This document shows positions 1 to 35,169 of a stretch of DNA of 35,169 nt, in pieces. The notes below the pieces were generated by a model. The model saw only the letters and a program-made list of their open reading frames with translations. It was not told the origin of the DNA and ran no database searches. Positions within the stretch are counted from its first letter, which is position 1. Each line of letters starts with the position of its first letter. The stretch is from an uncultured Treponema sp. Lineage in GTDB: Bacteria; Spirochaetota; Spirochaetia; Treponematales; Treponemataceae. Made by a program: the position numbers and the translations under genes. The stretch covers positions 1 to 35,169 of the forward strand of contig CAMEET010000015.1 of NCBI GenBank assembly GCA_945915085.1, written 5' to 3'.

Positions 1-122
1 GGACTGAGCGAAGCGAGGGAAGCGGCTGACCGTTAGGGAACTGCGAAACAGCTCGGTTTTGCGCAGCAAAATGTGCCCTAAAAAAGGGACAAACCTTGTT
101 TATGTTAACGAGGTCTGTCCCC
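1..122. repeat. GC-rich intergenic element followed by inverted pair of the AGGTCTGTCCC motif
   Basis: Bases 1-80 are much richer in G+C than the flanking DNA and carry repeated short words (gcgaagcg, gcgcagc) like the GC-rich gaps near 6.6, 16.6, 22.2, 29.7 and 34.6 kb. It is cut by the window edge. At 86-96 is GGGACAAACCT (one mismatch to the motif complement) and at 111-121 AGGTCTGTCCC, so the two copies face each other and can form an 11-bp stem with one mismatch around a 14-nt loop. No coding region was found here. Confidence 0.6.
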
Positions 123-145
123 ATTTTAAATCCCATTTTTTAATC

Positions 146-174
146 TTTACTTTTAATCTTAAAATTATTATAAT
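146..174 (+). promoter_or_regulatory. Likely sigma-70 promoter of rubrerythrin
   Basis: TTTACT at 146-151 and a perfect TATAAT at 169-174 are separated by 17 nt. Transcription would start near 181, giving a leader of about 24 nt that contains the GAGGTG ribosome-binding site at 195-200, four bases before the ATG. No peroxide or metal-regulator box was recognised. Confidence 0.5.
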
Positions 175-204
175 TTAATTATATAATTTTATATGAGGTG
201 ATTT

Positions 205-741
205 ATGGAATTGAAAGGCTCTCAGACAGAAAAGAATCTTCAGACTGCTTTTGCTGGAGAATCACAGGCACGAAACAAATATACTTACTTTGCTAGTAAA
301 GCAAAAAAAGAAGGATATGAACAGATTGCTGCTATTTTCGAAGAAACTGCAAATAACGAAAAAGAACACGCAAAAATGTGGTATAAACTTCTTAATGATG
401 GCATCGGAACAACTGCCGAAAACTTGAAAGAAGCAGCTGATGGTGAAAACTATGAATGGACAGACATGTACGACGGTTTTGCAAAAACTGCACGCGAAGA
501 AGGTTTTGATTACATTGCAAAACTTTTTGAAGGTGTTGCTGCCATCGAAAAACATCACGAAGAACGCTATCGAAAGCTTCTGAAAAATGTTGAAGACAAA
601 GTTGTATTTTCAAGCGACGGAGATGCAATCTGGCAGTGCCGAAACTGCGGTCACATTGTGGTAGGAAAAGAAGCTCCACAAGTTTGCCCAGTTTGTGCTC
701 ATCCACAGGCATACTTCCAGGTTGAAGCTCAAAATTACTAA
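205..741 (+). CDS. rbr: Rubrerythrin
   Basis: A 178-aa cytoplasmic non-haem iron protein that reduces hydrogen peroxide in anaerobes, taking electrons from rubredoxin or a flavoprotein. The N-terminal 140 residues form a ferritin-like four-helix bundle, with the diiron-ligand motifs [10 protein letters not shown] near residue 17, NNEKEH near 50 and [10 protein letters not shown] near 112. The C-terminal 35 residues are a rubredoxin-type iron site, CRNCG followed by CPVC. Length and domain order match ordinary rubrerythrins. The ATG has a clear GAGGTG site four bases upstream. It appears to be monocistronic: a promoter precedes it and a terminator follows directly. The family assignment is secure; that it serves in oxidative-stress defence is known for the family. 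Confidence 0.96.
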
Positions 742-749
742 TTTTTTCT

Positions 750-790
750 GACAGCTGGACTGATTTTTTGTTCCGGCTGTCACCTTTTTT
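750..790 (+). terminator. Rho-independent terminator after rubrerythrin
   Basis: GACAGCTGG at 750-758 pairs with CCGGCTGTC at 773-781 (nine pairs, one of them T-G), followed by ACC and a run of six T. It starts nine bases after the stop codon. A second inverted repeat, CCAGATTTT (803-811) with AAAATCTGG (830-838), follows and may be a backup or part of the next gene's leader. Confidence 0.75.
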
Positions 791-880
791 ATCCGACAGC
801 GACCAGATTTTTCTTTCTGCAAAAGTCTGAAAATCTGGCTTTCCATTATTTTTAAAAGTTTTTTATTGCAATCCCAAAAA

Positions 881-2500
881 ATGACACAGATTACAGAAAA
901 AGATTTAAACTATCGTATTGTAAAAGATAAACATTTCCGTTCGATTTTCAGAAAAAGCGTTTACAGCCGGGTTGTTCTGAATTTTTTACTCATCGCTATT
1001 CAGATTTTTATCTTCCTGTTGTTTTTGATAAAATTTCAGCCGTATGTTGAAATCTATTTTGGAAGTTCCATTCTCATTTCTACATTCTTTTTGATGTATC
1101 TGGCAAACTGTAAAGGAAAAAATGAGTTTAAACTTGCATGGCTTGTTCCTGTCATCATTTTTCCGCTTTTTGGAATTTCTGCATATTACCTTTACCATTC
1201 AAACACCGGCGGTCTAAGTCAAAAATATAAACTCAAAAAACTTAAAGAAGAAACAAACAAATATTCTCCACAGAAAGAAAAAGTTGACCAGATTCTTTCA
1301 GAGTATCCTGAAGCAAAAGGTCTTTCAACTTATCTGCTGAATTCAGGAAATTATTATCCTCACGGAAAAAATCAGATTAGTTATTTCCCAAGCGGCGAAA
1401 AATTTTATCCAAGTCTTGTTGATGATTTACAAAACGCAAAAAAATTCATTTTCATTGAATATTTTATTATTGATGTAGATAAAACATGGGCTTCAATCCT
1501 GCGAATTCTTGAAAAAAAGGTTACTGAAGGTGTGGAAGTACGCGTTCTTTTTGATGGACTTGGTTCTCCTAGTGCTTCTTCCAAAAAATATCAGAAATAT
1601 TTGAGACAGCAGGGCATCAAAGTGCATTCATTTTCTCCGCTGATTCCGTTCTTTTCGACACATCAAAACAACCGTGATCACCGCAAAATTGTCGTTATTG
1701 ACGGAAATGTCGCTTACACTGGCGGATTAAATATTTCAAATGAATATATGAATGTCGAAATGCAGCAAAATAGATTTAAATATTGGAAGGATAATGCAAT
1801 TCGCATCCAAGGTTCAGCAATTCAGAATTTGACAAAACTTTTTCTTGAAGACTGGAATATTCAGGTGAAAAAAAAGCATTTCAAAGATGGATATAACTCA
1901 ATAGATGACTTTGAAAAATATCTGAATCAGGATTATCCGGCTTTTGATTGCGATGGTGTTATTATTCCTTATGGTGATGATGCTTCAAACAGCTGCGATA
2001 TTGCAGAAAATGTGTACATTCACATCATTTCTACAGCAAAAAAATATCTTTACATTACCACGCCATATATGGTCATTGATAATCAGCTGATGGATGCACT
2101 TATTTTTGCAGCAAACCGCGGAGTTGACGTAAAAATAATTGTTCCGTCTGTTCCAGACCACATGATTACGTTCTACGTTGGAAAAACTTTCTTGAAAACT
2201 CTTGTTCAAAACGGTGTGCAAATATATTTATATGAAAAAGGATTTATCCACGCAAAAACTTTTATCAGCGATGACTCTGTTTCTACGGTCGGTTCTGTGA
2301 ATCTGGATTACAGAAGTCTTTTCCATCATTTTGAATGTGGTGCCGTACTTTATAATTGTCCAACCACAGCAGATATTAAAGAGGATTTTACAGAAACTTT
2401 GCAGGACTGCACAAAAATGACGCTTGCAGACTATAAAAAAATCCCGATTTTCTACCGCATGATTGCAAGAATCCTTAGAGTTTTTGCTCCATTAATGTAA
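881..2500 (+). CDS. cls: Cardiolipin synthase (phospholipase D family)
   Basis: A 539-aa membrane enzyme that joins two phosphatidylglycerol molecules into cardiolipin and glycerol. Two or three hydrophobic segments lie in the first 100 residues. Two phospholipase D catalytic motifs (HxKxxxxD) follow: HRKIVVID starting at His267 and HAKTFISDD starting at His457, each with the usual downstream glycine or serine-asparagine (YTGGLN, VGSVNLDYRS). The frame stays open back to a TTG at 866, but the ATG at 881 is preferred; neither has a good ribosome-binding site, so the start is uncertain. It stands alone between the rbr terminator and a repeat-containing gap. Family and length are typical. Confidence 0.93.
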   Translation: MTQITEKDLNYRIVKDKHFRSIFRKSVYSRVVLNFLLIAIQIFIFLLFLIKFQPYVEIYFGSSILISTFFLMYLANCKGKNEFKLAWLVPVIIFPLFGISAYYLYHSNTGGLSQKYKLKKLKEETNKYSPQKEKVDQILSEYPEAKGLSTYLLNSGNYYPHGKNQISYFPSGEKFYPSLVDDLQNAKKFIFIEYFIIDVDKTWASILRILEKKVTEGVEVRVLFDGLGSPSASSKKYQKYLRQQGIKVHSFSPLIPFFSTHQNNRDHRKIVVIDGNVAYTGGLNISNEYMNVEMQQNRFKYWKDNAIRIQGSAIQNLTKLFLEDWNIQVKKKHFKDGYNSIDDFEKYLNQDYPAFDCDGVIIPYGDDASNSCDIAENVYIHIISTAKKYLYITTPYMVIDNQLMDALIFAANRGVDVKIIVPSVPDHMITFYVGKTFLKTLVQNGVQIYLYEKGFIHAKTFISDDSVSTVGSVNLDYRSLFHHFECGAVLYNCPTTADIKEDFTETLQDCTKMTLADYKKIPIFYRMIARILRVFAPLM

Positions 2501-2557
2501 ATCTGAATAATAAATCAAGTTAAAGAAGACTCTCGACGGTTTTGTTTTGTTTAAATA

Positions 2558-2595
2558 GGGACAGACCTTGCGTGTGAAAACAGGGACAGACCTTG
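2558..2595 (-). repeat. Two direct copies of the AGGTCTGTCCC motif (complement orientation)
   Basis: GGGACAGACCTTG occurs at 2558-2570 and again at 2583-2595, 25 bases apart in the same orientation, in the 263-bp gap between cls and the flavin reductase gene. The remainder of that gap (2596-2763) shows no gene that I could support. Confidence 0.8.
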
Positions 2596-2763
2596 TTTTC
2601 GTTGCCAATATTTCGCACATAGTAAAACTTGAAGATTGTTCAATTTTTGTGCATAATAAACATGAGTTAGTGTGAAACCATTAGCACGATTTATGGCACA
2701 GACTAATCTTTACTGCGATTTAATACTAGAAATTGCAACTATTAAAAATATAATGAGGTTAAT

Positions 2764-3270
2764 ATGAAACAAATTTTACCTGCTTCGCTTCAGGAAAACG
2801 CTTTCGAAATGATTGGAAAAGACTGGATGCTTATTACCGCACAAAAAGGTGATAAGGTGAACACAATGACTGCAAGTTGGGGCGGTCTTGGTGTAATCTG
2901 GAACAAAAATGTTGTGACTGTTTATATCAGAAATTCGCGTTACACAAAAGAATTTGTGGATAGTCAGGAAAAATTTTCTATCTGCGTGATGCCGCAGAAT
3001 TTCAGAAATGAACTTTCTTATTGTGGAAAAATTAGTGGTCGCGATGAAGATAAAATTGCAAAATGCGGATTTTCGGTTACTCATCATAATGCGGTGCCAT
3101 ATTTTGAAGAAAGCCGTCTTGTTTTGATTTGTAAAAAACTTTATGCGCAGGAAATGAAAGCTGAATGTTTTACGAACGAAGGCAAAAATCTTGCAGAAAC
3201 TTTTTACAAAGACAATGATTGGCATGTAATGTATATTGCCGAAATTGAAGATATTTTGGTTGCGGATTAA
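2764..3270 (+). CDS. Flavin reductase-like FMN-binding split-barrel protein
   Basis: A 168-aa protein of the flavin reductase-like family, which binds FMN in a split beta-barrel. The region from about residue 20 to 90 carries the family pattern: MLITAQKGDKVNTMTASWGG for the flavin phosphate, then VYIRNSRYTKEF and FSICVMP. The exact substrate is unknown; members act as flavin reductases, as flavoredoxin-like electron carriers, or in unassigned reactions. GAGG five bases before the ATG supports the start. A lipoprotein glycosidase begins 20 bases after its stop and could be read through from it, but no shared function is evident. Confidence 0.85.
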   Translation: MKQILPASLQENAFEMIGKDWMLITAQKGDKVNTMTASWGGLGVIWNKNVVTVYIRNSRYTKEFVDSQEKFSICVMPQNFRNELSYCGKISGRDEDKIAKCGFSVTHHNAVPYFEESRLVLICKKLYAQEMKAECFTNEGKNLAETFYKDNDWHVMYIAEIEDILVAD

Positions 3271-3289
3271 TTATTATAAATTATTATAT

Positions 3290-5680
3290 ATGAAAAAAAT
3301 TGTTTTTATTTTTTGCTGTATTTTTATCTTTTTATCAGCTGGTTGTGTAAATTTACAAAAATCCCCTGGAAATGTGGAAAATTCCAATGGGGAAAATTCT
3401 TATACCGATTCAATCACTGAAAAACTGATTTTTCCTTTTGATGCGGAGCATCAGCAGCTTGAGATTTTTTCGCCGGAACAATGGGGTTTATGGAGTCGAA
3501 CCGAAAACAAGCTATCTCATGAATTTTCTTCTGAAGATAAAATCTTTTCTATTGAATATAAAGCTTCTGATGATTTTTCTATTTCCATAAATAATGAAAT
3601 GAATGTTTCAGAAGGCGAGATGTACTTGTTTGCTTCAAACATTTTTCTGCCAAAAGGAAACATCAGCGCGAATTTTATTCTTTATGATGAGAATAATAAT
3701 GTTATTGATTGGTGTGGAGGAATTACAACTTTAACTCCAGCTAACGGTTATCAAGCACTTTATTGTTTAATTTTTGTAAATTCAGAAATCAAGAAGATAC
3801 GACCTCGTTTTACGGGCGAAGGCAATACAATTGCAAAAATTAAAAACACTTCACTTTATAAAATCGAAAATATGCAGAACATGAATTCCTGCATTGAAAA
3901 CGAATATCTTAAAGTCATCTGTAATGCTCAAACTTTATCAGTGAATGTTTTTGATAAAAGAAACGGTATACTTTACGAACAGTGTTCTGAAAATCTTAAA
4001 GGAATCATTTTTACAGAATCATCTGTTTTGGAGAATGAAATCCAATTAACTTCGTATGACAAAAAAGGAAAACCAATCATCAAAAGTATGATAAAATTTA
4101 ACTCGGAAAATCAAGCTTCTTTGGATTACTCGCTTTCCATGCCCCATGATTATACTTTCAGCAGTTTTTCTTTTCCACAGAAATCCATTTCAAAAGAAGG
4201 TGATTATCTTGTGTTACCTGTTAATGAAGGTATGTGTTTTGATTACAATGACGAGCAGGCTTTTCATGGTGAACTCGTTACCTACAGCGGACATGGTTTA
4301 TGCATGCCGTTTTTTGGGATTACGAATCAAACAACAGGTGCCGGTTTTATTTCTATTATTAAAAATCCTGACGATTGTGCGGTTGAAATAAAAATGAAAG
4401 AAACAAACTGCGTAGGGCCGAATTGGAAAAGTCAAAAAGAAAAATTTGGTTACGATAGAAATATGACACAGACTTTTTTTACTGAAGGCGGTCATGTTGC
4501 AATTGCAAAAGAGTATCGAAAATATGCAAAAGAAAATGGAACTCTCATTACATTTGAAGATAAAAAACAGCAGAGAGGATTTGAGGGTTCTGAAAGAATA
4601 AATAAACTTATGGGTGCAGCAAATATCTGGTGCTGGTATTATGATTGGGAAGGTCATACTGCGGATATTTTAGTCAGCCAGATTCTTGATTCTGGAATTG
4701 ACAGAATATTGTGGAGTCATAATCAGGATAAAGAAGTAATTTCTAAACTCAACGAAATGGGAGTTTTAACCAGTAGATATGACATTTATCAGGATGTTAT
4801 GAATCCTGCAAATTATGATTTAGTGAGTTATGTTTCTGATGACTGGCTGCCACAGGCTTATCCAAATGATATTGCAATCAACAAAGATGGAAGTTTCGTA
4901 CAAGCATGGGGTGTAGAAAGAAAAGATAATAACGGATATATAAACTGTGTTGCTTTGTGTGATATTACAGCTCCAAAATATGCGCGTCAGAAAATTCAAG
5001 ATGAATTAGTGCAAAAGAATTTTGGTTCACGTTTTTTTGATACTACTACAGCAAGTTCATTACGTGAATGTTATTCATCTGCGCATCCAATGACAAGAAC
5101 GGACAGCCGCAAGAGCAGATTTGAGCTTTTAAGCATAAGTAGTCTTGAACACAAACTTGTTACAGGTAGTGAAACTGGCATGGATTTTGTAGTTCCTGTT
5201 TGTGATTATTTTGAAGGAATGATGAGTCTTGGTCCGTATCGACGAGAAGATGCGGGACGAGATGTTGATAAATTTTTTGATAACGTTCCATCACAAATTC
5301 TCGAATATCAATTGAATGAAAAAAGACGATTACCGCTTTGGGAATTGGTTTATCATGACTGTTGTGTTGCTTATTGGTATTGGGGAGACCATAACAATAC
5401 ATTTAATAACCAATTGATTTGGGATAAACGAGACAATTTTAATGCTTTGTATGCTGTTCCGCCAATGTATTGGATAAAAGATGAAGAACATTTCCAAAAA
5501 AATAAAGAACGTTTTGTAAAAAGTTACAAAGCCAGTTCTGAAATAACTCGAAAGGCAGCTGGATCAGAAATGATTTCACATGAATTTCTTACACCAGACA
5601 GAACAGTTCAGCAAACAAAATTTTCAAATGGATTGACAGTAACTGTAGACTTTTCTACAAACCAGATTTCATTTAATTAA
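3290..5680 (+). CDS. Secreted lipoprotein, putative glycoside hydrolase of GH101/GH129-related type
   Basis: A 796-aa protein. It begins with a lipoprotein signal peptide: MKK, a hydrophobic run, then the lipobox LSAGC with Cys near residue 16, so the mature protein should be anchored to a membrane and face outward. An N-terminal beta-rich region (about 30-190) is followed by a domain opening with the substrate-like ENEYLKVICN and a long C-terminal barrel-like part rich in Trp, Tyr and Asp. Candidate catalytic acids are Asp584 in RFFDTTTAS and Glu628 in TGSETGMDF, both in strongly patterned segments. I recognise the C-terminal half as resembling uncharacterised bacterial glycosidases related to alpha-N-acetylgalactosaminidases (GH101/GH129); substrate is inference. 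The ATG at 3290 is chosen because the lipobox follows it; the frame extends upstream to 3236 inside the preceding gene. It stands opposite the leftward ABC transporter. Confidence 0.65.
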   Translation: MKKIVFIFCCIFIFLSAGCVNLQKSPGNVENSNGENSYTDSITEKLIFPFDAEHQQLEIFSPEQWGLWSRTENKLSHEFSSEDKIFSIEYKASDDFSISINNEMNVSEGEMYLFASNIFLPKGNISANFILYDENNNVIDWCGGITTLTPANGYQALYCLIFVNSEIKKIRPRFTGEGNTIAKIKNTSLYKIENMQNMNSCIENEYLKVICNAQTLSVNVFDKRNGILYEQCSENLKGIIFTESSVLENEIQLTSYDKKGKPIIKSMIKFNSENQASLDYSLSMPHDYTFSSFSFPQKSISKEGDYLVLPVNEGMCFDYNDEQAFHGELVTYSGHGLCMPFFGITNQTTGAGFISIIKNPDDCAVEIKMKETNCVGPNWKSQKEKFGYDRNMTQTFFTEGGHVAIAKEYRKYAKENGTLITFEDKKQQRGFEGSERINKLMGAANIWCWYYDWEGHTADILVSQILDSGIDRILWSHNQDKEVISKLNEMGVLTSRYDIYQDVMNPANYDLVSYVSDDWLPQAYPNDIAINKDGSFVQAWGVERKDNNGYINCVALCDITAPKYARQKIQDELVQKNFGSRFFDTTTASSLRECYSSAHPMTRTDSRKSRFELLSISSLEHKLVTGSETGMDFVVPVCDYFEGMMSLGPYRREDAGRDVDKFFDNVPSQILEYQLNEKRRLPLWELVYHDCCVAYWYWGDHNNTFNNQLIWDKRDNFNALYAVPPMYWIKDEEHFQKNKERFVKSYKASSEITRKAAGSEMISHEFLTPDRTVQQTKFSNGLTVTVDFSTNQISFN

Positions 5681-5744
5681 TATGGATTTAGAAAACTCAA
5701 AAAATTTGAGAAAACAGGTATTTAATTGTAAATTTGCATAAAAC

Positions 5745-6527
5745 TTAATCGAGATCTGTCCCTGTACTTCTGTTTACATTTCTTCTTTTTTCGAATTCAA
5801 AATTCTGAAGGAATTTTTTTGCGCGTTCGGTTTTTGGATTTGTCCAGAATTCTTCGGGTGTGCCTGTTTCTACAATCTCGCCACCGTCCATGAAGATGAT
5901 TTTGTCGGCAACGGCACGTGCAAACTGCATTTGATGTGTTACGATGAGCATGGTTTTTCCTTCATTTGCAAGATTCATCATTACATCTAAAACTTCGCGA
6001 ACCATTTCAGGATCCAGAGCAGCGGTGACTTCGTCAAAAAGCATTACTTCTGGATGCATACAAAGCATGCGCACTATGGCAACTCGCTGTTTTTGTCCTC
6101 CTGAAAGTTGACGTGGAAATGCATTTTTTTTATCTGCAAGTCCTACTCTTTCAAGCCACATTTGTGCTTCTTTTTCTACTTGCTCCATATCAAAATTTAG
6201 ATTATGTGCGTGTTTTGGTCCCAAAAGTATGTTTTTCATGACATTTAGATGTGGAAATAAATCGTAACTTTGAAAAACCATTCCAATTTTCTGGCGAATA
6301 AGATGCATATCCTTTGTTCTGTTTGAAATCACTTCTCCATCCAAAAGAATTTCACCTTGTTGTATTTGTTCTAATCCATTTATGCAGCGTAAAAAAGTTG
6401 ATTTACCACAACCAGAAGGTCCTAAAATAACAATTACTTCTCCTTTTTCTACATTCAGAGAAACATTTTTCAAAATTGTGTTTTCATCGAATAATTTTGT
6501 GATATTTTTGATTTCCAACAATGCCAT
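5745..6527 (-). CDS. Polar amino-acid ABC transporter ATPase
   Basis: A 260-aa GlnQ/HisP-type ATPase that powers import of a polar amino acid through the two permeases encoded upstream. Walker A is GPSGCGKST near residue 33, the Q-loop FQSYDLFPH follows, the signature is [11 protein letters not shown] and Walker B is [14 protein letters not shown]. The ATG at 6527 is preceded by AAAGGA; an open frame continues to 6557 without a site. The gene is separated from the second permease by 180 bases filled with a GC-rich repeat. Oddly, the last eight residues (RSTGTDLD) and the stop codon are supplied by a copy of the dispersed AGGTCTGTCCC-type motif, so the tail has probably been replaced. Substrate specificity is not readable. 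Confidence 0.93.
5752..5762 (+). repeat. Dispersed motif copy overlapping the ATPase 3' end
   Basis: AGATCTGTCCC differs by one base from AGGTCTGTCCC. It lies inside the last codons of the leftward ATPase gene. Confidence 0.6.
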
Positions 6528-6579
6528 ATTATTTAATCCTTTTTTTTGAACGCACAATTAATTTCCACGAATATAATTT

Positions 6580-6712
6580 TGCGTTAGCGCTGGGAGCACC
6601 TGCGAAGCAGTCCACTCCATTGGTTTTCTTTCTGTTTCGCTTCGGAGGGGATGAGCGTTAGCGAAGTGCGGACATAGCGACCCGAAGCGTAAGCGAAGGG
6701 GAACGCCCTATT
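6580..6712. repeat. GC-rich hairpin-bearing intergenic element
   Basis: This stretch inside the amino-acid transporter operon is rich in gcgaag, agcg and ggggatgagc words. CTGC at 6600-6603 pairs with GCAG at 6607-6610 around a GAA loop, preceded by GGAGCACC; the same arrangement occurs at 29663-29682 and on the minus strand at 16621-16638. It also shares GGGATGAGC and GCGAAGTGCGGA with 29700-29730. It reaches the last codons of the second permease. No coding capacity is evident. Confidence 0.65.
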
Positions 6713-7409
6713 TTTTTTGTTTATTCTCAATCACTTTTGCAAGCAGACTTAAAATCCAACATACAAAAAAGTACATCATAAAAATAATAAAATATACTGC
6801 TATACTTGCTGTAGGTATTTTTATTCTATTTGCTTCGATGATTTGCTGCCCAATTTTAACTACTTCAATTACACCGACAAAAACTACAAGAGATGTGGTT
6901 TTTATCATGCGAGTAATAAGGTTCATGCTCAACGGAATAAGAGAACGTAATGTCTGCGGAATTATGATGTAAAAAAAGATTTGACGTTCTGTAAGTCCAA
7001 TTGCACGTCCGCTTTCATACTGATGTTTTGGGACGCTTTCGAGTGAGCCCCGAACTAAATCTCCCATTTCGGCAGTTCCCCAAAGTGTAAAAACCAGGAT
7101 GCTTGCGGCTTCGCCACTTAATGAAATGTTGAACGCACGTGTCAGTCCGTAATATGCAATGAAAAGTAAAACCATTTGCGGCATGATGCGCATGAATTCG
7201 AGATATACTTTGCACGCTGCTTTGATGATTTTGTTTTTGCGCGTCATCAAAATGCCAAAAAGAAAGCCCAAAATGATGGAAAATGCTACGGAAACGAGTG
7301 CTATCCAAACTGTAACCCAAAGTCCGCCAAAAAGACGCTGAAGGTTTGTCCCCATGGTGATTACGCTGAACGACTGTTTGATGGAATTAATTATGTCCGA
7401 ACTGTGCAT
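6708..7409 (-). CDS. Polar amino-acid ABC transporter permease (second)
   Basis: A 233-aa inner-membrane permease of the HisM/GlnP family, with about five hydrophobic helices and the EAA loop that contacts the ATPase (GSLESVPKHQYESGRAIGLT, roughly residues 128-147). The start at 7409 has AAGGAG eight bases upstream and overlaps the end of the preceding permease by 23 bases, so translation of the two is probably coupled. An open frame extends to 7430 without a ribosome-binding site. It forms a heteromeric channel with its neighbour. Residues near the C-terminus border the GC-rich repeat, but the KVIENKQKK tail looks normal. Confidence 0.93.
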   Translation of the reverse strand: MHSSDIINSIKQSFSVITMGTNLQRLFGGLWVTVWIALVSVAFSIILGFLFGILMTRKNKIIKAACKVYLEFMRIMPQMVLLFIAYYGLTRAFNISLSGEAASILVFTLWGTAEMGDLVRGSLESVPKHQYESGRAIGLTERQIFFYIIIPQTLRSLIPLSMNLITRMIKTTSLVVFVGVIEVVKIGQQIIEANRIKIPTASIAVYFIIFMMYFFVCWILSLLAKVIENKQKK

Positions 7410-8049
7410 AGCGCAATCTCCTTTCTGCAAATGCTGCCAGAATTGAAATCGGCAGGAGCAGAATTAAATAAGAAATGCACAAAAGTGTGAGGGCTTCGTC
7501 TGTTTTGTAGTAAAGTCCTATCAAATCTTTTGCAACGAACATTAAATCGGCAAGCGCAACTGCACTAAAAACCGAAGTTTCTTTTATGAGGAACATGACA
7601 TTTGCACAAAAGCCTGGAATGGAAACGGAAAATGCCTGTGGTAAAATGACGTATTGCGTAATTTGACGTTTTGTAAGTCCTATACACTGTGCACTTTCTA
7701 TCTGCACTTTGGAAACGCTTTCCAATGCGGAACGGAATGTTTCTTCCATATAGCTTCCGCCTAAAAAGGTAAGTCCTATGATTGCGCATTGAACTGAGGA
7801 AAGTTTTATTCCCATGCGCGGAAATGCAAAATAAAGAAAAAATAATTGTATCAAAAGCGGTGTGTTTCGTGAAAACTCAATGTAAACGCTGACTATTTGA
7901 CGAAGTACCGGCACTTTGTAATATTTGATTAATGCACAAATGAGTCCTAATATGAGTGAAAGCAGAATTCCTGCCAAAGCAAGTTTAAGCGTGAGGGATG
8001 AAGCTTCGACATACATTGGAATTACTTTTTTTATAAATTCAAAATCCAT
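7387..8049 (-). CDS. Polar amino-acid ABC transporter permease (first)
   Basis: A 220-aa HisQ/GlnP-type permease with N-terminal MYVEASSLTLKLALAG, about five membrane helices, and an EAA loop around SALESVSKVQIESAQCIGLT. It is the first gene of a three-gene transporter operon (permease, permease, ATPase). The ATG lacks a Shine-Dalgarno sequence and lies nine bases after a good -10 box, so the message may start at or just before the start codon. No substrate-binding protein gene is next to the operon, so that component must be encoded elsewhere. Substrate cannot be assigned from the sequence. Confidence 0.92.
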   Translation of the reverse strand: MDFEFIKKVIPMYVEASSLTLKLALAGILLSLILGLICALIKYYKVPVLRQIVSVYIEFSRNTPLLIQLFFLYFAFPRMGIKLSSVQCAIIGLTFLGGSYMEETFRSALESVSKVQIESAQCIGLTKRQITQYVILPQAFSVSIPGFCANVMFLIKETSVFSAVALADLMFVAKDLIGLYYKTDEALTLLCISYLILLLPISILAAFAERRLRYAQFGHN

Positions 8050-8058
8050 GGAGATTTT

Positions 8059-8087
8059 ATAGTAATTTTTTTTATGAAGTTAGTCAA
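8059..8087 (-). promoter_or_regulatory. Promoter of amino-acid transporter operon, near-leaderless
   Basis: On the minus strand TTGACT (8087-8082) and TACTAT (8064-8059) are spaced by 17 bases. The start codon of the first permease is at 8049, about the expected transcription start plus two bases. The -35 box overlaps the stop codon of the upstream YkgJ-type gene, so the transporter has its own promoter. Confidence 0.5.
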
Positions 8088-8568
8088 TTGGAGAAAATTG
8101 ATTTTGATTGTTGATTAATTCTTCCACTTCTTCTTTTTTTAGTGGAATATTATGGACGTAAGCTGATTTATTTTTTTCTATTTCTTCGATGTCCCATTTC
8201 TTTCCTTTATTTATTCCGGGGCATTCTTTTGCACATTCCAACCATGTTTCTTTATCGTTTATCATCCAATCCCAAAATGGATAAGTGGAACATTGTATTG
8301 GACGAGCTTGATATGCCGAACAACCATTATTCCACAAAATGCAATCATAATTCTTTTTTTCTTGTAATGCCAAGACTTTTGTACCGTAATAATAATCTGC
8401 CCAACGACAATATTTTTCTACAAAATCTTTGATTTTCATTTTGAAATGATTACACAAAACTTGTAAATCGCGTTTGGAAAGGTAAACAAAACCAGGTGAA
8501 TGACCGCAGCAAAAACTACAGCGTTGACATTCAAAATTTAATCCATCTTTATAGAATTTTTCACACAT
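8080..8568 (-). CDS. YkgJ-family cysteine-cluster protein
   Basis: A 162-aa cytoplasmic protein of the YkgJ type (putative zinc- or iron-chelating domain). The cysteines are grouped as CQRCSFCCG near residue 15, GCSAYQARPIQCSTYPFW in the middle and CAKECPG near residue 113, which is the family pattern. The biochemical role of the family is not established. The gene begins 29 bases after mntP ends on the same strand, so the two are likely cotranscribed, hinting at metal handling; this is inference. No ribosome-binding site is visible before the ATG. The amino-acid transporter promoter overlaps its stop codon. Confidence 0.85.
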   Translation of the reverse strand: MCEKFYKDGLNFECQRCSFCCGHSPGFVYLSKRDLQVLCNHFKMKIKDFVEKYCRWADYYYGTKVLALQEKKNYDCILWNNGCSAYQARPIQCSTYPFWDWMINDKETWLECAKECPGINKGKKWDIEEIEKNKSAYVHNIPLKKEEVEELINNQNQFSPID

Positions 8569-8597
8569 ATTTTTATTGATAAATGCGGTAATAGCTT

Positions 8598-9182
8598 TTA
8601 TGCCATTAAGCCGCGCACAAATATTTCTACTCCAATTGCTATTAAAATAGTTCCACCCAAAATTTCAGCTTTTCTGCTTAATTTTGCTCCAATTTTTTTA
8701 CCAATTGCAAGTCCGAAAATACAAATGATAAAAGTAACAACAGCTATGATTAATGAAGCAATGAATGCCATTGACAGACCATAATCTGCAATTGTAAATC
8801 CAACTGAAAGTGCATCGATTGAAGTAGCAATTCCCTGTAAAATGATGACAGAAGTTGTCAGAGTGATTTGTTTGTTATCTTCATCTTTTCCATGCACTGT
8901 TTCAATAATCATTTTTCCACCAATATATAATAGAAGAAAAAGTGCTATCCAAGGAACTAATGGTTCAAAGGCAGCAAAAAACTTGGTTATTGTATGAACA
9001 CAAATCCATCCTACTAATGGCATGGCAAATTGAAAAAAAGCGTAGCAGCCTGCAATGAGAGACATTCTTTTTCCCTGCATCTGTGGTTCGTTTAATCCAT
9101 TTGTAAGAGAAATTGAAAAAGCATCCATTGCAAGACCGATGCCCATTAAAATACTGTTCAGATAAAAAATTAAAAGATTCAT
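8598..9182 (-). CDS. mntP: Putative manganese efflux pump MntP
   Basis: A 194-aa integral membrane protein with six predicted helices, made of two related halves. Each half carries the family's acidic motif: GIGLAMDAFSISL near residue 15 and GIATSIDALSVGF near 113. MntP exports Mn(II) and protects from manganese excess. Start: ATG with GAGG six bases upstream. The upstream gap (9183-9354) was inspected for a yybP-ykoY manganese riboswitch; none was recognised, and instead it contains a dispersed repeat. A YkgJ-type gene follows in the same direction. Confidence 0.92.
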   Translation of the reverse strand: MNLLIFYLNSILMGIGLAMDAFSISLTNGLNEPQMQGKRMSLIAGCYAFFQFAMPLVGWICVHTITKFFAAFEPLVPWIALFLLLYIGGKMIIETVHGKDEDNKQITLTTSVIILQGIATSIDALSVGFTIADYGLSMAFIASLIIAVVTFIICIFGLAIGKKIGAKLSRKAEILGGTILIAIGVEIFVRGLMA

Positions 9183-9270
9183 TTATGCCTCAAGATAATA
9201 AAATATAACAAAAGTTGATGTGTTGGTCAAACACCAAAAAATATTGTGCATTGTGTAAAAATTTTTAATC

Positions 9271-9354
9271 AAGGTCTGTCCCTGTCTCGTGATTAAATTT
9301 AGCCACTCCCTTGTTCGTTAAGTTAGCACTAGCCGTGAGTTTTGGTAAAAATTG
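9271..9354 (+). repeat. Degenerate or half copy of the paired-hairpin element
   Basis: AGGTCTGTCCC at 9272-9282 is followed by CTGTCTCGTG, as in the element at 14801, then by a diverged segment that keeps fragments such as GTTCGTTAAG and CCGTGAGTTTT. The closing second motif copy is not visible. It abuts the end of feoB. Confidence 0.5.
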
Positions 9355-11715
9355 TTAGAAAATAAATCCGCACAAATGATAAACGAGAAAAGAGAAAAGC
9401 CATGCAATAGCACATTGGAAGAAAACTACTGAAACTGCCCATTTTGCTCCCAATTCTCGTTTGATTGCGGCAATTGCGGCAACACATGGTGTATATAAAA
9501 GGGAAAAAACAAGCATGGAAGCTGCAGCTTGTTTTGTGAGGGCAACTGTAATTCCTGTTCCGAACAGAATTTCCATTGTGGAAACTACACTTTCTTTTGC
9601 CATAAATCCACTTATAAAAGATGTGACAATTCGCCAGTCGCCAAGTCCAATCGGTTTAAAAATCGGAGCAATCAGACTGGAGATTTTTGCCATGATACTT
9701 GTAGAAGAATCAGTCACCAGATTTAATCTGAAATCGAAACTCTGCAGAAACCACACCACAATTGTTGCAAGCAGAATAACAGTAAATGCTTTTGTGATAA
9801 AATCTTTAGCTTTTTCCCATAAAAGTTGTGCTACGTTTTTGAGTCCTGGCATGCGGTAATTTGGCAATTCCATTACAAACGGAACCGCTTCGCCTTTAAA
9901 AATGGTGCTTTTGAATACCAAAGCAACAAGTATTCCCACAACAATTCCCAAAAAATACAAACCAGTCATGATTAATCCGCCTTGGCTTGGAAAAAAGGCG
10001 TTTACAAAAAATGCGTAAATCGGAAGTTTTGCAGTACAACTCATAAAAGGAGTCAAAAGGATAGTCATGCGTCTGTCTCTGCGGCTTGGCAATGTTCTTG
10101 TGGACATGACAGCTGGAACTGTGCAGCCGAAACCAATAAGCATAGAAACGATGCTTTTTCCTGAAAGTCCGATTTTACGCAAAAGTTTATCCATAAAAAA
10201 AGCAACTCTGGCAATGTATCCGCTGTCTTCAAGAATCGAAAGAAAGAAAAACAATGTTACGACAATTGGGAGAAAACTGAGAACACTTCCAACGCCGCCA
10301 AAAATTCCTTCTATCACAAGATTTTGGATGGCTTCATTCACGTTCGCCATATTCATAAGATTTCCAATTAAAATGGTTAATTTATCAATACCGATTTCCA
10401 AAATATTCTGCAAAAATGCTCCAATAACATTGAAAGTCAGGTAAAAAACTGCTGCCATTATCAAAACGAAACACGGAATTGCCGTCCATTTTCCAGTCAA
10501 AACTTTATCCATCCTTTCAGAGCGGCGGCGTTCCTTACTTTCCTGCGGTTTTTTGACAGTTTTTTCACAAACACGCTCGATAAAATCAAAGCGCATGTCG
10601 GCAATTGCGGCACTTCTATCCATTTTGCCTTCATTTTCCATTTGGACAACGACATGCTCTATCATTTCCAGTTCATTCTGGTCTAGTCCAAGCTGTTTTA
10701 TGATAAGAGCATCTCCTTCTATCACTTTTGTTGCACAAAAACGAACTGGCAGATTTTCGTTTTCAGCATGATCTTCTATAATTGATTCAACAGTATGAAT
10801 GGCACGGTGAATAGCACCTCCATGGTCATCTTTGCTGCAAAAATCTTGTTGAACTGGTTTTTCCTGAAACTGTGCAATGTGCATAGCATGATTTACAAGT
10901 TCCTGAACACCCTGATTTTTTGCTGCAGATATCGGAACAACAGGCACACCAAGCATCGATTCCATCTTGTTGATATCAATTGCACCTTTATTTCCAATCA
11001 GTTCATCCATCATGTTTAATGCAATTACCATTGGAACATCCATTTCCAAAAGCTGCATTGTCAAATAAAGATTACGTTCAATATTTGTAGCATCAACTAT
11101 ATTGATAATAGCCTTTGGTTTTTCATTTAACACAAAATTTCTGGAAACAATTTCTTCACTTGTGTATGGCGACATGGAATAAATTCCAGGTAAATCAGTA
11201 ACTTCAGTATTTTCGCGATTTTTGATTGCTCCAGTTTTTTTATCAACAGTAACACCCGGAAAATTTCCTACATGCTGATTTGAACCAGTGAGTTGATTAA
11301 ATAAAGTAGTTTTTCCGCAGTTTTGATTTCCTACAAGAGCAAACGAAAGCAAAGTACCTTTTGGAAGCGGTGTTCCGTCACCTTTGAGATGATATTTTCC
11401 ATCTTCTCCAAGTCCCGGATGATTACTTGTATGAATTTTTTGAATGCGTTCGTGTTTATTTGACCTTTCTGAGATTTTTTGAATCTGGATTTTTTCTGCT
11501 TCTGCAAGACGAAGTGTCAGTTCATATCCGTGAATTTGCAATTCCATAGGATCGCCCATTGGAGCAAATTTTACAAGCGTAACTTCTGCACCAGGAATGA
11601 TTCCCATATCCAAAAAATGTTGACGCAGTTCACCTTGTCCGCCAACATTCTGGATTACAGCACTTTCACCAGTTTTTAATTCACTTAATTTCAATACAAA
11701 TGCATCATTTTCCAT
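9355..11715 (-). CDS. feoB: Ferrous iron transporter, FeoA-FeoB fusion
   Basis: A 786-aa inner-membrane Fe(II) importer. Residues 8-80 are a FeoA-like SH3 domain (LSELKTGESAVIQNVGG ... HGYELTLR), normally a separate small protein. A linker leads to the GTPase domain: G1 GNQNCGKTT at about 129-137, G3 DLPG, G4 NMMD and G5 SA. The C-terminal half has about eight to ten helices with the two Gate regions (GCTVPAVMSTRT and the later FMAKESVVSTM). The ATG at 11715 is taken as start; GGAGGG lies about 12 bases upstream, which would suit the TTG at 11721 slightly better. A CsoR-family regulator gene precedes it on the same strand, about 100 bases away. Family assignment is secure. Confidence 0.95.
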   Translation of the reverse strand: MENDAFVLKLSELKTGESAVIQNVGGQGELRQHFLDMGIIPGAEVTLVKFAPMGDPMELQIHGYELTLRLAEAEKIQIQKISERSNKHERIQKIHTSNHPGLGEDGKYHLKGDGTPLPKGTLLSFALVGNQNCGKTTLFNQLTGSNQHVGNFPGVTVDKKTGAIKNRENTEVTDLPGIYSMSPYTSEEIVSRNFVLNEKPKAIINIVDATNIERNLYLTMQLLEMDVPMVIALNMMDELIGNKGAIDINKMESMLGVPVVPISAAKNQGVQELVNHAMHIAQFQEKPVQQDFCSKDDHGGAIHRAIHTVESIIEDHAENENLPVRFCATKVIEGDALIIKQLGLDQNELEMIEHVVVQMENEGKMDRSAAIADMRFDFIERVCEKTVKKPQESKERRRSERMDKVLTGKWTAIPCFVLIMAAVFYLTFNVIGAFLQNILEIGIDKLTILIGNLMNMANVNEAIQNLVIEGIFGGVGSVLSFLPIVVTLFFFLSILEDSGYIARVAFFMDKLLRKIGLSGKSIVSMLIGFGCTVPAVMSTRTLPSRRDRRMTILLTPFMSCTAKLPIYAFFVNAFFPSQGGLIMTGLYFLGIVVGILVALVFKSTIFKGEAVPFVMELPNYRMPGLKNVAQLLWEKAKDFITKAFTVILLATIVVWFLQSFDFRLNLVTDSSTSIMAKISSLIAPIFKPIGLGDWRIVTSFISGFMAKESVVSTMEILFGTGITVALTKQAAASMLVFSLLYTPCVAAIAAIKRELGAKWAVSVVFFQCAIAWLFSFLVYHLCGFIF

Positions 11716-11766
11716 TAACAAGTTATCCCTCCATATCAAATTTAATCCATGCTATATTGATTCAAC

Positions 11767-11785
11767 TGAGAATAATGAGAATATT
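11767..11785 (-). promoter_or_regulatory. Possible iron-regulator box upstream of feoB
   Basis: The plus strand reads TGAGAATAATGAGAATATT, a direct repeat of TGAGAAT spaced by two bases. It is loosely similar to the hexamer arrays bound by Fur-type repressors. It lies about 50-70 bases before the feoB start. No palindrome is clear, so this is a weak assignment. Confidence 0.25.
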
Positions 11786-11815
11786 GGGAATGTTTAGAAT
11801 TTGTACAAGAATCTA

Positions 11816-12151
11816 TTACTGAAGCATTTTTTTCAATGTTTCTGTCATATCATCTAAAACTTCTGTATCACCAGTTTTTAGATGTTCAGCAACACAGGAA
11901 GAAACAAAATCTTTAAACAATTCTTTGCTAAAGGAATTAAGAGCTGCAGATGCCGCAGAAACTTGTACCAAAATTTTAGGAGGATAAGTGTTTTCTTGCA
12001 GCATTCTGTTAATTCCATTAATCTGGCCAACAATACGATTCAGTCGGTTAGACAATGCTTTATTGTCTTCCTGAGAACGCGCTGTAATTCTGTCACAAAC
12101 TCCGATACAATGCGGACAATCATGTCCAAAGACGCTTTCCTTGTTTTCCAT
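11816..12151 (-). CDS. CsoR/RcnR-family metal-responsive repressor with altered ligand set
   Basis: A 111-aa all-helical regulator of the CsoR/RcnR (DUF156) family, recognised by RLNRIVGQINGINRMLQE and the helix ending KELFKDFVSSCV. In copper CsoR the ligands are a Cys, a His 25 residues later and a Cys four residues after that. Here the equivalent positions are Pro57, Phe82 and Cys86, so two of three are lost. An N-terminal extension carries C12-P-H-C15 and Cys19, which could offer replacement ligands. The ATG at 12151 has AAGGAAAA upstream; the frame is open to 12184. It precedes feoAB on the same strand, so iron or another divalent metal may be sensed; this is inference. Repeats of ATAGTAT around its start suggest autoregulation. 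Confidence 0.85.
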   Translation of the reverse strand: MENKESVFGHDCPHCIGVCDRITARSQEDNKALSNRLNRIVGQINGINRMLQENTYPPKILVQVSAASAALNSFSKELFKDFVSSCVAEHLKTGDTEVLDDMTETLKKMLQ

Positions 12152-12200
12152 AGTATTTTCCTTATATGAAAACATACTATCCAAAATACTATAAAGTCAA
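12150..12200 (-). promoter_or_regulatory. Promoter and candidate operator of the CsoR-family gene
   Basis: On the minus strand a TTGACT -35 box (12200-12195) is followed by the heptamer ATAGTAT at 12192-12186 and again at 12180-12174, then by the inverted copy ATACTAT at 12156-12150, which overlaps the start codon. The -10 box must lie within these repeats (TATGTT or similar near 12176). Such placement fits a repressor site. It does not resemble the G-tract operator of copper CsoR. Confidence 0.4.
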
Positions 12201-12288
12201 GATAAGAATTTGGTTTTTAGAATAATAATTTGTTTTTTGCATTTTACCACTATATTATTGTATTGTTATTTCTTTTTCGTGATTTGAT

Positions 12289-12317
12289 TTGCCTTATGAT
12301 TATTTTTTCATTATAAT
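12289..12317 (+). promoter_or_regulatory. Promoter of the MATE gene, near-leaderless
   Basis: TTGCCT at 12289-12294 and a perfect TATAAT at 12312-12317 have a 17-base spacer. The ATG is at 12328, about four bases after the expected transcription start, and there is no ribosome-binding site. Confidence 0.55.
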
Positions 12318-12327
12318 CTTTTTTATC

Positions 12328-13638
12328 ATGGAAAAAAATCTTACTCAGGGAAGCATTTTCAAAAATATTGTTGTATTTTCACTTCCCTTTTTGCTTTCAT
12401 ATTTTCTGCAGACTTTGTATGGAATGGCTGATTTATTTATTGCAGGTCAATTTAATGGTGCAAATGTAATTTCAGCAGTTTCCATTGGAAGCCAGGTAAT
12501 GCACATGTTCACAGTTATGATTGTTGGTCTGGCAATGGGCGGAACAGTTCTCATCGGACAGGCTGTGGGAGCAAAAGATTCCAAAAAAGTTTCAAGCGTT
12601 ATCGGGAATACTATTTCACTTTTTTTGATAATTTCAGTTTTCATCACTTTTGTTTTACTTGTTTTGTGTAGAAAGATTGTTTTGCTTGTGCAGACTCCTG
12701 TAGAAAGCATCGAAGAAACTGTTTCTTATCTGAAAATCTGTTTTATGGGAATCCCTTTTATTGTGGCTTATAACGTAATTTCTTCTATATATAGGGGGCT
12801 TGGTGATTCCAAAAGTCCGATGTTTTTTATCACAATTGCGTGCGTCATCAACATAATTTTGGATTCCATTTTTATGGGAATTTTGGGGATGAAGGCAACT
12901 GGTGCCGCTATTGCGACTGTTCTTGCCCAAACATTCAGCGTTATCATAAGCATTGTTTTTATGAAAAAATCAAAAAATCCTATAAGAATTTACAAAACTG
13001 ATTTAATACTGAAATCAAAAATTGCAGGAAATATTTTGAAGATTGGTGTTCCAGTTTGCTGCCAGGACGGATTTATCCAGATTTCTTTTATGATTATCAC
13101 TGTGATTGCAAACAGGCGCGGTGTTGATGTTGCAGCCGCTGTCGGAATTGTAGAAAAAATCATCTGCTTTTTATTTTTAGTTCCGTCGACGATGCTTTCT
13201 ACTGTCAGTTCCATTGCAGCGCAGAATATCGGTGCCGGCTTTATAAATCGTGCTGAAAAAACTTTATGGATGGGAACTTCCATTGCTGCCGGAATTGGAC
13301 TTGTTTTTGCATTAATTTTTCAGTTTGCTGCAAAACCGATTTTGTCTTTGTTTACAACAGAAACTGTCGTAGTTGATTTGGGTGTACAATATATCAAATC
13401 TTACGTTTTTGACTGCTTTTTTGCGGCAATTCATTTTTCTTTCAGCGGATATTTTTGTGCTATGGGAAAATCAATCATTTCTTTCATTCACAATGTTATT
13501 TCAATCATCTGTGTAAGAATTCCAGGAGCTTACCTTGCTGCAAAACTGTATCCTCAGACACTTTTTCCGATGGGAATGGCGGCACCTCTTGGTTCAGCTC
13601 TTTCGGCAATTATTTGCGTGGCTGCTTTTTTTTATTGA
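12328..13638 (+). CDS. MATE-family multidrug/cation efflux protein
   Basis: A 436-aa membrane protein of the multi-antimicrobial extrusion family (NorM/DinF-like), with twelve predicted helices. It starts MEKNLTQGSIFKNIVVFSLP, typical of the family, followed by LYGMADLFIAGQF. These antiporters export drugs or metabolites in exchange for Na+ or H+. The start at 12328 is chosen because all the conserved N-terminus is downstream of it and because a promoter ends just before it. The C-terminus ends in AAFFY at a run of eight T; shifting one base there would give a different, charged tail, so the end may be affected by an indel. It is divergent from the CsoR-family gene. Confidence 0.92.
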   Translation: MEKNLTQGSIFKNIVVFSLPFLLSYFLQTLYGMADLFIAGQFNGANVISAVSIGSQVMHMFTVMIVGLAMGGTVLIGQAVGAKDSKKVSSVIGNTISLFLIISVFITFVLLVLCRKIVLLVQTPVESIEETVSYLKICFMGIPFIVAYNVISSIYRGLGDSKSPMFFITIACVINIILDSIFMGILGMKATGAAIATVLAQTFSVIISIVFMKKSKNPIRIYKTDLILKSKIAGNILKIGVPVCCQDGFIQISFMIITVIANRRGVDVAAAVGIVEKIICFLFLVPSTMLSTVSSIAAQNIGAGFINRAEKTLWMGTSIAAGIGLVFALIFQFAAKPILSLFTTETVVVDLGVQYIKSYVFDCFFAAIHFSFSGYFCAMGKSIISFIHNVISIICVRIPGAYLAAKLYPQTLFPMGMAAPLGSALSAIICVAAFFY

Positions 13639-13694
13639 GAAAAAAAATAAAATGAATTTATAAAAAACTTTAAACAATAGAGGGAAAAGGAATT

Positions 13695-14780
13695 ATGTTA
13701 ATACAAAAAGAAAAATTAAACTGGTTTGGACGTCATTTGGATTATAAAAATGTTCGTTATTTTGATTATTCAGCAAGCGGATTTAGTTTTATTTTAAAAG
13801 GAAAAAAAGCAGTTGCCACAATTTTGAGCGACAGTCAAACATGGAATCAACAGAACAAAGGCGTGATTGGAGTTTACATTACAGAAGGTGAAGAGTTTTC
13901 CTGGCAGAATTTTCCTGCAGAACCGGTAAAACGCATTATTTTGACAGAAGAAAAAAATGAATGTGTGCTTTTTGAATCAGATGAAGAGAAAACAATTTGC
14001 ATACGCGTACTCAAATTGAGCGAAGCTGCTTTTGGTTATGCTGGTCTTGAAAAACTAGAAATCGAAGGGGAAATTGTTCCTTCGCAATCTTATGAACTTG
14101 CTGGAAAAAACTGTCTGAATCTTGAAGTAATCGGTGACAGCATTACCTGCGGATATGGAATAGAAGGTGTGTGGGAAAAAGACACATTTTCTACAGAAAC
14201 TGAGCGTGCAGATAAATCTTATGCTTTTTTAACAGCAAAAAAACTGAATGCAAATCTTCATTGCTGCAGCTGGAGCGGAATTGGCATCATTTCAAATTAT
14301 GTTGACCCTGCAACAGCAAAAATCCCAGAAACCTGCTGGTTAATGCCTGCAAACTGGCCTTACACAGACAAATCGCTTTCTCTCAGACTTGGAATTGAAC
14401 CGGAAGTTTGGGACGAAAGCAGATTTTCTCCAGATATCGTGGTAATTCATCTGGGAACAAATGATGCTAGCTGGGTTCAAAATAAAGAAGACAGAAGACT
14501 TGGCTATGTAAGCGGATTGCGTCAGCTGATTGAAGCCGTGCATCGCCGTTCTCCAAAAGCAAAAATCTGCTGCTGTCTTGGAGTGATGGGGCAGGATTTG
14601 TGTGATTCAGTTGAACAGGCTGCAGGACTTTTCCAAAAAGATTTTCCTGCAGTGAAAATTAAAACTGTGAAATTCCCAGTTCAAAGCGAAGAAGACGGAA
14701 TTGCTGCAGACTGGCATCCATCAGCTAAAACTCACGAAAAAATCGCCCGAATTCTCGCAGATGAACTTGAACATTTTTAA
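13695..14780 (+). CDS. SGNH/GDSL esterase, carbohydrate esterase family 2-like
   Basis: A 361-aa protein with a beta-rich N-terminal domain (about 1-130) and a C-terminal SGNH hydrolase domain. The catalytic Ser149 is in EVIGDSITCGYG, the Gly-Asn block in HLGTNDASW, and the Asp-His pair in AADWHPS with His341. This two-domain plan is that of CE2 esterases, which remove acetyl groups from xylan or mannan-type sugars. There is no signal peptide, so it would act in the cytoplasm on imported oligosaccharides. AAAGGA before the ATG supports the start. It is convergent with a GH26-like glycosidase, which could use the same substrates. Confidence 0.85.
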   Translation: MLIQKEKLNWFGRHLDYKNVRYFDYSASGFSFILKGKKAVATILSDSQTWNQQNKGVIGVYITEGEEFSWQNFPAEPVKRIILTEEKNECVLFESDEEKTICIRVLKLSEAAFGYAGLEKLEIEGEIVPSQSYELAGKNCLNLEVIGDSITCGYGIEGVWEKDTFSTETERADKSYAFLTAKKLNANLHCCSWSGIGIISNYVDPATAKIPETCWLMPANWPYTDKSLSLRLGIEPEVWDESRFSPDIVVIHLGTNDASWVQNKEDRRLGYVSGLRQLIEAVHRRSPKAKICCCLGVMGQDLCDSVEQAAGLFQKDFPAVKIKTVKFPVQSEEDGIAADWHPSAKTHEKIARILADELEHF

Positions 14781-14800
14781 TCATCCGACAAAATAAAGCA

Positions 14801-14911
14801 AGGACTGTCCCTGTCTCGTGCTGTCAATTCATCAACCAACATGAATTCAGTTTGCACGAGCCTCGTGTTTTTTAACGATTCGTTAAACTTGTGAAAATGA
14901 GGTCTGTCCCC
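14801..14911 (+). repeat. Paired-hairpin element A, bounded by two AGGTCTGTCCC-type motifs
   Basis: AGGACTGTCCC (14801-14811) and AGGTCTGTCCCC (14900-14911) bracket two inverted repeats. The first is CTCGTGC (14815-14821) with GCACGAG (14854-14860), enclosing AATTCAT and ATGAATT around a CAACCAAC loop. The second is TTTAACG with CGTTAAA around ATT. The same order of parts occurs at 16677-16798. It fills the gap between the esterase and the bidirectional terminator. Confidence 0.75.
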
Positions 14912-14934
14912 AGTTTAAAAAAATCATTTTATAT

Positions 14935-14976
14935 AAAAAAGGCCACCCCCTAAAAAATGAGGGCAGCCTTTTTTTT
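14935..14976. terminator. Bidirectional terminator between convergent genes
   Basis: AAAAAAGGC then CCCCT (14935-14951) faces AGGG then GCC and eight T (14960-14976), with a single mismatch bulge in the stem. T-runs follow the stem on both strands, so it can end both the rightward esterase transcript and the leftward glycosidase; the latter's stop codon overlaps it. Confidence 0.75.
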
Positions 14977-16447
14977 AATCATCGTAATGTTTAAAAAGTG
15001 CAACAGGTTCCTGTTCAATTCTGATTTCTGGAAGTTCAGGCAAAACTGCATATGAGTTTGTGAGCCAATCACCGTCTTTTGTAGCGTATGGGTCAGTTCC
15101 ATCTTCAGGATGATTCAAACCGTCCTTTGGAGGACAGAAAAATCTCAGCTTCATATCGGCAGGTTTTTCCAAAGAATTTTCAAAGAAATAACTCATTAAA
15201 TCAACACATTTTACACCAGGAGCTTTGTAGAACCAGTATCCGCCAAATTCCATCATAATATTAGCATCTTCAAGTTCATCTTTGAAATAAACCTCAAAAA
15301 ACGAAGGAGTTTTGTCAAAATGAACAGTTGTTTCAACACCTTCCGCATCTTCTGAGCCACCCCAACGAAGTTTTACAGGAAATGAAACTTCCTCTTTTGT
15401 TTCAATAGGATGAGTAAAAAATGATTTATGAAGTTCCTGTTTGTACATTTTCAAAATCGGCTGTTCAATTCCAACATCATTATTATTCGGATTTGTGATT
15501 TCCAGTCCAAGACGACCATCATCACGGAATTGATACAAAGTGAATGCCGAAAGCCATCTATCTTCATCCTTCTGCAAAAGTTCCATAAAATGCTTCATCA
15601 TATTTGACTGTTCAAAAGCACCAGTAACATCGCCATCTCCATTCAATTCAGAAAGAACCATTGGTTTATCCTGACCAGTGATTTCTTTTAACCGCAGATA
15701 TGTATTTTTTGCTTTTTCATAAACAGCATCTACATCATAACATGCGTAATTACTGTTTTCCTTTGTTGCAACATCAACAGGCCAGCCCCAGTGAAGTGAA
15801 AGATACTGATCCCCAGACCAAATGTCAGCCTTTTTGTGAGCTTCCAAAAAGATTTCTTCCATTTCAAGTTTTCCAGTTTCCTTTTGCCACATACCTGCAC
15901 ACAAAATCACTTTTACGTTTGGCGCATACTCATGCATAACATCACACACAAGACAGAAAAAATCTGCAAGTTGCTGATAAGAAGCACGTTTGTTGAAACA
16001 GAACCAGGAACCAGTACATTCGTGATTTACTCGAAGCAGAATTCTTCCATAAGGACGCAGATCCTGCGCAACTTGAATTACTTCCTCTTTCGTCAAAGCA
16101 GGATCCATTGTGAGAGTAAGAACAACATCCTGACCGCGCTGGCGAATTTCTTTCATAAAACAGAAAGGTTCATCATTTCGCAAACCTTCTTTTCCGCCAC
16201 GATAAGGAAAATAATCTTCGTAAGGATAATCCCACGCACCAGTTGGAGTTTCCTGTTTGTGAACAATACTTGCACGTCCAGGCCATCCTTTATCATTAGG
16301 ATAATAAGTATACATCAAACTGATACCGCGGTGAATTTTTCCCATTTTTTGCAGGATATAATCCTGATTTACATAAAGACCACGTTCGCTTCCGTCTCCC
16401 ATATCCAAAGCACAACCAGGAGATTTCAATAAAACTTTATTTGCCAT
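14975..16447 (-). CDS. GH26-like glycoside hydrolase, cytoplasmic
   Basis: A 490-aa protein without a signal peptide. The first 340 residues look like a clan GH-A barrel. The likely acid/base is Glu143 in LLRVNHECTGSWF, which resembles the HE-x-x-G-x-WF motif of GH26, and the likely nucleophile is Glu267 in MVLSELNGDG at the expected later strand. The last 130 residues form a beta-rich domain with many aromatic residues, possibly binding carbohydrate. GH26 enzymes mostly cleave beta-mannan or mixed glucans; the substrate here is not known. The ATG has GAGG seven bases upstream and a possible TATACT box lies further upstream near 16490. It converges on the CE2-like esterase gene. Confidence 0.6.
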   Translation of the reverse strand: MANKVLLKSPGCALDMGDGSERGLYVNQDYILQKMGKIHRGISLMYTYYPNDKGWPGRASIVHKQETPTGAWDYPYEDYFPYRGGKEGLRNDEPFCFMKEIRQRGQDVVLTLTMDPALTKEEVIQVAQDLRPYGRILLRVNHECTGSWFCFNKRASYQQLADFFCLVCDVMHEYAPNVKVILCAGMWQKETGKLEMEEIFLEAHKKADIWSGDQYLSLHWGWPVDVATKENSNYACYDVDAVYEKAKNTYLRLKEITGQDKPMVLSELNGDGDVTGAFEQSNMMKHFMELLQKDEDRWLSAFTLYQFRDDGRLGLEITNPNNNDVGIEQPILKMYKQELHKSFFTHPIETKEEVSFPVKLRWGGSEDAEGVETTVHFDKTPSFFEVYFKDELEDANIMMEFGGYWFYKAPGVKCVDLMSYFFENSLEKPADMKLRFFCPPKDGLNHPEDGTDPYATKDGDWLTNSYAVLPELPEIRIEQEPVALFKHYDD

Positions 16448-16540
16448 AAAATCCTCATAAATTTATTATTTTTTTATAGTATAAACTATTTTAGCGGGAT
16501 TTCAAGATTTTTTAGTTGAATAATTATTTGAATAATTATT

Positions 16541-16662
16541 TGGGCGAGCCCCTCCATTTCATTACGGGTCGGGCTTTGCGCACTTCCGCTGTCGCTTCAT
16601 TCCTTCGCTGCGCTTCGGAACGCCTTCGGCGGTGCTCCAATCCCTCTCGCAGTTTTCCATAA
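16541..16662. repeat. GC-rich hairpin-bearing intergenic element
   Basis: This element contains CGCC-TTC-GGCG at 16621-16631 followed by GTGCTCC, which on the minus strand is GGAGCACC then CGCC, a GAA loop and GGCG. That matches the elements near 6.6 and 29.7 kb but with a different stem sequence. Other words (gcgcactt, gcttcgg) are also shared. The 415-bp gap 16448-16862 holds only this, the next repeat and promoter sequences. Confidence 0.65.
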
Positions 16663-16676
16663 AATCAATAAAATCA

Positions 16677-16798
16677 AGGTCTGTCCTTGGCTCGTGCTGC
16701 AAATTTACTCACCAACAAAAATTTCGTTTGCACGAGCCTCGAGTTTTTTAACGCTTCGCTAAAACTCGTAAAATTGAGGCTCAATCAAGGTCTGTCCC
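16677..16798 (+). repeat. Paired-hairpin element B, bounded by two AGGTCTGTCC motifs
   Basis: AGGTCTGTCC (16677-16686) and AGGTCTGTCCC (16788-16798) enclose the same parts as element A: CTCGTGC with GCACGAG, an inner AAATTT pair around a loop containing CACCAAC, then CGAGTTTT with AAAACTCG. A further fragment, TGAGGCTC, sits just before the right motif and may be a decayed copy. The arms differ from element A but still pair. Confidence 0.75.
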
Positions 16799-16862
16799 TT
16801 TTTTTCATACGATTCACTTCGCCCTATGGCAATTTTTGTTTTCAAACTGTATACTACAAAAT

Positions 16863-18218
16863 ATGAAGAAAATTGAAGATTTTGGTGTTTTTGTGCCAAA
16901 GGTACTTTTACCTGCAAATGTTGATTTAGAAAAATGGTCGGTTATCGCTTGTGATCAATATACACAAGATTTAGATTATTGGAAAAATGTCGAAAAAACT
17001 GTCGGGGACAATCCTTCCACATTGAATTTGATTCTGCCGGAAGTCTATCTGAATTCTCCAGACAAAGCTGAAAGAATCAAAAAAATCAGACAATCTATGT
17101 GCAATTATTTGCAGAACGGTGTTTTTGCTGCAGAAAAAAATGCCTTTATTTATCTTGAAAGAAAAACAGCGTTCGGGCGCATTCGCAAAGGTCTTGTTGC
17201 TCTCATTGATTTGGAAACTTATGAATGGAAACCTTTCAGCAAAGCAAATATTCGTGCAACAGAAGCAACAATTGTGGATCGCATTCCGCCGCGCATGGAA
17301 ATTCGACGTGGTGCTCCTTTGGAACTTCCTCACATCATGCTTTTGGTCAATGATAAAGATGATGTTCTTGTGGGTGGAAATAAGCCTTCTGATGACAAAA
17401 AACCGATTTATTCTGGAAAATTGAACTCAAATGGCGGTGAAATTACCGGCTGGACACTGGAAACTCCTTCTGAAATCACAAAAATCACACAGGCAGTCAA
17501 CAAGATTGCTGAAGAAAATTCCTGTGATGACGGTTCCACATTCCTTTTTGCAGTTGGGGACGGAAATCATTCGCTTGCAACTGCCAAAGCCGTTTGGGAT
17601 GAACGTAAAGCTGAACTTGTAAAAAATAATGCTGCAGACGAGCAGATTGCCACAGACAATGTTCGTTTTGCACTTGTAGAAATTGTCAATATTTATGATT
17701 CTGGGCTTACTTTTGAACCAATTCATCGTGTCATTTTTAATATTGATAATGAAGCATTAATCGAATTCCTTCAGAAAAAACTCGACGGAAAGATAAAAGA
17801 AGTTTCTTCAGCAAAAGAATTGGAAGAAAATGTAAAAAAATCATGGGCAAATTTTGGATTCTCATATCTTGACAAAACAAACTGTCAAAAATTTGTTCTT
17901 TTGGAAACTGAAATTAAAGAACTTGCAGTTTCACGTCTTCAGCCAGAAATAGACGAGTTTTTGAAAAATGCAGTTTCCAAATCTTCTGATGATAAGAAAT
18001 CTGCAAAACCTGAAATTGATTATATCCATGGAAGTGAAGAAGTTCTCAAACTTGGCGAAAAACCATCTTCCATTGGAATTCTACTTCCACCAATTGCAAA
18101 AGACAGTTTCTTTGAAACAATCAATGGACGCGGTCCACTTCCGCGAAAAAGTTTCAGTATGGGCGAAGCAGACGAAAAACGTTTTTATCTTGAATGCAGA
18201 AAACTGTTTAACATCTGA
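16863..18218 (+). CDS. DUF1015 family protein
   Basis: A 451-aa soluble protein of the DUF1015 family, recognised by VFVPKVLLPANVDLEKW at the start, the ERKTAFGRIRKGLVALIDLE segment and the signature FAVGDGNHSLATAK near residue 230. The family is widespread in bacteria and often found near serine-biosynthesis genes, but I know of no settled reaction; those neighbours are absent here. The ATG at 16863 is preferred because the family's N-terminus begins there; a TATACT box at 16850-16855 lies directly upstream and no ribosome-binding site is visible. Its last 11 bases overlap the end of the convergent methyltransferase gene. Confidence 0.85.
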   Translation: MKKIEDFGVFVPKVLLPANVDLEKWSVIACDQYTQDLDYWKNVEKTVGDNPSTLNLILPEVYLNSPDKAERIKKIRQSMCNYLQNGVFAAEKNAFIYLERKTAFGRIRKGLVALIDLETYEWKPFSKANIRATEATIVDRIPPRMEIRRGAPLELPHIMLLVNDKDDVLVGGNKPSDDKKPIYSGKLNSNGGEITGWTLETPSEITKITQAVNKIAEENSCDDGSTFLFAVGDGNHSLATAKAVWDERKAELVKNNAADEQIATDNVRFALVEIVNIYDSGLTFEPIHRVIFNIDNEALIEFLQKKLDGKIKEVSSAKELEENVKKSWANFGFSYLDKTNCQKFVLLETEIKELAVSRLQPEIDEFLKNAVSKSSDDKKSAKPEIDYIHGSEEVLKLGEKPSSIGILLPPIAKDSFFETINGRGPLPRKSFSMGEADEKRFYLECRKLFNI

Positions 18219-19329
18219 TAATGTCCACTTTTAAATCGCCTTTGACAGCGTTTATTCTTTTTTCGCAAATCAAGGCGATTTCGTTTTCCTCTTTTTGAAC
18301 TAAAAGACAGCGGCGTTTTCCGTTGTCTTTTTTGTTTAACTCAACCACAGCTTCAAAAGTCGTACCGCTTCCTGCAAAAAAATCAAGAATAACGGCGTCT
18401 GACGGCATCTGGCAAATTTCAATCAGATGCATTATCAAATTAACAGGTTTGGGATTATCAAAAAGACTTTTTCGTCCCAAAAGTTTATCTAGATGTTTTT
18501 GCGCTGAACGTGTCGATTCCACGCAATCAATAATATTTTTTGGAATAACCTGAGTAGGAGTTCCGTTAAAAATTTTCAGACGCGGCACTTTATCAAACAA
18601 AGGCGGTTTTCCCCAAAAAATTTTGTTTTGAGCTATCAAAGATTTCATTTCATTCTGGCTCACCTGCCATTGACGTGTCCAGACTTTTCCACTAGGGGAC
18701 GTGATAGAATAAAAATTTTTGTGATTTGGATTTGATCTTTGTTCCGAAAAAGAAATGCTTCCGCTAAACCAGTTTCCGCGCGAATCATTATCATTGTTAG
18801 TTTTCGCCCAATCTGAATATTCTACTTCAACAAACGGTTTTAATTTTTTTTTATTTTTTGCATAACAAAGTGTGTGCTGCTGGAGCGTTCGTGACCAAGA
18901 ATCTTTTTTTCCTTTTCCGTGAAGCCACATAAAATCATTCACAAAATTTTCTTCACCAAAGATTTTATCACACAAAAGTTTAAGAACGTAAAGTTCGCTC
19001 TGATCAATGGCAATAAAAATGCATCCGTCTTCCAAAAGAATTTCTTTTGCAAGCAAAAGTCTGCGATTCATAAAACTAAGCCATGCGCTGTGATGATCAC
19101 CGCCACAAGAAAAATTATCAAGATAAGTAAAATTATTTCCTGTATTGTACGGCGGATCAATATAAATCAGATTAACTTTAATTCCCGACGCAACAAAACC
19201 CTGCAGAACAGGGTAATTGTCGCTGATAAAAAGAGTATGATTATCAGAAAGAGATATTTCTTGAGAAATCTGATTGGAAGAATTGTCACAACTTTCAGGA
19301 ATATCATTCCATGTAATTTCAACAGACAT
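18208..19329 (-). CDS. Orphan site-specific DNA adenine methyltransferase (beta class)
   Basis: A 373-aa N6-adenine methyltransferase using S-adenosylmethionine. Motif IV, DPPYNTG, is at about residue 58 and motif I, LDFFAGSGTTFE, at about 316-326; this catalytic-then-SAM order marks the beta class, as in type III Mod subunits. At 373 aa it is shorter than a typical Mod (around 600), and no restriction gene adjoins it, so it may be a solitary methylase with a regulatory or phase-specific role. The ATG at 19329 is used; a GTG at 19341 is also in frame. It begins 17 bases after the metY stop and is probably cotranscribed with it. The recognition sequence cannot be read. Confidence 0.88.
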   Translation of the reverse strand: MSVEITWNDIPESCDNSSNQISQEISLSDNHTLFISDNYPVLQGFVASGIKVNLIYIDPPYNTGNNFTYLDNFSCGGDHHSAWLSFMNRRLLLAKEILLEDGCIFIAIDQSELYVLKLLCDKIFGEENFVNDFMWLHGKGKKDSWSRTLQQHTLCYAKNKKKLKPFVEVEYSDWAKTNNDNDSRGNWFSGSISFSEQRSNPNHKNFYSITSPSGKVWTRQWQVSQNEMKSLIAQNKIFWGKPPLFDKVPRLKIFNGTPTQVIPKNIIDCVESTRSAQKHLDKLLGRKSLFDNPKPVNLIMHLIEICQMPSDAVILDFFAGSGTTFEAVVELNKKDNGKRRCLLVQKEENEIALICEKRINAVKGDLKVDIIRC

Positions 19330-19346
19330 ATTGATTTTCACGCAGA

Positions 19347-20624
19347 TTAAATTGCAGCTAAACCTGTTTTCAAATCTTCGATTATATCATCAACATTTTC
19401 AAGTCCTACTGAAACGCGGACCATTCCACCGTCAATTCCAGCCGCTACAAGTTGTTCATCTGTAAGCTGACGATGAGTTGCACTTGCTGGATGCAAAACA
19501 CATGTTCTGATATCGGCAACATGAACTTCATCGCAGGCAAGTTTCAAAGCATCCATAAAACGTACGGCTGCAGAACGACCGCCCTTTATACTGATGGAAA
19601 TAACGCCGCAGGTTCCGTTCGGTAAATATTTTTGAGCGCGTTCGTAATATTCATCACCTTCAAGACCAGGATATGCAACTTTTGCAATTTTATCACTGTT
19701 TTTCAAAAAGGCTGCAACTTTTTTTGCATTTTCACAATAACGTTCCATTCTGAGCGGCAAAGTTTCCAGCCCCATATTTAAATAAAAAGCAGATTGAGCT
19801 GCAGGATAACAGCCAAAATCACGCATCAGCTGAGTGCGAGCCTTCACAATGTATGCAGCTTTACCAAAATCACCAACATAACGCAAACCATGATAAGATT
19901 CATCAGGTTCTACCATATCGGCAAATTTTCCAGTATTTTTATAAACTTTTTCCCAATCAAAATTTCCCGAATCAACAATTGCACCGCCACCTTGCACAGC
20001 ATGACCGTCCATATATTTTGTTGTTGAATGAACTACAATATCAGCTCCCCATTCAAAAGGACGACACAAAACAGGTGTTGCAAAAGTGTTATCAATAATC
20101 AAAGGAACATTGTTTTCGTGAGCGGCTTTTGCCCAAGTTTCAAAATCAAAAACGGTCAAAGCAGGATTTGCAATAGTTTCACCGAAAACACATTTTGTAT
20201 TTGGTTTAAACGCCTTGCAGATTTCATCATAAGAAGCGTTTACATCCACCCAAATACACTCAATTCCAAGTTTTTTCAAAGTAAAACCAAAAAGATTGAT
20301 TGTTCCGCCATAAATTGAAGAAGATGCAATAAAACTATCGCCCGCAGAACAAAGATTCAAAATAGAAAGCAGACTGGCAGCCTGACCGCTCGAAGTAAGC
20401 ATACATCCAACCCCACCTTCCAAATCAGCAATCTTTTTTTCAACAGCATCGCAAGTAGGATTTGCAAAACGCGAATACATAAACTCAGTAGGCTTATCAA
20501 AAAGAGCTGCAACATGATCACAACTATCAAAGCGATACGTTGTACTCTGCACAATTGGAATAGTTCCAGGACCACCATTTTCAGGCTTATAACCAGAATG
20601 TAAAACTTTTGTTTCTATTTTCAT
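19347..20624 (-). CDS. metY: O-acetylhomoserine sulfhydrylase
   Basis: A 425-aa PLP enzyme of the Cys/Met metabolism family that makes homocysteine from O-acetylhomoserine and sulfide (some also use O-acetylserine). The PLP-binding lysine is Lys203 in VHSTTKYMDGH, with SSGQAASLL near 79 and SRFANPTCDAVE near 51 as further landmarks. The length of about 425 aa and the extended lid segment separate MetY from the shorter cystathionine synthases. The ATG at 20624 has GAGGAAAG upstream. It follows a 220-bp hairpin-rich leader, with no SAM riboswitch recognised, and is followed closely by the methyltransferase gene. Confidence 0.94.
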   Translation of the reverse strand: MKIETKVLHSGYKPENGGPGTIPIVQSTTYRFDSCDHVAALFDKPTEFMYSRFANPTCDAVEKKIADLEGGVGCMLTSSGQAASLLSILNLCSAGDSFIASSSIYGGTINLFGFTLKKLGIECIWVDVNASYDEICKAFKPNTKCVFGETIANPALTVFDFETWAKAAHENNVPLIIDNTFATPVLCRPFEWGADIVVHSTTKYMDGHAVQGGGAIVDSGNFDWEKVYKNTGKFADMVEPDESYHGLRYVGDFGKAAYIVKARTQLMRDFGCYPAAQSAFYLNMGLETLPLRMERYCENAKKVAAFLKNSDKIAKVAYPGLEGDEYYERAQKYLPNGTCGVISISIKGGRSAAVRFMDALKLACDEVHVADIRTCVLHPASATHRQLTDEQLVAAGIDGGMVRVSVGLENVDDIIEDLKTGLAAI

Positions 20625-20667
20625 ATCTTTCCTCAATTTAAACTTTGTTGTCTAATTCGACTCCCAT

Positions 20668-20850
20668 AAAAAGTCAAGAAGATTGTTTCAACAATCGATT
20701 GACTTTTTACGCTGTTCCGTAATGTAATGAGGAACAGCAGTTAAATAATAAGTTTGCAACGCAAACTTTAGGTAAGATAAATCCGCGCTATTTTAGCGGT
20801 TTTATCTTACTCTCCTTTTTTCCACAAATAAGACAGTTTTTAAAACTGTC
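20668..20850 (-). other. Run of five hairpins between AICAR transformylase and metY
   Basis: Five inverted repeats occur in succession. Plus-strand coordinates: AAAAAGTCAA 20668 with TTGACTTTTT 20708, containing GATTGTT/AACAATC; CTGTTCC 20712 with GGAACAG 20737; AAGTTTGC 20750 with GCAAACTT 20768; TAAGATAAA plus CCGC 20773 with GCGG plus TTTATCTTA 20809; GACAGTTTT 20832 with AAAACTGTC 20850. The leftmost is followed on the minus strand by T-rich sequence and could terminate or attenuate transcription before metY; the rightmost could end purH. The others are unexplained. Confidence 0.7.
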
Positions 20851-20858
20851 CATTCATA

Positions 20859-22031
20859 TTAATGGTGAAACAGGCGGATTCCGTTGAAACACATTACCAT
20901 ATTGTAATCGTCAGCTGCTTTGATAACCAAATCATCACGAACCGAACCACCTGGCTGCACAACACAAGTCACACCAGATTTTCTTGCACGCTCAATATTG
21001 TCACCAAACGGGAAAAATGCATCAGAACCAACAGCAACATTTGTATTTTTTGCAATCCATTCAGCTTTTTCTTCACGAGTGAAAACTTCAGGCTTAACTT
21101 TAAAGAAATTCTGCCATTTACCTTCAGCAAGAACATCCTCATATTCCTCGCCAATGTACACATCAATAGTATTATCTCTGTCAGCACGCTTAATGCCGTC
21201 AACAAATTGCAATCCCAAAACCTTTGGATTTTGACGAAGCCACCAGTTATCAGCTTTTTGACCAGCCAAACGAGTACAGTGAACACGACTCTGCTGACCA
21301 GCACCAATTCCAATAGCCTGACCATCCTTTACAAAACAAACAGAATTTGACTGAGTATATTTCAAAACAATCAGAGAAATAACAAGATTACGCTTATCAT
21401 CATCAGAAAGATTTTTATTCTTAGTTACGATATTTTCAAGACAAGAATTATCAATCTTTAAGAAATTGTGCCCCTGTTCAAAAGTCACACCAAAAACCTG
21501 TTTCCGTTCCAAATCAGCAGGAACATAATCAGCATCAATCTGAATCACACAGTAGTTACCATTCTTCTTTGCTTTCAAAATCTCCAAAGCCTTTTGAGAA
21601 TAAGAAGGAGCAATAATACCGTCAGAAACCTCTTTTTTAATCAAAAGAGCAGTAGCTTCATCACATTCATCCGAAAGCGAAATAAAATCACCAAAAGAAG
21701 ACATTCTGTCAGCACCGCGGGCACGAGCATAAGCACAAGACATAGGAGAAAGCTCCACACCGTCAGTAAAATAAATCTGTTTAAGAGTGTCAGAAAGTGG
21801 AAGACCCACAGCCGCACCAGCAGGACTCACATGCTTAAACGAAGTAGCCGCAGGAAGTCCAGTAGCCTCCTTCAATTCCTTCACAAGCTGCCAGCCATTC
21901 AAAGCATCAAGCAAATTAATGTATCCAGGTCTTCCATTCAAAACCGTAATAGGAAGATCGCCATTTTCCATAAAAACCCTGGCAGGTTTCTGATTTGGAT
22001 TACAACCATATTTCAATTCTAATTCTTTCAT
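20859..22031 (-). CDS. purH: AICAR transformylase, stand-alone (PurH formyltransferase domain)
   Basis: A 390-aa enzyme that transfers a formyl group from 10-formyltetrahydrofolate to AICAR, the penultimate step of purine synthesis. Markers are FKHVSPAGAAVG near residue 65, CAYARARGADRMSSFGDF near 98, and GAGQQSRVHCTRLAG near 246. Usual PurH is about 520 aa with an N-terminal IMP cyclohydrolase; that domain is missing here, as in the shorter family seen in some anaerobes. The ring-closing activity must be encoded elsewhere. There is no ribosome-binding site before the ATG, and a promoter ends right at it. Other purine genes are not adjacent. Confidence 0.92.
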   Translation of the reverse strand: MKELELKYGCNPNQKPARVFMENGDLPITVLNGRPGYINLLDALNGWQLVKELKEATGLPAATSFKHVSPAGAAVGLPLSDTLKQIYFTDGVELSPMSCAYARARGADRMSSFGDFISLSDECDEATALLIKKEVSDGIIAPSYSQKALEILKAKKNGNYCVIQIDADYVPADLERKQVFGVTFEQGHNFLKIDNSCLENIVTKNKNLSDDDKRNLVISLIVLKYTQSNSVCFVKDGQAIGIGAGQQSRVHCTRLAGQKADNWWLRQNPKVLGLQFVDGIKRADRDNTIDVYIGEEYEDVLAEGKWQNFFKVKPEVFTREEKAEWIAKNTNVAVGSDAFFPFGDNIERARKSGVTCVVQPGGSVRDDLVIKAADDYNMVMCFNGIRLFHH

Positions 22032-22037
22032 ACCAAT

Positions 22038-22066
22038 ATAATAGAAGAAAACACTATTTTTAGCAA
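22038..22066 (-). promoter_or_regulatory. Promoter of AICAR transformylase, leaderless
   Basis: On the minus strand TTGCTA (22066-22061) and TATTAT (22043-22038) are 17 bases apart. The start codon begins at 22031, seven bases beyond the -10 box, which is where transcription should start. Confidence 0.5.
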
Positions 22067-22117
22067 TAAAACAGCTTTACTGATTAGTCAAATAAAAAAG
22101 AAAATCAGCAAAATTTT

Positions 22118-22235
22118 AGTTACCCAGTCGCCTTTCACAGCTCGCTTACGCTCGGTCCTATCGGACCAGCCTTGCGGCTGCTGTTCAAGCCTCGGTGCGC
22201 TGTGCTGCTTCAAACCTTGCACCTAACCCACCCAA
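22118..22235. repeat. GC-rich intergenic element
   Basis: This part of the 572-bp gap before livH is rich in short GC words and small inverted repeats, for example GGTCC/GGACC and GCCTTGCGGC. It resembles the other GC-rich gap elements in composition, with less exact word sharing. Open frames crossing it are judged accidental. Confidence 0.5.
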
Positions 22236-22263
22236 CTGGCGAACTTTTTCCGCTTAATCTTCA

Positions 22264-22477
22264 AGGTCTGTCCCCAATTGTTTACAGCTGTGTTTAAAAG
22301 GGGGACAGACCTCAATTGATAAGCAAAACTATTCCTGCATTTTGGCATACAAAGCAAGGTCTGTCCCCCTTTTTTTAATACACGAGCAAGGGAGAGTCCT
22401 TGTTTTACATAATGCTTTGTTTTCAAGGTTTGTCCCTCTTTTCACCGCTAAACATCGTAAAAACGAGGTCTGTCCCC
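22264..22477. repeat. Cluster of five AGGTCTGTCCC-type motifs
   Basis: Copies are at 22264-22275 (plus), 22301-22312 (minus), 22357-22368 (plus), 22426-22436 (plus, AGGTTTGTCCC) and 22466-22477 (plus). The first two are perfect 12-bp inverted copies with a 25-nt loop. The segment from 22381 has pieces (CACGAG, GCTAAACATCGTAAAAACGAGG) that recall the paired-hairpin element in damaged form. Confidence 0.8.
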
Positions 22478-22603
22478 TTTTTTATACTCAAATAAAATTC
22501 TATTTTTTTTATAAGATTTACGAAGTTACATTACTTATACTATTTTTTTTTTGCTTAATTGTGTATATTATAGAATAATAAAGTTAATAGTTGGAGGAAA
22601 ACA

Positions 22604-23515
22604 TTGGATACCTTTCTTAAACAGCTAGTAAATGGTCTTTCCCTCGGTAGCATTTACGCGTTAATTGCACTCGGTTACACAATGGTTTATGGTATTGTAA
22701 AATTGATTAACTTTGCACATGGCGATGTTATGATGGTTGGTGCTTATACAGGTTATTTTATTTTGCGGGCTGTCGGCACAACACCTTTTGGATTGGCTTG
22801 TGCTTTTTTGGGAGCGATGATTGTTTGTTCTCTTTTGAGTCTTTTGATTGAACGCTGTGCTTACCGTCCTTTACGCTCAGCTCCAAGATTAAATTCTCTC
22901 ATCACTGCTATTGCCGTGGAGTTGATTTTGCAGAACGGAATGCGGGTTTTACCATTCATCGGTCCAAATCCACGTCAATTCCCGACTATGGATACAAAAA
23001 TCTATAATCTCACTACAAAAGCTTTTCCAAACGGACTTATTTCCATCTCAAATATCCAGTTAATTGTAATCATTTCTTCTGCCGTTTTGATGGTGATTTT
23101 GAATTATATCATAAATTATACAAAACCAGGAAAGGCAATGCGCGCTGTAAGTTATGATATGGGAGCCGCAAGTCTTATGGGTGTAAACGTAAACAAAACG
23201 ATTGCTACAACTTTTGTAATCGGTTCTATTCTTGCAGGGGCAGGTGGTGTTTTATATGCAACAGCTTATCCTCAGATTGACCCGACAATGGGTTACATTC
23301 CTGGATTAAAAGCATTCGTTGCCGCAGTTCTTGGCGGAATCGGTTCTGTTCCTGGTGCCATGCTTGGCGGTGTGATTTTGGGAATCGCAGAAACTATGAC
23401 AAAGGCTTACATTTCATCACAATATGCTGACGCAATTTCTTACTGTATTTTGATTGTAATTCTTCTTGTTAAACCAACTGGACTTTTAGGCAAAAAGAAA
23501 GTTGTAAAAGTATAA
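22604..23515 (+). CDS. livH: Branched-chain amino-acid ABC transporter permease LivH
   Basis: A 303-aa inner-membrane permease with about eight helices, beginning LKQLVNGLSLGSIYALIALG and containing YGIVKLINFAHGD, both typical of LivH. It imports leucine, isoleucine, valine or related substrates together with LivM and the two ATPases. The start codon is TTG at 22604; GGAGG lies seven bases upstream and no ATG fits. It is the first gene of a tightly spaced five-gene operon. A TATTAT at 22566-22571 may be the -10 box. The usual periplasmic binding protein gene is not present next to it. Confidence 0.95.
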   Translation: MDTFLKQLVNGLSLGSIYALIALGYTMVYGIVKLINFAHGDVMMVGAYTGYFILRAVGTTPFGLACAFLGAMIVCSLLSLLIERCAYRPLRSAPRLNSLITAIAVELILQNGMRVLPFIGPNPRQFPTMDTKIYNLTTKAFPNGLISISNIQLIVIISSAVLMVILNYIINYTKPGKAMRAVSYDMGAASLMGVNVNKTIATTFVIGSILAGAGGVLYATAYPQIDPTMGYIPGLKAFVAAVLGGIGSVPGAMLGGVILGIAETMTKAYISSQYADAISYCILIVILLVKPTGLLGKKKVVKV

Positions 23516-23541
23516 AACTGAATATACGAGGATAATGTCTT

Positions 23542-24582
23542 ATGAAAAATAAATTTTATAAAAACACTTTGATTTTGACGGCAATTGCCTTTGGTTTTGT
23601 ACTTATTCCAGCAGTATTGATACAGATTAAGGCAATCTTTTTTGATTGTCCTATTGGAATAGATTCTTATTGGGCACAGGTTCTTACTTTGGCTGGCGTA
23701 AATGCAATCATGGCTTTGAGTGTAAACGTTGTATGCGGAATTACAGGACAGCTCAGTTTAGGTCAGGCTGGTTTTCAGGCTATCGGTGCTTATGCGGCCA
23801 TCCTTTTGACAACAAATGCGCACATTCCTCTTCCAATCAGCATTGTTTTGGCTGGTATCATTTCAGCAATTTTTGGTTTTCTGATTGGTTTTCCAACGCT
23901 CAAACTTGAAGGTGACTATCTTGCTATCGTAACTTTGGCTTTTGGTGAAATTATTCGTGTAGTTTTATTGAACCAAAAAAGCTGGACAGGCGGTCCAAAC
24001 GGAATTCAGTTCAGTACAGTTTTTACAACTTCTCTGGATTGGGGAGCAACAATTGCATTTGCCAGCGTTATTGGAACTCTTGTTCTTCTCATCATAGCTT
24101 TACAAAACTTTTTGCGTTCTACTTACGGTCGCGCAATTATGTCTGTTCGAGAAGATGAAATAGCCGCAAACAGCAACGGAATCAGCGTTTTCCGCTATAA
24201 AATGATTGGTTTTGTTATTGCATCGTTCATCGGGGGAATTGGTGGTGCTTTGTATGCTCCGTTGATTGGTTTTGTAAAACCTGATTTGGCATCGTTCAAC
24301 AATTCTGTAAATCATTTGATTTATGTAGTTTTGGGCGGTATGGGAAGTGTAACTGGTTCAATTATTTCAGCATTCGTTTTGACAGTTCTTCAGGAATTCT
24401 TACGTTTCCTGCGAGATTACAGACTTTTAATTTATCCACTCATTTTGATTTGCATGATGCTCTTCAGACCTCAGGGATTGCTTGGAACTAATGAATTATG
24501 CTTCTTCAAAATTCCAGATTATTTCAAATCAATTGGACGCTGGTTCTCTAAGAAATTCGGCAAAAAATCGGAAAAGAACTAG
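23542..24582 (+). CDS. livM: Branched-chain amino-acid ABC transporter permease LivM
   Basis: A 346-aa permease with about nine helices. Landmarks are LTLAGVNAIMALSVNVVCGITGQLSLGQAGF near residues 48-78 and the ATPase-contact stretch GRAIMSVREDEIAANSNGIS near 197. It pairs with LivH to form the channel. It starts 26 bases after livH. Length and order are as usual for LIV systems. Confidence 0.95.
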   Translation: MKNKFYKNTLILTAIAFGFVLIPAVLIQIKAIFFDCPIGIDSYWAQVLTLAGVNAIMALSVNVVCGITGQLSLGQAGFQAIGAYAAILLTTNAHIPLPISIVLAGIISAIFGFLIGFPTLKLEGDYLAIVTLAFGEIIRVVLLNQKSWTGGPNGIQFSTVFTTSLDWGATIAFASVIGTLVLLIIALQNFLRSTYGRAIMSVREDEIAANSNGISVFRYKMIGFVIASFIGGIGGALYAPLIGFVKPDLASFNNSVNHLIYVVLGGMGSVTGSIISAFVLTVLQEFLRFLRDYRLLIYPLILICMMLFRPQGLLGTNELCFFKIPDYFKSIGRWFSKKFGKKSEKN

Positions 24583-24596
24583 GAGGCTGCAAAAAT

Positions 24597-25409
24597 ATGA
24601 ATAAAGAATTATTATTACGTGCAAAAGATATTTCCATTGTTTTTGGTGGACTTCGTGCTGTTTCTGATTTTTCTCTTGATTTATATGAAGGCGAATTGAT
24701 TGGATTAATCGGACCAAATGGAGCAGGAAAAACTACAGTTTTCAATATGCTTTCGGGAGTTTACAAACCAACTTCCGGCACAATCACTTTTGTTGATAAA
24801 AAAGGCGAACTTCAAATCATCAATAAAAAAAGTCCTGCACAGCTGAATAAAATCGGCATTGCCAGAACTTTTCAGAATATCAGACTTTTTGGTGGAATGA
24901 CTGTTCGCGACAATATCAAAATTGCACTTCATCAAACTAGAGGTGTAAATCCTTTTGATGTAGAATTCCGTACAAAAAAATTCCGTAACGATGAAGAAAT
25001 GATGAATGAAAAAGCTGAGCATCTTCTTTCACTTTTCCACATGGAAGGAAAAATCAACGAGCTTGCAAAAAATCTTCCTTACGGAGAACAAAGAAAACTT
25101 GAAATTTGCCGTGCGCTTGCCTCTGCTCCAAAACTTCTGCTTCTTGATGAACCTGCAGCAGGAATGAACGGACAGGAAACTTTGGAACTGATGGAAATGA
25201 TTTCATTTATCAGAAAAGAATTTAATTTAACAGTTCTTTTGATTGAACACGATATGAAACTTGTAATGGGAATTTGTGAACGTCTGATGGTTTTAAACTA
25301 CGGAAGCGTAATTGCAAGTGGAAATCCTGAAGAAATTCAAAGTAATCCTACAGTAATCAAAGCATATCTTGGCTCTGGTTATGAACAGATGACAGGAGGT
25401 GAAAAATGA
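24597..25409 (+). CDS. livG: Branched-chain amino-acid ABC transporter ATPase LivG
   Basis: A 270-aa ATPase. Walker A is GPNGAGKTT near residue 40, the signature is the LivG-type LPYGEQRKLEICRAL, and Walker B LLLLDEPAAGMN follows, with the D-loop extension of this subfamily. AGGAGG lies ahead of the ATG. Its stop overlaps the livF start by four bases (ATGA), so the two are translationally coupled. Confidence 0.95.
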   Translation: MNKELLLRAKDISIVFGGLRAVSDFSLDLYEGELIGLIGPNGAGKTTVFNMLSGVYKPTSGTITFVDKKGELQIINKKSPAQLNKIGIARTFQNIRLFGGMTVRDNIKIALHQTRGVNPFDVEFRTKKFRNDEEMMNEKAEHLLSLFHMEGKINELAKNLPYGEQRKLEICRALASAPKLLLLDEPAAGMNGQETLELMEMISFIRKEFNLTVLLIEHDMKLVMGICERLMVLNYGSVIASGNPEEIQSNPTVIKAYLGSGYEQMTGGEK

Positions 25410-26116
25410 GTTTGCTTGAAGTAAAAAATCTTGTAGTTTCTTATGGTGCAATCAAAGCGCTCAGAGGAATCAGTTTTTCTGTTGAACAGGGCGAAGTAAT
25501 CAGTTTGATAGGTTCAAACGGTGCTGGAAAAACTACAACATTACATTCCATCAGCAATTTGATAAAGAAAAACAGCGGATCAATTTTTTTTGAAGGCACA
25601 GATATTACAAATCTTTCTGCAGATAAAATTGTAAAAATGGGATTGATTCAAGTTCCAGAAGGACGACGCGTTTTTGCGAATCTTTCAGTCAAAGAAAATC
25701 TGGAAATGGGAGCATACCTTCGAAAAGACAAAGAACAAATCAAAAAGGATATGGAATGGGGGTACGAACTTTTTCCAAGATTAAAAGAACGTTTATCTCA
25801 ACTCGCTGGAACGCTTTCAGGTGGTGAACAGCAGATGCTTGCTATGGCACGTGCTTTGATGTCAAAACCAAAACTTTTGCTTTTGGACGAACCTTCGATG
25901 GGGCTTGCACCAATCCTTGTTGATGAAATATTTGAAATAATCAAAAAAATTAGTTCTGCCGGCACTACAATTCTTCTTGTTGAGCAGAATGCTTACAAAG
26001 CTCTTTCAATTGCAAACCGAGCTTACATTCTGGAAACTGGAGGAATCACAAAAGATGGAAAAGCAAGTGATTTGATTACCGATAAAGCAGTAATTTCTGC
26101 ATATCTAGGAGGCTAA
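25406..26116 (+). CDS. livF: Branched-chain amino-acid ABC transporter ATPase LivF
   Basis: A 236-aa ATPase, the second nucleotide-binding subunit. Walker A is GSNGAGKTT near residue 36, the signature LSGGEQQMLAMARAL and Walker B LLLLDEPSMGLAP. It overlaps livG by four bases and ends one base before the next gene, so the CBS-ACT protein is clearly part of this operon. Confidence 0.95.
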   Translation: MSLLEVKNLVVSYGAIKALRGISFSVEQGEVISLIGSNGAGKTTTLHSISNLIKKNSGSIFFEGTDITNLSADKIVKMGLIQVPEGRRVFANLSVKENLEMGAYLRKDKEQIKKDMEWGYELFPRLKERLSQLAGTLSGGEQQMLAMARALMSKPKLLLLDEPSMGLAPILVDEIFEIIKKISSAGTTILLVEQNAYKALSIANRAYILETGGITKDGKASDLITDKAVISAYLGG

Positions 26117-26117
26117 A

Positions 26118-26759
26118 ATGTTAGTAAAAGATGTAATGACTAAAAAACCAATTACAATTGAACCAAAAGCGACCATTTTGGAAGCAACAGATTTGATGAA
26201 AAAAAACAATATCAAAAAATTGCCAGTTTTGGATAAATCTGGAGCTCTGGTTGGAATTATTACAGAAAATGATTTACAAAAAGCAGCTCCAAGTCAGGCT
26301 ACAACTTTGGACATGTACGAACTGACATATCTTTTGAGCAAACTTACAGTTGAAAAAACTATGACAAAAGATGTAAAAACTGTAAGTTCCGATGAAACTG
26401 TGGAAGAAGCTGCAAGAATTATGGCTGATGGAGATTTTGGATGTCTGCCTGTAATGAAAGACAATCTTCTTGTGGGAATTATTACAGACAGTGATTTGTT
26501 CAGAATGTTCATTGAAATGTTCAGTGCAAGAACATCAGGTGTGCGTGCAATAGTACAGATGAGTGATGAACCAGGTTCGCTGAGTGTTTTTACACAAAAA
26601 ATTGCAATGGCAGGTGGAATTATCATTTCCTGCATCACTACAGAAGCAGAAAATCCTGCATTCCGCAAAGTGACGGTAAAAGCTACAAACATTGCACTAA
26701 ACACATGCAAAGAAATCTGCGAACAATGCGGTACAGTTGAAGATATCCGTGAAGTTTAG
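26118..26759 (+). CDS. CBS-CBS-ACT domain protein of the LIV operon
   Basis: A 213-aa soluble protein: a first CBS motif at about 1-57 (VKDVMTKKPITIEPKAT ... GIITENDL), a second at about 78-135 (MTKDVKTVSSDETVEEAA ... GIITDSDLF), and an ACT-like domain at about 140-213 (VQMSDEPGSLSVFTQKIAMAGG). CBS pairs bind adenine nucleotides and ACT domains often bind amino acids. It resembles AcuB-type proteins, whose role is not firm. Being directly fused in the operon to livF suggests it senses energy state or branched-chain amino acids for this system; that is inference. AGGAGG precedes the ATG inside the end of livF. Confidence 0.88.
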   Translation: MLVKDVMTKKPITIEPKATILEATDLMKKNNIKKLPVLDKSGALVGIITENDLQKAAPSQATTLDMYELTYLLSKLTVEKTMTKDVKTVSSDETVEEAARIMADGDFGCLPVMKDNLLVGIITDSDLFRMFIEMFSARTSGVRAIVQMSDEPGSLSVFTQKIAMAGGIIISCITTEAENPAFRKVTVKATNIALNTCKEICEQCGTVEDIREV

Positions 26760-26765
26760 TTTAAA

Positions 26766-26963
26766 TCATTTGCTTTTGTAATAAAGCATGCAATGACAAA
26801 ATCCTTCAAACTCGGGATCTTTTATCTGATTGCGAAACTCCTGACACATACATTTGTTTTCAGGAGTTTTTTGAATTCTGCACGGACAATATCCATCCTT
26901 TGCCTTGAGACCAGCTTGAATTTTTTCTACAATTGTTTTATCAGGGTTTAATGATATTTTCAT
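26766..26963 (-). CDS. Ferredoxin-thioredoxin reductase catalytic-domain protein
   Basis: A 65-aa protein with the three cysteine pairs of the FTR catalytic chain: CPC at 26-28, CMC at 38-40 followed by QEFR, and CHC at 56-58. In the known enzyme these bind a 4Fe-4S cluster next to a redox disulfide and pass ferredoxin electrons to thioredoxin. The spacing between pairs differs from the plant enzyme, as is normal for short bacterial homologues. The ATG at 26963 is preferred; an open frame to 27032 adds a hydrophobic, poorly coding stretch. No thioredoxin gene adjoins. It converges on the CBS-ACT gene with six bases between stops. Confidence 0.85.
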   Translation of the reverse strand: MKISLNPDKTIVEKIQAGLKAKDGYCPCRIQKTPENKCMCQEFRNQIKDPEFEGFCHCMLYYKSK

Positions 26964-27094
26964 ATTTATAATATAAAAAAAAATTAATAAATAGGAAAGA
27001 TAAATATTAAAATAATAGTGACACTTCTGCACAGTTTATGTGTTTAAATTATTGAATTAGAGTTTTTTTTAATGATACTGGAGGTTAATTTTTC

Positions 27095-27691
27095 ATGAAA
27101 AAATATTTATTGGTTTTATTAGTTATATTTTCAGCAGTTTGTGGACTTTATGCAGATTCTGATTATGATCCTTTCGATAAACTTGCAGAAAAACTGCTTG
27201 ATGATTTCGATGACACAGGCAGCACAATTGCCGTAAAAATATTTAATTCTGATTTGAGTAATAATGAGAGAAAAAGAATTTCAAAATCTGTTCAGTTTGC
27301 ACTTTATTGTACAGATGAGATTGAAATCGTAGACGATATTGAAGATGCAGATTATGTTTGTTCTGGAAACATTGAAACTGACGGACCAAATTATATTGTA
27401 AGTGCCAAACTTGTAGATAATTATGATGGAACTACAGTTGCAAAAGCCAGACAGAAAGTTCCAAAAAATTATTATGTTGAAAAAACAACAAAAGTAGAAA
27501 CTGTAATCGTCGAAAAAGAAAACGATATTGATGCTGATGATGTTTTGGGCGCTGTAATTCTTGGGAGTGTGATAGGTGGAGTTTTTCATGTTATTACAGA
27601 ACCTCATCATCATGTTCCAGCTCCAAAACCTGCCCCAGTCCCAAAACCACGTCCAGTTCCATCTCCTGCACCTCGTCCAGACAGGCCGTAA
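27095..27691 (+). CDS. Secreted protein with proline-rich tail, function unknown
   Basis: A 198-aa protein with a signal peptide (KKYLLVLLVIFSAVCGLYA, probable cleavage near residue 20). The mature N-terminal part, DPFDKLAEKLLDDF then TIAVKIFNSDLS and YVCSGNIE, has the layout of proteins related to the CsgG/FlgO/LpoB group, in which a small alpha-beta domain compares old and new outer-membrane assembly factors; I could not confirm membership. A hydrophobic Gly-rich segment near 150-165 is followed by a His-rich stretch and a tail of repeated Pro-Lys/Arg-Pro units. GGAGG ten bases upstream supports the start. A TetR gene follows with its own promoter. Confidence 0.55.
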   Translation: MKKYLLVLLVIFSAVCGLYADSDYDPFDKLAEKLLDDFDDTGSTIAVKIFNSDLSNNERKRISKSVQFALYCTDEIEIVDDIEDADYVCSGNIETDGPNYIVSAKLVDNYDGTTVAKARQKVPKNYYVEKTTKVETVIVEKENDIDADDVLGAVILGSVIGGVFHVITEPHHHVPAPKPAPVPKPRPVPSPAPRPDRP

Positions 27692-27702
27692 GATCGTAAA
27701 AT

Positions 27703-27730
27703 TTGACAAAGTTTAATTTTATGTTATGAT
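27703..27730 (+). promoter_or_regulatory. Promoter of the TetR-family gene
   Basis: A consensus TTGACA (27703-27708) and TATGAT (27725-27730) are separated by 16 bases. The start point near 27737 coincides with the left arm of the palindromic operator. Confidence 0.6.
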
Positions 27731-27736
27731 TTAATT

Positions 27737-27791
27737 ACATCAAAATGATAGTTAGTCTATCAAAAATAAAGTCATACTATCATTTTGATGT
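27737..27791. promoter_or_regulatory. Perfect 16-bp inverted repeat, probable TetR operator
   Basis: ACATCAAAATGATAGT at 27737-27752 is the exact complement of 27776-27791, with 23 bases between. A shorter palindrome, TGATAG-TTAGT-CTATCA, spans 27746-27762 and has the size of a TetR-family site. More GACTATC-like half sites follow to 27800. Its position at the transcription start predicts autorepression. As RNA it would form a stable 5' hairpin. Confidence 0.6.
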
Positions 27792-27807
27792 AAGGACTAT
27801 CATAATC

Positions 27808-28413
27808 ATGAATAAAATCAAAGATGGGAAAATCGATTTAATTGTAAAAGAAGCAGTTCCATTATTTTTGGAAAAATCAATTTCTGATATATCAATGAAT
27901 GAAATTGCAAAATTTGTAGGTGTAGGGGAAGCCTCATTATACCGCTATTTCCAGAAAAAACAAAATCTTGTAATTCAAATTTCCGCTAAACTCGCCGACG
28001 AAGTTTTTAATCACTATTTTTCATTTGAACAGAAACTTTCTGGTTATGAACAGATTTCTGATTTTTTTAAGGCATACGGAAAAGTTTTTAAAGAACATCC
28101 TGAATATTTTAAATTTATTAATGAATTGGACGCTTATATTCTGAATGAAAATGTTCAGGAAAAAAAAGAATATGAAGATATGGTTGTGCGCTTTAAAAAT
28201 ATTTTTGATAGAGCTTATGAAAAAGGGCTTGCGGATGGTTCTGTAAAAAAAATCAAAAATTGTAATACTTTTTATTATGCTTCAGCGCATTCTCTTTTGA
28301 ATTTGTGCAAATTTCTTGCTTCAAGTGACGTTCTGAGCGAAGACAGTCTGCAGGATAAGAATGGTGAAATTCAAATCATGACAAAAATTATTTTGAATTA
28401 TGTAAAAGATTAA
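27808..28413 (+). CDS. TetR-family transcriptional regulator
   Basis: A 201-aa regulator. The N-terminal DNA-binding domain has the helix-turn-helix MNEIAKFVGVGEASLYRYFQ near residues 29-48, and the remaining helical part would bind an unknown ligand. The ATG at 27808 has AAGGA eleven bases upstream; the longer frame from 27745 would start inside the operator and is rejected. Its stop is 37 bases before a broken sugar symporter and alpha-galactosidase, so it may once have controlled galactoside use; this is inference from position. Confidence 0.88.
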   Translation: MNKIKDGKIDLIVKEAVPLFLEKSISDISMNEIAKFVGVGEASLYRYFQKKQNLVIQISAKLADEVFNHYFSFEQKLSGYEQISDFFKAYGKVFKEHPEYFKFINELDAYILNENVQEKKEYEDMVVRFKNIFDRAYEKGLADGSVKKIKNCNTFYYASAHSLLNLCKFLASSDVLSEDSLQDKNGEIQIMTKIILNYVKD

Positions 28414-28450
28414 AAAAAAATTCTTATTTTTAGATAGAGGTGCATAAAAA

Positions 28451-28846
28451 ATGAAAACACGAAGACTTACGAAAAAAGAAATGTGGATTTTTGCTGTTGG
28501 TCAGCTTGGCTTGTAACTTTTTATCTTCCAACGAAAGGTGATATTGAATCTGGTGCAACTCAATTTTTAAAACCTGGTTATATTGTTCTTGGGTTAACAA
28601 TTCTTGGTGTTATTGCTGCAGTGTGCGAGTTTTTGATGCAATTACAGATCCGATGATAGCCTCACTATCAGATAAATCAAATAATCCAAAAGGCAGACGC
28701 ATTCCTTTTATGAAAATGGCTGCGTTTCCGTTTGCACTCACTACAATTATCGTTTTTTGTGCACCGGTTCAAAATATAAGTATGATAAATTCTATCTGGG
28801 TGTTATTTTTTTTAATTCTCTTCTATTTATTTCAGACATTTTTCTA
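28451..28846 (+). pseudogene. Truncated GPH/MFS-type sugar:cation symporter
   Basis: The start MKTRRLTKKEMWIFAVGQLG is intact, with GAGGTGC upstream. The frame then stops at 28514, but LVTFYLPTKGD continues in another frame, and RVFDAITDPMIASLSDKSNN plus GRRIPFMKMAAFPF follow in a third. These are the N-terminal helices and the conserved FDAxTDP loop of the melibiose-carrier (GPH) family. Only about the first 130 of roughly 450 residues remain, and short deletions explain the frame changes. It then runs into alpha-galactosidase sequence. Confidence 0.8.
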
Positions 28847-29660
28847 CGACAGGTGCAAAAAAACTTACAGGTTATACTTCTTGGTATAATCACTATCAGA
28901 ATATAAATGAAAAACTGATTTGCGATGCTTTGGAAAACTGTAGTTCTGAATATTTCACATTTTTCAGATTGATGATGGATTTGAAAAGTATGTTGGTGAT
29001 TGGTTATGCATTGATGAAACAAAATTTCCCAATGGTTTGAAACCGATAGTCAGTCAAATTCACAAAAAAAAATATGAAAGCCGGGATTTGGTTGGCTCCA
29101 TTTGTTGCAGAAGCGAAATCTGCTCTTTTTCGGGAAAATCCTTTCTGGTTTTGTAAAGATAATAATGGAGATTTTATAAAATGCGGGTCTAATTGGAGCG
29201 GTTTTTATGCATTTAATCTGAAAAATTCTGAAGTGATTGATAACATCAAAAAGTATCTGAATTTTTATGTGGAAATGGGTTTTGATTTTTTTTAAACTTG
29301 ATTTTTTGAATGCAGCAAATGTTTGTAATTATGAAGGAAAAACTCGCAGTCAGGTTGCACAAAAAGCGTATTCTCTTTTGCGGAAAAATAATATCAGACT
29401 TTCAGAAAAGCAACGGATTGCACTTTCTACTATAAATTCGCTTTTTGGAAGCCTTTTGATGACTAGTGATAATCCCAAAGATTATGATGAAAAACAGTTT
29501 TTACAATTGAAAGAGATTTTTTCATTATTTCAAGATGCCAAAAATGTTGATTTTGAAACTTTGGAAAATAAAATCAGGATTACTTATGAATTTAAAGGGG
29601 AAAGAAAAGTGTTGATTTATGATGTAAAAAAAGGGAATCTGGGTAAACCCGTGGCAAGGA
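28847..29660 (+). pseudogene. Decayed GH36 alpha-galactosidase
   Basis: Fragments of a GH36 alpha-galactosidase are readable only across several frames: LTGYTSWYNHYQNI, then FQIDDGFEKYVGDW, then MKAGIWLAPFVAEAKSALF, then FKLDFLNAANV, which holds the nucleophile aspartate. Three breaks lie in homopolymers: a T5 near 28960 where T6 is expected, an A9 near 29065 where A8 is expected, and a T8 near 29286 where T7 is expected. The part carrying the acid/base is missing, since RLSEKQRIALSTINSLF from near the C-terminus follows almost directly. The N-terminal domain is also absent. The tail runs into a GC-rich repeat. Confidence 0.8.
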
Positions 29661-29765
29661 TTGGAGCACCTGCCGAAGGCAGTCCCGGAGTGTAGCGTAG
29701 GGATGAGCCGCGGTTAGTCGGCGAAGTGCGGAAAGCCTGATTTTTGCGAAGCAAAAAGCCACCCA
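29655..29765. repeat. GC-rich hairpin-bearing intergenic element
   Basis: GGAGCACC is followed by CTGCC (29670-29674), a GAA loop and GGCAG (29678-29682). GGGATGAGC and GGCGAAGTGCGGA follow, as in the element at 6580-6712. It forms the artificial C-terminus of the decayed alpha-galactosidase frame. Confidence 0.65.
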
Positions 29766-29828
29766 AAATAAAAAAATGTGGAAATTGAATATGTATTATA
29801 GAGGAAAATTGTTTTTTTATAGGGTAAA

Positions 29829-30290
29829 ATGGATTTTGCAAGGTTTGATTCGACTGGTTCTAAAATGATTCGGAAGCAAAATAATTTATATTCGCTTGCT
29901 TCTAAACTCAGTCAAATAAGTCGGTTGTTTAATCATTTTGTGTGGGAACCGTTGAATAGTGAAGGTTTTAAAAAACTCACTTACAATGCGAAAGATCAGA
30001 AAAATAGTGAACTTCCTGTGCCTAGTCTGAAAAGGATTCCAAAAGATACGCCTTTTATTGCTACACATGTCTGGCCGGCGCAAGGTTCGGTTCATGCGGC
30101 TGAGTTTGGTGACGGAACTTTTGAGTGTGCTGAGAAAAAGTCTATTAATCGGATGATTGACAGAGTTTTGGAGGATAAGAAATTTTTTGTTCATATGGTT
30201 GAGCAGATTTCAAAACTGAAAACCGAAGGATATTATGATGGCGCATATCAATGTGTGAAACTTGCAGTTGGGAAAAATGGTGATTTATAA
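29829..30290 (+). CDS. Unrecognised 153-aa protein, possibly a remnant
   Basis: I do not recognise this protein. It is 153 aa, soluble and basic, with a Lys/Arg-rich start (GSKMIRKQNNLYSLASKLSQ), the segment TPFIATHVWPAQGSVHAAEF, and helical KKSINRMIDRVLEDKKFF. Codon use resembles real genes nearby and no frame on the other strand looks better. AGGG four bases ahead of the ATG is a weak ribosome-binding site. It lies between two repeat-rich segments and just after two pseudogenes, so it could be the end of a larger lost gene. Confidence 0.4.
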   Translation: MDFARFDSTGSKMIRKQNNLYSLASKLSQISRLFNHFVWEPLNSEGFKKLTYNAKDQKNSELPVPSLKRIPKDTPFIATHVWPAQGSVHAAEFGDGTFECAEKKSINRMIDRVLEDKKFFVHMVEQISKLKTEGYYDGAYQCVKLAVGKNGDL

Positions 30291-30460
30291 GTTTATGTTT
30301 TCTGTCTGCATGAGTTCCTTTCTGGAAGAAATCTTTAGTTTTTCAAAAATGGAATTCATGTGGAAGGGGGCAATGCTGAATTATCAGGCGTAAAATCATT
30401 TGGCGATGTTTTGCTGTGTTTCTTTTTTCGATTGGATTTTTATTTTAACTTTTCAAATCA

Positions 30461-30470
30461 AGGTCTGTCC
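30461..30470 (+). repeat. Single AGGTCTGTCC motif
   Basis: This copy is in the 637-bp gap 30291-30927. The first part of that gap (30291-30570) shows no convincing gene; the frames across it have poor composition and overlap repeats. Confidence 0.6.
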
Positions 30471-30578
30471 TCTTTTAAATTCACTTTTCCCCTGTCGTCT
30501 CTTTACAATTGCATCCCCCAAAAAAAACTCTACGCCTCGTGGATTTACAGTTTTATTTTCAAATGGTATGCTTTTATT

Positions 30579-30722
30579 GTTCCTCAAAATCATAAACTTG
30601 AGAAAGTATCAACTTTCGAAAGTTTATGATTTGTCCGCGCCAAGCGGACAGTCAAATAAAAGAGTTTCGCAAGAAACTCGAAGATTATTCAAATGGCGCA
30701 ATATTAGCCATTTGAATAATAC
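30579..30722. repeat. 144-nt four-hairpin unit, copy 1
   Basis: Inverted repeats in order: AATCATAAACTT (30588-30599) with AAGTTTATGATT (30620-30631), enclosing GAAAGT/ACTTTC; GTCCGC with GCGGAC; GAGTTTC-GCAA-GAAACTC; and TTATTCAAATGGC with GCCATTTGAATAA. The next copy starts directly after it. Confidence 0.85.
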
Positions 30723-30866
30723 GTTCCTCAAAATCATAAACTTGAAGAAAGTTTGAACTTTCGAAAGTTTATGATTAGTCCGCGCGAAGCGGACAGTAAA
30801 TAAAGAAGTTTCGTAAGAAACTCTAAGATTATTCAAATGGCGCAATTTCAGCCATTTGAATAATAC
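30723..30866. repeat. 144-nt four-hairpin unit, copy 2
   Basis: This has the same length and order of hairpins as copy 1. Differences fall mostly in loops: ATCA becomes TTGA in the first, GCC-AA becomes GCG-AA in the second, GCAA becomes GTAA in the third, and ATATTA becomes ATTTCA in the fourth. It ends about 60 bases before the flavodoxin-like gene. Confidence 0.85.
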
Positions 30867-30927
30867 CTTTAATTTTGTTGATGTGGTATGGTGCAAACAT
30901 TATTGGTTTGAAAAGTGAGGTATGTAA

Positions 30928-31599
30928 ATGAAAATTTTGGTTTTGAACGGTAGTCCGAAGGTAAAAAGTGACACGATGGTTTTGACGAATGCTTTTTTGC
31001 GCGGAATTGGAAAAAATGGCTGTCATGATATTTCTGTTATGAATATTTTTGAAAAGAAGATTGCGCCGTGTCGTGGTTGTTTTGGATGCTGGCAGTTAAA
31101 AAATAAGCATTGTGTGATTAATGATGATCAGAACAGGATTCTTGATTTGTATCCTGAAATGGATTTGATTATTTGGAGTTTTCCGCTTTATTGTTACGGT
31201 ATGCCTAGTCATATTAAGGCTGTTTTGGATAGGACTATTCCGTTAAATCAGATGAAAATGGAAATTGTGGATGGAAGGACGCGTCATCTTCCGATGGTTG
31301 ATTTTTCGAAGATTCATACTGTTGTGATTAGCGGCTGCGGCTTTCCTAATTATGAGCATAATTTTGAAGGTCTGTCCCGCCAGTGTGATTTGTGTTTTGG
31401 AAATCTGACTAAAATTTTTGTGCCTGAAACTCCTTTGCTCAATATTCCTGAAGCAAAGCCTGTCGCTGATTTGAAAATTGCTGCGTTTGAATGTGCAGGT
31501 GCAGAATATGCTGAAAATTTTTCTCTTGCATCAGAAACTATCGAAAATCTGCAGAGTTTGATGATTAGCAAAGAGGAATATATAAGGAACATTGGATAA
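30928..31599 (+). CDS. Flavodoxin-fold NAD(P)H-dependent oxidoreductase
   Basis: A 223-aa FMN-binding protein of the NADPH-dependent FMN reductase / iron-sulfur flavoprotein group. The phosphate-binding loop is VLNGSPKVKSDT near residue 5, the conserved cysteines are in CRGCFGCWQLKNKHCVINDD near 48, and WSFPLYCYGMPSHIKAVLDR near 86 forms the flavin edge. Substrate is unknown. GAGG eight bases upstream supports the start. The stop codon overlaps the start of the HTH regulator by one base (TAATG), so the two are coupled. The codons for EGLSRQ near residue 150 contain a copy of the dispersed motif. Confidence 0.9.
   Translation: MKILVLNGSPKVKSDTMVLTNAFLRGIGKNGCHDISVMNIFEKKIAPCRGCFGCWQLKNKHCVINDDQNRILDLYPEMDLIIWSFPLYCYGMPSHIKAVLDRTIPLNQMKMEIVDGRTRHLPMVDFSKIHTVVISGCGFPNYEHNFEGLSRQCDLCFGNLTKIFVPETPLLNIPEAKPVADLKIAAFECAGAEYAENFSLASETIENLQSLMISKEEYIRNIG
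31378..31388 (+). repeat. AGGTCTGTCCC motif inside the flavodoxin-like gene
   Basis: This is an exact 11-base match in coding sequence. It is the only exact copy found wholly inside a gene and may be chance. Confidence 0.4.
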
Positions 31600-32186
31600 T
31601 GAATGCAGAAAAAACTGGAAATCTAATCCGTAGTTTGAGGATAAAAAAAGGATTAACGCAAAAAGAACTTGCACAGATGATTTGTGTAACAGATAAGGCT
31701 GTCTGCAAATGGGAAAATGGGCATGGCTGTCCAAATATCACTTTGATTTCGCAACTTTCAAAGGTGCTGGAAGTTGATATTCAAAGCATTTTGCAGGGAT
31801 TTTTGTTTAAAAATCAAAAAATTGGAGAAAATATGAATCATTTGAAATTTTATAAATGTCCGACGTGTGGAAATCTTGTTACAAGCATTAAATCGGTGGA
31901 ATTAAGTTGCTGTGGTAATAAACTTTCGTCAGTGTCAGCTCAAACCAACAGTGATTCTAAGTATCAGCCTGTTATTCAGGAATTCGACGGTCAATATTCG
32001 GTAAGATTTAATCATCCGATGACAAAAAATGATTACATATCGCAAGTTATCGCTGTTCGCTATGATCAGATTATGACAGTGAATTTATATGCGGAGTCAG
32101 AAGCAATCATCACGTTGCCTCAAGTGCGTGGGTTGCGGCTTTTTGTGGTAACAAACAAAGGTGAATTGATTTCGGTTGTAATTTAA
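31599..32186 (+). CDS. HTH regulator fused to a desulfoferrodoxin-like domain
   Basis: A 195-aa protein. Residues 5-62 are an XRE helix-turn-helix (GLTQKELAQMICVTDKAVCKWENG). Residues 83-108 match the desulforedoxin iron site: C87-x2-C90 and C104-C105. The rest (about 128-195) follows the superoxide-reductase fold, with FNHPMTKNDYISQVIAV around His139. The usual C-terminal Cys-x-x-His ligands of the active iron site are absent (the sequence ends RLFVVTNKGELISVVI), so it is probably a sensor and not a reductase. Coupled translation with the flavodoxin-like gene suggests a redox-responsive pair. The HTH start is at the ATG overlapping the preceding stop. Confidence 0.85.
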   Translation: MNAEKTGNLIRSLRIKKGLTQKELAQMICVTDKAVCKWENGHGCPNITLISQLSKVLEVDIQSILQGFLFKNQKIGENMNHLKFYKCPTCGNLVTSIKSVELSCCGNKLSSVSAQTNSDSKYQPVIQEFDGQYSVRFNHPMTKNDYISQVIAVRYDQIMTVNLYAESEAIITLPQVRGLRLFVVTNKGELISVVI

Positions 32187-32194
32187 TTTTTTCA

Positions 32195-32350
32195 AGGTGT
32201 GAGTCGCAACTTATGGCAGCAAGTATTTTTTATTAGGACGTGCCTATGCCTTTTAAGGTTTCGGATGACAACTTACAATAGCCTTGAACGTATGTGAAAG
32301 TGTGGGACTTAAGTTTCAGCTTGAGTCCCTTAGACTTATTGGCTAAGAGT
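32195..32350 (+). ncRNA. Candidate structured RNA, possibly HEARO/omega-RNA-like
   Basis: This segment is visibly less AT-rich than its surroundings and has no coding frame. Paired parts: ACTT (32209-32212) with AAGT (32221-32224), whose loop contains GGCA (32215-32218) that can pair with TGCC at 32241-32244 as a pseudoknot; CCTT-TT-AAGG at 32249-32258; GGGACTTAAG (32304-32313) with CTTGAGTCCC (32320-32329), ten pairs with one T-G; TTAG with CTAA to 32346. The stretch GTGTGAGTCGCAACTTATGG recalls guide-RNA scaffolds of the HEARO/IscB class from memory, but no IscB gene is adjacent. Direction is assumed. Confidence 0.4.
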
Positions 32351-32357
32351 AAATCAA

Positions 32358-32495
32358 ATGATAAACCTATGTATTGATATTCAACAGATAACATATCTTA
32401 TTTTCATAAAAAAATTGGATGATAACCAAATAATAATCGGACGAAAAATAAATAGTCTTGTTGTTGTAGGAATAGAAGTTAATCTTGAAGATTAA
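32358..32495 (+). CDS. Possible 45-aa small protein
   Basis: An open frame of 45 codons starts MINLCIDIQQITYL and ends VVVGIEVNLED. It follows the structured segment by eight bases. AAGAG before the ATG is a weak ribosome-binding site. I do not recognise it and it is not the start of an IscB. The alternating hydrophobic pattern is plausible for a small beta-strand protein but could be chance in AT-rich DNA. Its stop codon lies in the left arm of an inverted repeat. Confidence 0.25.
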   Translation: MINLCIDIQQITYLIFIKKLDDNQIIIGRKINSLVVVGIEVNLED

Positions 32496-32566
32496 ATTTA
32501 ATGAGATAAATCATAATCTTCAAGACTGGAACAATGTAATGATTGCGGAAGAACCACTTCATTACA
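32484..32566. other. Two inverted repeats before the sigma-factor gene end
   Basis: TCTTGAAGATTA at 32484-32495 is the complement of TAATCTTCAAGA at about 32513-32524. TGTAATGA (32535-32542) pairs with TCATTACA (32559-32566). The second sits directly after the stop of the leftward sigma-factor gene and may help end that transcript, though no T-run follows. Confidence 0.45.
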
Positions 32567-32567
32567 A

Positions 32568-34217
32568 TTAAATACTCATAATGCAAAGTACAGCTTTTTT
32601 TTGAACAGGAGAAAGTTCTTTGAGCATTCCTGTTTTTAGCATTTCTTCCAAGACGTAAGGAATCATACTCTGGGAACTCATAAGATTTTTGTTTGTTGCA
32701 CGAATGAAAGGAAGTGCCTGCGGGGGAAAGGCTTTTTCGATTTTTGAAAGAACTTTTTTATCTAAATCCTGACTGTAGTCTTTGAAGCTTGCAATTAAAG
32801 TTTCGTATTTTGCCATTTTTGGTTTAAGTTGATCCCAGATTGAAGTATTTTTTCCGTGCATAATTGCGCACTGAACCTGATTTTTGTGGATGATGCCTAT
32901 TTTGCAAAGATTCTCGTATTCTTCCAGTTTAAGCGCGTCAGGATTGCAGTTATTTTTAATAAATTTACACAAAGTTTCTGAAAAAAGATTATTTCGCCAG
33001 TCTTCCGAACGGTCTGTGTATTTGCACTGGAGCTGAAGACAATGGTAATCTTCGTTGGCATTCCACATATAACCGCAAATCCAGTGTTCTGAATCTTCTT
33101 TCTGCATATTTGAGCAGTCGTCTGTTACGGTTGCAATGGCAACAAAGTTTCCACCGTCAGGGCGTTTTACTTTCAATTTTTCAATTTCAGCTGACTCATC
33201 GCTCTGCCCCAGAAAAGTCATAGTTGCCATAACTAAGTTGTATTTCAGGAAGTTCAAATCGTTGTTTGGGCAGTTCATTCCCCAATGTTCTGGATCGGCA
33301 GCAAAATCTTCAAAAAGTTTTGGGAAATATTCTGTGCATAATTTATGAGCATTATTTTTGTGTTCTTCGTCCAGGTTATAGCTGAATTCGGCAGGTTTGT
33401 TTGAGCGGCTATCAAAAATCACCATATTTGTCTGGAATTTTGGATTTTTTGAGTTATCAATCTGGTCGATGTAGCCGTTATCTACAAGTTTCTGTAATTC
33501 ATCCTGAATGTAAGCAGAAGGAACTCCAATTGTGCGCGCAATCTCTGAAAGTGTTTTGGGTTCCCAGTAGCAGCTCCAAGCGATGTTCTGTTTTATTCTT
33601 GAATCAAACATTGTTTGTGTATCGTTGTTGTTTGGACCTGGATTTCCATAGTGTCCCATGGTAGCAAAATAGATTGGGTTTATAGCCTGTGTGATGTCAA
33701 TTTTTTCGTTTTCGTAATTCATAATCATAACTTCCTTTAGTGTTGATCGGGCATCGGACAAATGCCATTTTACAGTGTTTACCGAAATATTCAGTGCTTT
33801 GGCAATTTTTGTGACTTTAAGATTTTCATAATAGAAAAGATAAACAACAGTTCTCTGCCTTTGTGAAAGATAACCGATTTCTTTTCTTAGAAAATCCAGT
33901 TCGGCTTTGTTATCCTCGTAAAAATAATGATCCTGTGTAGCAAAAAGACCTTCTGGTAAGTTTGAATCTATGCTGGATAATCTGCGACCTTCGATCAAGC
34001 CGTGCACAAATTTTGAATACACATTGCTTGCGATTCGGTAAATGTATCCGTCAAAGTTGATGATATTGTCCTTGCTCAAAAGTGAAATATAAACTTCACA
34101 AATGATTTGGGATGACAGTTCTTCTGCTTGTTCCAGGTCATTGATTTTACTTAGTGCAAATCCAAAAATCTTGTCTTTATACTGTAAAACTTTTTTGTCT
34201 GCCTGATTTTTTGTCAT
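32568..34217 (-). CDS. ECF-type sigma factor with long C-terminal extension
   Basis: A 549-aa protein. Residues about 1-165 are an extracytoplasmic-function sigma factor: region 2 (KVLQYKDKIFGFALSKINDLEQ, FDGYIYRIASNVY) and region 4 (LSQRQRTVVYLFYYENLKVT, ALNISVNTVKWHLSDAR). The next part (about 205-265) looks like a winged helix (LSEIARTIGVPSAYIQDELQ). The remaining 290 residues are soluble, without membrane segments, rich in Cys, Trp and Asn, and not recognised. Usual ECF factors are near 180 aa. No anti-sigma gene adjoins, so the extension may hold the control function; this is inference. The ATG at 34217 has GGAG eight bases upstream; the frame extends to 34241. Confidence 0.8.
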   Translation of the reverse strand: MTKNQADKKVLQYKDKIFGFALSKINDLEQAEELSSQIICEVYISLLSKDNIINFDGYIYRIASNVYSKFVHGLIEGRRLSSIDSNLPEGLFATQDHYFYEDNKAELDFLRKEIGYLSQRQRTVVYLFYYENLKVTKIAKALNISVNTVKWHLSDARSTLKEVMIMNYENEKIDITQAINPIYFATMGHYGNPGPNNNDTQTMFDSRIKQNIAWSCYWEPKTLSEIARTIGVPSAYIQDELQKLVDNGYIDQIDNSKNPKFQTNMVIFDSRSNKPAEFSYNLDEEHKNNAHKLCTEYFPKLFEDFAADPEHWGMNCPNNDLNFLKYNLVMATMTFLGQSDESAEIEKLKVKRPDGGNFVAIATVTDDCSNMQKEDSEHWICGYMWNANEDYHCLQLQCKYTDRSEDWRNNLFSETLCKFIKNNCNPDALKLEEYENLCKIGIIHKNQVQCAIMHGKNTSIWDQLKPKMAKYETLIASFKDYSQDLDKKVLSKIEKAFPPQALPFIRATNKNLMSSQSMIPYVLEEMLKTGMLKELSPVQKKAVLCIMSI

Positions 34218-34245
34218 TTGAAAATCTCCGGAAATTTTCATTTCA

Positions 34246-34279
34246 GATGAAATACATAATCAGTATAAGGTATTTCATC
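34246..34279. promoter_or_regulatory. Inverted repeat upstream of the sigma-factor gene
   Basis: GATGAAATAC at 34246-34255 is the exact complement of GTATTTCATC at 34270-34279, with 14 bases between. On the minus strand a TATACT lies within the spacer at 34267-34262. It could be an operator or an RNA hairpin in the leader. Confidence 0.4.
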
Positions 34280-34352
34280 CGTTTCATAAATAAAGTGAGG
34301 AAGGTTGGAAAAAGGTTGGGTAAGAAAGTGAAAAATTAAACATAGTAAAACA

Positions 34353-34364
34353 GGGGACAGACCT
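34353..34364 (-). repeat. AGGTCTGTCCCC motif (complement orientation)
   Basis: GGGGACAGACCT in the 34242-34731 gap. A second copy in the same orientation lies at 34630, so the two flank about 265 bases that include the long inverted repeat and a GC-rich patch. Confidence 0.7.
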
Positions 34365-34490
34365 TGATGATTTTGGGGCGATATTTTCAAGCAAAGAGCG
34401 CAAGCTTACTGAATGGATGGGAAAGGCATAGTCAGGTCACAAAACTTATTCCGTGGAAAACTTAAAGATTAATTTAATGTGGGGGATTTT

Positions 34491-34556
34491 AAGGGGGTAT
34501 ATGCGAAAGATTTATATGACTTGATATGTGAAGCATCATTTTGCATATACCCCCTT
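34491..34556. repeat. Perfect 14-bp inverted repeat
   Basis: AAGGGGGTATATGC at 34491-34504 is the exact complement of 34543-34556, with 38 bases between. The arms hold a run of five G or C, rare in this DNA. No T-run follows on either side, and no gene is adjacent within 170 bases. Confidence 0.65.
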
Positions 34557-34612
34557 AGGCGAAGGGGTGGCGAGCAACGAAGTGCGAGACAGGGGAAGGC
34601 TTTCCCCTCAAA
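34557..34612. repeat. Short GC-rich element
   Basis: The stretch GGCGAAGGGG, then CGAAGTGCGAG and GGGGAAGGCTTTCCCC (itself a palindrome at about 34595-34610), resembles parts of the other GC-rich gap elements. Confidence 0.5.
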
Positions 34613-34629
34613 AATTAAAAATTAAAAAA

Positions 34630-34640
34630 GGGACAGACCT
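34630..34640 (-). repeat. AGGTCTGTCCC motif (complement orientation)
   Basis: GGGACAGACCT lies about 90 bases beyond the end of the GNAT gene. Confidence 0.7.
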
Positions 34641-34731
34641 CAGTTTTTCCATATGTCTGCCAATCTTTTGAAACTCATGAATCATATCATTATCACAAAT
34701 ACTTGGGAAGAGAACTCTTGCTACCCTTTTT

Positions 34732-35169
34732 CTACTGGAAATAGACAATTTTGTAGTCGCTGTGAAAAGTGAATCCGATTTTTTTGTATAATTGTTGGGC
34801 AGGAAGATTTTTTGTTTTAACGAAAAGTGAAATGTTTTTTCGGGCTTGCAGGATTCTTTTGCACAATGTGGAAACGGTGTGTGCTGCATATCCATTCTGG
34901 CGGAACTGAAAAAGTGTGTAAACGCCGCCGATTTGAACCCAGTTTTTTCCTATGGCGTTAGTATTTGCTTTTGAAACTATCTGGTCGTCTGAAATGAGTG
35001 CGAAACAAAGTTGATTTTTTAGTATCTGGCGCAGATGCATGGAAACTTCTAAATCAGAGATTTTCTGGTCGGAAATGGCAACTTCTTCCTGTAAATATTT
35101 TTTTTCTATTTCAAAAAGATTTTCCATATCATTTTCTGTGCAGCGCATGATAAAATCGTCATTGTACAG
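34732..35169 (-). CDS. GNAT-family N-acetyltransferase, partial
   Basis: The C-terminal part (about 145 residues visible) of an acetyl-CoA-dependent N-acetyltransferase. The central strand and acetyl-CoA loop are IGGVYTLFQFRQNGYAAHTV, and the C-terminal motif is ISLFVKTKNLPAQQLYKKIGF. The frame stays open to the right edge (residues DDFIMRC precede the Met at 35148), so the start is outside the window and the Met is probably internal. The substrate is unknown. Confidence 0.82.
   Translation of the reverse strand: MYNDDFIMRCTENDMENLFEIEKKYLQEEVAISDQKISDLEVSMHLRQILKNQLCFALISDDQIVSKANTNAIGKNWVQIGGVYTLFQFRQNGYAAHTVSTLCKRILQARKNISLFVKTKNLPAQQLYKKIGFTFHSDYKIVYFQ

Follow-up and report, generated by a model that had tools for sequence, protein, structure and literature searches.

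The 35,169-nt window analysed here (contig C15; the Treponema MAG to which it belongs, referred to as G000, is 2.37 Mb in size) carries copies of a two-hairpin repeat unit that is real, present in high copy number and selected for its structure. The unit is probably a non-autonomous, BIME-like member of the repeat population of a Y1 transposase of the TIRYT / subclass 2.1 type, by which it would be mobilised. Each unit has the plan AAGGTCTGTCCC–TG–hairpin 1–hairpin 2–linker–AAGGTCTGTCCC, is about 100–150 nt long and is found singly or in head-to-tail arrays. Hairpin 1 combines an outer stem of 9 bp with an AT-rich inner part and the loop ACCAA. Hairpin 2 has the build CGAGTTTT..AACGCTTCGCT..AAAACTCG, and both short and long forms of it occur among the copies.

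The features found in the window are listed in Table 1. Copies A (14800-14911) and B (16676-16798), which the initial annotation had described as two elements of the same plan, are both present as described and are 79% identical across 104 nt, with the parts in the same order. In both copies the border motifs are AAGGTCTGTCCC with 0-1 changes, the second border motif has the same orientation as the first, and the spacer between the two hairpins is one base. The match of covariance model R1 in copy A (14812-14893) scored 70.4 bits, and copy B was the top-scoring match of the genome with 104.3 bits. Hairpin 1 of copy B has the inner stem AAATTT/AAATTT and the loop CACCAAC, and the loop of its hairpin 2 corresponds on the minus strand to the DNA mini-hairpin GCGAAGC. 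The half copy reported earlier at 9271-9354 is real, consisting of a motif, a degenerate hairpin 1 and the truncated hairpin 2-like GTGAGTTTTGG. As for the debris reported at 22381-22477, motif copies and short hairpin remnants were found there, so this part of the observation is weaker. REPIN-like inverted motif pairs were observed in the window (22263-22313) and at locus L031 (1354-1394), where the pair lies just upstream of the transposase gene. In addition, two direct repeats of ~144 nt, each with long palindromes (ATTATTCAAATGGCGCAAT..AGCCATTTGAATAAT), are present at 30601-30869 of the window.

Table 1. Positions of unit parts, unit remnants and motif copies in the window.
Feature	Positions	Strand	Description
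Copy A, 5' border motif	14800..14811	+	AAGGACTGTCCC, one mismatch to AAGGTCTGTCCC
Copy A, hairpin 1	14813..14862	+	outer stem GTCTCGTGC / GCACGAGCC; AT-rich inner stem; ACCAAC apical loop
Copy A, hairpin 2	14864..14893	+	CGTGTTTTTTAACG ATT CGTTAAACTTGTG
Copy A, 3' border motif	14899..14911	+	GAGGTCTGTCCCC; 6-nt linker class
Copy B, 5' border motif	16676..16687	+	AAGGTCTGTCCT
Copy B, hairpin 1	16689..16738	+	outer stem GGCTCGTGC (16689-16697) / GCACGAGCC (16730-16738)
Copy B, hairpin 2	16740..16768	+	CGAGTTTT..AACGCTTCGCT..AAAACTCG
Copy B, 3' border motif	16787..16798	+	AAGGTCTGTCCC; ~17-nt linker class
Degenerate half copy	9271..9354	+	motif, decayed hairpin 1, truncated hairpin 2-like GTGAGTTTTGG
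Motif-only inverted pair	22263..22313	.	GGTCTGTCCCC ... GGGGACAGACC; REPIN-like palindrome lacking the hairpin pair
Debris	22355..22477	+	three motif copies and short element remnants
Two motif-only copies	2557..2595	-	direct orientation

The abundance of the element is well beyond chance. The sequence AAGGTCTGTCC has 189 exact copies in the genome vs 6 for a reversed-pattern control, and a DNA search of G000 gave 40 matches, while a covariance model trained on 25 copies gave 92 matches at E<=0.01. The sister species G157 and G184 (89-90% DNA identity) gave at least 150 and 91 model matches, respectively. In the genus sample of 98 genomes, 17 matches passed strict filters in G009, one strong copy each was found in G001 and G080, and a few other genomes had weak matches only. 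Some gut/rumen-type Treponema genomes have about a hundred or more unit copies, present both as single copies and as head-to-tail arrays with a unit length of ~114-150 nt. Nearly all classifiable sites (47/51) were intergenic, i.e., outside ORFs of at least 100 aa, and the flanking-gene context was mixed (18 divergent, 22 co-directional and 7 convergent). Orientation bias relative to GC skew was absent (24/48), indicating no sign of an IS608-type lagging-strand preference, and a lagging-strand bias was rejected on this ratio. An exact pattern search of viral contigs gave zero matches. A known RNA family was rejected since the window is without an Rfam match.

The strong covariation of the unit is located in the hairpin 1 outer stem and in hairpin 2. 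In a sequence-only MAFFT alignment, two-sided changes were observed at 5/13 predicted pairs, and double-change cells numbered 25 for the named structure vs 8.3±2.4 after shuffling. When the covariation check proposed in the initial annotation was run on a larger set with the covariance model, 120 distinct copies (125 matches) had two-sided changes at 22/26 pairs vs 12.6±1.3 shuffled and 196 double-change cells vs 84±8 shuffled, a value reached by 0/500 shuffles, and slid controls gave 9-67 cells; this alignment is fitted to the covariance model and hence biased towards it. The hairpin 1 outer stem occurs in the variants GGCTCGTGC, GGCACGTGC, GCATGTGC, GCAGGTGC, GCCTCGTGC, GGCTCGCGC and GGCTCGTTT, each with a matching partner. 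The list of its arm pairs, which is independent of any score, includes GGCTCGTGC/GCACGAGCC, GGCACGTGC/GCACGTGCC, TGCATGTGC/GCACATGCT, GGCAGGTGC/GCACCTGCT, GCCTCGTGC/GCACGAGGC, GGCTCGCGC/GCGCGAGCC, GGCTTGTGC/GCACAAGCC, GGCTCGTTT/AAACGAGCC and GGTACGTGC/GCACGTACC.

An own-versus-swapped test was also performed, in which each 5' arm was matched either to the 3' arm of the same copy or to that of a different one; like the shuffle tests, it permutes among related copies and is not a phylogenetic null. The hairpin 1 outer stem gave z = -17.5, with clustering at 90, 80 and 70% identity lowering it to -13.9, -10.5 and -6.2 in magnitude, respectively, and hairpin 2 gave z = -8.5 (-5.5 and -2.8 after clustering). 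These paired changes across copies indicate selection on the folded shape itself. The excess of double-change cells together with the outer-stem z supports the earlier suggestion that structure is selected for, either in RNA or in single-stranded DNA. The example on which that suggestion was based, the inner-stem change from AATTCAT/ATGAATT to AAATTT/AAATTT, is visible between copies A and B, but across 121 copies the own arms of the hairpin 1 inner stem pair no better than swapped ones (z 0.1), so the example is unsupported as a general feature. Inner-stem covariation was rejected as the main evidence, the own-versus-swapped test being not significant.

The loops of hairpin 2 favour a structure that acts as single-stranded DNA rather than RNA, as a matter of weight and not of proof. 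It is known that d(GCGAAGC) forms an extraordinarily stable DNA mini-hairpin, and d(cGNAg) and d(cGNNAg) are the rule for stable DNA loops. Among distinct copies, the bottom-strand triloops of hairpin 2 were GNA in 59/65, and the tetraloops were GNNA in 11/11 with only 1/11 being GNRA; it is this occurrence of GNA and GNNA loops on the bottom strand that favours single-stranded DNA over RNA. In folding with DNA parameters, the bottom strand was the more stable one in 78/83 cases, with a mean gain of only 0.7 kcal/mol.

The gene associated with the motif encodes a domesticated Y1 (HuH) transposase of the TIRYT/TnpA-Y1 subclass 2.1 type. TIRtrons and TIRYT transposases were described by Di Nocera et al. 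(2013, PMC3733652); TnpA-Y1 subclass 2.1 (Quentin et al., 2018, PMC6006769) is considered equivalent to TIRYT. Members of this subclass are ~240 aa long with a C-terminal HTH and inverted repeats containing GGGGWSAS (PMC6006769, PMC3733652), and REP-like secondary structures were reported to be absent near their genes (PMC6006769). G000 has a single Y1_Tnp gene (match span C2:28315-28650), and motif copies are found to either side of it. Its Y1_Tnp domain (PF01797, E 2.9e-18) has the HuH and Y---NP motifs of TIRYT / subclass 2.1, conserved here as NHIH and YILQNP. The predicted fold of the G184 homologue (79% identical) had a pLDDT of 88, and the closest solved fold to this model in Foldseek was 4ER8, E. 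coli TnpA-REP with a bound REP hairpin (E 2.6e-6, prob 1.00); a sequence-only search of the PDB gave zero relatives, this one emerging by fold only. Relatives of the gene are found in Treponema (76-78% identity) and in Firmicutes (about 32-51%), and related GTCC-containing repeats surround many of the Firmicutes genes inspected. In G000, G157, G184 and others, the gene is flanked by inverted motif copies, with GGGACAGACC upstream and GGTCTGTCCC downstream, and the GGGGWSAS sequence of the subclass is represented in these flanking repeats by GGGACAGACC/GGGGACAG. For the C-terminal HTH of the subclass (Bac_DnaA_C, HTH_23 or HTH_28), the Treponema proteins gave zero Pfam HTH matches, while the homologue L066 has an HTH_23 match at 5e-5 over the aligned region; GxxIxQISRxT is conserved, and the predicted model has helices.

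The unit and the transposase gene are connected by the motif. An upstream motif at <=2 mismatches was found for 31 copies and precisely abuts hairpin 1 in all 31, and 51/68 copies have a motif at <=2 mismatches within 45 nt downstream, whereas control 15-mers reached <=2 mismatches in 0/1360. The gene was detected at E<=1e-10 in 11/98 sampled genus genomes. At least 8 copies of AGGTCTGTCCC are present in 9 genomes, all 9 of which have the gene, while the gene is present in 2/89 others (Fisher p = 3.5e-11, for genomes that are not independent), and gene-free genomes have at most 6 copies of AGGTCTGTCCC. G157 and G184 also possess the gene, as do all four genomes with at least 17 hairpin units. 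No hairpin unit lies beside any transposase gene; the genes are flanked by the motif alone, the closest approach of a unit being about 4 kb, in G184. Among the 11 sampled gene-bearing genomes, 9 are without a strong unit, and in G001 and G080, with one unit copy each, the gene is absent. From the shared motif and the co-occurrence, we infer movement of the units by the transposase. This link and the tandem-array behaviour are additions to what the initial annotation had observed.

Differences in unit number were observed between the sister species. At an orthologous site with flanks ~96% identical (G000:C6, G157:C68 and G184:C28), 1, 2 and 4 units are present, respectively, and units were gained or lost whole, from motif to motif. 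The half copy of the window is missing in G157, where the orthologous interval is 11 nt vs ~130 nt in the window. Window site A has different elements in G157, elements also differ between close relatives at the 9219-9349 site, and the region beyond window site B is not syntenic; the other elements at site A and the non-synteny past site B give no clean target-site reading, and the boundaries of single insertions are defined less finely than one base. Nested units were seen at L143 and L330 (G000:C143 and G157:C158), where a TGCATGTGC-type unit contains a GGCTCGTGC-type unit with AGGTCTGTCCCTGCATGTGCC repeated at either side of the latter, an arrangement that looks like the entry of one unit into another's 5' arm. 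In G009, C74 and C97 (L222 3929-4170 and L223 5930-6249) have motif-only arrays without the hairpin pair, with a period of 38-40 nt and a repeat of GAGGTCTGTCCCC plus an AT-rich spacer.

If the units belong to the transposase, a unit would fold when its strand is exposed during replication or repair, and the transposase would recognise the folded hairpins and/or the motif, cleave at or beside the motif, and rejoin the cleaved unit at another motif copy. Insertion beside an existing motif would produce head-to-tail arrays, which may then lengthen or shorten through ordinary recombination or slippage; the differences in array length could come from recombination or slippage alone.

The system resembles TIRtrons/TIRYT in having a Y1/HuH protein (~250 aa) that carries the NHxH and YxxxNP motifs and a putative C-terminal HTH-like region, in the inverted repeats with GGGGWSAS flanking the gene (here GGGGACAG) and in the few gene copies. 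Unlike subclass 2.1 as described (PMC6006769), the motif here borders many structured two-hairpin units in tandem arrays, and these units, despite sharing the subclass 2.1 motif, do not lie beside the transposase gene. The units share with the REP/BIME/REPIN sequences of TnpA-REP groups 2 and 3 (E. coli, Pseudomonas) high-copy, mostly intergenic palindromes folding as single-stranded DNA hairpins (92 matches, 47/51 sites, covariation), one linked Y1 transposase gene and frequent tandem clusters. Unlike REP/BIME, the hairpin units do not flank the cognate transposase gene, the GTAG/GTGG tetranucleotide is absent from both hairpin feet, with GTCCCTG preceding hairpin 1, the two hairpins are dissimilar, and a 12-nt motif in direct repeat bounds the unit. 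The ends of IS200/IS605 elements (IS608, ISDra2) and their non-autonomous derivatives likewise have two single-stranded DNA hairpins, a Y1 transposase fold and insertion beside a short fixed sequence, the last of which would apply to the units too; in contrast, the hairpins here are adjacent with no cargo or ORF between them, the transposase gene is outside the element, and the orientation bias of the IS608 type is missing. Integron attC arrays are also tandem folded single-stranded DNA repeats, but inspection of units and arrays did not reveal RYYYAAC/GTTRRRY core sites at the stem ends, and the units of 100-150 nt have no cassette ORFs between repeats.

As a tentative possibility, the units may form a self-standing class of repeat folded as single-stranded DNA that uses TIRYT-type motif sites and multiplies both by dispersal and as head-to-tail arrays. 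As a substrate, such a class would be either the first structured one known for the Y1 proteins of subclass 2.1 or that of another single-stranded DNA recombinase. It is rather unlikely that another enzyme acting on single-stranded DNA moves the hairpin pair as a mobile unit in its own right, one that carries or targets the transposase motif only through a preference for motif sites as landing places. Hairpin pairs without the motif do exist (G000:C45, C16:9651 and G080), they are absent near transposase genes, and two gene-free genomes have one copy each; however, many units have the motif at a fixed 5' distance and most also at the 3' side, all four high-copy genomes have the transposase, and no alternative enzyme was found. 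A duplicated host-beneficial structured site, either protein-binding or an RNA element (terminator, attenuator or nucleoid site), would explain the strong structural constraint and the conserved ACCAA loop of hairpin 1, but is improbable, as sites differ between close relatives (window site A, 9219-9349), the GNNA loops are mostly not GNRA and an Rfam match is absent. The mixed gene context (18, 22 and 7 as above) with few convergent sites is also ill-suited to a terminator role, which was rejected.

Derivation of the unit from the RNA region of a diversity-generating retroelement (DGR) is suggested by two genomes. The sole unit of G080 (C20 ~156185-157903; L172/L193) adjoins a DGR template repeat directly on its downstream side, with a reverse transcriptase present, and the sole unit of G001 (C4 ~57909; L173) is retained beside DGR remnants; at these loci, a 29-aa hydrophobic toxin-like ORF separates the unit from the reverse-transcriptase side. 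This origin is nevertheless very improbable, since G000 and G009 are without a reverse transcriptase match, on which ground a DGR component was rejected as the general explanation, and another DGR of G001 is without the element. Least credible is that the copies are mere decaying debris, free of selection, whose pairing goes back to a small number of founder sequences. Some copies are indeed truncated or degenerate, but the outer stems are highly varied and show matched changes at 8/9 pairs, and the own-versus-swapped result persists after clustering at 70% identity; the enlarged set of copies thus already speaks against this reading.

Subclass 2.1 of the domesticated Y1 transposases is large and widespread, and the published surveys considered here did not find folded repeats near its genes. 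In the genus Treponema, covarying hairpin units number in the hundreds and have the motif of a subclass 2.1 gene at their borders, and with the copy-number differences between sister species, binding, cleavage and movement become directly testable. A second multi-hairpin repeat of ~158 nt with four hairpins was observed at 20660-20818 of the window. In G157/G184 its copies exceed 40, with identities of about 80-98%, and in G009 (L197) it is located directly upstream of a Y1 transposase gene.

Follow-up and report, generated by a model that had tools for sequence, protein, structure and literature searches.

A tandem four-hairpin unit of Treponema that spans the Rfam families TD-1 and TD-2, likely a mobile palindromic DNA element

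The REP repeats of RAYT transposases and the palindrome-associated elements of the IS200/IS605 group are short, palindromic and non-coding, insert beside a short one-sided target without duplicating it, reside between genes and display a lagging-strand bias. The unit described here, which we call the TD element, seems to work in like manner, possibly with a lagging-strand bias of its own, but it comprises four hairpins in 144 nt as compared with their one or two short ones; in addition, and unlike REP/RAYT, many genomes with numerous TD copies have no Y1 enzyme, and the RAYT genes found here carry another repeat. IS91 targets GAAC/CAAG-like tetranucleotides, and TD insertions likewise adjoin such tetranucleotides without duplication; however, we found no convincing Y2 transposase in the genus, and the TD element is devoid of coding capacity. 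Compared on layout alone, TD units resemble integron attC sites in being structured, recombination-prone and arrayed, but differ in having four hairpins, dispersed intergenic sites and no cassette genes between units.

The closest homologs are the Rfam families TD-1 and TD-2 (clan CL00124), to which the units studied here show full-length matches on opposite strands. Rfam files the two separately, TD-1 as a cis-regulatory RNA and TD-2 as an sRNA, whereas we propose one mobile DNA unit of four hairpins that has its own ends and target and forms arrays. Palindromic non-autonomous elements and both Rfam entries are thus already known; as far as we have checked, the new points are that TD-1 and TD-2 are unified, that the unit has definable ends and a target, that it forms arrays, that its pairing bears a DNA-level signature and that it fits ribosome-binding sites. 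A search of the literature other than the original description, which may already note part of this, yielded nothing on TD-1 or TD-2 as a repeat. We consider it likely that the array is a pair of adjacent copies of a non-autonomous palindromic element moved as single-stranded DNA, the steps proposed below included; of its parts, we are confident that the element is dispersed and mobile, and we give the single-strand mechanism about an even chance.

The array in the window and its relation to TD-1 and TD-2

The window, i.e., the whole 35,169-nt stretch analyzed, is contig 15 of a Treponema genome comprising 162 contigs. As a sequence-only reading had proposed, two 144-nt units lie end to end at 30579-30866, with TRF reporting one array of period 144, 2.0 copies and 91% matches; the claim of four strong hairpins per unit in a shared order was also borne out, with fold z-scores as RNA of -11.5 and -9.5 and none of 200 shuffles as stable. 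Folding unit 1 with DNA energy parameters left its structure unchanged. On the plus strand, unit 1 runs from the terminal block GTTCCTCAAAAT through hairpins 1 to 4 to a terminal ATAC, and the minus strand is the TD-1 sense, in which the unit starts with GTTTAAA and hairpin 4 and ends with hairpin 1 followed by TTTTAAGGAA(G/C). The features are as follows.

30579-30722, plus strand: TD unit 1, family I, 144 nt (TRF, fold; 153.8 bits with R2, our covariance model built from 25 units)
30723-30866, plus strand: TD unit 2, family I, 144 nt, head-to-tail with unit 1 (TRF, fold; R2 match of 145.6 bits)
30588-30631, plus strand: hairpin 1 of unit 1, a two-part stem with internal loop and apical loop ATCA (RNA and DNA folds)
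30632-30650, plus strand: hairpin 2 of unit 1, GTCCGC/GCGGAC (fold)
30662-30679, plus strand: hairpin 3 of unit 1, GAGTTTC-GCAA-GAAACTC (fold)
30684-30720, plus strand: hairpin 4 of unit 1, 14-bp stem and 9-nt loop (fold)
30732-30776, 30778-30794, 30804-30824 and 30828-30864, plus strand: hairpins 1 to 4 of unit 2 (fold)
30579-30583, minus strand: terminal GGAAC of the array, a Shine-Dalgarno-like end that also recreates the target site
30867-30870, minus strand: target tetranucleotide AAAG flanking the opposite array end (AAAG / GTATTA... on this strand)
20661-20812, plus strand: third unit of the window, family II, ~155 nt, four-hairpin plan kept with different stems
30583-30689, minus strand: full-length Rfam TD-1 (RF03155) match in unit 1, 56.0 bits, E 1.1e-8, below the gathering score of 64.5
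30727-30833, minus strand: full-length TD-1 (RF03155) match in unit 2, 56.1 bits, E 1e-8, below the gathering score of 64.5
30633-30726, plus strand: full-length Rfam TD-2 (RF03162) match, 31.2 bits, E 0.0056, below the gathering score of 48.7

At the Rfam gathering thresholds the window units gave no match, and the TD-1 and TD-2 matches surfaced only in E-value mode, with unit 2 scoring 19.5 bits for TD-2 on the plus strand (gathering score 48.7). Among units of congeners, three exceeded the TD-1 gathering score (L057, 78.9; L043, 77.9; L056, 67.9), while the best TD-2 score, 44.2, remained under 48.7. TD-1 corresponds to hairpins 3-2-1 on the minus strand and TD-2 to hairpins 2-3-4 on the plus strand; because each spans overlapping hairpins on opposite strands, the two families describe one unit.

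The sequence-only reading had also pointed to a preserved GNRA tetraloop in hairpin 3 and to conserved stems with drifting loops. The window loops are indeed GCAA and GTAA, but related units in the 25-unit alignment carry GTTA, GCCA, TTTA, CTAT or CTTCGT-type loops; the GNRA form shared in the window is a chance feature of two close copies. Across the family the contrast of stems and loops is rather the reverse, with stems varying freely by compensatory pairs and loops and linkers being better conserved (TTCA of hairpin 1, GCNATTTCA of hairpin 4 and the terminal blocks). Hairpin 2 is dispensable, being missing from the family that expanded in one congener (G126).

The family II unit of the window has its minus-strand end, GGGAG, upstream of a minus-strand gene that by eye resembles a PLP-type Cys/Met-metabolism enzyme. 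Upstream of the array, 28483-30290 contains several short ORFs in successive frames, one stretch of which resembles by eye an alpha-galactosidase remnant; this region looks like a decayed gene cluster.

Dispersal, empty sites and target

The genome of the window harbors more than 40 copies of the unit, with 67 matches by blastn and 68 by covariance model, counts that take in partial copies and reverse-strand echoes. A search of other Treponema genomes, which had been suggested as a check, revealed R2 matches in 46 of 89 near-complete congeners and none in the remainder; three complete single-contig genomes had 87 (G012), 99 (G007) and 46 (G015) matches. A pattern scan of 84,980 species genomes returned 67 stretches, all in Treponema or a Spirochaetia MAG, and the TD element is, as far as searched, restricted to Treponema. 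Carriage by phage or plasmid was dropped as an explanation, since viral contigs, phages and plasmids searched showed no match to the unit. Units across the family measure ~124-180 nt with four hairpins, and 26 of 90 loci are arrays of 2-4 units. To look for a full-length coding version, we compared the partial copies of the window's genome by similarity in search of half-units forming a pair; none was recognized in this screen, which left the intervals unannotated. The duplication might in principle be a simple local one of an intergenic palindrome cluster, in keeping with two direct copies end to end, but dozens of copies are dispersed, several of them 94-95% identical to unit 1 as compared with 91% for unit 2, and the whole array is missing at orthologous sites; we accord this explanation virtually no probability. 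The same dispersal contradicts the refuting outcome named in the sequence-only reading, namely no copies elsewhere and a very recent duplication.

Empty sites support movement. The window array is missing, without target duplication, at the orthologous sites of two related species: in G170 (L112) the joined flanks of our locus align with no gap at the junction, the sequence diverging just after it, and G112 (L111) reads through as TTATTCTTT, with TTATT/CTTT in place of TTATT/array/CTTT and a 4-nt indel five bases before the junction. Both relatives possess the flavodoxin/HTH operon and an alignable upstream region, and since both are without the array, the link to this operon drawn in the sequence-only reading is incidental. 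A site at parE is likewise unit-free in G112 and G170 and filled in the own genome, but this empty site is less clean because the own site also carries another repeat, and at a third locus (C49) a clean empty site was not found. The empty sites could also be precise losses, though two relatives are without the window array. Recent expansion is evident in G126, where 22 examined copies differ on average at 2.5 of 124 positions (98% identical) while their flanks are as different as unrelated sequence. One G126 copy sits inside the 4-nt loop of an intrinsic terminator, both halves of whose stem are preserved, again without duplication. Hairpins spanning the junction were unsupported as a target rule in general (42 of 79 sites vs. 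39.0 with swapped flanks), leaving the terminator-loop case a single one.

In the TD-1 sense, the 5' flank ends in a GAA(C/G)-like motif at 87 array-first sites, giving a target of approximately (G/A)AA(G/C), and the unit itself ends in GGAA(G/C); insertion thus occurs just 3' of a (G/A)AA(G/C)-like site without target duplication. The last base is common to flank and unit end in 27 of 64 single copies vs. 19.8 expected (p 0.03), and such sharing, being barely above chance, argues for a target motif rather than a duplication. A strict target duplication was tested and found unsupported; the slight excess leaves some room for a partial one. At internal array junctions GGAA(G/C) occurs just once, which is what insertion of a new copy behind an older one's end should produce, and the element end, by recreating the target, explains the head-to-tail arrays. 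A classical MITE mobilized by a DDE transposase would also be short, non-coding and multicopy, but the two ends of the unit have no terminal inverted repeats, no target duplication of constant length is seen and the target is a short motif on one side, rendering this alternative highly improbable. Taken together, the number of copies, the empty sites, the preferred target and the recent burst support the 'mobile structured element' offered among the original readings, and the units are also compatible with the 'recombination site' mentioned there.

With the replication origin set near coordinate 1 from GC skew, 81 arrays in the three complete genomes have their TD-1 sense with the fork and 40 against it (p 2.4e-4). 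This bias has the direction that insertion into the lagging-strand template would give, but it may instead be due to the orientation of genes.

Base pairing and ribosome-binding sites

A covariance model of the copies, also among the checks suggested, revealed compensatory changes in 39 of 41 base pairs among 128 distinct units (1,085 such cells vs. 271 in shuffled data). Standard pairs occupy 96% of pair cells in this 128-unit alignment, which was fitted to the structure and hence favors it, as compared with 32-46% for slid structures; an independent alignment, made with MAFFT from 25 units, gives a concordant picture (93.7%; 29 pairs, 145 cells). A one-strand RNA is expected to show G-U pairs well above A-C on that strand. 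Among 5,097 pair cells, 4,823 are Watson-Crick, 71 G-U (1.4%) and 50 A-C (1.0%), with the proviso that alignment by covariance model could mask some imbalance of A-C or G-U; the G-U share of 40 tRNAs from the fetched loci was 6.7%, a control valid for G-U alone, as the tRNA caller cannot report A-C. With G-U about equal to A-C, the pairing looks strand-symmetric and hence DNA-level, and we surmise that the structure of the unit is probably maintained in DNA, possibly by selection on single-stranded or cruciform DNA or by templated palindrome correction. In a family II copy (L066, 1320-1475), the loop of hairpin 4 has the opposite orientation to that of its sisters, as though DNA had been inverted between the arms of the palindrome; such an event is readily understood in DNA.

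The unit end, AAGGAA(G/C) or GGGAG, is a Shine-Dalgarno-like run. We counted 30 family II copies that are non-redundant and retain this end intact: a start codon follows 4-12 nt past it in 20 of them vs. 1 of 30 at the other end, while in family I the tendency is weak, with 15 of 82 units vs. 5 at the other end. The genes downstream encode a topoisomerase/gyrase B-type subunit, a KDPG aldolase, a uracil/xanthine permease, a PnrA-type lipoprotein, glycoside hydrolases 16 and 57 and a DHODB-type reductase; as these are unrelated, the association with start codons follows from the target and the end sequence and not from a common regulon.

These data bear on the cis-regulatory RNA of the Rfam filing, in which TD-1 would form a structured 5' leader with hairpin 1 beside the Shine-Dalgarno controlling translation. 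Strong covariation, the 20 of 30 family II copies with a GGAG end before start codons and the three congener units above the TD-1 gathering score accord with this role, yet the downstream genes are unrelated, only 15 of 82 family I units lie at that distance from a start codon, G-U is rare without strand bias, orthologous genes occur without the unit and, in the TD-1 sense, no gene starts within 45 nt of the window copy. We regard it as unlikely, and the catalogued cis-regulatory RNAs are probably the subset of copies before start codons. The 'functional RNA' raised in the sequence-only reading agrees with how TD-1 and TD-2 are filed, but scarce G-U, its balance with A-C, patchy occurrence and unrelated neighboring genes argue that a DNA structure rather than an RNA is maintained.

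At L008 and at L218 (~3198-3230), hairpin 4 in the TD-1 sense supplies the ATG and first codons (MAEIAPF-like) of possible ORFs, so that the element may have been exapted as a gene start. A separate palindromic repeat, around CACCTCCTGCGCAATCGCTAACGCGAAGTTTCTATAGGAGGTG (L064, L065, L007, L081), also ends in a Shine-Dalgarno beside start codons.

Candidate movers and a proposed mechanism

A REP/BIME repeat moved by a RAYT (Y1) transposase would be short, palindromic, intergenic and multicopy without target duplication, all true of the unit, and RAYT-like Y1 genes are present in the genome of the window (L060) as well as in G126 and G110. However, eight high-copy genomes (G011, G012, G013, G015, G021, G068, G077 and G098) have no Y1 match, RAYT-length Y1 genes occur in five zero-copy genomes (G010, G056, G084, G104 and G123), and a different palindrome, AAGGTCTGTCCC/GGGACAGACC, borders most of the RAYT-type genes that we examined. 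We therefore find RAYT/Y1 unsupported as mover, its presence not tracking the element and no cognate Y1 flanked by the unit having been found, and the REP/BIME explanation improbable. IS91-type Y2 enzymes were discarded as well, with borderline partial matches in 2 of 89 genomes, none convincing. A retro-element copied through RNA would agree with a structured, transcribable unit and with partial copies that keep the hairpin 1 side, but searches for RVT_1 gave no match in the genome of the window, in G126 (the burst species) or in five many-copy genomes that are complete or nearly so (G007, G011, G012, G013 and G015), and the pairing is without an RNA-like share of G-U; reverse transcriptase was dropped as mover, and we see only a very slim likelihood for this route.

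As no transposase was found to track the element, we infer both mechanism and mover. The mover is possibly an HUH-type or other recombinase not yet recognized, or an enzyme lost after the burst; past action of a lost Y1 HUH TnpA on the unit ends is also possible, with many high-copy genomes being without Y1. The features of an IS200/IS605-like mechanism are present, namely insertion 3' of a short target, no duplication and hairpins near both ends. We propose that the element would be excised and pasted as a folded single strand by a putative enzyme acting in trans, which would recognize the terminal hairpins 4 and 1 and cleave at two sites, the flanking (G/A)AA(G/C) and the terminal GGAA(G/C). 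Every inserted copy would carry a new target at its end, allowing arrays to grow, and insertion at a ribosome-binding site may keep the gene translatable because that end is a Shine-Dalgarno-like purine run, so that copies before start codons might be tolerated and become structured 5' leaders.

We raise, as a tentative and rather doubtful extension, that these units represent a new class of multi-hairpin single-stranded DNA transposon, with ends serving as both Shine-Dalgarno and own target, which an undescribed enzyme moves and which colonizes ribosome-binding sites harmlessly and builds arrays. If so, TD-1 and TD-2 would cease to count as RNA families and be filed as DNA elements instead. 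Should the mover prove to be a new enzyme, it would provide a small and precise means of insertion that uses a short target and leaves it unduplicated. By inserting into ribosome-binding sites and rebuilding the signal there, a selfish element would spare its host and seed new 5' leaders. That one mobile DNA element seems to underlie both catalogued RNA families, each being a reading of one strand, calls for caution in covariation-based RNA discovery: compensatory change alone is no proof of RNA, and comparing the frequencies of G-U and A-C is a cheap test.

Two further repeats came to light. The palindrome AAGGTCTGTCC, which flanks most RAYT-type genes examined in the genus and is probably their REP, occurs 19 times in the window at up to one mismatch vs. 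0.28 expected (e.g., 30460-30470, 2559-2594 and 22263-22475). An insert that contains the palindrome GTCAAGGC...GCCTTGAC together with a small hairpin is nested in a family II unit and is also located upstream of parE in G170 (L071, 1238-1407; L082).
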